From a bacterium (lineage in GTDB: Bacteria > T1Sed10-126): a stretch of DNA of 64,000 nucleotides. The notes below the pieces were generated by a model. It had not been told where the DNA came from. It made no database searches and worked only from the letters and a program-made list of their open reading frames with translations. The position numbers and the translations under genes are program-made. Positions 1 to 64,000 of this stretch are shown one piece after another (position 1 is the stretch's first letter; every line of letters begins with the position of its first letter). The stretch spans positions 1 through 64,000 of the forward strand of contig PWHN01000044.1 in the NCBI GenBank assembly GCA_003554945.1. Reading direction: 5' to 3'.

Positions 1-288
1 GGAGAATAACAAAAATAAGCAGTTAATATGAGCTGTTTGGATCGACTGGGAGCCGAAAGAACTTACAAGCACACGAGAGTGACCAGGCACAAAGGGATAG
101 CTACGAATGCGCCCCACGATCCCGGACTTTAGAGACAGGGGGGGCTCACTCAGCTGGACCCGGAAATGCCCGAACGAGACCGCTCTGGCTTCCGGCACCA
201 TCTTGATCCGAAAAACAGTATACAAGGTTGAAAGGTTGAAAGGTTGAAAGTTTCTCCAACCTACCCACGTATGCAGAATTGTGCAGGA

Positions 289-1503
289 CTACTCCACTGT
301 TCCCCCGTCCCATAAAGCCGACAGCGGATATGCCTCCAAATTTTGGGACACGGGCACGAACTCTTCACCGGTGTACAATACAATGCCCCGGTGAAATTTT
401 TCAGGTATCTGGTTATTCAAAAATCTTAAATTCTCAAAATCTTCACCTCTAACCGTCCTTCTGCTTTTCACTTCCACGCCAACAAGCGTTCCATCCGCAG
501 ATTCAAGAACAAAATCTACTTCTTCCCCGTTATACGTTCTAAAATGGTAAAGTTCCACCCGCTTTTGCGACCAACCTATCTGTTTATGAAGTTCCATAGC
601 AACAAAATTCTCCAGAACTCTCCCGAATCGTTTTCGTTCGTCTAAAAGTCTCTCCGCGCCACAGCCAAGCAAGTGACACAACAGACCACTGTCAGTTAAA
701 AAAATCTTGGCCGACTTGGTTAATCTTTTGCCAAGGTTGGGGCGCCAGGAAGGAATTTTTATTAGCAAAAAACCAGCTTCGAGCAGTGCCAGGTAGCGTT
801 TGAGAGTGGTTTGAGGGATGCCGATATTACTGGATATTCCTGCCACATTAAGCAATTCTGTTGCTCGGGTAGCCGTTAATGATAAAAGGCTGGACAGTTC
901 TGATACATTTTTGATATTTTTTAAATCTCTAAGATCCCTGTGAATCATGGCTGAAAGATACGATTCGAACCACGCATCGCGCCGGTCGGGGTCGTCTCTT
1001 TCTTGAATTTCCGGATATCCACCGCGAACAAGTATCTCGCTTAATTTTTCCTGGTTCGGAATAGAATTGAAATTAAGGCGTTCATTCGAGAAAGCTTTAT
1101 CAACAAAACCGTCACAATCCCCGCGTAATTCTCCCTGCGAAAATGGCCATAGAGTATGGATCTCCATCCGACCAGCAAGGGATTCTGAAATACCCGGGAG
1201 AAAAAAGGGATTGGCAGAACCGGTTAACAAAAATTTCCCCGGCTTACGTTTTTTATCCACTGAACGCTTGATCGCTAAAAACAATTCTTCAACTCGCTGA
1301 ACTTCATCTATAACACAGTTGTCATCCAGTCCATCAACGAACCCTTCCGGATCTATCGCAGCCGCATCATAGACACCGCGACTATCAAGGGTAAAATAAT
1401 CGGCCGGATGCTCGTTTTCAGCGATACATTCTACAAGTGTACTTTTCCCCACCTGCCGTGGACCCATTAAAAGGACAACCGGCGCATCCGAAAGCGATCT
1501 CAA
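289..1503 (-). CDS. AAA+ ATPase with C-terminal nuclease-like region (AAA_14/DUF4143 family)
   Basis: 404-aa ORF; Walker A GPRQVGKST; C-terminal EVDFVLE...VGVEVKS motif typical of DUF4143 ATPases. Confidence 0.85.
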   Translation of the reverse strand: MRSLSDAPVVLLMGPRQVGKSTLVECIAENEHPADYFTLDSRGVYDAAAIDPEGFVDGLDDNCVIDEVQRVEELFLAIKRSVDKKRKPGKFLLTGSANPFFLPGISESLAGRMEIHTLWPFSQGELRGDCDGFVDKAFSNERLNFNSIPNQEKLSEILVRGGYPEIQERDDPDRRDAWFESYLSAMIHRDLRDLKNIKNVSELSSLLSLTATRATELLNVAGISSNIGIPQTTLKRYLALLEAGFLLIKIPSWRPNLGKRLTKSAKIFLTDSGLLCHLLGCGAERLLDERKRFGRVLENFVAMELHKQIGWSQKRVELYHFRTYNGEEVDFVLESADGTLVGVEVKSRRTVRGEDFENLRFLNNQIPEKFHRGIVLYTGEEFVPVSQNLEAYPLSALWDGGTVE

Positions 1504-1780
1504 AAGGACCGAAGTTAAATTTCTTTTTTCATTTCAACCAAATTGTAACCACCGGGTGGTCGAAATTCAACCACTTAGTGGTTAATTTTTAAATATTTTT
1601 GGTTAATTATCCGAATGCCTCGGTGGTTGGAAGTTGGAAAATTAGAAAGTTACAAAACTCATACTTTTATGCACAATTCGCGATAATATAGTATAATTTG
1701 TCTAAATGTCGGCGGGATTGCACGAGCTTAATACGAGAGATTCACCGGTATCACTTCTACACATTCCCGATGGGATGAAA

Positions 1781-2167
1781 TTACCATATGCGATCTATTT
1801 TATACTCATCCAACGTATCATCTTTACTTATTATAGATGCTTTTTCTGCCTGTGCCTGGGCAACCATCAATCTATCAAAGAGATCACCATGGTAGTTGGG
1901 AAGTTTGGCTTGAATAGCGGCGCTTTCAATAGTAATCGGCAGGATCTTTAAACCCAACTCAGAGATTGCTTGATTCATCCAATTTTCGTAGGGAATTGAG
2001 AGCGATAATTTTCCTATTCCCACTTTAATTCCTATTTCCCATATATTACCCGTGCTTAAAAGCAGTTCATTAGATCTATCCTTTAATACCTCTTCCGCGC
2101 GATCCCCCAATTCTTCCGGACGATCCACAGCCCATATCAGGGTATGTGCATCTACCAACGCTTTCAC
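1781..2167 (-). CDS. PIN-domain toxin (VapC-like)
   Basis: MKALVDAHTLIWAVDRPEELG...; acidic PIN motifs; 4-nt overlap with upstream antitoxin-like ORF. Confidence 0.85.
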   Translation of the reverse strand: MKALVDAHTLIWAVDRPEELGDRAEEVLKDRSNELLLSTGNIWEIGIKVGIGKLSLSIPYENWMNQAISELGLKILPITIESAAIQAKLPNYHGDLFDRLMVAQAQAEKASIISKDDTLDEYKIDRIW

Positions 2168-2406
2168 TTGTCAGCCTTCTCTTTTGCCATATAATCCTCA
2201 AACTCCGTTAAGGGTTCATCAAAGTCAGAAGCCATGTTTTCCACGGTCCCCCGCAAGGAGCCCAAATTTCGTTCTTCAGTTTCACTTTGATCCTGGGAAA
2301 CATTTTTCTTCAATAGAAACTCAACAAAATCCTCAGTTTCCTGCTGTAATTCCGGAGGTAATTTTTTGATTTTTTCCTCAAGTGTCATGACTCTTACCTC
2401 CAACAA
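2164..2406 (-). CDS. DUF2281-like antitoxin partner of the PIN toxin
   Basis: LEEKIKKLPPELQQETEDFVEFLLKK pattern; overlaps the PIN gene. Confidence 0.75.
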   Translation of the reverse strand: MLEVRVMTLEEKIKKLPPELQQETEDFVEFLLKKNVSQDQSETEERNLGSLRGTVENMASDFDEPLTEFEDYMAKEKADK

Positions 2407-2804
2407 CGCTGAACAAAATTATTTTCTTGAAACTTAGCTTCCGGAAGCATAATTTTACACTTAAGCCCCACTATACATAATATATAACAATTTGACTCTG
2501 ATTTCTATAATTTCAATCAACAAAATTTGTAGTTACTTTTTAATATTACCCCCAATCGCCCACAAAAACAACACTATTAAGGTTAAACCCCGTGATGAGG
2601 AAATTACGAGATGAGGAGATTAGGAAAAGTCAAATGCGGGAAACCAATGGAAACCTCTGAAGAAGTGATGGGGGGACGGGGGGTTAAATATCGCCCGTTA
2701 AAAGAAAAGAGTTTTTCAGAGAGAATTCGTAATTGAATTCCCAAAGTTTTTATCGTATAATCTTATTAGATGAAAATATGAAATTCATATTAGAGGTGAG
2801 AGCT

Positions 2805-3089
2805 ATGCCCCGGTCTAAGATTGGAGCGCGACATCAGGTTACAATTCCGAAGGAAATTTTTGAGGAACTCGAGCTGGAGGAAGGCGATTACGTTGAAGTT
2901 AAGAATAAGGGCGGCCGGATTGAACTTATTCCCCAGGCGATGATCCCCCGGGAACAGCAGTGGTTCTGGAGTGAAGAATGGCAGAAAAGGGAGAAAGAAG
3001 CGAAGAAAGACATACAACAAGGCAATATAAGTGGCCCCTACTCCAGCGCCGGGGAGGCTATCGAGGCACTGAAGGAAAAAGACAATTGA
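2805..3089 (+). CDS. AbrB/SpoVT-type DNA-binding antitoxin
   Basis: MPRSKIGARHQVTIPKEIFEELELEEGDYVEVKNKGG; GAGGTGAG RBS upstream of ATG 2805; shorter start than ORF track. Confidence 0.8.
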   Translation: MPRSKIGARHQVTIPKEIFEELELEEGDYVEVKNKGGRIELIPQAMIPREQQWFWSEEWQKREKEAKKDIQQGNISGPYSSAGEAIEALKEKDN

Positions 3090-3343
3090 AATTAGCTTTT
3101 ACAAAAAGTTTTAAAAACGACTACCAAGCTCTGCCCGAAAATGTTCAGCAAAAGGTAGATAAACAACTCAAATTTTTAATAAAAGATCGTAATTATCCTT
3201 CCTTACAGGTTAAAAAAATGCAAGGCCATCCGAATATATGGGAAGCACGAGTTTCCTGTTCCTACCGCTTTACTTTCCAGATAGAGAGTGATGTTTACCT
3301 ACTACGAAGGGTTGGTACACACGATATACTACAGAACCCCTGA
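3086..3343 (+). CDS. RelE/ParE-superfamily toxin
   Basis: TTG start overlaps antitoxin stop (TTGA); LAFTKSFKNDYQALPENVQQKVDKQLKFL...VSCSYRFTFQIESDVYLLRRVGTHD. Confidence 0.75.
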   Translation: MKLAFTKSFKNDYQALPENVQQKVDKQLKFLIKDRNYPSLQVKKMQGHPNIWEARVSCSYRFTFQIESDVYLLRRVGTHDILQNP

Positions 3344-3777
3344 TTTGTAGTGGTTGGAGTGGAAGGAAAAAGAGATTAGAAATGAGGTGATTAGGTGAGT
3401 AGGAGATTAGGAGATGAGGTGATGAGGTGAAAGCAAAATCTAAGTCAAAAGCTATTTTTTACACAGAGGGAAATCAAAAGCACGGAGCGAGATGAGGGAA
3501 TGCGGGAAAACCCGGAAAAGCGGTCGTGGGTCAACAGTCAAAGGTCAGCAGTAAAGAAAGGCAGAGGTCAAAAGCTGTGAATTGTGGGCTAGGGACAGTA
3601 ATGGCAAATTCGTTGGAGGGTTTTGAACGGGAGGGAAAGACCCTTAAATTCAGATATCGATTAGTTATAATATATACATCACATCTCAAATCTAATCAGT
3701 GAACAATTTAATATTAACCAGCAGTAACCGGTGAATTGTGTCATGGGGCAGCTAATCTAAAATAAGAGGTGGTGCCA

Positions 3778-4509
3778 ATGAAGGAACAGCTGGAAGTTGT
3801 CGACGAGGCGGTGCCGTATATTTTACTGCAGAGAACGGAAACTCAATCCAAGTTGAGAAAACTACGCTATATACTACCGAAGGGTCGTCAGATATATAAC
3901 AAAGTTTACAATGGTTTTCTTTACCGACTTGAAGCTCAACTGCGCGGAGATGAAGTGAAGGAGGAATACCTGGATAAGCTGGAAGAAGAATACAGGTGGC
4001 TCAAACCCTACCTGCCGGAAAATCCCGATAGACTGCTGGACATTGGCTGCGGCGTCGGTGGGCTGGAGTTGTTTCTTTCCGAACATTATGAAGAAGTGAA
4101 GCCAGAGTATTATCTGCTGGACAAAACTGAAGTTTCCGAACAGGTCTATTACCAGTTTGAAGACAAGGGAGCCTATTACAACTCCCTGCAGGTAGCCAAC
4201 GAAATGCTCAAAGAAAATGAGGTTGACGAAGGACGAATTCGTTTGCTGGAAGTAGAACAGACGGAAGTGAAGGATCTGCCCCCGGTTGATCTCTGTTTTT
4301 CTTTCCTCTCCTGGGCTTTTCATTACCCGCTTTCAACTTACCTGGATGAGGTTCTGCAAATACTGAAGCCGGAGGGACGACTCATTCTGGACTTTCGTCG
4401 AGAGACGGGCGAGCGAGCAGAATGTTCACGGTGTTTTGAAGAAGAAGAAGTGATCAAGAAGACGGACAAATACACCCGGACGATGTTCAGGGGGCCGCGG
4501 GAGATTTAG
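3778..4509 (+). CDS. Class I SAM-dependent methyltransferase
   Basis: LLDIGCGVGGLELFL SAM motif; RBS AGAGGTGG before ATG 3778. Confidence 0.75.
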   Translation: MKEQLEVVDEAVPYILLQRTETQSKLRKLRYILPKGRQIYNKVYNGFLYRLEAQLRGDEVKEEYLDKLEEEYRWLKPYLPENPDRLLDIGCGVGGLELFLSEHYEEVKPEYYLLDKTEVSEQVYYQFEDKGAYYNSLQVANEMLKENEVDEGRIRLLEVEQTEVKDLPPVDLCFSFLSWAFHYPLSTYLDEVLQILKPEGRLILDFRRETGERAECSRCFEEEEVIKKTDKYTRTMFRGPREI

Positions 4510-4537
4510 CCCGGAGTCCAAAATCGTTGGGCGAGGA

Positions 4538-5884
4538 TCAGGGATTAGGGGTGAGAAAATCAACCTCAAGCAGTTCGACCGCTTCTTGCAGCCGATTCAT
4601 CCAATCGCCATAAACCATGATCCAGTGAAAACCCTGAAAATTATCGTAAAGGAACCGGCCGTCGGGGATATCAGCTTCCACCTGGCTGATACAGACGTGA
4701 TATTCGGTGTTACGTATTATCCGACCCGGTGAAGCAATCATTTTCGAGAGGTCGTGAGAAAATCCGGCCAGAGTGATCTCGCGGTCGGGTTCCATCAGCA
4801 CCGAGGGAGCAAGACCGAGCCGGGTCTCGTGGTGAACAGAGGCGCGATATTCCTCGGGCCGTTCGTCGTAACCGGCCAGCTTTGTCGGGGCCGTGCAGTG
4901 AGCGAGAATAATTTTATCATCCTGGGGGATGATTACCGGGTCATTTAAAAAAGTAGCTCGATCGGCAATTGTGCGCATCAGAATGGAAGTAAAAGTCTGC
5001 GGGATATCGGACTCACATACGGCCGGTATTCCTTCGTCCCGCAGTTTCATATAAGCGAGACAGGGAGTAGTTTTGACACGCATTAAGTTCTCAGAAAGAC
5101 AGTTTATAGTAACAGCATCGTAATCTTTTTCCGCCATAACCTGCTTGAGGGTTAGATAAACCCGCGCGGAGCGCAAGCCCTTCTCTTCCTCAACCGCCAC
5201 CTCGTCAACGGAACAGGCCTTTTCCAAAAATTCGTCGCGGATTTCATGCAAACGAGGATCATCAAGCTCTGTGCGTCCGAGTAACTCGTCAAATTTCTCA
5301 AACGACATGAACTCAACCGAAGTACCAAACTTGCTGGTCCAGAGACGGGCAACTCGCTGACCGCCAAAGTAATCGTTGGGCTCCCCGACGCAGAGAACGC
5401 GGCTCTCCTCGAGAATATTCTTAGCCCGGTAAGCTTCGATAATATCAATCAGACGATCAAAATCATTGAGCACGTGATGGACGTCAGTGAAGTCCTTGAG
5501 CGCGTCCTGGTCATACCACTGCTGATAGAGGACGTGACCGTACAGTTCATCTTCTTGCTCACGAATCTTGGTGACCCAGACGGTTGGCACGCCGTAGCTC
5601 ATCAGGGCTCGTCGGGCCAGACGTCCGGTTCCCGAAACGCCGTAGACAAGCAGCAGATCAAGCTGATTGTATTCAGGGGAAAGGTCAAGAACATCACTAA
5701 CCGACTCGATTATATCGCCGCCAAAGGTCTCATAACCCCGTTCCTTAAGTTTTTCTATGTCGTCTTCGCGAATCCGCTGCCGTTCTTCTTCAACGTCCAT
5801 GCTGTCAGCCATCAGCCCCCACTGATCTACATAGGGAGGATTGGGAGTCGGAGGCTCGCCAAGCACCATCCAGCCAATACGCAT
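4538..5884 (-). CDS. L-fucose/L-arabinose isomerase-family protein
   Basis: 448-aa ORF with isomerase-like fold signatures (HCTAPTKL, CLAYMKLRDEGIPAVCESDI). Confidence 0.65.
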   Translation of the reverse strand: MRIGWMVLGEPPTPNPPYVDQWGLMADSMDVEEERQRIREDDIEKLKERGYETFGGDIIESVSDVLDLSPEYNQLDLLLVYGVSGTGRLARRALMSYGVPTVWVTKIREQEDELYGHVLYQQWYDQDALKDFTDVHHVLNDFDRLIDIIEAYRAKNILEESRVLCVGEPNDYFGGQRVARLWTSKFGTSVEFMSFEKFDELLGRTELDDPRLHEIRDEFLEKACSVDEVAVEEEKGLRSARVYLTLKQVMAEKDYDAVTINCLSENLMRVKTTPCLAYMKLRDEGIPAVCESDIPQTFTSILMRTIADRATFLNDPVIIPQDDKIILAHCTAPTKLAGYDERPEEYRASVHHETRLGLAPSVLMEPDREITLAGFSHDLSKMIASPGRIIRNTEYHVCISQVEADIPDGRFLYDNFQGFHWIMVYGDWMNRLQEAVELLEVDFLTPNP

Positions 5885-6136
5885 AATTTTCCCGCTCGAC
5901 CGGCAAGCTGCGGTGAACGGTTTTCACCTCGGAGTTAGAAAGTTAGAAAGTTGCAAAGTTAGAAAGTTAAATTGGAAGCAACAATATCGCAACCTGTCGA
6001 GTCAAGATCAGGATTCAGCCTTCTCCTGTTTTTGAAGGATAGCAAAATGAAATGATTTTTTAAGCGATCTATAAGCCGTCCGGACTGGAAAATAACGTAG
6101 AAAAGAGGAAATAACGCGAGGTTAGTTGGGTGGGCA

Positions 6137-6380
6137 GGGGCTAACCGAATAGGTTAGCCCGAATATTCACGACAGTTCCTCTGTCGTGAATTATTCGTCC
6201 TCCGGACAGCCGTTTTTAGGCTCCGTAGAAGGTATTAAACAATTATTTGTCAGTTCAACAATTTTTACAGACTGTACTTTGCCAGTTGTTCTGTAAACAG
6301 CTGGGTTAACCCCGCCCATTCGACGAATGGGCGGCCCTTTGGGCGGCCTATGCATAGCGCTCATGCATAGGCCGGGTTAG
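6137..6380. repeat. Multi-hairpin repeat element, copy 1 (partner 63394..63554 in inverse orientation)
   Basis: Chain of palindromes: GGGCTAACC..GGTTAGCCC, ATTCACGACAG..CTGTCGTGAAT, GCCCATTCGTCGAATGGGC, CTATGCATAGCGCTCATGCATAG; last ~80 bp recur inverted at 63.4 kb. Confidence 0.8.
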
Positions 6381-7144
6381 AGCAAAACCGAGGGAGCAAC
6401 CAACAAGAGGACAACACCCAGTGTGAGACGCAGGGGACGGGAATCAAGGTAGTGAGCAAGCCACCAACCGAGCAGAGCACCGACCAGCAAAGGGGGAGTG
6501 ACGAGAACAACGAGAGGCCAGACGACAGCGCCGGCCTGGAAGTAGCCAGCGGCAGCGAAGAAGGCAATGAAGACCGACTGGACCTGGGCAACGGCAAGAG
6601 CAATTAGAAGAGGAACACGTAGGAGAACAAGTAAAGGTACGGCAATAATGGGGCCGCCAACACCGAGCAAACCACCAATTACCCCGACAAATAACCCGAG
6701 CATAAAAAGTGTCAGACGGAACTGCCCGGGCGGGGGATTAAAGTTGTATGTCTCAAGCTTGCCGCAAAGCTGCTGAAAAAGAATGATAACACCCAGGCAG
6801 AATAAAAAGAGAGCGAGGCCAGCACTAAAAACAATTTCGGGAAAGTAGAGGTTAATCCGACTGCCAAGGAGAGCACCAAGAAGGCCGGCGAAGGAGACCA
6901 GAAAAGTCATTTCCGGGACCCGTTGGCGCGAGTATTCACCCGAGCGCCAGTAGGCGACAACGCCAAACAAACCGGTGAAGACAAAGGAAGCGCTGGCCGT
7001 GCCGGCGACTTCGGCGGCGGAGAGGGGGGCGAGGAGAAAGAGAGCGACGGTAACAAAAACACCGCCGGGTCCAAGAGCAGTAATGCCAACGCCGGCAAAA
7101 AGCGCAATTAAGACCAGGGCGAGGTGATAGGTGGCAAGGGTCAT
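6377..7144 (-). CDS. TauE/SafE-family sulfite/anion exporter
   Basis: Hydrophobic 255 aa; GLLGVGGPIIAVPLLV signature. Confidence 0.85.
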   Translation of the reverse strand: MTLATYHLALVLIALFAGVGITALGPGGVFVTVALFLLAPLSAAEVAGTASASFVFTGLFGVVAYWRSGEYSRQRVPEMTFLVSFAGLLGALLGSRINLYFPEIVFSAGLALFLFCLGVIILFQQLCGKLETYNFNPPPGQFRLTLFMLGLFVGVIGGLLGVGGPIIAVPLLVLLRVPLLIALAVAQVQSVFIAFFAAAGYFQAGAVVWPLVVLVTPPLLVGALLGWWLAHYLDSRPLRLTLGVVLLLVAPSVLL

Positions 7145-8550
7145 TCGGTTATCTCATTGCTCCAATTTATACGCGGCGAGTGCCAGTAACCGAGGAGGAA
7201 AGCAAGCAGGAAGCAGATGAATATTGCGAACGCCGAGATACCGATGACGTAGCCAATTCCAAACTCGGCGGCGACAATGGGAAGAAAGGCCAGTATACTG
7301 AAGAAAACAGGAGCATGAAAGGCGTGTTTGTAGGAAAAAGCCTCCAGAACAGGAGTTTCAAACTCGGGGTCAACGCAGCGGAGAAGCAGCATACCAACGG
7401 GGACGTTGCCCATCGACTGGCCGTAGTCGATCAGCATCCGTTCGGGCCAGAAGTTGGGCATGATCCGCGGGGCAACGTAAATAGCCGACCAGATGGACCA
7501 AACAATACCGGAGACAACGATAATCCCAAGGGGAACGGAGGATTCAAGCACCAGCGGTAGATTCAGCGAAGCAAAGACGGAGAGAATGCAAAACTCCAGT
7601 CCAAGACCGGAGAGCCGTTCGGCCAGCCCGCGATCAATATACTCGCCGTAGCCAAGCTTGTTAACTAACATCTGGAAGATAAGACCACTGATCGTGGCAA
7701 AAGGAAATAGCGGAGCAAAACCAAAAAATTCACCGACGTATCCGGGGAGTTGCTCCAGAGCGGTGACAATTCCCCAGCCGCTAAGCATGGCAAGACCGAA
7801 GAAACAGAAGTGCATGGCAAGTGGTTCAATCGACTGAGGGACGATGGTGATAGTACCGGCACGCTCGAACTCACTCTCCCGGTAGATACCACGACGAATG
7901 TGATCGGGGAGCTCTTCAGGATCGTCAACCTCCTCGATGTATCCGTTGCAAACAAGATAGTTGATCAGGCTCACACCAATAACACAGCCACCAAGCACAC
8001 CAACGACACCGGCAGCAATCCCAAGCTGTACACCATCGGGATACCAACCTAGCTCCTCAAAGGTGGAAGTATATCCGACGGCAACAGTAGCACCACCGTC
8101 AAAGCCGATGGCAACCAAAGTACTAAAAGCAGCGTGCAAATCATAATAACGGTTTAAGATGAAAGCAACGATAACCGAAGGAATTAGCACCTGGCCCCAG
8201 GAGAGTATCTGACCGAGCAGAATCTGGGGAGTAGCACTCTTGAGCGACTTTGTGAAGGACGGTATCTTGCGACCAATAAACATGCCGGCGAAGACAAAGT
8301 TAAGGAGAAAAATTGAAACCTCACCAAAGTTATCGTACATAGCAACGGCAAACTGCGGATATTCATAGCCAAATAATCCCTGAACGGTATAAGGGCTCAC
8401 TGCCATGGCCAGCAAACCACCAATGGCCGCCGAAGGTAGTAATAAATATTGCAGAGGTTTGACCCAGACGCGAATAGTTTTACCAAGAAGCAGGAAAAAA
8501 CAGAGGACGCCGACGTGAAAAATAGCGAAAACGAAAGGCTGTAACGACAT
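7141..8550 (-). CDS. Sodium/glutamate symporter-family permease (GltS-like)
   Basis: 469-aa polytopic protein; FDGGATVAVGYTSTFEELGW; 4-nt overlap with TauE gene. Confidence 0.75.
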   Translation of the reverse strand: MSLQPFVFAIFHVGVLCFFLLLGKTIRVWVKPLQYLLLPSAAIGGLLAMAVSPYTVQGLFGYEYPQFAVAMYDNFGEVSIFLLNFVFAGMFIGRKIPSFTKSLKSATPQILLGQILSWGQVLIPSVIVAFILNRYYDLHAAFSTLVAIGFDGGATVAVGYTSTFEELGWYPDGVQLGIAAGVVGVLGGCVIGVSLINYLVCNGYIEEVDDPEELPDHIRRGIYRESEFERAGTITIVPQSIEPLAMHFCFFGLAMLSGWGIVTALEQLPGYVGEFFGFAPLFPFATISGLIFQMLVNKLGYGEYIDRGLAERLSGLGLEFCILSVFASLNLPLVLESSVPLGIIVVSGIVWSIWSAIYVAPRIMPNFWPERMLIDYGQSMGNVPVGMLLLRCVDPEFETPVLEAFSYKHAFHAPVFFSILAFLPIVAAEFGIGYVIGISAFAIFICFLLAFLLGYWHSPRINWSNEITE

Positions 8551-8683
8551 AATACACCTCCTTCATTTATTTGCTCAATAGAATTACTCTGGAAAAACAA
8601 GATGTCTGAAGGAAGCCCGGTTGGAGCAAAAGCCCAGGCGATGCGGACATTAGAATATAGTTCGTGAAATTAGCTTTAATTTT

Positions 8684-8918
8684 CAGATTCCGCACCCTAT
8701 CGACAAAACGTAACAAAATTATCTGAGATTACCGCTTATAGGCCCAAAAAGGGGTGTGTTAACATCATTCTCGAAATCTTCAAGGATTTCTCCGAGGTAT
8801 AAATAAGGATAACCGGGCTCATCCCGAGCCCATCCTCATTTATAAATCCGTTCAACACCCCTTTTAGGGCCAACTGGAGAAAAAATTTGCATTTCAAGCA
8901 AAGGATGCGGAACGTGAG
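8684..8918. other. Large nested inverted-repeat structure (candidate structured RNA or MITE)
   Basis: Nested arms: TTCCGCACCCT/AGGATGCGGAA; GGCCCAAAAAGGGGTGTGTTAAC/GTTCAACACCCCTTTTAGGGCC; ATAAATAAGGATAACCGGGCTC/GAGCCCATCCTCATTTAT. Confidence 0.75.
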
Positions 8919-9037
8919 TTAATTAAATAGAGCCGGGAACAAAAATATTCCAGCCCTACAAAAAGATCTGGGTAGATGGAAAAATTGACGGAGCAAATCA
9001 GGTTAAGGGAAGAGAATGTTTAAAACCGGAGGATTAT

Positions 9038-9535
9038 TCAGAGCGGTCTTTCCCAGGAGCAGTACGTCTCAGAAAAATTAACTATGGCGGTTAGCGCTAC
9101 TTTTTTATTAGCGAGATAAGAATAGAGAGTCGGGGGAGCGATACGACCGCACCAGGCGTGAGCCGAACAGGAAGCAGAACAGTCACTGGCTCCGAAGCCG
9201 GGAGCAAGCGGCTCAAGGGCTGGATGTACAGAGAGCAGGGAGGAGAGTTCACACTCGCGGTCGCCGTCCCAGTCAACCGGAATCAGCGCTTCAACAGAAG
9301 CGGGAGCATGGTCAACGAGGTAATCGACGTGCCAGAAATTTTTCCAGCCCTCGGGATTAGCGAAACGTTTCAGACGGCTGGTCCAGCCGCCGGCGGCGCG
9401 GCCAACGTAATAGGTCCAGCCGGCGGGCCAGTCAACCTCCCCAAGGGCACCAACGGATACAGTTGCGGCTGATGAGCGGGGAAAGGCCAGAATATAGCAA
9501 GCAGCGGTAGGACTAAAACTTACCGTCACTGTCAA
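9038..9535 (-). CDS. GIY-YIG nuclease-like protein (DUF123 type)
   Basis: WTYYVGRAAGGWTSRLKRF...NFWHVDYLVDHA; CSAHAWCG. Confidence 0.8.
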   Translation of the reverse strand: MTVTVSFSPTAACYILAFPRSSAATVSVGALGEVDWPAGWTYYVGRAAGGWTSRLKRFANPEGWKNFWHVDYLVDHAPASVEALIPVDWDGDRECELSSLLSVHPALEPLAPGFGASDCSASCSAHAWCGRIAPPTLYSYLANKKVALTAIVNFSETYCSWERPL

Positions 9536-9971
9536 TCAAGACGGTAACCGGACCGTCGTTTTCAGCTTCAATATCCATCATGGCACCAAATTCTCCCGCT
9601 TCCACGGGGGTATGAATTTCCTGAGCCGCCTCTAAAAATTCTTGAAACAACTGCCGGGCTCGGTCCGGCGGTGCGGCCGCGTCAAAGCTGGGTCGGAGGC
9701 CGCGGCTTACGTCGCCGTAAAGGGTAAACTGTGGGATTACAAGCAAACCACCATCAATTTCGGCAAGGGAATGATTCATTTTTCCTTCGGAGTCGGCAAA
9801 AACTCGCAGACCAACTATTTTGTCCACCAGGTATTTTACGTCATCAGAGCTATCCCCTTCTCCTATTCCTAAAAAAAGGAGCAAGCCGCGATTAATCTGG
9901 CCGACAGACTGGCCGTCAACGCAACAATTGGCGGCATGAACTCGTTGAACTACAGCACGCATGGGAATCAC
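9513..9971 (-). CDS. dtd: D-aminoacyl-tRNA deacylase
   Basis: MRAVVQRVHAANCCVDG...KIVGLRVFADSEGKMN...VIPQFTLYGDVSRGLRPSF; start probably at internal MRAVVQRV. Confidence 0.95.
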   Translation of the reverse strand: MIPMRAVVQRVHAANCCVDGQSVGQINRGLLLFLGIGEGDSSDDVKYLVDKIVGLRVFADSEGKMNHSLAEIDGGLLVIPQFTLYGDVSRGLRPSFDAAAPPDRARQLFQEFLEAAQEIHTPVEAGEFGAMMDIEAENDGPVTVLIDSDGKF

Positions 9972-10208
9972 CTTATTGATTGAAGAGTGTCGTAGAGATC
10001 AGCAAGAAAAATTTTTCGGATTCCTTCCCCCTCCCCTTAATCCCCTCCCGCCGGGGGCGGGGAGATGCTTTGCGGGTTGTGAGTTGACATTTTAAACTGA
10101 AAACTGGAGACCAGAGACCTTAAAATGGATTGCGGGTCAAGCCCGCAATGACGATCTTTAGTTCACTGTAACTGAGATAAGAGTTGCTGGTGATTAATAA
10201 GACAAAAT

Positions 10209-10823
10209 TCAGCTTCTATTTTTTCGCCAGCGGTAGATAATATAAGCAAGAACAGACAGAATAAGACCAATAACAACTACAACAGTAGTGATGTCACCAA
10301 TACGAACAACCAGGGATAGAGTTTCCCGGACCCGGGGACCAAAGAAATAGGCGATAAGATAGACGACAGGCATGCTAACCAGGGCGGCAGCGGAATCATA
10401 GAGAATAAATTCGTGAAACCGCATCTTCAGTATGCCGGCAGTAAAGAAAGCAGGAAAACGAAGCCCGGGGGCTTGGCGTGCGACAAGAAGGGCCCGCGGG
10501 CCATAGCGGCGATAGTAATACTGGGCCTGAGCGATATGACGGCGGCGGACCATGTAGCGAAAAAGCGAGGTCCCCAGGAACCAGCGGCCGCCGTAGCGAC
10601 CGAGAAAGTAGGTTACTATATCTCCGGCAAGGACACCGGCATAACAGACGAGAAGCGTGATACCAAAGTGCATGTGACTGGTTGCCACAAGGTAACCGCT
10701 AACAACTATACTCAGCTCCTCGGGGATGGGCACACCGAGGCCGGCAATTACGAGAACAAAAAAGACAGCGAAATAACGGTATTCAGCGACCAGCGGGAGC
10801 AGCATGTAGAAGTAATCGATCAT
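10209..10823 (-). CDS. DedA-family membrane protein
   Basis: GLGVPIPEELSIVVSGYL; FLGRYGGRWFL; RQAPGLRFPAFFTAG. Confidence 0.9.
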   Translation of the reverse strand: MIDYFYMLLPLVAEYRYFAVFFVLVIAGLGVPIPEELSIVVSGYLVATSHMHFGITLLVCYAGVLAGDIVTYFLGRYGGRWFLGTSLFRYMVRRRHIAQAQYYYRRYGPRALLVARQAPGLRFPAFFTAGILKMRFHEFILYDSAAALVSMPVVYLIAYFFGPRVRETLSLVVRIGDITTVVVVIGLILSVLAYIIYRWRKNRS

Positions 10824-10832
10824 GACGGTAAA

Positions 10833-11030
10833 TTAGTCGCCCTCCGGCAGTTCCTTAAAACTTTCTACCGCTTGACTGAGTGACTGAGAGAAAGCGGTGA
10901 ACTCGGTCGGTGCCAGGGTTAAATGGACAAAATTATACTGAACAATAATAACGTCCTCCACCTCGTCGTGCCAGACGGCAGTGTAGTCGCCGGACTCGTC
11001 CTCAAATTCTACCAGTTTTGTAATAGACAT
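10833..11030 (-). CDS. Small conserved-looking hypothetical protein
   Basis: MSITKLVEFEDESGDYTAVWHDEVEDVIIVQ; RBS-like GGAGGG upstream of internal ATG. Confidence 0.5.
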   Translation of the reverse strand: MSITKLVEFEDESGDYTAVWHDEVEDVIIVQYNFVHLTLAPTEFTAFSQSLSQAVESFKELPEGD

Positions 11031-11169
11031 GGTTTCCCTCCAACAAGAGATAATAAAAGTCACAGAAATAATCCAGCATACAACTTAAACAGAGATTCAG
11101 GGGACTGGACAATATTAATATACTTTGGATAAAAAAGAAACGGGGAAAGGATATGGGGGAGGAGATAAA

Positions 11170-11234
11170 GGCCGCCCCAGCCGGAAAACCGGACTAAGTT
11201 ATGATAATTTGTTTATCCCCCGATTGGGGCGGCC
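11170..11234 (-). terminator. Long GC-rich hairpin immediately downstream of the Ala/Glu-rich ORF
   Basis: GGCCGCCCCA ... TGGGGCGGCC 10-bp perfect arms. Confidence 0.5.
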
Positions 11235-11243
11235 GAAAAGCAA

Positions 11244-11615
11244 TTAAACGCGCTGGTTGATGTTAAGTCCAACACCCATCGACTCAAAGACCTGCTGGCC
11301 GGCAGCACCTTCTTCTTCAGCCTCGGCACCTTCTTCGGCCGCGGCGGCCTGTTCGCCCTGCCCGGCCTCGGTTACGGCCTGAGCCTCAGTAGGTGTTTCA
11401 GCGACTTGCTCAACCTCCTGCTGGGCCTCTGCCACCTGAGCTTCTTCCGCTGCAGGAATACGATCTTCCTCAGCGACTATCTCGGCGGCGACAGCTTCGG
11501 CCTCGTCTCCATCTTGACCTTCGTCAGCGAGACCGGCCTCAGCAGCACGATCAACAACGCCTGGCTGTTGGCCTACGATGTTCTGAGCAGTGGTGGGTTC
11601 TATTCCTTGAGGCAT
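11244..11615 (-). CDS. Acidic Ala/Glu/Gln-rich low-complexity protein
   Basis: 123 aa, mostly A/E/Q/V; RBS-like sequence upstream. Confidence 0.55.
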   Translation of the reverse strand: MPQGIEPTTAQNIVGQQPGVVDRAAEAGLADEGQDGDEAEAVAAEIVAEEDRIPAAEEAQVAEAQQEVEQVAETPTEAQAVTEAGQGEQAAAAEEGAEAEEEGAAGQQVFESMGVGLNINQRV

Positions 11616-12336
11616 GACTAACTCCCTCCTGTGGAAAATGATAACTCATCCCTGTTGCACATCTCATCCACTATTAAAGGTAAAACATTTGGGTTGAAAA
11701 ATCAAATTATTTTTTTGTTTGCATGATTAATTGGGGAAGTGCTAAGGATATTAGGAGATGAGGAGATTAGGCGAGATCAAGTGCGGGGCGGTAGTTCACG
11801 ATGGGGGGAGCGGGCGATGGGGCGAGGGGGGGAAAGTTTGGGGGAATCAAGTTCAAGATCAAAGTCACTGGATTCCGGCTCGGGGGCCGGAATGACGGCA
11901 AGTTCAAGAACGGGGAACGCAAAGGCGCAGAGGCGAAAGTTCGGGAAAATCAAGTTCAACTTCAAGATGGATTGCGGATCGTAGTCCGTAATGACGATCT
12001 TTATTCAAAACCGTAAACATGGATTGCGGGTCAAGCCCGCAATGACGTTCGGGAAGTCAAGAGCAAAATCAAGATCAAGAACATGAACAAGATTATGAGC
12101 ACTTAATGAATTTGAATTAGCTTTCGGCTTTTGGCTTTGAGCTGAATTAACTTCCCCCCTCACCTGTCTCCTCTCCCTCGAAGGGGAGAGGAGATAAGTC
12201 GAAAGCGGTGTGTCCTCTCCCTTAGAGTTGGTAGGTTAGAAAGTTGGAAAATGAAAAAGTTGGACACTATAGGTGTAGGTTGGGATTAAAAAGTAGCTTT
12301 TGTTAGACACGTTTGTGAGATTTTTAGAGCGGTTGA

Positions 12337-13467
12337 TTAAATGAGGAGGCGCTCGGGGGTTGGAAGAAAGGGTTCGGCTAATTCGGGGGTTGTAGAGTCA
12401 ACTATCATTTTTTTAAGTAGTTTCGCCGTTATCGGCGTGTGAAGGATGCCATTGCGATAGTGGCCGGCCGCGAAGTATAAGTTCTTCGTCGAGGGGGACG
12501 GGCCAATAAAGGGGAGACTGTCAAAAGAGGCGGGGCGATGGCCAACCCAGGTCTCAAGAAAAGGCTGATCTCGCAGAGCCGGTAAAATTTCGGCCGCCGA
12601 AAAAAGCAAGTCGTAGAGACCGCCAAAACGAACTCGACGTTCAAAACCTTTTTCTTCCATCGTAGCCCCCAGAATCATGCGGTCGGGGGAATGAGGAACA
12701 CAGTAAACGTCGGGCGAATGTACGATACTGTCCGGTGAGAAACTACTATCGAGACCGACGGCAACAGCTTGCCCTTTGACCGGTCGAACGGGCAGCCGAT
12801 CCTGCTCAGCAAGCCCGGGCAAAAGCCCGGTCCAGGCGCCGGCGGCCAGGACAACGAGATCCGGCTGTACAGAGGTGAAGTTGCTATGTAAAGTTTTAAT
12901 CCGCGCGGCCGAATCATACTCGAGATCAACCAGGGGGTCATTGGTATGTATTTCCACTCCCCGCTCCCGACAGAGCAGGTAGAGGGCAGCAGCAAACTTA
13001 CGGTTGTCAATGTGCTTCTCGTCAGCAATCCAGAGTCCGCCAACCAGCTGATCAGTAAGGGCCGGCTGGCGCTTTTTTAGGATTTCAACAGGGAGGCGCT
13101 CAACCTCCAGCCCGAGTCGTTGTTGATACTCGTATAAGCGTTTTACTTCCTGGAGCTGGCGCTCATGAGTAGCGACATAAAAGGTACCCTGCTGGCGCAA
13201 GCCGACCTCCATGCCAGTTTCGTCTTCAAGCCGACGACAGTATTGGGGAAACATGTGCAGACTCTGGCGGCCTAGTTCAAGCAGCTCAAACTCTTCAAAC
13301 TCCAGCTCCATGATTGGGGCGAGCATTCCACCGGCGGCTCCGGTCGCTTCAGAACCGGTGTAATCGCGGTCGAAGAGCGCTACAGAGGAAAAATAATCAG
13401 CCAGCTCGGCGGCGACTGCCAGACCGATACAGCCGCCGCCAACGACGGCAACGTCGACATCTATCAT
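12337..13467 (-). CDS. thiO: Glycine oxidase/FAD-dependent amino acid oxidase (ThiO-like)
   Basis: DVAVVGGGCIGLAVAAELA dinucleotide motif; GHYRNGILHTPITAKLL C-terminus. Confidence 0.85.
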   Translation of the reverse strand: MIDVDVAVVGGGCIGLAVAAELADYFSSVALFDRDYTGSEATGAAGGMLAPIMELEFEEFELLELGRQSLHMFPQYCRRLEDETGMEVGLRQQGTFYVATHERQLQEVKRLYEYQQRLGLEVERLPVEILKKRQPALTDQLVGGLWIADEKHIDNRKFAAALYLLCRERGVEIHTNDPLVDLEYDSAARIKTLHSNFTSVQPDLVVLAAGAWTGLLPGLAEQDRLPVRPVKGQAVAVGLDSSFSPDSIVHSPDVYCVPHSPDRMILGATMEEKGFERRVRFGGLYDLLFSAAEILPALRDQPFLETWVGHRPASFDSLPFIGPSPSTKNLYFAAGHYRNGILHTPITAKLLKKMIVDSTTPELAEPFLPTPERLLI

Positions 13468-15137
13468 TCGGGCAGTTCAACCACGGCTCCCCGATCAGCA
13501 GCAGCAACCATGCGCCGGTAACGGCACAGATAGCTACCGGTTAGCAGGTCGCGTTCCGGCTGTTGGGCAGGGTCCCGATCAAGAAAATCGGATTCCTTTA
13601 CCTGGAGCTTCTTTTCGGGGATGTTAATAGAAACAGTATCACCGTCGCGCAGTTTAGAAATTGGACCCTGGTGAGCGGCTTCAGGAGCAATATGAGCAAT
13701 ACAGGGACCGCGACTACCGCCGGAAAAACGGCCGTCGGTGAGCAGAGCGGTGTTTTGCCCGAGACCGCTGCCCATCAGGTTGGCAGTCGGAGCAAGCATC
13801 TCACGCATACCGGGACCGCCGGCGGGACCTTCAAAACGAATAACAATGACAGAACCAGGCTCGATTTCACCGTCAAGAATGGCTCTGTTAGCTGCTTCTT
13901 CAGATTCAAAGACGCGGGCCGGACCCTCGTGGACAAGCATATTTTCATCGACGGCGGCAGCCTTCACAGCGGCGCCGCGGGGAGCCAGATTTCCAAACAG
14001 AATTTTAAGCCCTCCCTGATCGGAATAGGCCCGGTCTGTGGGACGAATAACCTCGCCATCGACCGGCTCGGCATCGGAAATAATCTCACCAACAAGCTGG
14101 CCGCCAACTGTAGGTACAGCGGATCGAATCAGTCCACAGCAGTCGCTCAGCTCCCGCATCACCGTCGGCAGGCCGCCGGCGGCATCGACATCCTCCATGT
14201 GATAACGGGAGGAAGGGGAAACTTTACATAGCGTGGGGGTTTGGTCGGATAGTTTATTGATCTTTTCAAGCGAATATTCAACTCCAGCCTCAGTTGCTAT
14301 GGCCAGACCGTGCAGGAGCATATTGGTTGAACAGCCCATAGCCAGACCAACAGTAAAGGCATTGTCAAAAGCAGCTTCCGTCAGAAAATCCCGGGCCGTG
14401 CTCCCCTCTTCGACAAGGTCAACGATGCGCCGACCGGCACTGGCGGCAAGCTGCTCACGGCGGTCCATCGGCGCGGGAACGGTGCCGTTGCCGGGCAGAC
14501 CAATCCCCAATGATTCAGTGAAACAATTCATTGAGTTGGCGGTAAACATACCGCTGCAGGAACCTTCGCCCGGACAGGCCCGGCATTCCAGAGAACGCAT
14601 ACGCTCAAGCGATATCTCGTCCTCTTCAGCGGCGGCCACGCCTTCAAAGACATCTATCAAATCAACGGCCTCCCCCTCCGACTCACCGGCGAGCATGGGA
14701 CCGCCGCTGACGAAAACGGTCGGGATATCAAGCCGAGCAGCAGCCATGAGCATACCGGGAACAATCTTGTCACAGTTAGGAATACAGACCATACCGTCGA
14801 ACTGGTGGCCCTCGACCATGGTTTCAACGGTGTCGGCAATCAACTCGCGACTGGGCAGAGAATATTTCATACCGCTATGACCCATGGCAATGCCATCGCA
14901 GAGGGCCATCGTATTAAATTCAAAAGGGACTGCTCCGGCTTCCCGTATGGACTCTTTTACCGCCGCAGCTATCCGATCAAGATGGACATGACCGGGAACA
15001 ACCTCGGAATATGAATTTGCAACTGCAATAAAAGGTTTATCAAAATCATCGTCCTCCACTCCAACTGCTCGCAGTAGCGAACGGTGGGGCGCTCGTTCAA
15101 TTCCTTCCTTTACATTTTTACTTCGTTCTTGACTCAC
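13464..15137 (-). CDS. ilvD: Dihydroxy-acid dehydratase
   Basis: CDGIAMGHSGMKYSLPSRELIADTVE; NCDKIVPGMLMA; RACPGEGSCSGMFTANSMN. Confidence 0.97.
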   Translation of the reverse strand: MSQERSKNVKEGIERAPHRSLLRAVGVEDDDFDKPFIAVANSYSEVVPGHVHLDRIAAAVKESIREAGAVPFEFNTMALCDGIAMGHSGMKYSLPSRELIADTVETMVEGHQFDGMVCIPNCDKIVPGMLMAAARLDIPTVFVSGGPMLAGESEGEAVDLIDVFEGVAAAEEDEISLERMRSLECRACPGEGSCSGMFTANSMNCFTESLGIGLPGNGTVPAPMDRREQLAASAGRRIVDLVEEGSTARDFLTEAAFDNAFTVGLAMGCSTNMLLHGLAIATEAGVEYSLEKINKLSDQTPTLCKVSPSSRYHMEDVDAAGGLPTVMRELSDCCGLIRSAVPTVGGQLVGEIISDAEPVDGEVIRPTDRAYSDQGGLKILFGNLAPRGAAVKAAAVDENMLVHEGPARVFESEEAANRAILDGEIEPGSVIVIRFEGPAGGPGMREMLAPTANLMGSGLGQNTALLTDGRFSGGSRGPCIAHIAPEAAHQGPISKLRDGDTVSINIPEKKLQVKESDFLDRDPAQQPERDLLTGSYLCRYRRMVAAADRGAVVELPE

Positions 15138-15370
15138 CTGTTACACCTCCAGAAAAATTTGCTGAATGCTTGTTTGATAGCTTAATTTTAACATTATGGA
15201 GAAAAAATTGAGATTTTTTTCGGATTCTGGAATAAAGAAAAAGTCTGTTTAGTTAATGTTAAGGGTAAAAGGAAAACGGATAGAATTATCAGGAGATCAG
15301 GCGGAGGTGAGGACTATTTTTGGGCAGGAAATCTAATCATCATTTTTACCATAAAAGGGAGTGATTAATC

Positions 15371-15811
15371 ATGGCTATTCGAAGACGTAGAGGTTGGTCA
15401 CCGTTAGGTAATTTGCTGGATCTGGACAAACAGTTGAGTCAGATGTTTGGTGAAGGCGAAGAAAGCAGCACCAGCATGACAACGTGGTCGCCAAGAGTTG
15501 ACGTCTATGAGAGTGGCGACGACCTGGTATTTGAGTGTGAAGCGCCCGGCGTCAACAAGGACGATATTGATGTCTCGGTGGAAAACAACCGGCTGACGAT
15601 AAGTGGTGAACGCCGAGAAGAAAAAGAAGCAGGCGGAGACGATCGTGATTACTACCGAACTGAGCGTCTCTATGGTCGTTTCCAGCGTTCCTTCGCACTG
15701 CCGGAGGGTGTTGACGCCAGTGATATTTCAGCGCAATATGACGACGGCGTGCTCAAGGTGACACTACCACAAGCAGCACAAGCAGAGAAGCAGACAATCG
15801 AAATCGAATAA
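15371..15811 (+). CDS. Hsp20/alpha-crystallin family chaperone
   Basis: WSPRVDVYESGDDLVFECEAPGVNKDDIDVSVENNRLTISGER. Confidence 0.95.
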   Translation: MAIRRRRGWSPLGNLLDLDKQLSQMFGEGEESSTSMTTWSPRVDVYESGDDLVFECEAPGVNKDDIDVSVENNRLTISGERREEKEAGGDDRDYYRTERLYGRFQRSFALPEGVDASDISAQYDDGVLKVTLPQAAQAEKQTIEIE

Positions 15812-15858
15812 GTTCCCCCTTCCACGCTTCTCCGTGCTCTCCGCCCGTTCGATCTCTT

Positions 15859-15896
15859 GAAGTCGGGCAGCCTTGCTGCCCGACTTCTTTTTTTTT
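15859..15896 (+). terminator. Rho-independent terminator after hsp20
   Basis: GAAGTCGGGCAGC CTT GCTGCCCGACTTC followed by T-run. Confidence 0.95.
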
Positions 15897-16083
15897 AGTG
15901 TGAAAGTGTGAAAGTTGGAAAGTGTGAAAGTGTAGTTGCGAGGAGCGAGGGAGCGACAGTGCGAGGAGCGATATTGCGATGAGCGTGGGGGAGATGGGGC
16001 GAAGAGGTGCTAGAGCGAAAATCAAGTTCAAGATGGATTGCGGGTCAAGCCCGCAATGACGGCGGTAGGTCAAGAGCAACATA

Positions 16084-16989
16084 ATGCTGGGAGAGGCAAA
16101 ATATTTAAAGAAAGAGAGGCTGGTAGAGTTGGTTAAAGGAGAAGAATTGCTTGGTTTTCACGCGCCGACGACGGGTGGAATAGATAAGGCGCCGGGACGA
16201 CTGAAAGAGCTGAACTGTTCAACCGGACAAATTTTTAGCAAAAACAACCGGCAGTGGAAGGCGCGGGATTTCTATGAGAACGAAATTTCCGACTTCCAGA
16301 AAGCGGCCGATAAGTTAGACGGACCGATCGTTGTTCACAGTAGCTACCTGATCAACCTGGGAAACCCGGACGATGAAAAATGGAAAAAATCTGTGCGGGC
16401 ACTCATAATAGAAATAGAGCGTGTTGACTGTCTGAGTCTGAAGGATTTAGTCCTACATCCAGGTTTACACGTTGGCAGTGGCGAAGAAGCGGGAATGAAA
16501 CAAATTATCGAAGGACTAAACCAGGCCCTCGAAGAGACGGCCGGTCTTGATGCACGGGTCAGCCTGGAAGTAACAGCCGGACAGGGTTCCAGCCTCGGAT
16601 ACCGATTTGAACAGCTTCGTGAACTAAAAGAGGGGGTAGACAAACCAGAACGAATTTCTTACTGCCTGGACAGTTGTCACATGTTCAGTGCCGGCTACGA
16701 CCTGAGCAGTGAGAAGGCCTACGAGCAGACGATGCAGGAAGTTGAAAACGTGCTGGGGATAGAAGATGTTAAGGCCATTCACCTGAACGACTCGCTCAAC
16801 GAGTGCGGAAGCAAAGTGGACCGACACGCGGATATTGGCGAGGGGCAGATCGGTGCGGAAGGATTTCGCTGCCTGATGAACGACAAACGCTGGGGAAAGA
16901 CACCGAAAATACTGGAGACACCGGTGGAAGAGAGCTGGCGGGAGTCGTATGGGAAAAATTTGGAGCGGTTACGGAGTTTGAAAGTGTGA
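16084..16989 (+). CDS. nfo: Endonuclease IV
   Basis: GFHAPTTGGIDKAPGRLKEL; VVHSSYLINLGNP; YCLDSCHMFSAGYD; IHLNDSLNECGSKVDRHADIGEGQIG. Confidence 0.93.
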   Translation: MLGEAKYLKKERLVELVKGEELLGFHAPTTGGIDKAPGRLKELNCSTGQIFSKNNRQWKARDFYENEISDFQKAADKLDGPIVVHSSYLINLGNPDDEKWKKSVRALIIEIERVDCLSLKDLVLHPGLHVGSGEEAGMKQIIEGLNQALEETAGLDARVSLEVTAGQGSSLGYRFEQLRELKEGVDKPERISYCLDSCHMFSAGYDLSSEKAYEQTMQEVENVLGIEDVKAIHLNDSLNECGSKVDRHADIGEGQIGAEGFRCLMNDKRWGKTPKILETPVEESWRESYGKNLERLRSLKV

Positions 16990-17159
16990 AAGTTGGAAAG
17001 TTTGAAAGTGTAGTTGCGAAGAGCGAAGGAGCGAGCTTGCGAAGGGGCGAGGTGCGCAAAATCGTAAATTCAAGGTCAAGTTCAAGATGGATTGCGGGTC
17101 AAGCCCGCAATGACGGGCATTAGATCAAGACCTAAAAAACCTGTTGCGGGTCACGACGT

Positions 17160-17279
17160 GAAACCGGAAACCTAAAACTGGAAACTGGTAACTGATAACT
17201 ATAAACTGGACACTCGCAACTGGAAACTGATAACTAAAAACTGAAAACTGGTAACTGGTAACTGGTAACTGGTAACTGT
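17160..17279. repeat. Heptanucleotide-like AACTGGN/AACTGAN repeat tract
   Basis: AACTGGTAACTGGTAACTGGTAACTGGTAACTG and degenerate variants, period 7. Confidence 0.85.
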
Positions 17280-18095
17280 TTAATCAAACAGAACGTCCTG
17301 CATGTCGTAAAGACCCGGGGAGGCCTGGGTTACAAAACGGGCAGCGCGAAGAGCACCGTGGGCAAAAGTCTCGCGACTGGAAGCGCGGTGAGTAAGTTCC
17401 ACCCGTTCACCCTCGCCGGCAAAATAGACGGTATGTTCACCGGCAACGTCCCCACCCCGTAAAGCAAGCAGACCAATAGTATCCTGGTCACGTTCGCCCG
17501 TAAAACCTTCCCGACCAAAGCAGGCAACCTCGCCAAGGTCAAGCCCGCGAGCTTCAGCCAGATCCTCGGCCAGCGTGAGCGCGGTGCCACTGGGAGCGTC
17601 TTCTTTATGCCGATGATGCATCTCCAGAATTTCAGCATCAAATCCCTCACCCAGCGACTCAGAGGCCTGAACGATAAGACGGCGAAGCAGGTTAATGCCA
17701 AGACTCATGTTAGTGGCATATACAACGGGAACCAGTTCGGCAAGATTTTTTATCTGATTCATTCCTTTTTTGTCAATTCCAGTGGTGCCAATTACAGCCG
17801 GCGTGCCGGTTTCAATGGCAGCCATAACAAACTCGCGGGTGGCTTCCGGTCGAGTGAAATCAATCAGCACCCCTTCAGAATCAAGAAAATTTGCCGGTTC
17901 CGAGCGCACAGTAACACTCGCCGGCAGCGAAGAAATTATTTCTTCGGCCCGTTTACCAACCAGTGGGCTGCCCTTTCGTTCCAGCGCTCCGGCAAGGGAA
18001 AACTCATCTTGAGAGGCTATCAGTTTCAAGATTTCCTGCCCCATCCGACCGCCAACACCGGTAACTAAAAGCCTGGTCGAAGCCGCGGCGGTCAC
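17280..18095 (-). CDS. dapB: 4-hydroxy-tetrahydrodipicolinate reductase
   Basis: GVGGRMGQEILKLI; ILEMHHRHKEDAPSGTAL. Confidence 0.97.
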   Translation of the reverse strand: MTAAASTRLLVTGVGGRMGQEILKLIASQDEFSLAGALERKGSPLVGKRAEEIISSLPASVTVRSEPANFLDSEGVLIDFTRPEATREFVMAAIETGTPAVIGTTGIDKKGMNQIKNLAELVPVVYATNMSLGINLLRRLIVQASESLGEGFDAEILEMHHRHKEDAPSGTALTLAEDLAEARGLDLGEVACFGREGFTGERDQDTIGLLALRGGDVAGEHTVYFAGEGERVELTHRASSRETFAHGALRAARFVTQASPGLYDMQDVLFD

Positions 18096-18967
18096 TGAAT
18101 TTCAACCCCACTTTCTGCAAGCAGTTTTTCCAGTTTGTCATAGAGTTCGGGCTGTAACTCAGTCATTGGTAAGCGCAGCTCATTGCGGCAGAGACCGCGC
18201 ATGCTAACAGCGGCCTTGACTGGGATAGGATTTGTTTCCCAGAACATGGCCTCCATAAGCGGCATAAGCTCCTGATGTATCTGTCGGGCAAGCTCCGGCT
18301 GACCGTCCAACCAGGCGTGAACAAGAGCGTTCACCCGGTCGGGAACAAGATTAGCAAGAACAGATACAACCCCCTGACCACCAACAGAAAGCATTGGCAG
18401 AGTACGGCAGTCATCACCACTCAGAACAGCAAAATCTTCGTCCGTCCCCCGGGCGATTCGAGCCGCCTGATCAACATCACCGGAGGCCTCTTTTACACCT
18501 ACAATGTTGGGAATTTTAGAAAGTTCAACAACTGTTTCGGGAAGCAGGTTAATGCCGGTACGGGAGGGAACGTTGTAGACAACAATACCGATATCAACAG
18601 AATCGGCGACACGTTGATAATGTTCGATCATACCCCGCTGTGGCGGTTTGTTGTAATAAGGGGTTATAACGAGCGCATAGTCGGCGCCGGCTTCTTCGGC
18701 GTGTCGAGTCATGCGGATCGCTTCGTGAGTGCTATTGGAGCCACTCCCGGCCAGAACCTGTGCTGATTCAGCCTCGTCGATTACAGTCTCGATTACAAAT
18801 TCGTGTTCCTTGTATTCAAGCGTTGCCGACTCCCCGGTAGTTCCACAGGGAACAAGCACATCAGTGCCGTTTTCTTCCTGAAAACGGACGAGCCGACGCA
18901 ACGCCTGCTCGTCAACATTATCGTCTTTAAACGGCGTAACCAGTGCGACCATTGAACCCTTTAACAT
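18092..18967 (-). CDS. dapA: 4-hydroxy-tetrahydrodipicolinate synthase
   Basis: GSMVALVTPFKDD; VPCGTTGESATL; YNVPSRTGINL; VGVKEASGD. Confidence 0.97.
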   Translation of the reverse strand: MLKGSMVALVTPFKDDNVDEQALRRLVRFQEENGTDVLVPCGTTGESATLEYKEHEFVIETVIDEAESAQVLAGSGSNSTHEAIRMTRHAEEAGADYALVITPYYNKPPQRGMIEHYQRVADSVDIGIVVYNVPSRTGINLLPETVVELSKIPNIVGVKEASGDVDQAARIARGTDEDFAVLSGDDCRTLPMLSVGGQGVVSVLANLVPDRVNALVHAWLDGQPELARQIHQELMPLMEAMFWETNPIPVKAAVSMRGLCRNELRLPMTELQPELYDKLEKLLAESGVEIQ

Positions 18968-18991
18968 TGAAATACACCTCAGATTTTAAAT

Positions 18992-20263
18992 TTAATTATC
19001 AATCATTTTTTCTTTGCACCAGATATCTTCGTAGGTATCTCGTTCCCGTATGAGATAAGCGGTCCGGTCATCAACAAGCACCTCGGCCGGACGGCGAAAA
19101 GAGTTATAATTGGAAGCCATACAGGAGCCATAAGCGCCGGCGCTCATAACTGCCAGCGGGTCGTCGGGCCGGGGTTCGGGGAGCTCCCGCCCTTTGCCAA
19201 AATAATCGCCGGTTTCACATACGGGGCCAACAACGTCAGCATTTACTGGGTCGTTATTGCGAGGAATTACCGGAACAATTTCATGGAAAGCGTCATACAT
19301 CGCCGGGCGGATGAGAGTGTTCATCCCGGCGTCAACAACAATAAAATTATGGGTAACGGATTTTTTTACGTAAATCACCCTGGTGATCAGGGCGCCGGCG
19401 TTGGCAGTGATAAAGCGGCCGGGTTCAACTATGAATTTAAGGTCGAGATCGGCCAGATAAGGTGAGATTATCTCCCACCAGCGCTCAGGCGAGATCGTCT
19501 CCTCGTCGTCGTAACAGACGCCAAGCCCGCCACCCAGGTTTAGAGTTTCCACTTCAATACGATGTTCACGAAGGCTGCGTATGAGGTCCCGAGCTTTGCG
19601 AGCCAGCCGCTCAAAGGGCTGCTGGTCTGTTATCTGCGAACCAATATGAAAGTGCAGACCGGTAAATTTGAGGTTTTTGCTACGGGCAATACTGTTCGCA
19701 ACAGATTCAACCTCGGGGAACGGAATCCCAAACTTATTTTCTTTTTTGCCGGTAGTGATTTTAGCGTGTGTTTTTGCATCGACGGCCGGGTTGACCCGGA
19801 TAGCGACACGAGCCTCTGTCTGCAGTTCGGCGGCTAATCGCTGCAATTGTTCAATCTCGGGAATCGACTCGACGTTGAATTGATAGATACCGGCCTCAAG
19901 CGCACGGCGCTGTTCGGCTGCCGTCTTACCGACACCGGAGTAGACAATTTTTCCCGGGTCAGCACCGACCTTAAGCACTCTTTCCAGCTCGCCGCCGGAG
20001 ACGATATCAAAACCTGCGCCGGCTTCAGCAAGGAGCTGAAGGACGGCAAGGTTGCTGTTGCTTTTAACAGCAAAACAGACGAGAGAGTCCTGCTGGCTAA
20101 AGACTTGCTGATACTTATGTAATTGATTTAGCATGTGGTTTTTACTGTAAACGTAAAGGGGGCTGCCATGTTCCTCGACCAGATCGGTCAGGGGAATATT
20201 TTCACAGTGATACTCGCCGTCCAGATATTTAAAACCGGCGCTGCCGGTAAGTTGGTCAGTCAT
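18992..20263 (-). CDS. lysA: Diaminopimelate decarboxylase
   Basis: FAVKSNSNLAVLQLLAEAGAGFDIVSGGEL; HFHIGSQI; GPVCETGDYFGK; start at MTDQL overlaps argH end. Confidence 0.95.
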   Translation of the reverse strand: MTDQLTGSAGFKYLDGEYHCENIPLTDLVEEHGSPLYVYSKNHMLNQLHKYQQVFSQQDSLVCFAVKSNSNLAVLQLLAEAGAGFDIVSGGELERVLKVGADPGKIVYSGVGKTAAEQRRALEAGIYQFNVESIPEIEQLQRLAAELQTEARVAIRVNPAVDAKTHAKITTGKKENKFGIPFPEVESVANSIARSKNLKFTGLHFHIGSQITDQQPFERLARKARDLIRSLREHRIEVETLNLGGGLGVCYDDEETISPERWWEIISPYLADLDLKFIVEPGRFITANAGALITRVIYVKKSVTHNFIVVDAGMNTLIRPAMYDAFHEIVPVIPRNNDPVNADVVGPVCETGDYFGKGRELPEPRPDDPLAVMSAGAYGSCMASNYNSFRRPAEVLVDDRTAYLIRERDTYEDIWCKEKMIDN

Positions 20264-21641
20264 TGTTGTTAACCTCCTGAAGCCAGCCGCCCGCCTCATC
20301 AAGGGCCTCCTGAACGCGTCGAGGGGCTGTGCCCCCGTAAACGTCACGGCGCTTCATGCAGGCTACTGGATCGATAAAATCATAAACGTCCTGCTCAAAC
20401 TCCGATGCTGCTGATTGATATTCACTAAGTTCAAGCTGCGATAATTTTTTATCCTGCCGGCGGGCCTTTTCAACCAACTCACGAACGACATTGTGGGCAC
20501 GTCGAAAGGGCAGACCGCGTTCGACCAGATAGTCGGCAAGGTCGGTTGCTGCAAGAAAATTCATCTCGGTGGCGGACGCCATTTTTTCACGATTAAAAGT
20601 GGTTGTGGAAATCATTTCCGGCAAAAGAGAGAACCAGCTTACTGCATCCAGGGCGCGGAAAAGGTGGAGCTTGTCCTCCTGCAGGTCACGATTATAAGCC
20701 AGGGGCTGGGCTTTAAGGAGCGAAGCCAGTCCCTGGTAGGCGGCAAGCAGTCGGGAACTGCGGCCACGGATTAACTCAAGCGCGTCGGGATTCTTTTTCT
20801 GCGGCATAATACTACTGCCGGTGGTGAATTTATCGTCCAGACGGCAGAAGTCAAAAGCCGGTGTTGACCAGATTATCCAGTCCTCGGCGAGCCGGGAAGC
20901 GTGCAATCCAAGCAGAGTAAGAAAATGGAGGTAATCGAGCATAAAATCCCGTTCGGAGACGGTGTCGAGACTGTTACGAGAAAGACGCTCAAACCCGAGC
21001 TGTTCAGCAAGAAACTGACGATCGATTTTGAAGCCGGAGCCAGCCAGAGCACCACTACCCAACGGAAGAACGCTAAGCTCATCTTTATTCTTTTGAAGAC
21101 GCTGATAATCGCGGCGAAACTTTTCGAAAAAAGCTAACAGATAATGAGAAAGACTAACCGGCTGAGCCGGCTGCAGGTGGGTGGCGCCCGGCAGTGGCGT
21201 CCCAGCCTCCCCCCCGGCTTTTTCAAGCAGTGCTTTTAGCAGTGATAAGAGACCGTTCTCCAGTTCAACAGAGCAGTCTTGCAGGTAAAGTTTTACGTCA
21301 ACAAGAACCTGGTCATTGCGCGAGCGGCCGGTATGCAGGCGCGATCCAAGCTCAGGCAAGCGTTTGCTGAGCTCGGCCTCAATATTCATATGAATATCTT
21401 CCAGCTCGGGATCAAGCTCCAGCTCGCCGGCATCCAGCTCAGCTTTTATATCGTTCAATGTTTCAACAACCTGCTGCAGCTCTGCGCTCTCATAAACACC
21501 AAGACGCTCAAGCGCCTCGGCCCAGGCTATGGAGCCACGGATGTCGTAGGGGTAAAGGCGACGGTCCTGTTCAAGCGAGGAGGTAAAGTCAAGCATCGCG
21601 TCGCCGGGACCGGTCTCTGCAGAGCTGCGCCAGAGAGTCAT
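20256..21641 (-). CDS. argH: Argininosuccinate lyase
   Basis: HTGRSRNDQV; TGSSIMPQKKNPDALELIRG; THLQPAQPVSLSHYLLA. Confidence 0.97.
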   Translation of the reverse strand: MTLWRSSAETGPGDAMLDFTSSLEQDRRLYPYDIRGSIAWAEALERLGVYESAELQQVVETLNDIKAELDAGELELDPELEDIHMNIEAELSKRLPELGSRLHTGRSRNDQVLVDVKLYLQDCSVELENGLLSLLKALLEKAGGEAGTPLPGATHLQPAQPVSLSHYLLAFFEKFRRDYQRLQKNKDELSVLPLGSGALAGSGFKIDRQFLAEQLGFERLSRNSLDTVSERDFMLDYLHFLTLLGLHASRLAEDWIIWSTPAFDFCRLDDKFTTGSSIMPQKKNPDALELIRGRSSRLLAAYQGLASLLKAQPLAYNRDLQEDKLHLFRALDAVSWFSLLPEMISTTTFNREKMASATEMNFLAATDLADYLVERGLPFRRAHNVVRELVEKARRQDKKLSQLELSEYQSAASEFEQDVYDFIDPVACMKRRDVYGGTAPRRVQEALDEAGGWLQEVNNND

Positions 21642-22849
21642 TGACGACCTCGACGGCGACCGGCAACTTCGAGCGGCAGCCCCCAGAGACGTACAAAACC
21701 GGGAGCCAGAGACTGATCAAACTCATCACCCTCGTCATAAGTGGAGAGCGAGCGATCATAGAGCGATTCAGGACTACGGCGGCCGTTAACGACGGCGCTA
21801 CCTTTGTAAAGCCGCAGCCGGACCTCACCGGTTAAACGCTCCTGGCTTCTGTTAACAAAAGCGTCCAGCGACTCACGAACATCTGAGAACCAAAGGCCGT
21901 TGTAAACCAGCTCAGAGTATTTGGGCGAGAGACGCTGCAGTTGATGGTAAACGTCACGGTCAAGAACAATATCCATCAGGGCGCGGTGGGCTTCAAGCAG
22001 AACAACCGCGGCCGGCGCCTCGTATATTTCACGCGATTTAATTCCGACGAGACGATTTTCGACCATGTCAATTCGGCCAACACCGTGACGCCCGGCGAGA
22101 TCATTTAGCTGTTCAATTAGATCCACCAGGTCAAGCTTATTACCATTTAAAGCAACCGGTTTACCCTGTTCAAATTCCAACGTCAATTCCTCGGGTTCGT
22201 CGGGAGCTTCGAGAGGATTGGCCGTCCAAAGATAAACCTCCTCGGGCGGACGGTTCCAGGGGTCTTCAAGCGGCCCACATTCAATACTTACACCCCAGAG
22301 GTTACGGTCATAACTGTAGGGGCTTTCGGCGGTCGCCTCGACCGGAATGTTATGGCGGTCGGCGTATTCAATTTCATCCTCACGAGTATTCAGCTCCCAG
22401 TGGCGGACGGGAGCGAGCACTTCGATATCTGGCGCCAGAGCTCGGGCGGAGACCTCAAAACGGACCTGGTCGTTCCCTTTCCCTGTGCTGCCATGAACAA
22501 CTGCGTCGGCATCGTATTCACGGGCGATATCAACCAAATGTTTAGAAATAAGAGGCCGAGCGAGAGCAGTGGCAAGCGGGTAGCCGTTCTCATAGACGGC
22601 CTGGGCTTTAAGCGCCGGCATGACATATTGACTGGCAAATTCCTCGCGCACATCACGGATATGTATGTCGGCGGCTCCGGCCGCTTCCGCTCGCTCCGGC
22701 AGCGGCTCAAGGTCTTCCCCCTGGCCGACGTCGGCAGCAAAAGCAATTACTTCACAATCGTAATTTTCCTTCAGCCAGTGGACAATTACGGAAGTGTCCA
22801 GACCACCGCTAAAGGCAAGAACTACCCTGTTAATTTCTTTTTTCTGCAT
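21638..22849 (-). CDS. argG: Argininosuccinate synthase
   Basis: VVLAFSGGLDTSVIVHWLKE; HGSTGKGNDQVRFE. Confidence 0.97.
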   Translation of the reverse strand: MQKKEINRVVLAFSGGLDTSVIVHWLKENYDCEVIAFAADVGQGEDLEPLPERAEAAGAADIHIRDVREEFASQYVMPALKAQAVYENGYPLATALARPLISKHLVDIAREYDADAVVHGSTGKGNDQVRFEVSARALAPDIEVLAPVRHWELNTREDEIEYADRHNIPVEATAESPYSYDRNLWGVSIECGPLEDPWNRPPEEVYLWTANPLEAPDEPEELTLEFEQGKPVALNGNKLDLVDLIEQLNDLAGRHGVGRIDMVENRLVGIKSREIYEAPAAVVLLEAHRALMDIVLDRDVYHQLQRLSPKYSELVYNGLWFSDVRESLDAFVNRSQERLTGEVRLRLYKGSAVVNGRRSPESLYDRSLSTYDEGDEFDQSLAPGFVRLWGLPLEVAGRRRGRQ

Positions 22850-22986
22850 GAAACAAACCTCCTGAGCTAATGTGTTTGCTAAATAAATTCATATTTTTTT
22901 ATGGTAACCCGCACTTCTATTTTTTTGAAAATAAACAATGTAATAAAATTTTTAACTGTTTAGCGCCTACTGTCAAATGCCGTTTA

Positions 22987-23118
22987 GGTCGTCATTCCGG
23001 GCAAGCGACCATAGGGAGCGCGACCCGGAATCCATGTTGAATTTAAACGGGTATAGCTCAAACCCATCCCCCCTTTCCTTTCCCCCCTTGAAGGGGGGGA
23101 AAGACAAAGGGGGGTGAA
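22987..23118. repeat. Composite two-hairpin repeat, copy 1 (inverse partner 44350..44490)
   Basis: CATTCCGGGCAAGCGACC...GACCCGGAATCCATGTTGAATTTAAACGG...CATCCCCCC...CCCCCTTGAAGGGGGG...ACAAAGGGGGGTG matches reverse complement of 44.4-kb region. Confidence 0.85.
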
Positions 23119-23216
23119 AAAATGGATGGCGGGTCAAGCCCGCAATGACAAACGATAGATCATACCCGCACTGTCGCTGGAGGCGCTCAACAAGTACTAA
23201 AATTTATTGCCGCCGG

Positions 23217-24044
23217 TTATACGAGCAGACCATAGAGAGCTGCTAAGAGCCGGGAAAAGTTTTTCATCTGTTCACGAAACAAAACTCCCCCGTCGTGTTG
23301 AAACAAGTCGGCACGAGAACGCCACGGAGCAGCCAGCGCAAGCAGCGCAGGACCCGACAGGTCCCTGATCAACGCCCCGGGTGGATTGTCCAGAACCGCT
23401 TCACATCCGCGACCAAGATAGAGCACTTCGCTATTTTTGGGCCAGGCAGTTCCTTTTATAATTTCAATTATAGCGCCCCGATCAAGTAATGATTTCAAAA
23501 GGACCCGATCCGGCTCAACACCGGAGGGCAAAAGCAATTCAAGCTCAAAGTCAAAGAGAAGCGAGGCGCGCATCAAGGTGTAACAGAAAGCGTCGACTCG
23601 ACCCACGTAAGTTAGTTTGTCCAGTTTTTGACGATCAGAAATTGTATAATAATCAGCTAAAATTTGACAGGGAACAAAGCGACTGCTTCCCAGATTAACG
23701 ACCGGCACAGGACTTTTTGCAGCAAATTTTTCTGCCAGACGCTGCTCCGTAAATTGCAGAGAAAAAAGGTCAATGAGCGGGGCAGCGGCCAGCAACTCTT
23801 CTACCTGCTGATTATTTTCCACCGGGCTGGAGAGTAGCGAAAACAACTCACCCTGCCGCTGTCTGACAGCGTCGTAGACGGCCGCTCGCAGAGGCGGTGA
23901 TTCTGCAGCCATACCAAGACGCAGGACCCGATCGGGACCAAACCCCGGTATAACCGGGCGGTCAAGGGAAGCAAACAGCTCCTCGCAAGCAAATGCGTCG
24001 AGAAATTCCAGGCCAAGTAGATGGGGCGGAAAATTAGGACTCAT
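23217..24044 (-). CDS. Divergent ornithine/aspartate carbamoyltransferase-fold protein
   Basis: VPVVNLGSSRFVPCQILADYYTI...KLTYVGRVDAFCYTLMRASLLFDFELELLLPSGVEPD resembles OTC NG...HPCQ-ADLLTI...AYVGD...L..A...G; adjacent to argG; no STRT motif. Confidence 0.7.
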   Translation of the reverse strand: MSPNFPPHLLGLEFLDAFACEELFASLDRPVIPGFGPDRVLRLGMAAESPPLRAAVYDAVRQRQGELFSLLSSPVENNQQVEELLAAAPLIDLFSLQFTEQRLAEKFAAKSPVPVVNLGSSRFVPCQILADYYTISDRQKLDKLTYVGRVDAFCYTLMRASLLFDFELELLLPSGVEPDRVLLKSLLDRGAIIEIIKGTAWPKNSEVLYLGRGCEAVLDNPPGALIRDLSGPALLALAAPWRSRADLFQHDGGVLFREQMKNFSRLLAALYGLLV

Positions 24045-24115
24045 CTGCTAACGCCTCCCTGACTCCGCATTTTTTTGTTAGTTAAACAATTCGGGCGATT
24101 CTATGAAAGACCGGA

Positions 24116-25210
24116 TTAAAGCAAATCTTTCATGATCCGTATACGCTCGTCCGCCAATCGCTGCAGAGCTTGATGATCAACTGACTCATCGTCGGGCAGC
24201 TCCTCATCCCAACGCTGCCGGTAAGCCTCATACAGCTCCTTTATTTCAGCTTCACTTATGAAAGGCCAGACCTGTTGGCGAGACTCTTTCAACGAGTCCA
24301 GAGAGTGATAGTCGTCCTCCGGCCAGCGTTCCCTATAAGCCTGTTCCAGAGTCAGCGAGGACTCTTTAAGCTGTTGCCAGTATTCAACAACTTCGTGGAC
24401 GTGGTCGCGATAGGTAAATGACTTTGCACCAAGATCATAAATCGTGCAGCGTTCCACAGGTATGTGCAAGCGATCGTAAAGACTGAGCTCATATTCCGGC
24501 GCAAGCAGCGCGTCACGGCGAAGAAGATCGGTGCCGGGCAAAGCTATCGTCAGTCCCATGTCTTCGTCCGCCAGCTTGAAACGGCCTTCCACATAAAATA
24601 CCAGCGTTCGTCCAAAATCAAACTCTGCTTCTAATTGTCTATGAAAATCCGTAAGTATTTCACGAGCCCGCGAGCAACCAATAGTAAAAACTACGAGGTT
24701 ACTGACTGGTTTTTCCTGTTCACGGGCATTATCAAGCAATACTTTGAGGCCATTTTCCATGGTAGAACCAGTAGCTATACAATCCCCGATAAGAAGATTT
24801 GAGCCGGGCAGATAATCTATCTTGCGGTATTGGTCCTGCTTGATTTTCCAACGTTTACCCCGCTGATAACGCTGGGAAGTCATGTATGAACAATACTGAC
24901 GGTTGAACCCATAAGCCTCGTTCAGAGCTTCTCTCAACTGAAAATTAAGACCACCGCGTAAAAAATGAAGGATACAATTTTCCTTACCACTTTTTCCTCC
25001 AATCAACTCGGCCAGCGGACTCAGCTTTAACAAGCGGGCGGTCGCCGTCCGCATCCCCTCGGGAAATTCAATCCCAACCAGTTCAGGACGGTTACAAATT
25101 TCTCTCGTCTCAGGTGTAGAAAATATATACTCTTCAATCGGGCTGTCGCCGTCTCTGATCTGATAGAGACTGACCTTCTCGTCACGATGTAATGATTCAA
25201 GTTGTGCCAT
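24116..25210 (-). CDS. Phosphoribosyltransferase-like protein
   Basis: SNLLIGDCIATGSTMENGLKVLL resembles type I PRTase PRPP loop; 364 aa. Confidence 0.55.
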   Translation of the reverse strand: MAQLESLHRDEKVSLYQIRDGDSPIEEYIFSTPETREICNRPELVGIEFPEGMRTATARLLKLSPLAELIGGKSGKENCILHFLRGGLNFQLREALNEAYGFNRQYCSYMTSQRYQRGKRWKIKQDQYRKIDYLPGSNLLIGDCIATGSTMENGLKVLLDNAREQEKPVSNLVVFTIGCSRAREILTDFHRQLEAEFDFGRTLVFYVEGRFKLADEDMGLTIALPGTDLLRRDALLAPEYELSLYDRLHIPVERCTIYDLGAKSFTYRDHVHEVVEYWQQLKESSLTLEQAYRERWPEDDYHSLDSLKESRQQVWPFISEAEIKELYEAYRQRWDEELPDDESVDHQALQRLADERIRIMKDLL

Positions 25211-25228
25211 TATACAACTCCTCCAGTT

Positions 25229-25993
25229 CTACCAGCTATTTCTAAGCTGGCGAAAATGTTTGAATACATCCCAGCCGGTAGGCGAGTCTGGTAAACCCTC
25301 TAACTTTCCAATCAGATTAAGGTTATCAAAGCGAAAGAATGGATTATACCGTTTCTCCTCGCCCAGTATCGACTCGGGTTCTTTGTTACTAACTTTAGTT
25401 CCTTTAACGTAATCAATCTTTTGCTGAATTATTTCGCTGTCGGGCTCAAATTTACGAGCAAACTTTAAATTTTTGAGTGCATAATCGTGCCCGGGCAGTA
25501 GTTTCAGACGGTCCGGCAGGGGACGAAGCTTGTTTTTTATCGACTGATAGAGCTGCTTCGTATTGCCACCAAAACTTGTATTACCGCAGCCGGCCAGAAA
25601 AAGGGTGTCACCGGAAATTAAATAATCACTGGATTTGAGACAGATGCTCCCCGGTGTATGACCGGGAGTATGGATAACTTCAAGCCGCTCTTCACCGAGC
25701 TCAATAATATCGCCATCGCGCAGCTTACGATCCAGCTTGCCAATCTGGCCGGCGGCCTTCACGTGGCCGTAAATTTCGGTTTCAGACCCAAGGGCAAACT
25801 CTTGATTGGCACCGGTATGATCACCGTGACCGTGAGTATTAACTATCCAGACCGGCCTCAGGGAGTTACGGCTCAAGAAACGTCTTACGGCTTTAGTGGA
25901 AACTGGGTCAACAAGTCCCGCCTCACCACTATTTTCAGAATAAATTACGTAAGAGTAATTATCGCCATACTCGCTGCGCAGCCGTTTTATCAC
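25229..25993 (-). CDS. MBL-fold (glyoxalase II-like) hydrolase
   Basis: NTHGHGDHTGANQEFA; VIHTPGHTPGSICL; LLPGHDYA. Confidence 0.9.
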   Translation of the reverse strand: MIKRLRSEYGDNYSYVIYSENSGEAGLVDPVSTKAVRRFLSRNSLRPVWIVNTHGHGDHTGANQEFALGSETEIYGHVKAAGQIGKLDRKLRDGDIIELGEERLEVIHTPGHTPGSICLKSSDYLISGDTLFLAGCGNTSFGGNTKQLYQSIKNKLRPLPDRLKLLPGHDYALKNLKFARKFEPDSEIIQQKIDYVKGTKVSNKEPESILGEEKRYNPFFRFDNLNLIGKLEGLPDSPTGWDVFKHFRQLRNSW

Positions 25994-26395
25994 TTAGTTG
26001 TCCGCCTCCAGCAACTCCCGGGCTCGCTCGGGATCGGCGGTTCTAAAGACCATCAACCCTTTTTGCTGAGAGGGCATGCCCGTACAGTAAGCGTATTCAA
26101 TGTTGACTTCATGTTCTGCCAGCTGACCGGCCAACTCTGCCAGAGCACCGGGCTTGTTTTCCAGTCTTACCACAAGAACATCGTTTTCCACAACAAGCAG
26201 CCCCTGTCCCTCGAGCTGATGAACAGCCGGCCCCGGTTTGTCGACGATCATGCGAACTACGGCATGATCCACCGTGTCAGAAACCGTCATTGCTAAAATA
26301 TTTACCTCTTTTTCCCTCAAACTCTCACAGACACTGGCGAGCGTGCCGGGCCGGTTGGCCAGAAATATAGACAACTGTTTTCTGATATTTACCAT
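25994..26395 (-). CDS. Tandem ACT-domain protein
   Basis: SIFLANRPGTLASVCESL...VVRLENKPGALAELAGQLAEHEVNIEYAY. Confidence 0.9.
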   Translation of the reverse strand: MVNIRKQLSIFLANRPGTLASVCESLREKEVNILAMTVSDTVDHAVVRMIVDKPGPAVHQLEGQGLLVVENDVLVVRLENKPGALAELAGQLAEHEVNIEYAYCTGMPSQQKGLMVFRTADPERARELLEADN

Positions 26396-26463
26396 ATCAA
26401 TTCACTCCTTACCTGTTTTTTGTATCAAAGCCACAATTAACTATATTATTTAACGCTCAAAAT

Positions 26464-29400
26464 TCAATCATTCTGACTATCAGACGGGAAAAAAAGTGCT
26501 GTGTGGCCGGGGCCAAGCAAATTGTCCAGGGCCCGGGCAAGCTCCGGCTGCAGGTTTACCCGCGGAGCTATCTCCAAGCGGGAGACTTCTGAAGCTTCAT
26601 GAATATGTAATCTTACGGGACTTTCACCACTAAAACCTGTAAGTAACTGCTTCAGCTTCTTAATCTGATCCATACGCTGGTGACTTGTCAGGTGTATTAT
26701 CAAACCCGCTGCCGACTGACGCGGCACAATCTCAGTTTTCACAATTTTCCAGCCTTCGGAATCATGGGCAAGCTCACAGAGCAAAACGCGACGGACCAGC
26801 CCCTCGCCCGTTTCATCCGACCTGAGAACAAGTTCTTCGTCTTCTCCCAGAAGTTTGAGATAACGGGTCTCGGCCTGTGAGTAGACCTCCTCACATAAGG
26901 CAAGCAGCTGGGGCGGCGCCACACTCTGGCCGGGTTGAAAATCTTTTTCCACAAAATCACGGGGACGACCCGGAGTCATAAAGGGGAAAAAATGGGAAAA
27001 GGACTGCAGCGGATGGCCGGACGGATAATAACCAAGCGCTTCCTTTTGGGCATGAGTGCGCTGCTGGAAGGTCCAGGAGAGTGAACCAGCAGCAGCCAGT
27101 TCTTCAAGCGGACCGCCGCCCTCGCCGAAAAGATTCTCCTGACCACGTTCCCGCTCGCGATAGGTTCGCCCCCCCTGTTTGATCAGTTCCTCGGCCCGTT
27201 TCACCAGGCCACCGCGATCCTCAACAAAGGGATCGAAGTAGCCGCTGGCGGCTAACGATTGGAAAGCTTGCCGGTGCAGAAGTGAAGGATCAACACGACT
27301 TAAAAAATCATTAAGATCGGCAAACTCTTCCCCCTGCTGCAGGTCAGTTATTTCCTGGGCCAACTTTGCACTAACATGTTTTACAGCCATCAACCCATAG
27401 CGAACTCCCTCCTCGGCAACAGTGAACTCAGCCTCGGAACAGTTTACCCGGGGAGGCAGCAGCCGAAAACCATCCTCCTGTAGCGCCCCGGCGATACGGC
27501 CAATTCGGTCGCGGTCGCCGGCCTTAACAGTACAGAGTGCGGCATAAAAATAGCGAGAGTAATGGGCCTTCAGGTAGGCGGTTCGGAAAGTTATTGCAGC
27601 ATAAGCAGCACTGTGGGAACGATTGAAACCGTATTCGGCAAAATTGGAAAGAGTTTCAAAGAGTTGTTTGGCCCAGTCCGGCTCGTAGCCGTTTTCCCGG
27701 GCGCCGCTAACGAACTCTTCACGTAACGAGGCCATTAAATCAGCTTTTTTCTTCCCCATCGCCTCCCTGAAAGTATCGGCACGGGCCCAGCTAAAACCGG
27801 CCACCCGACGGGCAATTGCCATCACCTGCTCCTGGTAGATTATCAAACCATAGGTGGACTCCAGAATAGACTCCAGATTTGGATGGGGGTATTCAACTTC
27901 CTCCTCGCCACGACGTCGCTTGAGATACGAGTCAACTATTCCCGACTGCAGGGGGCCGGGCCGGTAGAGGGCAAGACAATCCATCAGGTCCCTCCTGTCC
28001 TCGGGCTGCAAGCGTTGAACAAGATCGCGACATCCAGTAGTTTCAAATTGAAATATACCCTCAAGAGAACGTTCTTTCAACCAGTCGCTGACCTGTGAAT
28101 CGGTCTCGGGCAGCGCCGAAAGGTCGACCTCTTCTCCGGGCGGAAGTTTCTCCAGAGTAAGTTCCAGCAGAGTAAGGGTGGTCAACCCCAGGATATCAAG
28201 CTTTAGATAACCGAGTTGCGTCAGATCATACATGTCATACTGGGAGGCAACCTGTCCGTCTTCGGAGGGCCGGTAAAGGGGAAGTTGCCCGGACAGCTCC
28301 CCCTCGCCAATTAGAAGCCCGGCGGCATGAAGCGAGGCATTGCGAACCAGCCCTTCAAGTTTTTTTGCCTGGGCATACCACTGTTTGAAGTGGTCCGCTT
28401 CATTCAAAGCTTTTTCCAGACCCTCGAAGCGGGCGGGAAGTTGAGCCAGCGGCAGATCAACATCAACCGGGAATAACCCAAGCAGGCGGTCTATCCTCTG
28501 GCGGGGCTCACCGCGAACCCGACCGACAGCGCGCAGCGAGTTACGCGCCTTCAGCCGACCGAAGGTTATTATCTGTGCAACCGACTGCTCGCCAAAACGC
28601 TGGCGCACGTAGTTTATTACTTCATCGCGGCGGCGGTCGGCAAAATCAAGGTCAATATCGGGCATCTCTTCGCGCTCGTGGTTGAGAAATCTTTCAAAAA
28701 TTAAATCGTGGGCGAAGGGGTCAACCTCGGTAATCCCAAGCAGATAAGCGACAAAAGAACCGGCGGCGGAGCCTCGGCCGGGGCCAACCGCTATTCCCTG
28801 TTCCCGCGCCCAGTTGACAATATCGGCGACAATAAGAAAGTAATCGGAAAAACCGCGCGAGGTGATGACCTGCAGTTCCATTTCCATTCGCTCTACAGCG
28901 GTATCCTCTTCGGAAGCGTAGTCTTTTTGTTTGAGCGCCTGCTGGCAGAGCTCTTTCAGATGAGCGGCACTGCCCGCTTGACCGGCGCCGGGATAGACGG
29001 GGAGCTGATGGGTTCCGGTGCGAAACTCAAACGAACAGCGACGGGCCAGCTTTTCAGTCAGCTCCAGCCGCTCAGCCTCCTTCCCCAACCACTCACGCAT
29101 CTGATTCGCCCCGACAACATGCTGTTGACGGCGATGGGGGGCCAGCTCGTCAAGCTGTTCCAGCTTCGTATTGGTCTGAACAGCAAGACGCAGCGGCAAA
29201 ACGTCCGCATCCTCAGGTGTCGGATAATAGGCGGGATGGGTAAAAAGAACTGAAACATCCTTCTCATCGGCATATCTTAAATACTCTTTTTGATCCGGTG
29301 TAAGAGGGCCATATAGAGGTATTTCTACGTAATAGCGATCACCATACAACTGAAGGTCCTGTTTTAAATTTTTTACAAAATCGGGAACCGAAAGGTCCAG

Positions 29401-29826
29401 GGGCGGACTACCGGGACCCGACGCCTCCGGACCAAGCACGAACAAACCCTCGCACATCTCAGCCAGACGGGAGCGAGGAACAAAAAGCCCGCCGCTGTCA
29501 CGCGTTCGATAACTCTCACTAATAAGTTGACAGAGGTTGGAATACCCCGCCTGGGTTTCAACCAGGACTCGGAGGCGAGGAAAAGAAGAGCGCCGGCGGT
29601 GAGGGGCCTTTGCCCCCACAAACAATTCGGAACCAAGTATTGGTTTGATCCCCCGGCGGAAAGCCTGTTGATGGAACTTAAAGGCAGCAAACAAGTTGTG
29701 AGTATCAGTCAGAGCGGCAGCTTTCAAATCCAGCTCAGCCAACCGATCGAGATACTGCTCCACTGTCATACAGCCGTCACGAAGAGTGAATTCAGAGTGA
29801 GCGTTCAACGGGGCAAAACCAGCCAT
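26464..29826 (-). CDS. dnaE: DNA polymerase III alpha subunit
   Basis: 1120 aa; PHP N-terminus; GPGRGSAAGSFVAYLLGITEVDPF; MPDIDLDFADRRRDEVI; YQEQVMAIARRVAGFSWARAD. Confidence 0.97.
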   Translation of the reverse strand: MAGFAPLNAHSEFTLRDGCMTVEQYLDRLAELDLKAAALTDTHNLFAAFKFHQQAFRRGIKPILGSELFVGAKAPHRRRSSFPRLRVLVETQAGYSNLCQLISESYRTRDSGGLFVPRSRLAEMCEGLFVLGPEASGPGSPPLDLSVPDFVKNLKQDLQLYGDRYYVEIPLYGPLTPDQKEYLRYADEKDVSVLFTHPAYYPTPEDADVLPLRLAVQTNTKLEQLDELAPHRRQQHVVGANQMREWLGKEAERLELTEKLARRCSFEFRTGTHQLPVYPGAGQAGSAAHLKELCQQALKQKDYASEEDTAVERMEMELQVITSRGFSDYFLIVADIVNWAREQGIAVGPGRGSAAGSFVAYLLGITEVDPFAHDLIFERFLNHEREEMPDIDLDFADRRRDEVINYVRQRFGEQSVAQIITFGRLKARNSLRAVGRVRGEPRQRIDRLLGLFPVDVDLPLAQLPARFEGLEKALNEADHFKQWYAQAKKLEGLVRNASLHAAGLLIGEGELSGQLPLYRPSEDGQVASQYDMYDLTQLGYLKLDILGLTTLTLLELTLEKLPPGEEVDLSALPETDSQVSDWLKERSLEGIFQFETTGCRDLVQRLQPEDRRDLMDCLALYRPGPLQSGIVDSYLKRRRGEEEVEYPHPNLESILESTYGLIIYQEQVMAIARRVAGFSWARADTFREAMGKKKADLMASLREEFVSGARENGYEPDWAKQLFETLSNFAEYGFNRSHSAAYAAITFRTAYLKAHYSRYFYAALCTVKAGDRDRIGRIAGALQEDGFRLLPPRVNCSEAEFTVAEEGVRYGLMAVKHVSAKLAQEITDLQQGEEFADLNDFLSRVDPSLLHRQAFQSLAASGYFDPFVEDRGGLVKRAEELIKQGGRTYRERERGQENLFGEGGGPLEELAAAGSLSWTFQQRTHAQKEALGYYPSGHPLQSFSHFFPFMTPGRPRDFVEKDFQPGQSVAPPQLLALCEEVYSQAETRYLKLLGEDEELVLRSDETGEGLVRRVLLCELAHDSEGWKIVKTEIVPRQSAAGLIIHLTSHQRMDQIKKLKQLLTGFSGESPVRLHIHEASEVSRLEIAPRVNLQPELARALDNLLGPGHTALFFPSDSQND

Positions 29827-29880
29827 AAAATCACCGAAACAGAAACAGAGTTGATTTTTCAGTCCTGGAAGCTATGATAT

Positions 29881-31242
29881 TTGGGTAGTAGAATTATACA
29901 AAAAATAGGAGTGTATCGAACTATTAGTATAGTAGAAGCAGTAAAAGACGCGGGAATAATTGGTGCCGGCGGCGCCGGATTCCCGACTCACGTTAAATTA
30001 GAGGCCGAGGTTGAGACTGTAATCGCCAACGGGGCGGAGTGTGAACCCCTGCTGTCAACGGACGTCCATCTTATGACCGAGCGGGCCGACGATGTGGTGG
30101 CGGGACTGAAGATGGCCGGCGAGGCAACCAACGCCAGCCGGTTAATCATTGCCCTCAAGCGCAAATATAAAGAGGCGATCGCCGCCCTGGAGAAGGCAAT
30201 CGGTGACGATGATATTGAGCTTTACCTGATGGACAACTACTATCCGGCCGGCGACGAAGTCGAGATGGTCCACGCCGTCACGGGTAAAATAGTCCCTGAG
30301 GGAGGAATCCCGCTGGACGTCGGAATAGTTGTCAGTAACGTCAATACGCTGCTCAATGTTTATATGGCAGAGACCGAAGACCAGCCGGTAACCAGCCGCT
30401 GGATTACCGTGGCAGGCGAACTGCATGACCCCTACATTGCTGAGGTTCCAGTAGGAATAAAAGCCGGCGAGCTGTTAAATTTAGCCGGGCTGGCCACTGA
30501 GGATCCAACTCTGATCTCCGGTGGACCAATGACCGGCAACATAGTTGACTTTGAACACGGAATCACTAAAACATGCGGTGCCCTTATTGCCCTGCCGCCG
30601 GACAACACGACTGCGGTTCGCAAACGGCGAACACCGCAGGTAGAATACCGACGCGGCCAGTCAACCTGTGACCAGTGTTTTGAATGCACAATCGTCTGCC
30701 CGCGCAATCACGTCGGGCACGACCTTTATCCGCACAAACTTATGCGCAACCTGTTCATTGCACCAAAATACAGCAAGGCCGACCTGACATCGGTTTATCT
30801 CTGCTGTGAGTGCGGACTCTGTGACATGTATGCCTGTCCGCTGGACCTGTCGCCCCGCGACGTAATTGTGCAACTGCGCGGGGAACTGCAGGAGGCGGGG
30901 ATTGATAATCCACACAACCGGGCAGAGCCTCAAGAACACCCGGAGAAAGAATTTCGCAAGGTTAACGCCGACCGGCTGTTGACGCGAATTGGATTGAAAA
31001 AATATGATCTACACGACTTTCCCTTGCGACAAATAACAACTAACGAGGTAAGCATTGCGCTCGACCAGCACGTTGGCACTCCTTCCGAACCGATAGTGGA
31101 AGAAGGCCAGCGGGTGAATAAAGGTGACTTGATTGCGGACATTCCGCAGGGAGCGCTGGGCAGCAAGGTGCACGCCAGCATTGATGGGACTATAACTAAA
31201 ATTAACGACAGTCGGATAGAAATTACCGCGGAGGAAGACTGA
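29881..31242 (+). CDS. PduS-like RnfC-family Fe-S flavoprotein (BMC-associated cobalamin reductase family)
   Basis: AGIIGAGGAGFPTHVKL; two 4Fe-4S motifs (CDQCFECTIVCP; CCECGLCDMYACP); followed immediately by a PduT-like BMC gene. Confidence 0.85.
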   Translation: MGSRIIQKIGVYRTISIVEAVKDAGIIGAGGAGFPTHVKLEAEVETVIANGAECEPLLSTDVHLMTERADDVVAGLKMAGEATNASRLIIALKRKYKEAIAALEKAIGDDDIELYLMDNYYPAGDEVEMVHAVTGKIVPEGGIPLDVGIVVSNVNTLLNVYMAETEDQPVTSRWITVAGELHDPYIAEVPVGIKAGELLNLAGLATEDPTLISGGPMTGNIVDFEHGITKTCGALIALPPDNTTAVRKRRTPQVEYRRGQSTCDQCFECTIVCPRNHVGHDLYPHKLMRNLFIAPKYSKADLTSVYLCCECGLCDMYACPLDLSPRDVIVQLRGELQEAGIDNPHNRAEPQEHPEKEFRKVNADRLLTRIGLKKYDLHDFPLRQITTNEVSIALDQHVGTPSEPIVEEGQRVNKGDLIADIPQGALGSKVHASIDGTITKINDSRIEITAEED

Positions 31243-31244
31243 CA

Positions 31245-31793
31245 ATGGAAAATGCAATTGGACTGGTAGAAACGAGCAGCATGGCACGGGGCCACGAAGT
31301 TACGGACGCAATGGTCAAAAGAGCCGACACCACCCTGGTGGAGGCACATACGGTCTGTCCGGGAAAATTTATCGCCCTGGTCACCGGAACCGTCGCCGAC
31401 GTTGAAAAGTCTGTCGACCGGGGGATTGAAGTGGCCGGGCATACGCTCGTTCATGACCTGGTTATCCCTAACATTCATCCCCAGCTTATTCCAGCTATTC
31501 GCGACACCTCGGACGCACATGAACTCGATGCACTGGGTATTGTAGAATTTTTCTCTGTATCGGCAACCATCATTGCCGCCGATGCCGCCGCCAAAAAATC
31601 TGAAGTTCAGCTCATTAACGTCCGGTTGGCCAACGCCATGGGGGGCAAGGGCTACTTTACCCTGACGGGCAGCATCGAAGCTGTCAACTCCGCTGTCGAC
31701 GAGGCTTGCAATACGGTTAAAGGAGACGGTATACTGATTGAACGGGTGGTCATCCCACGCCCGGACAAGTCCTTAGAACCAAGCGTCCTTTAA
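31245..31793 (+). CDS. Tandem BMC-domain shell protein (BMC-T, PduT-like)
   Basis: AIGLVETSSMARGHEVTDAMVKRADTTLVEAHTVCPGKF...LGIVEFFSVSATIIAADAAAKKSEVQLINVRLANAMGGKGYFTLTG...VIPRP. Confidence 0.93.
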   Translation: MENAIGLVETSSMARGHEVTDAMVKRADTTLVEAHTVCPGKFIALVTGTVADVEKSVDRGIEVAGHTLVHDLVIPNIHPQLIPAIRDTSDAHELDALGIVEFFSVSATIIAADAAAKKSEVQLINVRLANAMGGKGYFTLTGSIEAVNSAVDEACNTVKGDGILIERVVIPRPDKSLEPSVL

Positions 31794-31899
31794 TTTACCC
31801 CACCTCTTCCCCCTCAACGCTCACTGTCGTTCGCTGCTCCCCCACGCCACCTCGTGTGGCTAAACCCTTGAGGGACTACCGTCCCTCAAACTCCTTGGA

Positions 31900-32027
31900 A
31901 GTGTGAAAGTGGGAAAGTTGAAAAGTGGGAAAGTGTGAAAGTATGAAAGTATGAAAGTATGAAAGTTGATAGGTTTAACGAAGTTTAACTTTCTAACTTT
32001 ATAACTTTTTAACTATCTAACTAACAA
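31900..32027. repeat. Octanucleotide repeat tracts downstream of tRNA-Arg(CCG)
   Basis: GTGTGAAA/GTATGAAA units then AACTTTNT units; shares flank with 63087..63250. Confidence 0.9.
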
Positions 32028-32100
32028 TACGCCCGGGAGGATTTGAACCCCCGACTTTCGCCTCCGGAGGGCGACGCTCTGTCCACTGAGCTACGGGCGC
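32028..32100 (-). tRNA. tRNA-Arg (anticodon CCG)
   Basis: Reverse complement folds to cloverleaf: GCGCCCG/CGGGCGT acceptor, TCGCC-CTCCGGA-GGCGA anticodon arm, GGGGGTTCAAATCCTCC T arm; no encoded CCA. Confidence 0.95.
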
Positions 32101-32212
32101 TTTTTTATCGTTTTAATTCCAATGAATACACAACGTCGTTTAAAAGTAGGATATAATTATACTATGAAACTGCTGGGATTTGCATCTCTTTAGTACCTTT
32201 CAGGGTGGTATA

Positions 32213-32854
32213 ATGGCAAAGGTGATTGGCATTGATGAGGCGGGACGGGGACCGGCTGTGGGGCCGCTTGTCGTAGGTATCGTTGAATGGGATGAACCTT
32301 CCCTGCCGGAAGATTTAGAGCTCACGGACAGCAAGAAAATGACTCCCGACCAACGCTCAAAAACAGCCGAGTTTATAAAACAGAACTGTTTTTATCAGAC
32401 GCTCCACATCCCGGCACATGTCATAAGCGCCTCCGAACTGCCACTGCAGCACCTTGAGGCCCGGGTAATTACAGCCGCTCTTAAAAACTTCAACGCCGGG
32501 GTTCCAGTCTACGCCGATGCCCTGGGCAGTGGGCGAGAAGCCGAAAACTGGATCAGGTGGGCGCTTCCTGAACGAAAATTTAACTTCTCCAGCGGAGCCG
32601 ATGAAAAATATCCGGCAGTTTCCGCGGCCAGTGTGATGGCCAAGCAGGAGCGTGACACTGCTTTACAAAATATAAGCGCTCACTGGGGTGAAGTAGGCTC
32701 TGGATATCCAGGTGATTCAAAAACTATCGACTGGCTGGAAAGTTATTTTACTGAAAACAGGTCTTGGCCGCCGGTGGTGAGAGAGAGTTGGGCAACAGTA
32801 GACAGAGTACAAAAAAACATCCCCTCCCATCCGGTAGGACATCCGGATTTATGA
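32213..32854 (+). CDS. rnhB: Ribonuclease HII (archaeal-like)
   Basis: MAKVIGIDEAGRGPAVGPLVVG; ADEKYPAVSAASVMAKQERD; GSGYPGDSKTIDWLE; RESWATVDRV; start ATG 32213. Confidence 0.9.
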   Translation: MAKVIGIDEAGRGPAVGPLVVGIVEWDEPSLPEDLELTDSKKMTPDQRSKTAEFIKQNCFYQTLHIPAHVISASELPLQHLEARVITAALKNFNAGVPVYADALGSGREAENWIRWALPERKFNFSSGADEKYPAVSAASVMAKQERDTALQNISAHWGEVGSGYPGDSKTIDWLESYFTENRSWPPVVRESWATVDRVQKNIPSHPVGHPDL

Positions 32855-33022
32855 GTCCAGCCGGCCAGACTTTCGTCTGAGCCGGCCTGATTGGAATGGA
32901 AGGGGAATCGTATATACTTTTCTTGTTGTGCTTATATTATCGGGTACTCCCTTGTAAAAATCAAGCTTTAATCTACAATAATTGTTCAAAATGTAGTTTA
33001 TAGCCAAGTTGGAGGTAATCAA

Positions 33023-34396
33023 ATGAAAAATAAATCTAATACAGAGAGTCCAGTTAAGGGGGAAGTAGTACCCCAGGCAGAAAAAATAAGAGCGCTCATT
33101 GACCGGGAAAAGTGGGACGAATTAACGGATGTCCTGGACGAATGGCCGGTTCCGGACATAGCCGACCTATTGTTAAAATCTACCAAGTCTGAACGTGTTT
33201 TTATCTTTCGGGCGCTTGAGCGGGAAAAAGCGGCCGAGGTCTTTGCTTTTTTAGATCCCTACCCCCAGAATACGCTGTTAAAAGAGCTTACCGACAACGA
33301 AACCCGTAAAATTTTAAAAACCATCCCTCCAGACGACAGGACTCAATTCCTGGAAGAGTTGCCGGCACGCCTGACCCGCAAATTACTTAATTTGCTGGAG
33401 GGGGAACATCTGGAAGAAGCCCGAGAGCTGCTGGGATATCCTGAAGAGAGTGTCGGACGACTGATGACCCCGGATTACGTGCGAATAAAGCCGGACTGGA
33501 CCTGTCAGGAAGCACTGGAGCACATTCGAAAAATTGGCAAAGACAAAGAGACAATTAAATCAATTTATGTCGTTGACGAAGAAAACATTTTAATTGACGC
33601 CATTTCACTGCGGCAGATAATTCTTACTGACCCCGAGACACAGATTGAAGAAATTATGGATTATTCATACGTCTCGGCGAAAGCCAATGCGGACCGTGAA
33701 GAGGCGGTCAAGATAATGCAGCGATACGATCTCTTCTCGATTCCAGTTGAAGATTCCAACGGACGGCTGCTCGGTATTGTGACAATGGACGACGCCCTCG
33801 ATGTTGCTGAGGAAGAAGCAACTGAGGACTTTCAGAAGACAAGCGCCGTTCTGCCGCTGGGAAAGACATACAGCGAAGCGGGCGTTGGCCTGCTTTTCCG
33901 CAGCCGGTTCTGGTGGCTGTTAATACTGGTCTTTGTCAACCTGATTTCTTCCGGCATAATCGCCGGTTTTGAAGAAACACTGGAGGCGGCTATTGGACTC
34001 GCTTTCTTCATCCCCTTGCTGATTGACAGCGGCGGTAACGCCGGGGCCCAGTCGGCGATGATGATGGTCCGGGCCATATCAATCGGCGATGTTCAAATGG
34101 ACGAGTGGTTTAAGGCTTTCCTGAGGGAGATTGCTATCGGTCTATTTTTAGGCCTTTCTCTCGGATTCGCCAGTTTTTTCCTCGGTGTTTTCAGGGCGGA
34201 AGTAATGATTGGCGTCGTCGTTGGCCTGGCAATGCTTGTAATAATATTCGCGGCCAACCTGATCGGGGTTCTGCTTCCTTTCCTGCTTACCACTTTGAAC
34301 CTCGACCCAGCTGTGGCCAGCGGACCATTGATTACTTCAATCGTTGATGCCTGCGGCCTGTTAATTTATTTTTCTATCGCTATGGCGCTGCTTTAA
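33023..34396 (+). CDS. mgtE: Magnesium transporter MgtE
   Basis: MgtE N-domain, CBS region, membrane domain with LIDSGGNAGAQSAMMMVRAI. Confidence 0.95.
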   Translation: MKNKSNTESPVKGEVVPQAEKIRALIDREKWDELTDVLDEWPVPDIADLLLKSTKSERVFIFRALEREKAAEVFAFLDPYPQNTLLKELTDNETRKILKTIPPDDRTQFLEELPARLTRKLLNLLEGEHLEEARELLGYPEESVGRLMTPDYVRIKPDWTCQEALEHIRKIGKDKETIKSIYVVDEENILIDAISLRQIILTDPETQIEEIMDYSYVSAKANADREEAVKIMQRYDLFSIPVEDSNGRLLGIVTMDDALDVAEEEATEDFQKTSAVLPLGKTYSEAGVGLLFRSRFWWLLILVFVNLISSGIIAGFEETLEAAIGLAFFIPLLIDSGGNAGAQSAMMMVRAISIGDVQMDEWFKAFLREIAIGLFLGLSLGFASFFLGVFRAEVMIGVVVGLAMLVIIFAANLIGVLLPFLLTTLNLDPAVASGPLITSIVDACGLLIYFSIAMALL

Positions 34397-34403
34397 GTAT
34401 CTT

Positions 34404-35960
34404 TCAGTTGCCGTAGCCCTGCACGAGGTCCTGTTTCAGTTCCCAGATTTTGCTGCTGATCGAGACGTGATAATAGTGGGGGTTAAGGACTCGCTTAACC
34501 CCGGGGGCCAGCCTTTGCAGATCGTTTTGACACCGCTCTCTGAATTTTTCCATTGTCTCCCCTTCCCGTAACAGCTTACCTTCGCAAAGATAGGTGGCCA
34601 GCAGAGGCTCAACCTCACCGATATCTTCTGGACTTAATTCCCTCCAGCTCTGTTCACGATAGGGGTGCTGCAAAAATAATGAACGCTGTTCATGAACTTC
34701 TTCCTCGGGGGCGGTTAGCAAATCAGCGGTCGCACGACCACGATAGTCATAGAGCCGATATAAATTCTTACGCCCAGGGATCGGAACTTTTTCAGGGGTT
34801 TCAGATAGTTTTAAAACCGGCTTCCAGTCCCTGCCCTTCTTGATTGCAACCAATTTATATACGCCGCCCAGCGACGAGTCCCCGGCTGAGGTTATCAACC
34901 GGGTGCCGACGCCATAAACCAGGCGCTCAATCAACGCCTCGAGCTCAAGACCGTAATCTGGAGCCTCGCTACGTATCTGTTCCAGAATTTGACGCAAAAC
35001 AAGCTCGTCCAGCTGGTTAGAAAGAACAATACTAACCTCCGGAAAACCGGCCTCGTTGAGTAATTTGGCTGAGCGCACGGCCAGATGGGCCAGATCACCG
35101 GAATCCAGACGAATACCCACCGGTTCGTGCCCTTCAGCCCGCAACTCCTTAAAAACTTCAATCGCGTTAGGAACTCCGCTGTGAAGTGTATCCACGGTAT
35201 CCACCAGCAAAATGCAATCGTCAGGGTAGGCTCGCGCGAAGGCCTGAAAAGCTTCCAGTTCTGATTTGCCCAGGGCAAGGTAGGCCTGAACAAAGCTGTG
35301 AGCATGTGTGCCTTTGGGAGGATAACCGAGCATACGTGATGCGGCTGTATTTGAGCTGAAATCAGCGCCGCCTATCATGGCGGCCCGTGCACCACTATTG
35401 CCCCCCTTCTCGTGGGCCCGCCGCATTCCAAATTCAAGCAACAGCTTCCCCTCCCCCGCGGCGGCTATACGGGCGGCCCGGGTCGCAATTAAAATCTGGT
35501 AGTTAATATGATTGAGCAGTGGAGTTTCGACCAGTTGAGCAAGAGCCAGCGGCCCCTCAACAACCGTAACTGGCTCATTCGGATGAACTATTCGCCCCTC
35601 CGGGACTGCTCTGACCGTTAATTCGGAGAAAGGATCACGGTTACTAAGCCAATCAAGAAACTCAGTCCCAAACAGCCGGGATCCTGACGAACCAGACAAG
35701 TCTCTTAAATAATTGATATCATCGGTGGTTGGTTCAGCGCCCTTTAGCCAGTCAAGGAAGGTATTTAAACCAGCGTTTACACAATAGCCGGCTCGGTGGT
35801 CGCCATAATTGGGATTTTCACGGAAAAAATGTTCAAAGCGGGCCGGTTTTTCATGCAATCCCTGGTTAAAATAGGCCTGGGCCATTGTGAATTGATAAAA
35901 GTCAGTATAAAGAAAACCGTAGGAGGGATTTTTTGAGTTAATATTGTTGCCCCCTGACAA
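34404..35960 (-). CDS. pncB: Nicotinate phosphoribosyltransferase
   Basis: YTDFYQFTMAQAYF; LLEFGMRRAHEKGG; TMAHSF-like THAHSFVQAY; VGIRLDSGDLA. Confidence 0.93.
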   Translation of the reverse strand: MSGGNNINSKNPSYGFLYTDFYQFTMAQAYFNQGLHEKPARFEHFFRENPNYGDHRAGYCVNAGLNTFLDWLKGAEPTTDDINYLRDLSGSSGSRLFGTEFLDWLSNRDPFSELTVRAVPEGRIVHPNEPVTVVEGPLALAQLVETPLLNHINYQILIATRAARIAAAGEGKLLLEFGMRRAHEKGGNSGARAAMIGGADFSSNTAASRMLGYPPKGTHAHSFVQAYLALGKSELEAFQAFARAYPDDCILLVDTVDTLHSGVPNAIEVFKELRAEGHEPVGIRLDSGDLAHLAVRSAKLLNEAGFPEVSIVLSNQLDELVLRQILEQIRSEAPDYGLELEALIERLVYGVGTRLITSAGDSSLGGVYKLVAIKKGRDWKPVLKLSETPEKVPIPGRKNLYRLYDYRGRATADLLTAPEEEVHEQRSLFLQHPYREQSWRELSPEDIGEVEPLLATYLCEGKLLREGETMEKFRERCQNDLQRLAPGVKRVLNPHYYHVSISSKIWELKQDLVQGYGN

Positions 35961-35987
35961 TCAAACGCAACCGGGAGAGAAGCTAAT

Positions 35988-37247
35988 TTAACGGCTTAAA
36001 AAATCAAGCCAGCGTTGAACTGTTTCGTTGTCCGGCTCCAGTTCCAGTACCGTCTGAAATTCTTCGCGAGCTTCTTCCCATTCACCGAGCTGATAATAAA
36101 TTGCACCAAGATATTGCCGGGCTACCACGTCGGTCGGTTCGACGTCAAGAGCCCGGCGGTAATAAACCGCGGCTCGCGAGTAATTCTCGCGCCGGTAATG
36201 CAGCCCTCCTAAATTTGAGAGCGCAATTAAACTATCTGGTTTGTGCTCCAGCACCTCTTCAAAGATTTCAATTGCTTTCTCAAGGTTGTTCAATTCAAAC
36301 TCAGCAGCACCGCGATTTTTAAGCTCGTGCAGGTCTACTTCAGGTTCCCCTACAGGAGCAGGATCGCGCCGAGAAAAGCGGTCGGCGGGCAACATCTTTT
36401 TACGAGTCGGAAGCGGTGGCTCCAGTCCTAATGTGTAGCTAATTCGCAGAGCCAAATCAGGACTGCCCTCTAACAGCCCCACTGCAATTGAGGGCTGCAG
36501 GCGAGAATTTTTATTTAAAGTAAAGGTAGAACCAAAAACCAGCTCAAGATGGTCGTTAAAAGACCCGCTTTCCAGCTCGGCTCCGGCCTGACGGCCGACA
36601 ACTTCCAGCGAATAAGCTGAAAAAGATGAATTGGCCCAGCTTAAACCAAGTCCGTAATTAAGATGTCCTTCCCGATCTGCTATTACCTCGCCTTCAGCAT
36701 TCTCATAATCTCCGCCGGCAAATGTATAACCAACTTCCGAGTGAAAGTAACCGTCGCCAACCGCAATAACAAATGGAAAGTTAACGCGCAATTGTGGGCG
36801 GTCGGCCCCGTCAGGATGAAGAGCCGGGTCACCGGCGAAACGGAGGCGAAAAGAAGTGCCAAAATAACGGTGCCAGCGCATACGTGCCATTAAATCAATA
36901 GTGTCGAAATTCGATTCGTCCGGGTGGGGAGACCCGGAGTTCATAGTATAGCCGGTCCCAATACCAAGTTCAAAATCGTCCAGCAGCCCGAACCGGTATT
37001 CTACTGGGCTCAACCGGTAAGCGTCGTATTCGAGTTCCTCTTCACCAAGGAGATCCGTGCCGAGCTCACGATTAAATTCTAACCCCGCCCCCACTCTTAA
37101 CTGATGGCGACTGCGAGGCACAAATTCAAGCGATTCTATCCGGGTCGGCATGCCAGGTGAAGCTGATAGTTCAGCGGCACCAACTATGCCCAATAAAGGG
37201 ATTAAACATATCAGAACCGTCAGTTTAAAAAATTGCTTAATTGACAA
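35988..37247 (-). CDS. Outer-membrane beta-barrel-like protein with C-terminal TPR repeats
   Basis: Signal peptide-like FFKLTVLICLIPLLGIVGAAELSA after TTG with GGAGGTG RBS; alternating aromatic strands; C-terminal YYRRALDVEPTDVVARQYLGAIYYQLGEWEEAREEFQ TPRs. Confidence 0.7.
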   Translation of the reverse strand: MSIKQFFKLTVLICLIPLLGIVGAAELSASPGMPTRIESLEFVPRSRHQLRVGAGLEFNRELGTDLLGEEELEYDAYRLSPVEYRFGLLDDFELGIGTGYTMNSGSPHPDESNFDTIDLMARMRWHRYFGTSFRLRFAGDPALHPDGADRPQLRVNFPFVIAVGDGYFHSEVGYTFAGGDYENAEGEVIADREGHLNYGLGLSWANSSFSAYSLEVVGRQAGAELESGSFNDHLELVFGSTFTLNKNSRLQPSIAVGLLEGSPDLALRISYTLGLEPPLPTRKKMLPADRFSRRDPAPVGEPEVDLHELKNRGAAEFELNNLEKAIEIFEEVLEHKPDSLIALSNLGGLHYRRENYSRAAVYYRRALDVEPTDVVARQYLGAIYYQLGEWEEAREEFQTVLELEPDNETVQRWLDFLSR

Positions 37248-37323
37248 TGCTACACCTCCACCGGTAAGGAACTGTCCTCTTTCCCAGGAAACAAACAGCC
37301 CCGCTGTAAAGTTAGTCGGTCTC

Positions 37324-37953
37324 TTATTGTTTTTCGGCGTAGAACGATAAATCCTGAAGGTGCTTTTGTAAATCAGCCGGGGTATCCAGATCCGCCAGCA
37401 CGAGAGGAGAGTCAACTTCTACGTGAAAAATTTTATCCTGATACTTATCGTAGAGGGAGTTAACACCGCTGGTCAGGGGCAGTGCTTCAACCTCGCTTAA
37501 AAACCAGGGGGGATAAAAGGGGGGATGACCGCGCCGGTGATTGTAGGAAGGAATTACAATTTTGTCATCGAGATTCTGGAGCAAATTTTTTAATAGACCA
37601 TCGGATAGCGGAGGCTGGTCAATCGGCCATGTAGAAACCGTTCTGGTAGTGTCAACTTTTTGGAGTGCCAACTTTAGCGAAGAGGTCTGCCCGCGATCAG
37701 GAGCAGGATTTCTAACAAAGTGGAGGTCGGGCGACGGAGAGAGGTCTAACGCCCTGCGAATTCGGCCCTCGTGATAGCCAAATACAACTACAACTTTTTG
37801 CGCTCCCAGGCGAATGGCCTGGTCCACCTTCAATCTTAAAAGATACTCCCCATGAAACTTGAGTAAAGGCTTGGGCACTCCCATACGGGATGAGCGTCCC
37901 GCCGCCAGAATCAGACAATTCCAGTCGACTTTCGAAACATCGGGACCGGCCAA
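37324..37953 (-). CDS. MobA/MocA-like nucleotidyltransferase
   Basis: CLILAAGRSSRMGVPKPLLKFHGEYLL; VSTWPIDQPPLSDGLL. Confidence 0.85.
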   Translation of the reverse strand: MAGPDVSKVDWNCLILAAGRSSRMGVPKPLLKFHGEYLLRLKVDQAIRLGAQKVVVVFGYHEGRIRRALDLSPSPDLHFVRNPAPDRGQTSSLKLALQKVDTTRTVSTWPIDQPPLSDGLLKNLLQNLDDKIVIPSYNHRRGHPPFYPPWFLSEVEALPLTSGVNSLYDKYQDKIFHVEVDSPLVLADLDTPADLQKHLQDLSFYAEKQ

Positions 37954-38203
37954 GATTACCTACTCTCCTGACAAGATTTCAAACTCATTTATCAAAATTA
38001 GCTTCTGACCTTTGCAGTAGTTCTGGAACTGCTGATAACGAGTAAGTCAATAAAAAAATATGCACCGATATACACTTGAATTTGTTTATTGAATCACATA
38101 ATGAAGATAAAATCAATAACTAAACAAAACAGGCCGAGAGTAACAAATCATTGCGGGCAGCAATCCCGGCAAACAATCGGTCACTGACAGGAGGCAAATA
38201 ATA

Positions 38204-38896
38204 ATGGAGTTCATGGCCCTACAAACAGAGGATTTTGATTTTCTCGCTTTTTTATTGCTCATGGGACCGCTTGAAGAGGGATTAGCTGATGAGCTGAAAC
38301 AGCGTGTAGATAAGATAGCGGAGGCCAGTCCGGAGAAAAATGCTCTGGCGCTGGACGTTCGTGGTATCAGCGAGGTAACGACAAATGCTGTGAAAGAATT
38401 CAAGCTAATTCGTGACATAGTAAATGAGAAAGGCTGGGACTTTTATCTCTGCAACATCCCTCGGCTTTTGCAGCCAAAAATATTAAGAAACGAAAAAAAC
38501 CGCGATGAATTAAACGTCTTCGCAAGCCGCGAAAATTTATTTTCACACCTGGAAGAGATAGAATCCAGCAAAATAAGCGTGACACCGGATCCATTACCGG
38601 TAATCGTTCGGACACCTGAAGGTGTAAGACTATTACAGGGGCAGGCTGTCGACCTTTCCGGTGATTACCTATATGTGCAGACAACAGACAAAAACGCCCT
38701 GGCTTTCAAGATGAAAAGAAAACAGCCGGCTGAAATTTCTTTCGAGACGAACAAATTTCAGATTCCACCCAGAGAGGCTCTCATACTGGATTCTAAAACA
38801 AAAGAAGAGGGGAAAGGTTTTCTGCTGACAGTTGAACTAACTGAGCTGCTGGAGCAGGATCTTGAACTGCTTAATAATTATTTCAGTCCTCGCTAA
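38204..38896 (+). CDS. STAS-like protein with possible PilZ-like C-terminus
   Basis: ALALDVRGISEVTTNAVKEFKLIRDIVNEKGWDFYLCNIP resembles STAS; RBS before ATG. Confidence 0.45.
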   Translation: MEFMALQTEDFDFLAFLLLMGPLEEGLADELKQRVDKIAEASPEKNALALDVRGISEVTTNAVKEFKLIRDIVNEKGWDFYLCNIPRLLQPKILRNEKNRDELNVFASRENLFSHLEEIESSKISVTPDPLPVIVRTPEGVRLLQGQAVDLSGDYLYVQTTDKNALAFKMKRKQPAEISFETNKFQIPPREALILDSKTKEEGKGFLLTVELTELLEQDLELLNNYFSPR

Positions 38897-38897
38897 C

Positions 38898-40055
38898 TCA
38901 ATCAGATTTTAGAGCCAGACGCCGCGCGCTGCGGATCAGGGCCATCATTACCTGAACTTGTCCTGTCTCCATGCTGTCAAGCTCAACCGCCTCGTCCTCA
39001 TGGTGGCGGTGATGACCGCGAGCCAGCCCAAGAGTGACGGTTGGTATTCCTGCATCAATAAATATACAGCCGTCCGAAGAAGCCGGGCCCGGCTCTGAGG
39101 TAATCCCCAGCTCATCGTGAATCTCCTCCACCTCGTCGACGAGCCAGTGATCCTCGCGCAGGCCGGTCACGGGACGCCTGGTCACCTCTTCCACTGAAAG
39201 AGTCAAGCGGCCCTGTTTTTGCGTCTGACCAATAACTTCCATGGTTTGGTCATAGAGTTTTTCCATCAAATCGTTGGCATCCGACCTTATTTCAAGATCC
39301 AGCTCACAACTATAAGGAACCGTATTGAAGGAACTTCCGCCTTCGATTCGACCGGCGTTTATAACACCAAAGTTATCCTGAGCATTTGGCTCTTCAACTC
39401 GTTGGTAAAGCCTGGTAATTAACTCACTTAAAATTTTGATCGGGTTGGGACCAGTTTCATCGCGCCAGACGTGACCACCTTTACTGGTTGCTTTAACTCG
39501 CAGCCGGATATTTCCCAGCGACCAGTAGTCAATACGTCCCAATCCGTGCCCTTCGAGACAGAGCACGGCCCCCAGTTGATCATCTAAATTTTCAACAAAA
39601 TAGCGGCATCCTCGCAGATTTCCCTGTCCCTCCGTCCCGGTAGTTCCGAGGAGGATGAGGTTGCCCGGCTCTTCAGGTGGAAGCAGTCGAACAATTGAGA
39701 GCAGGGTGGCCAGACCAAGGCTGTCGTCACCGACGCTGGGACCGGTAATTACCCGGTCATTCACCTCAACCGTATGATTAACGGAACGGTCAAATACCGT
39801 GTCCAGGTGAGCGGTCACACAAACCGGAGGCACATCCCTGGTTTTACGGTGAGCAACAACGTTGCCTTCCGGGTCAATGTAGACGTTATCCACGTAAAGC
39901 TCACGAAACCTTGAAGCCAGCACTTCAGCCCGATCACGTTCATCGAAAGTAGGAGCCGGTGTTTGACTTATTTTTACAATATCGGCAATCAAATTCATGC
40001 GGTCGCTGGCGACGTCTTGACGCAGATCAGACAAATTTACTTCTTTAAGTGTCAT
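38898..40055 (-). CDS. M20-family metallopeptidase
   Basis: VCVTAHLDTVFD; GDDSLGLATLLSIV; GTTGTEGQGNLRGCRYF; HHHEDEAVELDSM. Confidence 0.88.
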   Translation of the reverse strand: MTLKEVNLSDLRQDVASDRMNLIADIVKISQTPAPTFDERDRAEVLASRFRELYVDNVYIDPEGNVVAHRKTRDVPPVCVTAHLDTVFDRSVNHTVEVNDRVITGPSVGDDSLGLATLLSIVRLLPPEEPGNLILLGTTGTEGQGNLRGCRYFVENLDDQLGAVLCLEGHGLGRIDYWSLGNIRLRVKATSKGGHVWRDETGPNPIKILSELITRLYQRVEEPNAQDNFGVINAGRIEGGSSFNTVPYSCELDLEIRSDANDLMEKLYDQTMEVIGQTQKQGRLTLSVEEVTRRPVTGLREDHWLVDEVEEIHDELGITSEPGPASSDGCIFIDAGIPTVTLGLARGHHRHHEDEAVELDSMETGQVQVMMALIRSARRLALKSD

Positions 40056-40104
40056 TCCTAACTGAGCCTCCCTTCAAAATATCGGAAACCAGCCCGGCAA
40101 ATTA

Positions 40105-43083
40105 TCAGTATGCCTTCACCTGGTACTGGTTGAAACCAAGCTCTTCCGTCAGTCGCTTGGCAATAAATTTGACGTAATTGTCAATATTCTTGTAATTAAC
40201 GTATTTAAATGATTTTGCGTCAAATTTGGGGTTAAATTTGGGCTGACAGGACGCGGCGCGCGGGTGACCGCCATCACGGTGCGTCCCGAGAGCACGGGCA
40301 GCATCGTTCAGGTTTAAAATTTCCTCCTGATCCATTACGTTACGCATCAATAGATTGCCCGGTGAAATGGAGTAGAAAAAGTAATCCATTGGATACTTAC
40401 GCCGCAGATGGGCAAGAGCGAGCGGGAAGGAGAGATCAGGCTCGTCCTGCTCACTCCATACGGAGTCGGTAAAGCATATACTGACTGTTCCATCGTCACC
40501 GGCTAGCTGCATGTTATAAACGTTACGGTCAAGACGTTTCAACACGTCCTCCATGTTTTCTTCTAATTCATCTGGATATTGCTCACGCAGCTCAACCAAC
40601 TCCAGACCGGTAACATCGCAGACAGTTTCAAGAATATAGTAAAGATATTCGGCGAAGTTACGGTCCGAGACGTTATCAAAACGCTCTTTGGGGAAGGACG
40701 GGTTATTCTCCGGCGAGCCCGTCGCAGCAGCTGCGTGCCCACCATCGGCGGGGCTACCAACCTTACTGACCAGATTGCTCAGATCAATTATGAAACCTTC
40801 TTCGTTCACACGACGGGTTGAAAACAGGAAGGAACCGTAGGCATAAAAGTAGTAGTCGATAGAGTAACGCTTGGTCAGATAATTAAGGGCTGATGCGACG
40901 TTAATTGTCGGCTCGCCGAGCTTCTGATTACAGAACGGGGAGAGAGCCGAATAAATATTTACGTCCTGACCGGGTCCGGACGCATATAGTTCCTTATACA
41001 GTTGCTCTTTTCCCTTCTCGCCGGCTGTCATGAGCTCCAGCGGATGTAAAAATTTGCGCATCCCCACATGCTCAGCGTAATCACCGTCCTCAGGCGGCTC
41101 AACCAGGTGAATATGAAATAGCGTCTTCTCCACCCGGGGCAATACTTTTTCCAAACCGGCCTCGTATTCAGCAACAACCTCGTCCCAGCCCTGCCGGGAC
41201 ATGATCTCTTTCATCTCCAACTCATTTTCTACGTTCATAAGCGCCTGAACCATCTCAATTTTATTGTAAGAGGAGCCGATCAGCTTTGAAATTTCGATAG
41301 CCAGCTCAGACTCGCGAATGTGAAGGTCCTGGACGTGAGCTTCCGCTCGTAAACGGCTGAGACCAGAATTGTCGGCGGCCGTTCCTTCCACGAATTGTTC
41401 GTAAATAAGGTCGGCCCCACACTTCTGCTCTTCTATCGGCATCTCCTCGCCCTGGGGCAGGCTGGAGAGAACAATGTCTTCCACAATCAGCCCCTCTTCC
41501 TTAAGCCCCTGCAGACGTTCAAGGACGGCCGGCTCATAGGGGTGGTGATCGTCAATCCGGATCAAACGAACGTCCTTCTCGGCCAGATAACGAACATGTT
41601 CTTCAATAAGATCGCAATTGATCTCAATCGCCCGCTCCTCCCGCAGGCCCTCACCGGACTCAATTTTTTCCTTATTTGCTGAGGCATCAGAAGTTACTTC
41701 TCCACTGCTACCTTTTACGTATTCAACCAGTCTAAACTCAGCCGAGTCAGGGGAAGGGTGTTCGTCAAAATAATTCTCACTGAGCTTCAGATTTTCAGGA
41801 AATGTCAGAAAATCAAGGTCGTTGTGGGTTACCGCGATACCAAACTCGTCCGGACTGATCCCATCGTGATTTAGCTTGACCTCAACGGTTCCGTCCTCGG
41901 CGGTGGGAAGGGCAAGACTATTAAACTCATCGCCTGCCTCTTCCGGACGGGAAAGCGTGACCTCGCCTTCTGTAACGTTAACCACCAATTCTATGTCAGA
42001 AACCGGGCGGCCAGACGCTGACTCGGAGAGCTGTACAATCAGACGGTCTTCCAGCGGCTGGTGCTGTTCCAACATCCAATCGTAAGATAGACCCTCCCAG
42101 AGTTCGTGCAGAGCTTTCATGTGGGAGTGTATTTTCTTGACGTTAGGATTTTCAGGATTGGCCTGCTGGATTTTATCAACCAGCTCGTAAAATTCAGATA
42201 CTGGACCAAGCATAGTAGAGCGCAGAACCTTCAACCAGTCCAGCAGGTCCTGCAGCCCCGCCTCGTCAAGTTCGTCGTTAATGTTACGAGTCAAGAGCGC
42301 TGTTGATACATAGACGGAAATCCCTTCAACCAGCACTCCCAGAAATTGCTCGTGCCAACCTAAACGTCCTTTGCAGGCAAAGTCATACCCGGCAGCGTCG
42401 TTTAATAGAAGACGTTCATGAACTTTATCCTGGGGTAGCTCATCGAGCAGGTCACGTTTCATGGTAGAATCCAGAACCTCTTCCAGTTCTCGAGCCGCCG
42501 CCTCAAAATCTTCGCCAAACATTTTTTGACCGAGAAGCTCCATTACCTCTTCCTCGCCGCCGTCACCTACAATCTGCTCGGCGGCTCCGGCCAGGATACC
42601 CGCATAATGAACCGTTGACCAAATTTCAAAAAACTGGCGATCACTATTAATTTTGTCCATCTGTTTGTTCAGGTCGTTAAAAGCCGCTTTCCAGTGATCG
42701 GGAAACACCTCAGAATTTTGATAAAATAATTTCCGTAAATTTTCTTTTTCTTCATATAGCCGGCGGCGGACCTCAGCTTCGTCCTCACGTTTCATACGTC
42801 TTAATTCCAGCCGGGGAGGCAGAGCATCAATCGGAAAGTCAGGCAGATAAACGTCGCAGCCTTCGTGGATGTCGAGGTGTCGGATTCCCTCTGAATAATT
42901 GACAAAATCAAACTCAAAATCCTCACCATATACCGGTTCTCGTCCCTCTTCTTCCTGAAAGTGGTTCTTAAACCAGGCACCGTAGAAAGCATTGGAACCG
43001 ACCGTGTCCAGGTCACCACCCGATTCTTTACCCAGTCCTTCTTTTTCGCCCGCTCCGTGAATCACAAAAATCTTCTTGCGCAT
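40105..43083 (-). CDS. 992-aa multidomain protein with DHH/DHHA1-like phosphoesterase motifs
   Basis: VTHNDLD (~aa 418-424), INCDL (~aa 488), IDDHHPYE (~aa 510); duplicated C-terminal DGGHAAAATG and DGGHPRAAS motifs. Confidence 0.7.
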   Translation of the reverse strand: MRKKIFVIHGAGEKEGLGKESGGDLDTVGSNAFYGAWFKNHFQEEEGREPVYGEDFEFDFVNYSEGIRHLDIHEGCDVYLPDFPIDALPPRLELRRMKREDEAEVRRRLYEEKENLRKLFYQNSEVFPDHWKAAFNDLNKQMDKINSDRQFFEIWSTVHYAGILAGAAEQIVGDGGEEEVMELLGQKMFGEDFEAAARELEEVLDSTMKRDLLDELPQDKVHERLLLNDAAGYDFACKGRLGWHEQFLGVLVEGISVYVSTALLTRNINDELDEAGLQDLLDWLKVLRSTMLGPVSEFYELVDKIQQANPENPNVKKIHSHMKALHELWEGLSYDWMLEQHQPLEDRLIVQLSESASGRPVSDIELVVNVTEGEVTLSRPEEAGDEFNSLALPTAEDGTVEVKLNHDGISPDEFGIAVTHNDLDFLTFPENLKLSENYFDEHPSPDSAEFRLVEYVKGSSGEVTSDASANKEKIESGEGLREERAIEINCDLIEEHVRYLAEKDVRLIRIDDHHPYEPAVLERLQGLKEEGLIVEDIVLSSLPQGEEMPIEEQKCGADLIYEQFVEGTAADNSGLSRLRAEAHVQDLHIRESELAIEISKLIGSSYNKIEMVQALMNVENELEMKEIMSRQGWDEVVAEYEAGLEKVLPRVEKTLFHIHLVEPPEDGDYAEHVGMRKFLHPLELMTAGEKGKEQLYKELYASGPGQDVNIYSALSPFCNQKLGEPTINVASALNYLTKRYSIDYYFYAYGSFLFSTRRVNEEGFIIDLSNLVSKVGSPADGGHAAAATGSPENNPSFPKERFDNVSDRNFAEYLYYILETVCDVTGLELVELREQYPDELEENMEDVLKRLDRNVYNMQLAGDDGTVSICFTDSVWSEQDEPDLSFPLALAHLRRKYPMDYFFYSISPGNLLMRNVMDQEEILNLNDAARALGTHRDGGHPRAASCQPKFNPKFDAKSFKYVNYKNIDNYVKFIAKRLTEELGFNQYQVKAY

Positions 43084-43262
43084 GTTATCCTCCTATGGAA
43101 AGTTATTTTCTCCCTTTTTCTGCATTTATAAAATACCAAAAATTGACGAAAAGAAATAGAGTCTTGTTTTCAATTTTTTTTGCTCGAGACCAATATTAAT
43201 TTTTTTGACAGATAGAGGGAGTAAGAACTTCTGCGAAAAGGTTGGCGGAGGAAACATAAATT

Positions 43263-44339
43263 ATGGGTTTAAAAATACAGTTCACCGGTTTGCTTGCCAG
43301 CCCGACGAGCTGGGCACGGGTGGGCCGGGGTATGTTATCCCGACTGACGGCGGTCGACGGAATTGATCTGAAGATTAAACCGACCCGGGGAAAGCTGTGG
43401 ACAAAAGACTTTCCCCTGCCGGCTGAAATTAAGACAGCGATTGGTGAGTGGCGAACACCCGATTTCGAGCTGATGTTTGCCTACCCACCGCTGCTGAAGA
43501 AATATCACGGCAAGAAGACTCGGCTCTGGAATTTTTCTGTTTATGAACCCAGCCGACTTCCCGTTTCCTGGGTAGATCCGCTCAACAGAGACTGCGAGCG
43601 TGTGTTGGTTCCTTCTCGCCACAACTACAACCTCTATCAAAAAAGTGGCGTCCGGGAAGAACAACTGGAATTAATTCCTTACGGCTACTCCACCCGGCAT
43701 TTTCCGGAATCACTTCCCTGGCCGGAAGATGAACAGTTAAATATTTTGACCGTGGCCACTCCACACTACCGCAAGGGCCTGGACGTTTTGTTGGCCTCCT
43801 CTGATCTATTGACAGAAAAACAGCTTCACTGGCAGGTACAGTTGCCTTACGTACCCGCAGAGAAAAAGACTGAATTCTGGGAAGACGGGGAGATCAGAAA
43901 AAAACTGGAGACGGCCGGTTTTGACGTCCGGGTGGGTAGACTGTCGGATGCCGAAATAACAGAGTTATACAGGAGGACTAACCTGCTGGTTCAACCGAGT
44001 CGCTCGGAAGGCTTCGGCCTGGCAATACTCGAAGGGATGGCGGCCGGGCGACCGGTAGTGACAAGCAACTGGGGCGGACAGCTCGACTTCGCCGGCCCGG
44101 GAATGATTCGCATCGAGGGCCAACTGCGTCCGGCGCGTGACTGCCAGTATGATGAAAAGCATCCCGCCGCCAAGGTTTTTGAACCGGACAAAGATGATTT
44201 CCGGCATCAGCTTATTCAGCTTCTCGACAGACCCGATGAGCTAAAAGAGCTGGGCCTGCAGGCACGAAAAAGCGTCCGGGACTTCACCTGGAAAAACGCC
44301 GCAGATAAGCTGGCAAACCTGCTCAAACAATCGTATTGA
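43263..44339 (+). CDS. Group 1 (GT4-like) glycosyltransferase
   Basis: NLLVQPSRSEGFGLAILEGMAAGRPVVTSNWGGQLDF. Confidence 0.93.
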   Translation: MGLKIQFTGLLASPTSWARVGRGMLSRLTAVDGIDLKIKPTRGKLWTKDFPLPAEIKTAIGEWRTPDFELMFAYPPLLKKYHGKKTRLWNFSVYEPSRLPVSWVDPLNRDCERVLVPSRHNYNLYQKSGVREEQLELIPYGYSTRHFPESLPWPEDEQLNILTVATPHYRKGLDVLLASSDLLTEKQLHWQVQLPYVPAEKKTEFWEDGEIRKKLETAGFDVRVGRLSDAEITELYRRTNLLVQPSRSEGFGLAILEGMAAGRPVVTSNWGGQLDFAGPGMIRIEGQLRPARDCQYDEKHPAAKVFEPDKDDFRHQLIQLLDRPDELKELGLQARKSVRDFTWKNAADKLANLLKQSY

Positions 44340-44349
44340 AACTAATCCG

Positions 44350-44490
44350 CGCTCACATCCCCCCCTTTGTCTTCCCCCCCTCAAGGGGGGAAAAGGAAAG
44401 TGGGGATGGTCTTGAACGATAACCGTTTAAAATTCAAGATGGATTCCGGATCACGCTCCCTTCGGTCGCTTCCCCGGGATGACGATTGGC
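44350..44490. repeat. Composite two-hairpin repeat, copy 2 (inverse of 22987..23118)
   Basis: CATCCCCCC..CTCAAGGGGGGAAAA..TTTAAAATTCAAGATGGATTCCGGATCACGCTCCCTTCGGTCGCTTCCCCGGGATGACG. Confidence 0.85.
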
Positions 44491-44529
44491 AGCTCATTTG
44501 GAAGTATGCGCTAAGCAATTGCCTTACAA

Positions 44530-44838
44530 CTAAACACTAACTGCTTCGTCAGCGTTAAGTTCAACCGTGTCAAAAGTATAGACTTTGCGCAGGTCTTTCG
44601 TAATTTCCCAGACACAGCTAAGCCCTTCGGGGAACTGCACGACGTCGCCGGCTTCGGCCTCAATACTCTCGTCGTTCGGCAGGTGAATTATAACCTCGCC
44701 TTCGATAATATACCCCGTTTCAGTCGAAGCATACGACCAGTCGAACTTGCTGGCTTCCTTCGACCAGGGCGACCAGGAATCTATTCCCAGCTCCTCTTTT
44801 CGAGCCTCATCAATTTGTTTTTCAACTTTCACTTCCAT
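44530..44838 (-). CDS. Small cupin-domain protein
   Basis: ETGYIIEGEVIIHLPNDESIEAEAGDVVQFPEGLSCVWEI. Confidence 0.85.
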   Translation of the reverse strand: MEVKVEKQIDEARKEELGIDSWSPWSKEASKFDWSYASTETGYIIEGEVIIHLPNDESIEAEAGDVVQFPEGLSCVWEITKDLRKVYTFDTVELNADEAVSV

Positions 44839-45182
44839 CACAAACACCTCCTTTTTTTGTAACTACTCATCTATCCCCTCTCCTCTCCCCCATTTGCCTT
44901 TCCCCCCTTCAAGGGGGGGAAATAAGGTGAGTAGTTACTTATTTTAATGCTTTTGGCTGATAATTTTATCTTTTTAGAAGAATTTTCCAAGCTAATTTTT
45001 ACAGAGGTCAAAACCTTACAGAAGAGTTTCTTGATTTTTCCTTCTCCACCTCCAGTAGATGGGGAAGGCTCCGGCCGGTTCTGTCCGAGGCTCGTAGACG
45101 ACCGGGATGAAAATTTTAGCAACAAGTGGTATAATTTTATTTCAAGTAATAAATTGAATCTTTATAAGGTGAGGTGTAAATT

Positions 45183-45356
45183 ATGGTCAAAGTAGACAAA
45201 GAGCTCTGTACGAGCTGTGGTATCTGCGTGGACAGCTGTCCGGTGCAAGCGATAGAGATGGACGGCGACGACCTGGCTGAAATCGACCAGGACATCTGCG
45301 AGAACCACCAGGTCTGTATTGACGTATGTCCTGTCGACGCTATCGCAGAGGAATAA
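45183..45356 (+). CDS. 2[4Fe-4S]-type ferredoxin with variant second cluster motif
   Basis: Not in ORF track; MVKVDKELCTSCGICVDSCPVQAIEMDGDDLAEIDQDICENHQVCIDVCPVDAIAEE*; GAGGTG RBS upstream. Confidence 0.9.
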   Translation: MVKVDKELCTSCGICVDSCPVQAIEMDGDDLAEIDQDICENHQVCIDVCPVDAIAEE

Positions 45357-45371
45357 TCGGATTAATTAGAG

Positions 45372-45412
45372 GGCAGCGCTATCAGACGGTTAACCCGTTC
45401 GATAGCGCTGCC
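45372..45412. terminator. Hairpin between convergent ferredoxin and ferritin-like genes
   Basis: GGCAGCGCTATC ... GATAGCGCTGCC 12-bp perfect arms. Confidence 0.8.
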
Positions 45413-45424
45413 TGTTTACAAGAC

Positions 45425-45916
45425 TTACTTAACCTGCTTTAGCTTTTTAGTCAAAGTAACCAGGTGGTCTTTCTCCTCTTCAATAATTTTCTCAACTTTT
45501 TCTCGCCCGTATTCCGCCGGCACATTGTCAACAATCTCCCGGTAAAAAAGAATAGTATCCTTCTCCATCCGCACACCGGTCTTGAGTATGTCAGCGAGAG
45601 ACTCTTCACCGGTCAACTGTTTGGTCGCAGCAGGATCACCCTCACCGCCGTGTGAATCGGCCATTGCCTGCAGAAAAAGGTCAACCTCGCCGTCGGGATC
45701 AAAACCGGTTGCGCCGACTGCACTACCGCCAAGAGATTCACGCATAGCGGAAAAAGTCTTGACGTGGTCGTCCTCCATTTCGGCCAGTTTGACAAGAAAA
45801 TCATACTCACCCGCCGCCTCGTTAAGTTCGGCGGCGCGACGGTAAAACTGGGCGGCGTTCTTCTCAATTTCTACGGCAAACTCAAAAATCTCATCTGCTT
45901 TAAAACTGATACCCAT
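45425..45916 (-). CDS. Ferritin-like/rubrerythrin-type diiron protein
   Basis: MGISFKADEIFEFAVEIEKNAAQFYRRAAE...EEEKDHLVTL; start at internal ATG. Confidence 0.85.
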   Translation of the reverse strand: MGISFKADEIFEFAVEIEKNAAQFYRRAAELNEAAGEYDFLVKLAEMEDDHVKTFSAMRESLGGSAVGATGFDPDGEVDLFLQAMADSHGGEGDPAATKQLTGEESLADILKTGVRMEKDTILFYREIVDNVPAEYGREKVEKIIEEEKDHLVTLTKKLKQVK

Positions 45917-45920
45917 GCTA

Positions 45921-46439
45921 TCAGTCCTCCTCACCGGGAATTTGAAACATTGGCGGTCGCGCGGCAAACTCACGATCCAACATCATTAACCCGCGCGGAT
46001 CGTCGCCTGCCATCTTTAACTGCTGCACAAGCTCGTCGGCTGAATCTTCCTCTTCTACCTGTTCTTCAACAAACCACTGAAGGAACTGCCGGGTGGCATG
46101 ATCGCCTACCTCCTCCGCCAGATCAACCAGCTCGTTGATAAGACTGGTTACTTTCTGTTCGTGTTCAAACGTGGTTTCAGCTACGTCCAGGGCAGAATCC
46201 CACTCAACCGGCGGCTTTTCTATCTCATCAAGAATTACTCGCCCGCCCCGCTCCTGGACATAATTTTGGATTTTCATCGCATGAACCGCTTCTTCCTGGG
46301 CCTGGATCTGCATCCAGTGTGCAAAGCCGCTTAAATTTTCCTCTTCCAGATAAGCGGACATCGACAGGTAAAGGTAAGAAGAGTAAAGTTCGGCATTAAT
46401 CTGTTCGTTCAACGCCTCTTCGACTTCAGTTTTAAGCAT
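45921..46439 (-). CDS. Ferritin
   Basis: LNEQINAELYSSYLYLSMSAYLEEENLSGFAHWMQIQAQEEAVHAMK. Confidence 0.95.
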   Translation of the reverse strand: MLKTEVEEALNEQINAELYSSYLYLSMSAYLEEENLSGFAHWMQIQAQEEAVHAMKIQNYVQERGGRVILDEIEKPPVEWDSALDVAETTFEHEQKVTSLINELVDLAEEVGDHATRQFLQWFVEEQVEEEDSADELVQQLKMAGDDPRGLMMLDREFAARPPMFQIPGEED

Positions 46440-46442
46440 TCC

Positions 46443-46817
46443 TTACGACCTCCAGAGACCGTGGACGTTACAATGTTCACGGGCGCTTACTTCTTCAGCG
46501 TCTACTTCGAACTTAGCCACCGGCTCATCTCCCGGTTCCAGATACTGCTTACAGCTCTTGCCGTCAGCGGTTAACTCTATCCACTCGATGTAGTGAGCTT
46601 CTTCCATCGGGTGAATCGTGCTGCCTACTGTAACTTTGTAACCACCTTCAATCTCTTCTATTACGGGCACGTGTTTCTCCGTCGTATAATCGGCCGTCTG
46701 TTCTTCCAGCAGCTCCATCGGCTGGCCGCAGCAGACAAGCTGTCCTTTGCCACCTCGCAGCACTTCGACAATATTGTCGCAGAGCTCACAGGCGTAAACT
46801 TCAGAGCGTTTCGCCAT
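46443..46817 (-). CDS. dfx: Desulfoferrodoxin (superoxide reductase)
   Basis: [61 protein letters not shown]. Confidence 0.97.
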
Positions 46818-47441
46818 AGTAAATCATCCTTTCTAAAAATTAGTTGCGTAAAAGTTTGATTGATTCTACGTTCATTTTACATTACCCAAAAAAATTTACA
46901 AGCCCTAATTTACAAAAAATTGAACCTTCTAACAATTTTGGCTTTGCGGGCCTTGATTCGCAGTCCATTTTAACATCCTCGCCCGAAAATCTTTAAACTT
47001 CAACATGGATTCCGGGGCTCCGTTTCACTTCGTCCGGAATTACGACCTTGTGTGTTTGTCATTACGGCCCCGACCCTAATCTATCTTGATTGGTCTTTCA
47101 TGGTTTTTGTTCTTGATCTTCGCTCTAGCTCTTGATTTCCCCGAACTTTCGCCTGTTCGCATGCTCGTCTGTTCGCCGACTCGATGTTTACGCTGCCCCC
47201 GCCCCGAACTGGAATCCATCTTTACGGTCTACGATTTTCAACTTTCCAACTTTCCCACTTTCATACTTTCTCACTTTCCAACTTTCACACTTTATCACTC
47301 CCAAGGAGAGGATACAGGTGAGGGGGAAACTTGGTTTTGATTTTAGAACCTGAGGATGACTTTACCGCCCACAATCTCCTCCCCTAAAAAACGGTTTCGT
47401 GTATTGAATGTTAAACAGAAAAAAGATAAGTCCCCGGACGT

Positions 47442-47475
47442 GTGATATAGTTAAGCTATAGCTTAACTATATCAC
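47442..47475. promoter_or_regulatory. 34-bp perfect palindrome (operator candidate 1)
   Basis: GTGATATAGTTAAGCTATAGCTTAACTATATCAC. Confidence 0.75.
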
Positions 47476-47574
47476 TCACTGAAGGGCTTTTTTGTCTCAT
47501 AATATATAACTTTATTTTAAAAAACATCATAAACAAAGGATTTTTTGATTGCAGGCAAACATTTTATAATGATA

Positions 47575-47604
47575 AATATAGTTAAGTTAAAACTTAACTA
47601 TATT
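47575..47604. promoter_or_regulatory. 30-bp palindrome (operator candidate 2) just downstream of a promoter-like sequence
   Basis: AATATAGTTAAGTT-AA-AACTTAACTATATT; TATAAT at 47565..47570 preceded by TTTTGA with a 16-nt spacer. Confidence 0.75.
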
Positions 47605-47727
47605 AGATTTTTCTGGAACGTTATTGCTGGAGTGAGCTGGTCATTTTTTTGTTTGCTTGACTCTTTTTCCATACGGACGTAAACTACTCTTTACATAAAA
47701 TAATTCTGGAGAAAAGTTGGATTAGTT

Positions 47728-48594
47728 ATGGACAAACAGAAAAAGATCATGTGGCCGTTATATTTTTTAACCGCAATGAGCCTGACCCTGGCCCTGTTGA
47801 AACTCTGGGCCGGTTATGTTTCGGGCTCATCTTCGCTGCGCTCGATGGGTTTAAACAACACGGCTGACTTCTTCTACAGCATAATTCTTGTGCTGGGGAT
47901 GTGGGTCAGCCTGCAGCCGGCCGATGAAAACCACCCCGAGGGCCATTACCGCTACGAGTCACTGGTCGGCGTTGGCGTCGGTCTTCTTATCCTGCTCAGC
48001 GGCATGCTTGCCCTTTACGACGCTTATCTTGCGATCATTGGGGAGCGCCTTATCCGATTGACAGCACTTCCACTGGTAATTCTCGGAGGTTCTATTGCTA
48101 TTAAAATTGCCTTTTCATGGTATCTGAAGCAATTAGGAGAAACGGCCAACTCGCCGGCCCTGGTCGCAATCAGTCGTGACCAGCTTGGTGATATACTGGC
48201 CGACGGCTCGGTTATCTTTGCGCTGATCAGCGCCCGCTACCTCTGGCCGGTCCTCGACCCGATAATCGCCTCACTGATCGGAATATTTATCCTGAAAATT
48301 GGCTACGACGCCCTGCGCGAGAATATCGGGCACCTGACTGGCGAATCAGCCTCATATCGACTGCAGCAAAAAGCGCGTGAAATTGTCGCGCGCGAGACTG
48401 AATTTGACGGTCCTTACCACCTGCGTGCCCACCACGTCGGACCAAAAGTTTTTCTCTCCTTTGTGCTCCGAGCCGACGGCAACCGCACGTTGAGCAAGCT
48501 ACACGCTGAAGAGGAAAAAATTCGCGATAAGTTATTAAATCTCGATCTGATAGAGCGGGTCTACATCCACCTGGAGCCAAAGAAAAAGCAATGA
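47728..48594 (+). CDS. Cation diffusion facilitator (CDF) family transporter
   Basis: MSLTLALLKLWAGYVSGSSSLRSMGLNNTADFFYS...DENHPEGHYRYESLVGVGVGLLILLSG; LADGSVIFALI. Confidence 0.9.
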   Translation: MDKQKKIMWPLYFLTAMSLTLALLKLWAGYVSGSSSLRSMGLNNTADFFYSIILVLGMWVSLQPADENHPEGHYRYESLVGVGVGLLILLSGMLALYDAYLAIIGERLIRLTALPLVILGGSIAIKIAFSWYLKQLGETANSPALVAISRDQLGDILADGSVIFALISARYLWPVLDPIIASLIGIFILKIGYDALRENIGHLTGESASYRLQQKAREIVARETEFDGPYHLRAHHVGPKVFLSFVLRADGNRTLSKLHAEEEKIRDKLLNLDLIERVYIHLEPKKKQ

Positions 48595-48808
48595 CCAGAA
48601 CATACCGACCCCCGTCATTGCCGGGCTTGACCCGGCAATCCATTTTCATGAGACCATAGATTCCAGATCTGCCCGGAGCACTCAACGCTTTGAGTGCTCG
48701 GTTGTCCGGAATGACGTCGGAAGGCTCTGAGCAATGACAAATAGTTCTTGTGGCTCTGATTTAAACCGGGTAAAATATTTTTAATATAAATTTTGGGGGC
48801 GATTACAA

Positions 48809-50311
48809 GTGAAAATCAGCCGCTGTTTTTTCGCTGTTAGCCTGACATTGCTGGCGGGCCTAACTCTTGTTTTGTCACCTTATCTTAACGCCCGGGAGAG
48901 AGCTATTGATGGGCGGCTGCAGGAGCGAAGAGATTTCAGGCAGCGACGTGAAGAAGAGTTCGCGCAATTTGTAGAGGAACGCTGGCAGGCGCTGGAAGAG
49001 TTCAGACAGGCGCGCACCTTTGAAGAAGATAAGCTGAAAGAGCCCCCAGAATATGAACCGGTCGAAGAAGAGCCTCTTGAACTGGAAAGAATTGAACGTC
49101 GCGAAGTAAGTAGGCCAACAAGAGAAGAGACCGAACCGCAAGTCGACGCTCCGCCACCGGATAAGCCAACCCCAGAAGCCCCCCCTGACCCCTCGCCTCC
49201 AGAAGCAGAGGTAGACCCGAGAAAAGTTTTGGAATGGTATGGTGTTCAGGTAGAAATTCCGACTTTAACCAGCCCACTGCCTGAAGTCGCGCCAACCGAG
49301 CCCGACGAGTCGATCGCGGCCGAATACCTGCAGGATTTTGAGGCTGAATCACCTGACTCTCTGATCGATGCAGTCGAGAACAATAGTTCAGAGCTTGACC
49401 TGCGCGGCTGGCACGAACTTTACTTTACCTATTCACTCGCCGACAGGCTAGTCGACACGACCCGTGAAAAACGACTTTTGACCTGGGCAGTAGCACAACA
49501 GCGCGGTCTTGACGTTAGACTGGCAATGGATGATAATGACTTTTATTTAATTTACCACTCGCCCCGCAGCTTACCGGGGACCAGTTACTACAGTCTCAAC
49601 GGCCGAGAGTATTACCTGTTTTTACCCGATGAACAGGGGGAGCCGGAGGGAGGCGTAAGAACTTACGCAACTGACAACCCGGACGTCGAACAGGCTACAA
49701 CCCCCTATGTTGACCGCCTGCCTAATTTGCCCTGGCAGGAGGAAAAACGGGCAATTGAATTTGAGTTTGAAGGAGAAAACTACAATTTCATTCTCAACTA
49801 CAACGACAACCTGGCCCAATACTTTCAATCGGTTCCCCAGGTTGAACCCCAGTATTATTTCAAATCGCTAACACCGGTGGGCATTGACGAGAACTTATTA
49901 GCAGAAATTGAGCCGATAATTGAAGAGATGTCCACCTGGACGGCCCTCGATTTTCTCTTGCGGCTGACCCAGAGAGGTTTTGTATACAAAACCGACGTAG
50001 AACAGTTCGGCCACCAGTGGTTTATGATCCCTGCCGATACAATCAATCATCCTTATTCCGACTGTGACGACCGGGCAATTTTCTACGCCTGGCTGGTAAG
50101 GGAACTGCTGGGACTTGAGGTGGCCGGGGCCCTCTGGCCCGGTCACCTGTCGACAGCAGTCGAATTCCCGGACAGAAATATTATTGACGGAACTTATGTT
50201 ATGATTGATGATACGCCTTATGTGCTCAACGACCCCACTTACATCGGTGCCGGTCCGGGCCGGGTAATGAAACAATTCCAGGGTCAGACGCCAGAGATAC
50301 TTTTGCCTTAA
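48809..50311 (+). CDS. Secreted transglutaminase-like protein with Pro/Glu-rich N-terminus
   Basis: Signal peptide-like start; YSDCDDRAIFYAWLVRELLGLEVAG...GHLSTAVEF...YVLNDPTYIGAGPG cysteine-protease/transglutaminase-like pattern. Confidence 0.6.
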   Translation: MKISRCFFAVSLTLLAGLTLVLSPYLNARERAIDGRLQERRDFRQRREEEFAQFVEERWQALEEFRQARTFEEDKLKEPPEYEPVEEEPLELERIERREVSRPTREETEPQVDAPPPDKPTPEAPPDPSPPEAEVDPRKVLEWYGVQVEIPTLTSPLPEVAPTEPDESIAAEYLQDFEAESPDSLIDAVENNSSELDLRGWHELYFTYSLADRLVDTTREKRLLTWAVAQQRGLDVRLAMDDNDFYLIYHSPRSLPGTSYYSLNGREYYLFLPDEQGEPEGGVRTYATDNPDVEQATTPYVDRLPNLPWQEEKRAIEFEFEGENYNFILNYNDNLAQYFQSVPQVEPQYYFKSLTPVGIDENLLAEIEPIIEEMSTWTALDFLLRLTQRGFVYKTDVEQFGHQWFMIPADTINHPYSDCDDRAIFYAWLVRELLGLEVAGALWPGHLSTAVEFPDRNIIDGTYVMIDDTPYVLNDPTYIGAGPGRVMKQFQGQTPEILLP

Positions 50312-50334
50312 AATTTTACAAAGGGAGGAAAATC

Positions 50335-50490
50335 ATGAAGAAAGCAGTAGTTTTACTTTTCGCAGTGATAATCACATTCGGACTCGTGGGCTGTGCAGCC
50401 CGTGAATATCCAGAAGAAGAGGGGATTGACCGGGAGGAAACGGAGAGATCACGCGAGGACGCCCGTGAACAGCACAGACGTCACCATTAA
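50335..50490 (+). CDS. Small lipoprotein
   Basis: Not in ORF track; MKKAVVLLFAVIITFGLVGCAAREYPEEEGIDREETERSREDAREQHRRHH*; GGGAGG RBS; lipobox LVGC. Confidence 0.85.
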   Translation: MKKAVVLLFAVIITFGLVGCAAREYPEEEGIDREETERSREDAREQHRRHH

Positions 50491-50520
50491 ATTACTCGCC
50501 TGTTAAACAGATGAACTACA

Positions 50521-50559
50521 AAAAAAGCAGGAGGCCCGCACCCGGAGCCTCCTGCTTTT
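50521..50559. terminator. Bidirectional terminator between convergent genes
   Basis: AAAAGCAGGAGGC...GCCTCCTGCTTTT. Confidence 0.92.
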
Positions 50560-50569
50560 ACTACTTGTT

Positions 50570-51202
50570 TTAGAGCCGCCAGCTTAAGCCGAAAGTATAC
50601 AAGATTGTGTAGTAATCGTCGTTATAGTTACCATAATTAAAATCCTCACGGGGGATGGTGCCCTGGACCTCAAAATTACCGTTTAAACGCTCGGCAAATG
50701 CATAGTTCAAACCGAGACCAAACCCGAGCGCTGTTGTGCTTACTTCCTCACTGTCTTCAGAATCTACCCCATGGTGGCCTTCAAAATCCCAATCAACCGT
50801 GTAATGAACCAACCCGAGCAGCGCGTAGGTGGAGAAATTCTCGGGCAATTCGCGGTCCCAGACGCGACCGAAGTTATAGCGGCCGTAAACTGCCACCATA
50901 GGACCAATATCAGCTTCAATAGCCCTCTGATCATCGTCACCAAAAAGACCAAGATGCCCCTCGATGGCAATATCATTGGAAAGGTTATAACCGGCTTTCA
51001 GGCGGGTTCCAAATGCACGAAAACCAGTCGCATCTTCATCTGCGTCGTCGAAACGGAGGTCCATGTTCCCAACCCCGACGTCAAAATAGAGAGGACTCTC
51101 AGCGATCACACCGCTACGAATCATCTGCGCCTCGGCCGGCAAAAAGAAACCTACTACCAGCAGCAAACTTAAAACTGCAGTTACATAAAATCGATATTTC
51201 AT
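50570..51202 (-). CDS. Outer-membrane beta-barrel protein
   Basis: Signal peptide MKYRFYVTAVLSLLLVVGFFLPAEA; terminal aromatic YTILYTFGLSWRL. Confidence 0.75.
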   Translation of the reverse strand: MKYRFYVTAVLSLLLVVGFFLPAEAQMIRSGVIAESPLYFDVGVGNMDLRFDDADEDATGFRAFGTRLKAGYNLSNDIAIEGHLGLFGDDDQRAIEADIGPMVAVYGRYNFGRVWDRELPENFSTYALLGLVHYTVDWDFEGHHGVDSEDSEEVSTTALGFGLGLNYAFAERLNGNFEVQGTIPREDFNYGNYNDDYYTILYTFGLSWRL

Positions 51203-51306
51203 CTCATTTCCTCCTAAAAGAATAGAGTAAAGCATATCAACCGCAAAATTATCTCTGTTTAAACAGAACAACTTTATTTCAAGTTGTCCGTGAAAAAATC
51301 GTTAAA

Positions 51307-52299
51307 TCAATGAAGAAAATCTAACAAATCCTCGTCGAAGCGGCGTTCGAACTTAACGCGGACTTCATCGCCAAACTTAAGCTGGTTGGCAACATCAGCG
51401 TCAGGAACGCGAACCCAGCTATAGGTGGGACCAAACTGGTTGGTGATGAAACCCTCACCAATTGTATTGATCTCCAGAAATGTCTGACCGGACAGGCGGT
51501 CCTCATACTCGCTAGTCCGCATAAACTCTACTTTCCAGCCTTCCTGGATGTTTTGTCGATCACCGATGTTCACCATAAAAATGTAATCGTCGTCCATCTG
51601 GCGCCCCTCAACAACGTAACCGCGGGGAGCAAAAGCGTTCTGCAGGTCAACCCGTCCCAGGTCAACAGCTATGTCGGTAATATCACCAAAAACCCGGCTG
51701 CCACCACGGGCAGTAACGTCACAACGGGACCAGTAGTCACTGGACAGTGCTTCATCACCGGAAGCACTGAGGTTGACAGTGGTCACCCGTTCCATCTCCG
51801 GCAGGGAGTAGATGTCAAGCTCGAACTCCACCGTAGCGTCGTATTTACAGTGAGCCTGGGCGAAACCTTCGCGAACAATTTCGGTCGAGGCATCGGCCCG
51901 GATTATCCTTCCCCGAACAGCATAATCTGCAACGTCCGGCCCTGCGTAGCGGCCGGCATCACGGTCCTGCGCCAGACGTATCTCCTCGGCCAGTTCCTGG
52001 GCAGCCTCTCTATCTATGCGTTCAACCCCGACAGTTTCAAACCAGTCGGCAATCGAACTCTCAACTATACGATCGAGGTTCTGTTCCGCCGCCAGATCGT
52101 CCCCCCCCAGGTCAATCTCCTGAATTAGAACACGCGTTGCACCATATTCAATTTCTTCAGGTGCCGGTGCCATCTCAGCCTCCGACAGGTTCATCTCCTG
52201 GTACTGATTGGGATCCTCCAGCCGTGTGGAAACCGCTCCAAAACAACCGGCCAGAACCAGACCCAGAACAAGATAAAAAATTAACAAAGATCGTCGCAT
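51307..52299 (-). CDS. Lipoprotein resembling CsgG/FlgT-type proteins
   Basis: Lipobox VLAGC; RVLIQEIDLGG...ESSIADWFETVGVERIDREAAQEL...DYAVRGRI. Confidence 0.5.
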   Translation of the reverse strand: MRRSLLIFYLVLGLVLAGCFGAVSTRLEDPNQYQEMNLSEAEMAPAPEEIEYGATRVLIQEIDLGGDDLAAEQNLDRIVESSIADWFETVGVERIDREAAQELAEEIRLAQDRDAGRYAGPDVADYAVRGRIIRADASTEIVREGFAQAHCKYDATVEFELDIYSLPEMERVTTVNLSASGDEALSSDYWSRCDVTARGGSRVFGDITDIAVDLGRVDLQNAFAPRGYVVEGRQMDDDYIFMVNIGDRQNIQEGWKVEFMRTSEYEDRLSGQTFLEINTIGEGFITNQFGPTYSWVRVPDADVANQLKFGDEVRVKFERRFDEDLLDFLH

Positions 52300-52329
52300 A
52301 ACTGTCCCTCCTTAATGTGGTTAAATTTA

Positions 52330-53346
52330 TTAATCAATTCCGAGCAGCTTTTCAAAACCCTGCTGTTCTATCTCGGCAATTACGTCGTTAAAGGCAATCC
52401 CCCGCGCATCATCAAAGTCGGTCATTGAACTGCCCCGTTTTTCGTATGTCTGCGAGGAGAGCAGCCTACCGTGGCGACTGCGCACTTCCAGTCGCACGTT
52501 AACTGTAACTTCTTTACTGCCGAAAAATTCGTCTTCATCAGTGGTTGCCGTAATAATTATCCGGGCCCAGTCTTCATATTGCTCTGCTGGTTCTGGTTCA
52601 CCATCAAACTGAACGGAGTCAACCGCTTCTGAAGCAAGCTCCTCCTCAATATGATTGGCCACCGGCGCCGTTTCATCGTCACGAATAATCACCACTTGAA
52701 CCTTTCCACGAACCTTGTCGTAGTTGGCTTTTAAGTCCCGATATTTATCCCGGCGTTCGTCGTAGTTAATGTCAGCGCCAAGTATACGCAGCACCTGTAA
52801 ATAAACCTCCGCCTGCTCTATTTTTGAGAGCGAGGCGTTCATCCGATAAAAATCAACCAGCGGACTGGGTGTGATTTTAAAATCGTCTTCTATTTCCTTT
52901 TCGAGCCGGTCCAGACGGTCGATCACGCTCTCAGAATATGCCGGCTTGTCCAGCCGGACTTCAACGTAATAGTTATCTTCATCCATAGATTCGGAGCGAT
53001 TTATCTCGTAATTATCCAACTCAAGATCACGAACTCGTGCTTCAATTTGCTGCCGGTATTCAGTTCCTACCTGGTCTCCTACTTCAGAGAAGACAAGCTC
53101 CTCCTGGGAACCAACTTCAGTTGAAAACCGGCCGGCAAGATTGCTTAGAGCGTTTGAGCGGGCCTGCTCCCGGTTTTGACCGCTGCCAATCACATACATG
53201 TGGCGTTCGGAATCCGAACGGGGGTTCTGCACCCACTGCGGTATAGAGGCGTATAATACCGTACAGGCGGCAAGAAAAAATACCGTCGTCAAGAAAAAAA
53301 CAGATCCTGCCTGAGAAGCAGCATCTTCTGATTTTATAACTCTCAT
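52330..53346 (-). CDS. LPP20-like envelope protein
   Basis: IPQWVQNPRSDSERHMYVIGSGQNREQARSNALSNLAGRFSTEV. Confidence 0.65.
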   Translation of the reverse strand: MRVIKSEDAASQAGSVFFLTTVFFLAACTVLYASIPQWVQNPRSDSERHMYVIGSGQNREQARSNALSNLAGRFSTEVGSQEELVFSEVGDQVGTEYRQQIEARVRDLELDNYEINRSESMDEDNYYVEVRLDKPAYSESVIDRLDRLEKEIEDDFKITPSPLVDFYRMNASLSKIEQAEVYLQVLRILGADINYDERRDKYRDLKANYDKVRGKVQVVIIRDDETAPVANHIEEELASEAVDSVQFDGEPEPAEQYEDWARIIITATTDEDEFFGSKEVTVNVRLEVRSRHGRLLSSQTYEKRGSSMTDFDDARGIAFNDVIAEIEQQGFEKLLGID

Positions 53347-53400
53347 AAAAAATTACACCCCGGATCAATAATTATGGGCTGAATTTTTGAAAAAAATAGT

Positions 53401-53433
53401 CCCGGTTTGCCCGCTCACAGCTGGCAAACCGGG
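53401..53433 (-). terminator. Perfect hairpin downstream of 53463..54041 gene
   Basis: CCCGGTTTGCC...GGCAAACCGGG. Confidence 0.7.
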
Positions 53434-53462
53434 TCAATCACGATTGCTTTGAATGTTAAGTT

Positions 53463-54041
53463 TTACTGCCCCTCGGGTTCAGCCACGGAATCCCGTCCAT
53501 CTATGGACTCATCCATTCGCTGGCGCGCCTGTTCACGGGAAAATTCAGTTTCAAGGCGTTCCATCTCATCAAACTGCTGACTTACCTGATCAAGATCAAC
53601 GCTGACCATTACCCAGGCATCAAAAACACCATCAACCTGGTCAACAGCCCGTTCTTCCTCACGAACGCCATGCAGTTCCTCGTCTATCACACGCTCGGTC
53701 AACTGTTCAAAAGAAGATAAAATTTCAGCATCGGCTGCTTCGCCCATTTCCTGGACATAATCCTCCTGCCAGCTCTGAATGGACTGCCCCAACTGCTGCG
53801 CAATCTGGTTAGTGGCTCGAAGTTCTGCTCGCTGGATAGCGGTCTGTAGATTTCGGGACTGAGCGTTGGCAATTCCGTATAATTTGCCTTCCTCGGTCGG
53901 GGGACTCTGGGCCCAACTGGGACCAAAATCCATACCCCACTCGCCATCATCTTCTTCTACTTCAGGCTCCTGGGCACCAAAACAGCCGGCCAAACTAAAT
54001 GCAAACAAAACAGTCATGACAACAATCAAACTCTTCTTCAT
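53463..54041 (-). CDS. LPP20-like lipoprotein
   Basis: Lipobox SLAGC; SWAQSPPTEEGKLYGIANAQSRNLQTAIQRAELRATNQIAQQL. Confidence 0.7.
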   Translation of the reverse strand: MKKSLIVVMTVLFAFSLAGCFGAQEPEVEEDDGEWGMDFGPSWAQSPPTEEGKLYGIANAQSRNLQTAIQRAELRATNQIAQQLGQSIQSWQEDYVQEMGEAADAEILSSFEQLTERVIDEELHGVREEERAVDQVDGVFDAWVMVSVDLDQVSQQFDEMERLETEFSREQARQRMDESIDGRDSVAEPEGQ

Positions 54042-54087
54042 AACTACTCAACCTCCTAAAAAATAATTGAATTGTTCTTCTCAAAAT

Positions 54088-55050
54088 TTATCTTCTCATC
54101 CTCTCCTCACGATCACGGCGGAACTCCTCAAATCTTTCTTCACGTTCCGCGATAAAATCATCCAGCGCCTGTTTACGCTGCTGGATGAAATCTTCCCGTT
54201 TTTCTTCCAGTTCATAACGGTAGTCTATGTATTGTTCCCGGAACTGCTCGTATCTTTCTTCACGATCGGCAAGCTGACTCTGCAGCCGCTCTTTCTGCTG
54301 CCGTAGTTGCTGCAGCTCACGCTCAAGCGGGGCCGGATCAAACTCGGGCGGCAACGGTTCCTCAACTGATTTTTCCAGCCTATCAATTTCAGTCTTTAAT
54401 TCCACCAGCTCCGCCTGCAACTGTTCAACCCCACGATTCTCCCTCCAGTGCTGCCATGTAAGCTCAAGCTCCTGCCGCGGCTCGTCCAAACGGGAAACAA
54501 CTGTCTCGTCAGTCTCCGGGTCAAATCTAACCTCGCCCCCCTCGCCGGCTACCAGGCGTTCTCCGGGGGAGGCGGAAACTTCCACCGCTCCACTCTCGAC
54601 TGCCGTCCAGCTCTCCTGTTCCAGCTCATAAGCAACCTGGAATTCCGTCCCCCGCACACCAATGACGGCGTTCGGAGTCCGCAGTTCAAACTCTCTTCCC
54701 AGAGCTTCCGTATCAATTCGGGCCGAGACCGAGCCATAGTTAAGTTTTATAGGTTCTCCAGGTTTGGGCAGGTTAACGCCGGAAGTTTCATTTAACTGCA
54801 GGGTGGATTTATCCTCTTCAAGTTCTAATTCAAGGTAGGAATCAATTTCAGTTTTCACCTGCGAGTCGCGGGGGATAGACTCGCCTTCTCCCAGGGTTCT
54901 CCACTCGGTTTCATCGGCCGGACGCGTTTCTGCCTCACCCCTGAGATATGACAGGTGCATTTCAGCCCAGACAAAAGAAGGAACTGCAGTTGCCAGTAGA
55001 AATACGCTCAACATAAAAAAAGTTGGTTTCCTGTGCCCGGGCTTGAACAT
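54088..55050 (-). CDS. FecR-domain protein with coiled-coil C-terminus
   Basis: FELRTPNAVIGVRGTEFQVAYE...AVEVSASPGERLVAGEGGEV; long Glu/Arg/Gln-rich coiled coil. Confidence 0.85.
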   Translation of the reverse strand: MFKPGHRKPTFFMLSVFLLATAVPSFVWAEMHLSYLRGEAETRPADETEWRTLGEGESIPRDSQVKTEIDSYLELELEEDKSTLQLNETSGVNLPKPGEPIKLNYGSVSARIDTEALGREFELRTPNAVIGVRGTEFQVAYELEQESWTAVESGAVEVSASPGERLVAGEGGEVRFDPETDETVVSRLDEPRQELELTWQHWRENRGVEQLQAELVELKTEIDRLEKSVEEPLPPEFDPAPLERELQQLRQQKERLQSQLADREERYEQFREQYIDYRYELEEKREDFIQQRKQALDDFIAEREERFEEFRRDREERMRR

Positions 55051-55141
55051 TATCCTGTCTCCCTAATTAAGATTTTTTACTTTAATTACAGAGTAAACTA
55101 AAACAACTACAAAAGCAAGGTGAATTTTTTCACATTAAAAT

Positions 55142-55813
55142 TTATTCAATCACACCCCCTGTTCGCTCATAAACGTCCTTCACCGCTATATAGGGATCAA
55201 GAGCAAAACGCTTCAGATTGTCATATTCACGCAGGTAGGGGCGGGCTGTATTCACACCCTCCAGGGTCCGCCCGGCAACCGCAACTTCAGCTTCCTGGTA
55301 GTAAAAGGGATGCATAAAGGAATCAACCAGGCTGCCACTGCTGGCGCGCAACGACGAGGGACCGGCGACGGGAAGCACTATGTAAAATCCGTCCCCCACT
55401 CCCCAGGTGGCCAGGGTCTGGTTAAAATTTCTGGGACGCTGGTCCAGATGCTCGCCGGCAACGTCAATTAAGCCGCCAACGCCAAAAGTAGAATTAACCA
55501 CAAACCGGCCAAAAGCATGGTGGGCATCCTCGCCTCGTCCCTGTAATATTGAGTTTACAAAATGAAAAGGTTCGCGCAGGTTGTTAAAGAAATTTCCTAT
55601 GGAGCGGCGCACCGGTCGGGGTGTCACAGTCTCATAACCCCTGGTCACCGGGTCGGCCACATAGGTATAAAAACGGTCGTTGAAAGCAAAAATACGGCGG
55701 TTTACAGGCTCCAGCGGGTCGGCAATTATCTCTCGGTCTTCAGCCTCCGGATCTTCCGCAAACGGATCACTAAAACCCCTTTCCTGACGGGTCCGGGCAG
55801 CAGCCGAAGACAA
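55142..55813 (-). CDS. mlaA: MlaA/VacJ-family phospholipid transport protein
   Basis: DPLEPVNRRIFAFNDRFYTYV; RRSIGNFFNNLREPFHFVNSILQG; GRFVVNSTFGVGGLIDVA. Confidence 0.92.
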   Translation of the reverse strand: MSSAAARTRQERGFSDPFAEDPEAEDREIIADPLEPVNRRIFAFNDRFYTYVADPVTRGYETVTPRPVRRSIGNFFNNLREPFHFVNSILQGRGEDAHHAFGRFVVNSTFGVGGLIDVAGEHLDQRPRNFNQTLATWGVGDGFYIVLPVAGPSSLRASSGSLVDSFMHPFYYQEAEVAVAGRTLEGVNTARPYLREYDNLKRFALDPYIAVKDVYERTGGVIE

Positions 55814-55893
55814 TCCAGCTACAATTAATAGTAAAATTAATAGATTGACTACAATAAATTTAGTCTTGATTGACTGACACCTCGAAGTTGATG

Positions 55894-56559
55894 TTACTCA
55901 AATTCAGGTACAATCTCGTCTGGCAACTCTTCTTTTTGAATATGCTCTCTCAATAATTTTAACAGGTCAGCTATTGACTGGCGGGCCAGTATATTATCAA
56001 ACTGACGGCGATAGTTGCGGATAAGACTGATCCCCTCCACTTCAAAATCATATATCTTCCAGTCGTCGTGTTTGATCAAATAATAGGTGATTTTGGCATT
56101 GTAGTCATCGTCATCCCAGTAGAGCCTGGCTGTTGTAAAGACACGAGCATAAGTACCATCACGTCGCTCTTCAAACCCGTCAACGTCAATAGCACGAATT
56201 TCATAGACACCGTCAACATCAGCGAGGTCACCGGTTATCCTGTTGACATAGACTTCCTTGAGCAATTCGCTGAAGAGATCGATCATTTCATCAAGCTGCT
56301 CGTCTGTTATCTGGCGGGCGTAGGGGCCCAGGGTTCGAAGAGTCATTTCTTCAAAATCAAAATCAGCTTCCAAAGTCTCAATCAATCGCTGCTGGACAGT
56401 ATCCGCCTGTATAGCATCAACCGGGTCGGTGTCACCAAGAATAGCCAGGACCTCGGCAATTTTTTCCTCAATAAATTCATCCGGTGACATAGCCTGCACC
56501 TCTTCTACACCGGTAAAGACAAACAGAGCGATTAGAGATATCAGGAAAACTTTTTTCAT
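55894..56559 (-). CDS. mlaC: MlaC-family periplasmic phospholipid-binding protein
   Basis: DFDFEEMTLRTLGPYARQITDEQLDEMIDLFSELLKEVYVNRI; WKIYDFEVEGISLIRNYRRQF. Confidence 0.92.
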   Translation of the reverse strand: MKKVFLISLIALFVFTGVEEVQAMSPDEFIEEKIAEVLAILGDTDPVDAIQADTVQQRLIETLEADFDFEEMTLRTLGPYARQITDEQLDEMIDLFSELLKEVYVNRITGDLADVDGVYEIRAIDVDGFEERRDGTYARVFTTARLYWDDDDYNAKITYYLIKHDDWKIYDFEVEGISLIRNYRRQFDNILARQSIADLLKLLREHIQKEELPDEIVPEFE

Positions 56560-57017
56560 AGCTCAAAATCATCCTCCCCGAACAGGAAGCGCGAAAGTAA
56601 ATCCTCTATTAATAACGGCGGTTGGGTTTCAACTATTTCCCCGCTGCCGTCCTTGGGAATATTATCCCGCCCGTGCCCGGGAGTAATTGCAATATAACGT
56701 TCGCCCAATAGACCCTCGGTAACTATTCGAGCTTCTGTTCCGGGATCTGGCAGATCAATTTTGTCATTGATTCGCATACGCACGTGTGCTCGAAAATCCT
56801 TTAATTCTATATCTACAACCCGACCAATCTTTACGCCAGACATCTCAACACCAGTGTTTACCTGCAGCCCGCTGACATCAGAAAACACAGCCGTCACTTC
56901 ATACTGGTTACGACCTAAAAAATCAACCTCACCAAAGGTTATAGAAAGGTAGGCCAGGCTGGCCAGCCCGACAATTAAAAAAATCCCGACCACGATATCA
57001 ACCTTACGATCCATCAC
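56556..57017 (-). CDS. mlaD: MlaD/MCE-domain protein
   Basis: DIVVGIFLIVGLASLAYLSITFG; VSGLQVNTGVEMSGVKIGRV; LLGERYIAITPG. Confidence 0.93.
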   Translation of the reverse strand: MMDRKVDIVVGIFLIVGLASLAYLSITFGEVDFLGRNQYEVTAVFSDVSGLQVNTGVEMSGVKIGRVVDIELKDFRAHVRMRINDKIDLPDPGTEARIVTEGLLGERYIAITPGHGRDNIPKDGSGEIVETQPPLLIEDLLSRFLFGEDDFEL

Positions 57018-57762
57018 TTATCGCCTCCAGCGGCCCTTCAAGGGCCTCTTTTACAAATGTTTCCACAACCGGAATCTCGGAATCCATAAACTCCTCCGGC
57101 GTGGTATAGGCAACTAATTCTCCATTATGTACCATAGCGACTTTATGCACAATTTGAAATACTTTTTGAAAACTGTGGGTAACAATAACAGCGGTAAAAC
57201 CATACTCCCGGTGTAAATTAAAGATCAAACGCAAAATCGAATTGCCGATCAAGGGATCCAGCCCGGTTGTCGGCTCATCAAAAAATATGACTTCGGGACT
57301 GCTAACCAGAGTGCGCGCAAGCGCCGCTCTTTTCTGCATGCCACCGCTAAGTTCAGAGGGGTATTTTTCCGCCGCATCCTGCATCTCCACCCGGGCCAGA
57401 TGCTCAAATACCCGGTCCTCAATTTCACCGCGACTTAACGAAGTCTTTTCGCGCAGTGGAAAAGCAAGGTTTTCATAGACGCTCATTGAATCGAAAAGCG
57501 CTCCGTTCTGAAACAGCATGCCGATAGAATTCCTTACCTCGGCCAGCTCCTTGCCACGCAAATTATGAACGTTTTTCCCGTTTATTAGCACCTCACCGGC
57601 GTCTGGATATATGAGACCGGTTATCGTTCTTAACAATACTGATTTGCCGGCTCCGCTGGCTCCCAGCAAAGCAATCATCTCCCCCTCTTCAACGGAAAGA
57701 TCAACCCCCTTTAATACCGGTTCTTCTGCCATGGACTTCTCCAGAGCCCGCACTTCAATCAT
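57004..57762 (-). CDS. mlaF: MlaF-type ABC transporter ATPase
   Basis: LLGASGAGKSVLLRTITGLI; SELSGGMQKRAALARTL; IFFDEPTTGLDP. Confidence 0.93.
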   Translation of the reverse strand: MIEVRALEKSMAEEPVLKGVDLSVEEGEMIALLGASGAGKSVLLRTITGLIYPDAGEVLINGKNVHNLRGKELAEVRNSIGMLFQNGALFDSMSVYENLAFPLREKTSLSRGEIEDRVFEHLARVEMQDAAEKYPSELSGGMQKRAALARTLVSSPEVIFFDEPTTGLDPLIGNSILRLIFNLHREYGFTAVIVTHSFQKVFQIVHKVAMVHNGELVAYTTPEEFMDSEIPVVETFVKEALEGPLEAISDGS

Positions 57763-57768
57763 TTTATA

Positions 57769-58539
57769 TCACCACATCAAAGAGGTCATAACGTAGTTAG
57801 AAGCAAGGATTAAAACGCTGGCCAGGACGACCGCCTCAGTTGATGCCGCTCCCACTCCCTCGGCTCCCTTGCCTGTGTAATAACCCTTGTAGCAGCTTAC
57901 CCAGGCAATAAGAGCGCCAAAGACAAGCGCTTTTATTGAACCAAAATAAATGTCTGAAAAGACAACAAAATCAATAATACCACCAAAATAACTCCCGTAA
58001 CTGACGCCAAGCAGACCACCGCTAACAACAAAACCTGCAAAAATCCCAACAAGGTTAAAAATTGCAGTTAGCAGAAATACGGAAATAACAAAAGCCAGTA
58101 AGATTGGTGCCATAAAATAGCGGAAAGGATTTAAATTCATTATTTTCAGGGCATCAAATTGTTCGGTTATACGCATTACGCCCAGTTCAGAGGTAATCGA
58201 TGAGCCGGCGCGTCCGGCCACCATGAGAGCACAGACCACGGGCCCTAGCTCCCTCAACAGGGCCGCGGCCACCAGCGTCCCCACCTGGGCGGCGGCACCA
58301 AACTGGGCCAGCGTCTGTTGACCGTGAAGACCCATCACTGCGCCGGTAAAAGCAGAAATTAAAACAATCAACCAGAGGGAGCGTGCACCGATAAAATAAA
58401 TTCGCTGCACAATCCGACCAATTTTCACCGGCGGAACAAACAGATAAACTGCCATCTTGCCGGCGAAACGACCGAAACGTCCCAGCCGTTCGACAGAATA
58501 GCGAAGATTAGCTCCAATTTGTGCCAGATAGTCTAACAT
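57769..58539 (-). CDS. mlaE: MlaE-type ABC permease
   Basis: ELGPVVCALMVAGRAGSSITSELGVMRITEQFDALKIMNLNPFRYF. Confidence 0.95.
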   Translation of the reverse strand: MLDYLAQIGANLRYSVERLGRFGRFAGKMAVYLFVPPVKIGRIVQRIYFIGARSLWLIVLISAFTGAVMGLHGQQTLAQFGAAAQVGTLVAAALLRELGPVVCALMVAGRAGSSITSELGVMRITEQFDALKIMNLNPFRYFMAPILLAFVISVFLLTAIFNLVGIFAGFVVSGGLLGVSYGSYFGGIIDFVVFSDIYFGSIKALVFGALIAWVSCYKGYYTGKGAEGVGAASTEAVVLASVLILASNYVMTSLMW

Positions 58540-58630
58540 TGATTGCCTCCTTTGATTTCTATATTATAACAATTCTTTCCCCAGACAACATCCTTGCTTT
58601 TCGGCCGCAGGCAAATTAAACTTTTGGGCT

Positions 58631-59506
58631 ATGAAAAATTTTCTAACCGGCTACAAACACGACCATTTCTTAAAAGCTGATTTGCACCTGCACACCTATC
58701 ACAGCGACGGGTGTTTTTCACCCACCAAGCTGCTTGAGATGTCAGTCGAGAACGAGCTGGAAGTTGTATCGATAACTGACCACGACACAGTGCAAGGGTT
58801 AGCGGAGGCTGCTGAGGCGGCGGAGGACTATGCCTGCCATTTTTTACCCGGCGTCGAACTGGAAGCCTTTGTTAATCTTTCGGATGGCAAATACTATTCC
58901 GTTCACCTGCTGGGCTACGGAATTGACTGGCAAAACAAAACACTGCGTGATTACCTGGCCAACATACGACAGGCGCGCATCGCTCGGGCAGAAAAAATTA
59001 TTCACAGGCTTCGAGCCAACTTTAGCATTGACCTGCCTTACAGTGCTGTAAGTGGCGAAGCTAGCGGTGAGTCGGTGGGCCGGGTTCACATCGCCAGTGC
59101 CTTAAAAAAATATAACCACGTTGCAACAATTGATGAAGCCTTCGACAAATACATCGGCGAAGAACGGGCCGCATACGCCGCCAAACCTCGCCACTCGCCT
59201 GAAAAGGTCATCAATCTGATAAAACAGGCCGGAGGCCAAACAGTCTGGGCCCACCCCTACTACACTCAAAATGATGACGTATTGCCTGTTCTTGTGGAAA
59301 AAGGCCTGGTGGGGCTGGAATGTTATCACCACGAGTTCGACGCTGAAACTACCCGCCATTACTTAAAATTAGCCGAACAGTATAACCTCATCGTCACCGG
59401 TGGCTCCGATTTTCACGGCACACTCGAAGAAAACTTCAAACCCGGCGACTGGTGGTATCCCACCCGCGAGATCCCCTTCAACTCCCGAAATCATTCGAAA
59501 ATTTAA
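58631..59506 (+). CDS. PHP-domain metal-dependent phosphoesterase
   Basis: KADLHLHTYHSDGCFSPTKLLE; SITDHDTVQGL; VWAHPYYTQND; TGGSDFHG. Confidence 0.93.
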   Translation: MKNFLTGYKHDHFLKADLHLHTYHSDGCFSPTKLLEMSVENELEVVSITDHDTVQGLAEAAEAAEDYACHFLPGVELEAFVNLSDGKYYSVHLLGYGIDWQNKTLRDYLANIRQARIARAEKIIHRLRANFSIDLPYSAVSGEASGESVGRVHIASALKKYNHVATIDEAFDKYIGEERAAYAAKPRHSPEKVINLIKQAGGQTVWAHPYYTQNDDVLPVLVEKGLVGLECYHHEFDAETTRHYLKLAEQYNLIVTGGSDFHGTLEENFKPGDWWYPTREIPFNSRNHSKI

Positions 59507-59534
59507 CCGGCCTGACTCTTAATTTTTACCTTTT

Positions 59535-60398
59535 TTAGTTAAACATATCGCTGCCGGATAATTTTTCGCTTATTTCGCGAATCCTACGCTGTTCCTCGGC
59601 CGAGAGATTTTCCCACCCCACCCGGTCCATTTTATCCAGAAGTTCGTCCGCCTGGCGGAGCAACTTCTGCTTTTCTATCTCGTGCTGACGCCACTGGTCC
59701 TGTTTCTTTTTGTGCTTGCGGGACTTTAAATAGTCAGATAAGGGAGCCAGCAAAGGCTGACGCGGGTCCAGTTTCCAGCAGTAAAAAAGTCCCATTAAGA
59801 GCCCAAACAGGTGGGCCAGGTGAGCGACACCGGTCTGTGCTTCGGAAAAGCCGGCAATCAGCGTAAATATGCCGATAATCAGAACAAAATGCTTCATTTT
59901 GATTGGAAATATCCCCCAGATAAAAACCATGCGTTCGGGCCAGTATAGGGCAAAAGCTCCCAGCAAACCAAAGATTGCCCCGGATGCCCCAACCACCGGA
60001 ATTCGACCGTAGCTAAAAATTACCATTCCCAGGCCGGCAACAATTCCACAGATCAGATAAAACCGAAGAAACCCGGCGGCTCCCCAGACCCGCTCCAGTT
60101 CCACTCCAAACATCCAGAGCACCAGCATATTAATTAAAATGTGGAATAAACCACCGTGTAAAAATTGGTAGGTAACAAGCTGCCATAGAAATCCCCGGGT
60201 CACCAGATTTTCAGGAACCAGGGCCAGGTATTCTCCAAATGGATGGAGCACCGGCTCCGCCAGCGTCCCGCCAATAGTCAATCCAAAGCGAGGCAGGGTC
60301 ATCTGCAGCAAAAATATTATCCCGTTGATCACCAGCAGATTCCGGACCATTGGGGTTGTCTTACCCGGCCCAAGCCGCATCCGCGTTCGTCGGCGCAC
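59535..60398 (-). CDS. Rhomboid-family intramembrane protease
   Basis: TYQFLHGGLFHILINMLVLWMFG; VVGASGAIFGLLGAFAL; VAHLAHLFGLLMGLFY. Confidence 0.93.
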   Translation of the reverse strand: MRRRTRMRLGPGKTTPMVRNLLVINGIIFLLQMTLPRFGLTIGGTLAEPVLHPFGEYLALVPENLVTRGFLWQLVTYQFLHGGLFHILINMLVLWMFGVELERVWGAAGFLRFYLICGIVAGLGMVIFSYGRIPVVGASGAIFGLLGAFALYWPERMVFIWGIFPIKMKHFVLIIGIFTLIAGFSEAQTGVAHLAHLFGLLMGLFYCWKLDPRQPLLAPLSDYLKSRKHKKKQDQWRQHEIEKQKLLRQADELLDKMDRVGWENLSAEEQRRIREISEKLSGSDMFN

Positions 60399-60400
60399 GG

Positions 60401-61609
60401 TTAAGGCCAGACCACCTGCTGCAGCTCCTGACGGTTTTCATCAATATAATTCATCAGACGCTCCCAGCGGTTCTGAAACGTCTGTAACTGTTTCAACGGG
60501 TTGCCCGGGTCATACTCGTGGCGCCCGTAGAAAATGTTGTCCATGCAGCCTTCTACCGAAGCCTTATCGCCCTCCACCATAAAATGCTGGGCCAGCATCA
60601 TGTTTGTCCGGTAGATACGTTCCTCCAGGTCGTCTTTCAAAAACTTTCCGGGCCAGGGATCAAAATAAGAGGCAGGTATATTCAGTTTTTCCTCCATCTG
60701 ACGGACTTTCTTCCTATCGTATAGAAAACGTTCAATGTCCAGCCGAACCAGTTTCCAGAGCGGATACCCCCGCGGTGGCGGCTGATGCTGAACGCGCAGA
60801 TCCCGATCCATGTAAAAACGATAACCGAAAACCCGCGAGTTAATCAACCAGTCCATGTCCTCTCCCCGGTGACAGCCCGGATCAAGAGGAACACGGCTGA
60901 AAAAGTCGCGATCTAAAACTATGTTCCCCATGACCACATAAGAGGTCTCTTTCAAGCGTGGTTCACCAAAGATATAGCGATCAAACGCCTCGTTCATCGC
61001 CTCAGAGTTGTTCCAGTAAGCCATCCAGGAGGGAGGGCGGGAAGCGTAATTTATCGTTCCTTCTTCCGTATAATAGGGGCCACAGACAACCTTGGCCTCC
61101 TCGCCAGTCTCGGGCACCTTCTGGTTTATGTGTTCGCCCGCTTTTTCAATGTAGTGGGGATCATCGACAACAACATCGTCGTCGGTCGAAATAATTGTCC
61201 TGTATCCCAGGATATGTGCGGCCAGTATCGACATGTTGCGCACGTCCGAGTAACCGTACATCGACAGCGGCTCCAGAAGCTCATCTTCAACCGTGCCCTC
61301 CAGGTGGTCCTTCAGGCGGCGAAACTCTTCAAAACCAAAGAGATGACAATTTATAGCGCCGGAGTTTTCCTCGATCTCCTCACGAATCCTCCGGTCAACT
61401 TCGTCTTCCCACTTTCGACTCGATGAAACACTGGAGAGAACCACGTCAGCTTCGTCCTCAAGGCAGTCCAGCGAACGCAGGAAACGACCCAGACATCCCT
61501 CTTCATCTATTGGAATCGGATGATCATAAATCTGATCAGTATCTTCAAAAAAATGTTCTTTCGGCGGCCCCCAGAAGGTAGGCGCAATAAAAGCAACTGG
61601 TGCACTCAT
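60401..61609 (-). CDS. GT-A-like glycosyltransferase-type protein
   Basis: GYRTIISTDDDVVVDDPHYIEKAGEHIN; later HRGEDMDWLINSRVFGYRFYMDRDLRVQH. Confidence 0.6.
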   Translation of the reverse strand: MSAPVAFIAPTFWGPPKEHFFEDTDQIYDHPIPIDEEGCLGRFLRSLDCLEDEADVVLSSVSSSRKWEDEVDRRIREEIEENSGAINCHLFGFEEFRRLKDHLEGTVEDELLEPLSMYGYSDVRNMSILAAHILGYRTIISTDDDVVVDDPHYIEKAGEHINQKVPETGEEAKVVCGPYYTEEGTINYASRPPSWMAYWNNSEAMNEAFDRYIFGEPRLKETSYVVMGNIVLDRDFFSRVPLDPGCHRGEDMDWLINSRVFGYRFYMDRDLRVQHQPPPRGYPLWKLVRLDIERFLYDRKKVRQMEEKLNIPASYFDPWPGKFLKDDLEERIYRTNMMLAQHFMVEGDKASVEGCMDNIFYGRHEYDPGNPLKQLQTFQNRWERLMNYIDENRQELQQVVWP

Positions 61610-61807
61610 CTAAAATCCTCTCCTTTAAAAACAAATTTGTCCTCACAATTTTTTTATTCTTTATTTCCTTCTCCAAACATAGAAATTCTGAACGATGTCG
61701 TTGGCCTTTTTCTGACGCAGGTCTTGGTTTTGCAGTTAGATTTCAACTTTAAACTGGAAACTATAAACTATAACGAACTTCAAGATTTTACGGTCCCAAC
61801 AGGTTCT

Positions 61808-61917
61808 TACTTTCACACTTTCACACTTTCACACTTTCACACTTTCCCACTTTCACACTTTCCCACTTTCATACTTTCACACTTTCCCACTTTCATACTT
61901 TCACACTTTCCCACTCA
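61808..61917. repeat. Octanucleotide (CNCACTTT)n repeat tract
   Basis: CACACTTT/CCCACTTT/CATACTTT units repeated about 13 times. Confidence 0.95.
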
Positions 61918-62874
61918 AATAGACAACGTCTGCGAAATTCCGCGATTCTCCCAGCTTAAACTTTTCCCTTCAACCGCCTCCAGCAGATCGGTTAAGTTCC
62001 TCCTGCCCGAGCGAACGCCGATACAGACGCCACTTTCACCCTCAAGCAGTGTCTGCACGGCATAACTACCCATCTTTGCACCAATAATCCTATCAAAAGC
62101 AAGCGGTTTACCGCCCCGCTGAATATGACCAAGAACAGCCACGCGGGTCTCCATCCCACTTTTTTCCTCCAGCTCGTCGGCAAGCCAGAAACCTTTTCCG
62201 GCACCTTCGGCCAGAACAATTATATAGTGCAGTTTTCCTCTTTTACGCGCTGCTCGCACACGAGTAACTATGCTGTCAACTTCGTATTCTTCTTCGGGAA
62301 TTAAAATTTCTTCTGCCCCACCGGCCAGGCCGACCGAAAGAGCAATGTGGCCGGAAGCACGACCCATAACTTCAATAATGAAGAGCCGTTCATGTGAGGT
62401 GGCAGTGTCGCGAATCCGGTCAACCGACTCAAGGGCCGTGTTAACTGCCGTGTCAAAACCAAGACAGAGATCCGTGCCGCCAATATCGTTATCTATACTC
62501 CCGGGAATACCAACCACCTGACCGTTCCAGAAGTCAAGCAGCTCAGCAGCTCCTCGCAGTGAGCCGTCTCCGCCAATTACAATCAGCCCTTCAATACCAA
62601 GATGGTCCAAATTCTGAGCTGCTTTTTTAAGCCCTTCCGCCGTCTCGAATTCACGGCAGCGGAGCGTGCGGAGAATCGTTCCCCCCTTTTCAAGAATCCC
62701 CCCTACCATACGAACGTCAAGCTGCTGATATATTTCATTAATCAGGCCATAATATCCACGGTTGAATCCAATAACTTCTATGTTTTCTGCCCGGGCCGTG
62801 CGAACTACGCTTCTGATTGCCGGGTTCATACCGGGCGCATCGCCACCGCTTGTCACAATTCCAATTCTATTCAC
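61915..62874 (-). CDS. pfkA: 6-phosphofructokinase
   Basis: IGIVTSGGDAPGMNPAIRSVVR; VIGGDGSLRGA; GIPGSIDNDIGGTD; EVMGRASGHIAL. Confidence 0.96.
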   Translation of the reverse strand: MNRIGIVTSGGDAPGMNPAIRSVVRTARAENIEVIGFNRGYYGLINEIYQQLDVRMVGGILEKGGTILRTLRCREFETAEGLKKAAQNLDHLGIEGLIVIGGDGSLRGAAELLDFWNGQVVGIPGSIDNDIGGTDLCLGFDTAVNTALESVDRIRDTATSHERLFIIEVMGRASGHIALSVGLAGGAEEILIPEEEYEVDSIVTRVRAARKRGKLHYIIVLAEGAGKGFWLADELEEKSGMETRVAVLGHIQRGGKPLAFDRIIGAKMGSYAVQTLLEGESGVCIGVRSGRRNLTDLLEAVEGKSLSWENRGISQTLSI

Positions 62875-63011
62875 TTAATCCACCTCAAATAGATAAAATT
62901 TTCTGTCCAACTCGTCATATTATTTGTCTTACCCAAATTTAACACTGAATCATTGGCAAAACGACGTTGTTATTATATTATTAATGGAGTCGAAAAGAAA
63001 CACTTCATTAA

Positions 63012-63086
63012 GCGCCCGTAGCTCAGACTGGATAGAGCGCCGCCCTGCGGAGGCGGAGGCCGGGGGTTCAAATCCTCCCGGGCGTA
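63012..63086 (+). tRNA. tRNA-Arg (anticodon GCG)
   Basis: GCGCCCG TA GCTC AGACTGGATA GAGC G CCGCC CTGCGGA GGCGG AGGCC GGGGG TTCAAAT CCTCC CGGGCGT A; no encoded CCA. Confidence 0.93.
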
Positions 63087-63175
63087 TTGTTAGTTAGAAA
63101 GTTAAAAAGTTAAAAAGTTAGAAAGTTAAAAAGTTAAAAAGTTAGAAAGTTAAAAAGTTAAAAAGTTAAAATTCG
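63087..63175. repeat. Octanucleotide (GTTARAAA)n tract directly downstream of tRNA-Arg
   Basis: GTTAGAAA/GTTAAAAA units, homologous to the tract downstream of the tRNA at 32028. Confidence 0.95.
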
Positions 63176-63393
63176 TTAAATCTATCCACCTTCTCACGTT
63201 CTCACTCTTCCACTCTCCCACTTTTCCACTTTCATACTTTCCCACTTTCATACTTTCAACCAATCTCGTGGCATGAGCTAAAAATTGCCACTAATTTTTC
63301 TTCTTATCTTTGATTTTTTGTCCTCTCTATAACCAAGTGTTTCCATTTTTTTCCCTCCCCTACACGATTCATATACCCTCTTACCCTTTAAGT

Positions 63394-63554
63394 CTAACCC
63401 GGTCTATGCATGAACCCTATGCATAGGCCGCCCAAAGGGCCGCCCATTCGTCAAATGGGCGGGGTTAACCCACCCAGCCCTTTACTGGGAAAGAGCTGGG
63501 TGTCCTGCGGACGGATAATTCACGACAGTTGTGCTGTCAAGAATTATCAGGGCC
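63394..63554. repeat. Multi-hairpin repeat element, copy 2 (inverse of 6137..6380)
   Basis: CTAACCCGGTCTATGCATGAACCCTATGCATAGGCCGCCCAAAGGGCCGCCCATTCGTCAAATGGGCGGGGTTAACCC plus CACGACAGTTGTGCTGTC hairpin. Confidence 0.8.
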
Positions 63555-63637
63555 AAATCATCTATCACTTGATATCCTTTTTAATTTCGGAGAATATCAG
63601 TTAAGATTATCTCGACTCTTGCTCTATAAAATATTTA

Positions 63638-63913
63638 ATGGAGATTTTGAAAATGCCTTCTCCTGAAGAACGCGCACGACGTAATATTGACAAACAACTC
63701 CGCCAGGCCAGCTGGGTTATCCAGGACATTGATGATATTAACCTGGGGGCGGCTCCGGGCATTGCAGTCCGAGAATATCCGACTGTTTCCGGACCAGCGG
63801 ATTATTTTTTATTCGTTGATAAGAAAGCCATCGGTGTAGTCGAAGCAAAACAGTTATTTGGAGATAAACTGAAAGATCTACCTGAAGAACTCAACCGGAG
63901 CTTCGCGGCGTAG
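63638..63913 (+). pseudogene. Truncated N-terminus of a type I restriction enzyme R subunit (HsdR-like)
   Basis: PSPEERARRNIDKQLRQASWVIQDIDDINLGAAPGIAVREYPTVSGPADYFLFVDKKAIGVVEAKQ then stop after 91 aa. Confidence 0.8.
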
Positions 63914-64000
63914 TTCATTGCTGGTTGTTTACAAACGGACTACTTAACACTGCATAAATGGACTACTTTGGAAAAATTGGGACAGTGAAACGAAATGGAA

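Follow-up and report, generated by a model that had tools for sequence, protein, structure and literature searches.

A branch of DHH/DHHA1 phosphoesterases with a split catalytic domain and tandem DHHA1-like modules

A 992-aa protein encoded in the first 64,000 nucleotides of contig PWHN01000044.1 (assembly GCA_003554945.1; this whole stretch is referred to as the window) represents a genuine branch of the DHH/DHHA1 phosphoesterases, which is undescribed as far as our searches show. Its unusual feature is a split catalytic domain, i.e. an insert of ~400 aa, composed in sequence of helices, an Ig-like sandwich and an acidic linker, interrupts the DHH domain. The biochemistry is probably conventional, whereas the architecture and the distribution are not. 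Enzymes of the DHH/DHHA1 class cut small nucleic-acid pieces or nucleotides, and the superfamily controls nanoRNA and cyclic-dinucleotide turnover. To this superfamily the protein adds an unannotated branch that is invisible to current profile libraries.

The ORF starts with ATG and is read from the minus strand, while the plus-strand reading is rich in stops according to the ORF list and translation. A preliminary description of this DNA was right about the reality of the 992-aa ORF, its coordinates and all quoted peptides; the strand, however, is minus. A sister genome of the same taxonomic family carries a full-length orthologue (64% identical) with the same neighbours, and full-length relatives with 30-37% identity occur in other phyla. 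Since full-length copies recur in this way, we regard the ORF as a conserved coding gene. The signals found in a promoter/terminator scan were not above those of shuffled sequences. At least 23 loci were recovered from 85,462 species genomes; the number is a lower bound because two peptide patterns served as queries and the window's own genome was possibly excluded. All loci are located in MAGs, among them MAGs titled or classified as Elusimicrobiota, Auribacterota, Lindowbacteria, Muiribacteriota, Spirochaetes, Hydrogenedentota and the PVC group. As 10 of 386 sampled genomes carry members, the family is rare and patchily distributed.

By comparing compact and split members in an alignment we re-read the active-site motifs (Table 1). 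The alignment (n=23) together with the AF2 secondary structure gives the motif order DxD (I), D (II), DHH (III) and D (IV) on a Rossmann-like domain, with the core strings GGDLDT (aa 22-27), PDFPID (aa 81-86) and DHHP (aa 512-515) in the numbering of the window protein. In the N-terminal part, K4, I8, H9, G10, G22, G23, D24, L25, D26, T27, Y79, P81, D82, P84 and D86 are invariant in 23/23 sequences, and the same applies to D512-H513-H514-P515, C555-G556, Q585-D586-L587 and D780-G781-G782-H783 in the later part. The mean column conservation is highest in the first part of the DHH domain (0.77), followed by DHHA1 module 1 (0.67) and the second part of the DHH domain (0.65); the Ig-like segment (0.52), module 2 (0.49), the helical insert (0.43) and the linkers (0.26-0.32) are lower. 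In one respect motif I is atypical: H9 of beta1 sits 15 residues from D24, whereas the usual His-to-Asp distance in DHH proteins is about 4.

Table 1. Features of the split DHH/DHHA1 gene, with positions in the window
Feature	Coordinates	Strand	Evidence
Split-DHH/tandem DHHA1 protein, 992 aa	40105..43083	-	ORF, translation, full-length relatives
DHH domain, first part (aa 1-96): beta1 with H9, motif I, motif II	42796..43083	-	conservation 0.77; AF2 Rossmann-like beta-alpha-beta order
Motif I, GGDLDTVGSN (aa 22-31)	42991..43020	-	D24, L25, D26, T27 invariant (n=23)
Motif II, DVYLPDFPIDAL (aa 77-88)	42820..42855	-	Y79, P81, D82, P84, D86 invariant (n=23)
Insert, helical part (aa 97-343)	42055..42795	-	AF2 all-helical; conservation 0.43; missing from compact relatives
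Insert, Ig-like beta-sandwich (aa 344-432), contains VTHNDLD	41788..42054	-	seven AF2 strands; weak coherent profile matches
Acidic low-confidence linker (aa 433-483)	41635..41787	-	pLDDT <50 over aa 441-481; conservation 0.26
DHH domain, second part, and helical linker (aa 484-655)	41119..41634	-	conservation 0.65; holds motifs III and IV
Motif III, IDDHHPY (aa 510-516)	41536..41556	-	D512, H513, H514, P515 invariant (n=23)
Motif IV, QDL (aa 585-587)	41323..41331	-	Q, D, L invariant (n=23)
DHHA1 module 1 (aa 705-836), DGGH aa 780-783	40576..40971	-	GGH 23/23; profile match to NrnA GGGH region, single-test P=5.8e-4
DHHA1 module 2 (aa 837-992), decayed copy, DGGH aa 937-940	40108..40575	-	homology to module 1; GGH 1/18

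The DHH motif at aa 512-514, noticed in the preliminary description, is motif III and is invariant in the 23 relatives. The same description had taken VTHNDLD for motif I and INCDL for motif II, a placement that we reject for poor conservation. VTHNDLD occupies a position in the Ig-like domain, and its D422 and D424 vary among 18 aligned relatives (VTFDDLN, VTYDGLH, ITFNELN); D491 of INCDL is replaced by Q, A or L in the same set. The invariant acids are instead D24, D26, D82, D86, D512 and D586. In the DHH enzymes pApase and NrnA, the metal ligands are two Asp of motif I, one Asp of motif II, a His of motif III and an Asp of motif IV (PMC8268124).

This degree of conservation bears on the possibility that the protein is a catalytically dead scaffold, standing to active enzymes as Cdc45 stands to RecJ and using the helical insert as a docking surface. 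The DHH domain of Cdc45 also bears a helical insertion (L118-S197), which appears poised for partner binding (PMC4873980). Yet that insertion comprises only ~80 aa, and Cdc45, a protein of the eukaryotic replisome, has lost catalytic motifs through inactivating changes in three of the four (PMC4873980), whereas all catalytic residues of the present family are invariant in 23/23 members. We therefore consider a dead scaffold very unlikely.

An AF2 model of the window protein built from six sequences (mean pLDDT 72.9) places beta1, an alpha helix and two beta strands, with motif II at the tip of the last, ahead of helices at aa 102-340 and seven strands at aa 347-429. A low-confidence linker follows, and a helix and a strand then lead into motif III. 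The preliminary description had the first ~400 aa as an unrecognised half, possibly a sensor or effector preceding the catalytic domain. Such a separate half is not supported, as aa 1-96 already form the start of the DHH fold and the rest is an insert between motifs II and III. What stands of the claim is the helical part, aa 97-343, which gave no match to known families and thus has no assignment; aa 344-432, on the other hand, appear Ig-like. The helical domain of the window protein has a net charge of -22, and the linker is acidic as well (-7; family median about -10).

The Ig-like assignment is weak but coherent, and it derives from the predicted sandwich and a set of individually faint matches. 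In Pfam, Big_1 matched weakly in 7/18 members (best E 0.0047) and Filamin in 6/18 (0.01), each below significance, and among PDB chains there were weak filamin, intimin and transthyretin-like matches, none of them significant alone. The likeness to Big_1 and filamin repeats lies in the pattern G-x-x-V-x-G-I-x-I ... T-D-x-x-G-x-A and in the sandwich topology of aa 344-432. However, those repeats belong to surface or cytoskeletal proteins, whereas the putative Ig-like domain is embedded in an apparently cytoplasmic enzyme. A search of one literature collection revealed no paper that unites a DHH phosphoesterase, an Ig-like domain and an insertion, an absence that constitutes weak evidence.

Profile libraries do not recognise the window protein: searches against Pfam, NCBIfam, PADLOC and PHROGs gave no significant match, the closest being a weak PHROG hit to 'DHH phosphoesterase' at aa 500-645 (E=0.094). 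For the 23 members, Pfam and NCBIfam returned nothing significant except the N-terminal GYF_2 domain of one class B relative (see below). PF01368 and PF02272 were reached at the curated cut-off by 0/23 members, and scans of the window's own genome also miss the gene. Thus, it is correct, as had been supposed, that the protein belongs to no curated family, DHH and DHHA1 models included. Searches of PDB sequences with phmmer and with family profiles yielded only noise, in the latter case from helical bundles. A role in anti-phage defence was dropped, since PADLOC gives no match.

In view of these failures one could argue that this is not a DHH protein at all and that its DHH and GGH strings arose by chance. 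We find this hardly credible, as it is contradicted by fold-search matches in the PDB and in a viral library, by the invariance of every motif and by a bridging homologue. The latter is P0007, a 376-aa protein encoded in a class B genome (L091:511-1641, minus strand), which matches the family profile with E=7.3e-5 and a class B member with E=2.0e-11. Its GGGH region in turn gives a weak Pfam DHHA1 match (E=0.011), and the protein bridges the gap between the family and known DHHA1 proteins. Genome G208 encodes a copy of P0007 with 45% identity. In profile-profile alignments (hhalign) the GGH of the family core falls in register on the NrnA GGGH (P=0.0023; module 1 alone, 5.8e-4) and the family DHH in register on the RecJ DHH (P=0.01), all single-test values from shallow profiles.

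For the fold searches, a compact relative (L029, 441 aa) was modelled by AF2 from 23 sequences with pLDDT 91.5 and pTM 0.82. Foldseek against the PDB returned five chains with E<0.001, all with probability 1.00: two chains of 7d62 (PggH), 7yor (RecJ2 with dCMP) and both chains of 6mtz, an H. pylori 'uncharacterized protein' that is the best PDB match. The TM-scores are moderate, 0.26-0.42 by query and up to 0.58 by target. In the viral structure library there were 11 matches with E<0.001; the named ones are DHH/DHD phosphohydrolases, the phage AR9 NrnB and a RecJ, and the others are unnamed or 'uncharacterized'. All significant matches of known identity are therefore DHH proteins, which, together with the invariant motifs, supports the proposed DHH/DHHA1 membership. 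The full-length window model found nothing with E<0.001 in the PDB (best 6mtz, E=1.9e-3). This is probably due to the insert breaking the structural alignment.

Three layouts can be distinguished. Class A members (L029, L033, L009/L032) are compact, with 386-441 aa in which a contiguous DHH domain is followed by DHHA1, and they lack the class C insert. Class B (L028:9185-11281, L031:1505-3361) has an insert of ~187 aa that separates beta1 'IIHG' from motif I 'GGDLDT'. In class C, the layout of the window protein (n=18, from several little-studied phyla), D86 of motif II is separated from D512 of motif III by 392-425 residues, and one or two further DHHA1-like modules are present, a C-terminal extension that classes A and B lack. 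In the phylogenetic tree, a branch with support 92/99 sets class C apart from the other members, and another (89/82) does so for class B; the root is unresolved because the sole outgroup is very distant. Between the inserts of classes B and C no similarity was detected (hhalign P=0.52). The catalytic domain has thus acquired inserts at two different sites, one before motif I and the other between motifs II and III, and the two have no detectable similarity. This makes the family a natural experiment in the acquisition of regulation by DHH enzymes, for which the compact members provide a natural control. The Lindowbacteria-type genomes G028 (L024 and L032), G175 and G312 encode a class C protein and a compact class A member together. 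A mobile or phage origin was also considered and rejected, as tblastn with a compact relative as query found no match in phage or plasmid records.

The two tandem DHHA1-like modules reported for the carboxy-terminus are present and homologous to each other (BLASTP E=5e-18; hhalign E=1.6e-30), and module 3, a further copy in class C, is homologous to module 1 (hhalign E=2e-13). It is important to note that GGH is found in all 23 first modules but in only one of 18 second modules, that of the window protein; its nearest relative, the orthologue of the sister genome, has GGN. Since GGH is invariant in module 1 and almost always lost from module 2, the extra modules are decayed duplicates, and the second GGH of the window protein is an exception within a decaying copy. 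The idea of two working GGH substrate modules is not supported, because the second lacks the His in 17/18 sequences, including the GGN relative.

Tandem DHHA1 copies could in principle provide an extended binding track for a general exonuclease acting on longer RNA or DNA. A precedent is NrnB, which acts on 2-4-mers but can also process long RNA when it carries a C-terminal extension; in clade A this extension is required for the long substrate (PMC12709177). Modules 2 and 3 are slightly positive (median net charge +5 and +3), whereas the catalytic domain and the insert are acidic; the fold match 7yor is a RecJ2 nuclease; and in Elusimicrobiota, pnp (recognised by eye from the sequence) occurs in the region around the gene. 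However, GGH is lost from the extra modules, pnp is linked to the gene in a single group of related genomes and nowhere else, classes A and B do without the extension, and the NrnB clade A extension has not been reported as DHHA1 copies (PMC12709177). On balance, an exonuclease of this kind seems rather doubtful.

We favour, as the probable explanation, a divergent soluble DHH/DHHA1 phosphoesterase family whose split domain would carry out metal-dependent cleavage of short oligonucleotides or dinucleotides, while the insert would regulate access or partners. In this scenario, the chain opens the Rossmann-like DHH domain with beta1-H9, D24/D26 and D82, leaves it for the excursion of ~400 aa through the helical domain, the Ig-like domain and the acidic linker, and re-enters it so that D512-H513-H514 and D586 complete the active site. 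A helical linker then connects to the DHHA1 domain, whose DGGH loop may hold the substrate. D24, D26, D82, H513 and D586 would bind two divalent metal ions (probably Mn2+), which would activate water for phosphodiester cleavage in short RNA or DNA oligonucleotides or in linear or cyclic dinucleotides accommodated in the DHH-DHHA1 cleft. Membership of the superfamily makes a nucleotide or an oligonucleotide plausible as the substrate. The insert emerges from a loop that connects two catalytic motifs; it may control how the substrate enters or provide a docking site for a partner, and the extra DHHA1 copies may mainly serve as binding surface or structure. The computations show the fold class, the order of the motifs, the split, the three layouts and the decay of the extra modules, whereas catalysis, metal, substrate and insert role are what we infer. 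Points against the explanation are the lack of a significant Pfam/NCBIfam DHH or DHHA1 model, the moderate TM-scores, the lack of full-length model matches with E<0.001, the His-D24 spacing of 15 and the lack of a conserved neighbour indicating a substrate.

A specialised nucleotide-signal hydrolase, acting on pGpG, pApA, c-di-AMP or something rarer and using the insert as a sensor switch in the manner of PggH, GdpP or the CRISPR-associated NrN, is a possible but unlikely alternative. The closest characterised PDB match by E-value is indeed the pGpG-specific phosphodiesterase PggH from Vibrio cholerae (7d62; E 1.2e-6, probability 1.00, TM 0.58 by target against L029). The window genome also encodes a separate NrnA-sized enzyme, which argues for a specialised job of the split protein. 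Diadenylate cyclase and GGDEF proteins are encoded in 9/9 carriers tested, but as the cyclase is found in 11/14 and GGDEF in 8/14 control genomes, this co-occurrence says little, and the conserved neighbours include no signalling gene. An allosteric version, in which the Ig-like and helical domains between motifs II and III would sense a ligand or partner whose binding assembles or opens the active site, perhaps for a novel nucleotide of candidate phyla, strikes us as quite improbable.

PggH shares with the family the order DHH then DHHA1 but has only 294 aa, too short for the insert or extra DHHA1 modules, and is about 9% identical in the structural alignment. NrnB nanoRNases (COG2404) have a core of ~300-400 aa with DHH and GGGH and include H. 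pylori NrnB and the strong structural match from phage AR9; they differ in having no such insert, in GGGH versus the family's DGGH and in an identity of about 10%. NrnA, a 2-4-mer 5'-3' RNase, is a contiguous DHH-DHHA1 protein of ~320 aa and thus differs in layout. GdpP, which hydrolyses c-di-AMP, consists of membrane helices, PAS and GGDEF followed by DHH-DHHA1, whereas the window protein has no PAS or GGDEF match in Pfam and starts directly with the DHH domain. RecJ, a 5'-3' ssDNA exonuclease, combines DHH-DHHA1 with an OB domain, and the DHH-linker-DHHA1 fold of RecJ and archaeal RecJ2 is shared by the compact relative (7yor, probability 1.00). RecJ is not known to have a comparable insert between motifs II and III, and profile-profile comparison identifies the segment behind DHHA1 module 1 as another DHHA1 copy and not as an OB fold. 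Since four other DHH proteins of the window genome exceed the Pfam cut-off (330 aa, NrnA-sized; 586 aa, RecJ-sized; 474 aa; 901 aa), the window protein is not the only DHH enzyme of this genome.

Gene neighbourhoods are not conserved, and no conserved neighbour points to a substrate. An M20 peptidase gene lies 49 nt downstream on the same strand and a divergent GT4 glycosyltransferase gene upstream, a pair common only to the window genome and its sister; the Elusimicrobiota members have a common block of their own. A hypothesis of an operon or system was rejected, as no neighbour cluster spans the phyla. Pfam GT4-conflict also scores for the glycosyltransferase (43263-44339, plus strand; E=3.5e-15), though the ordinary glycosyltransferase model ranks slightly higher. 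A 230-aa protein with no Pfam match is encoded at 38204-38896 (plus strand), flanked by the M20 peptidase and a MobA-like NTP transferase. Finally, the region 44530-46817 (minus strand) encodes desulfoferrodoxin, ferritin, a rubrerythrin-like protein and a EutQ-like cupin, an oxygen/iron stress block that is also present in the sister genome.
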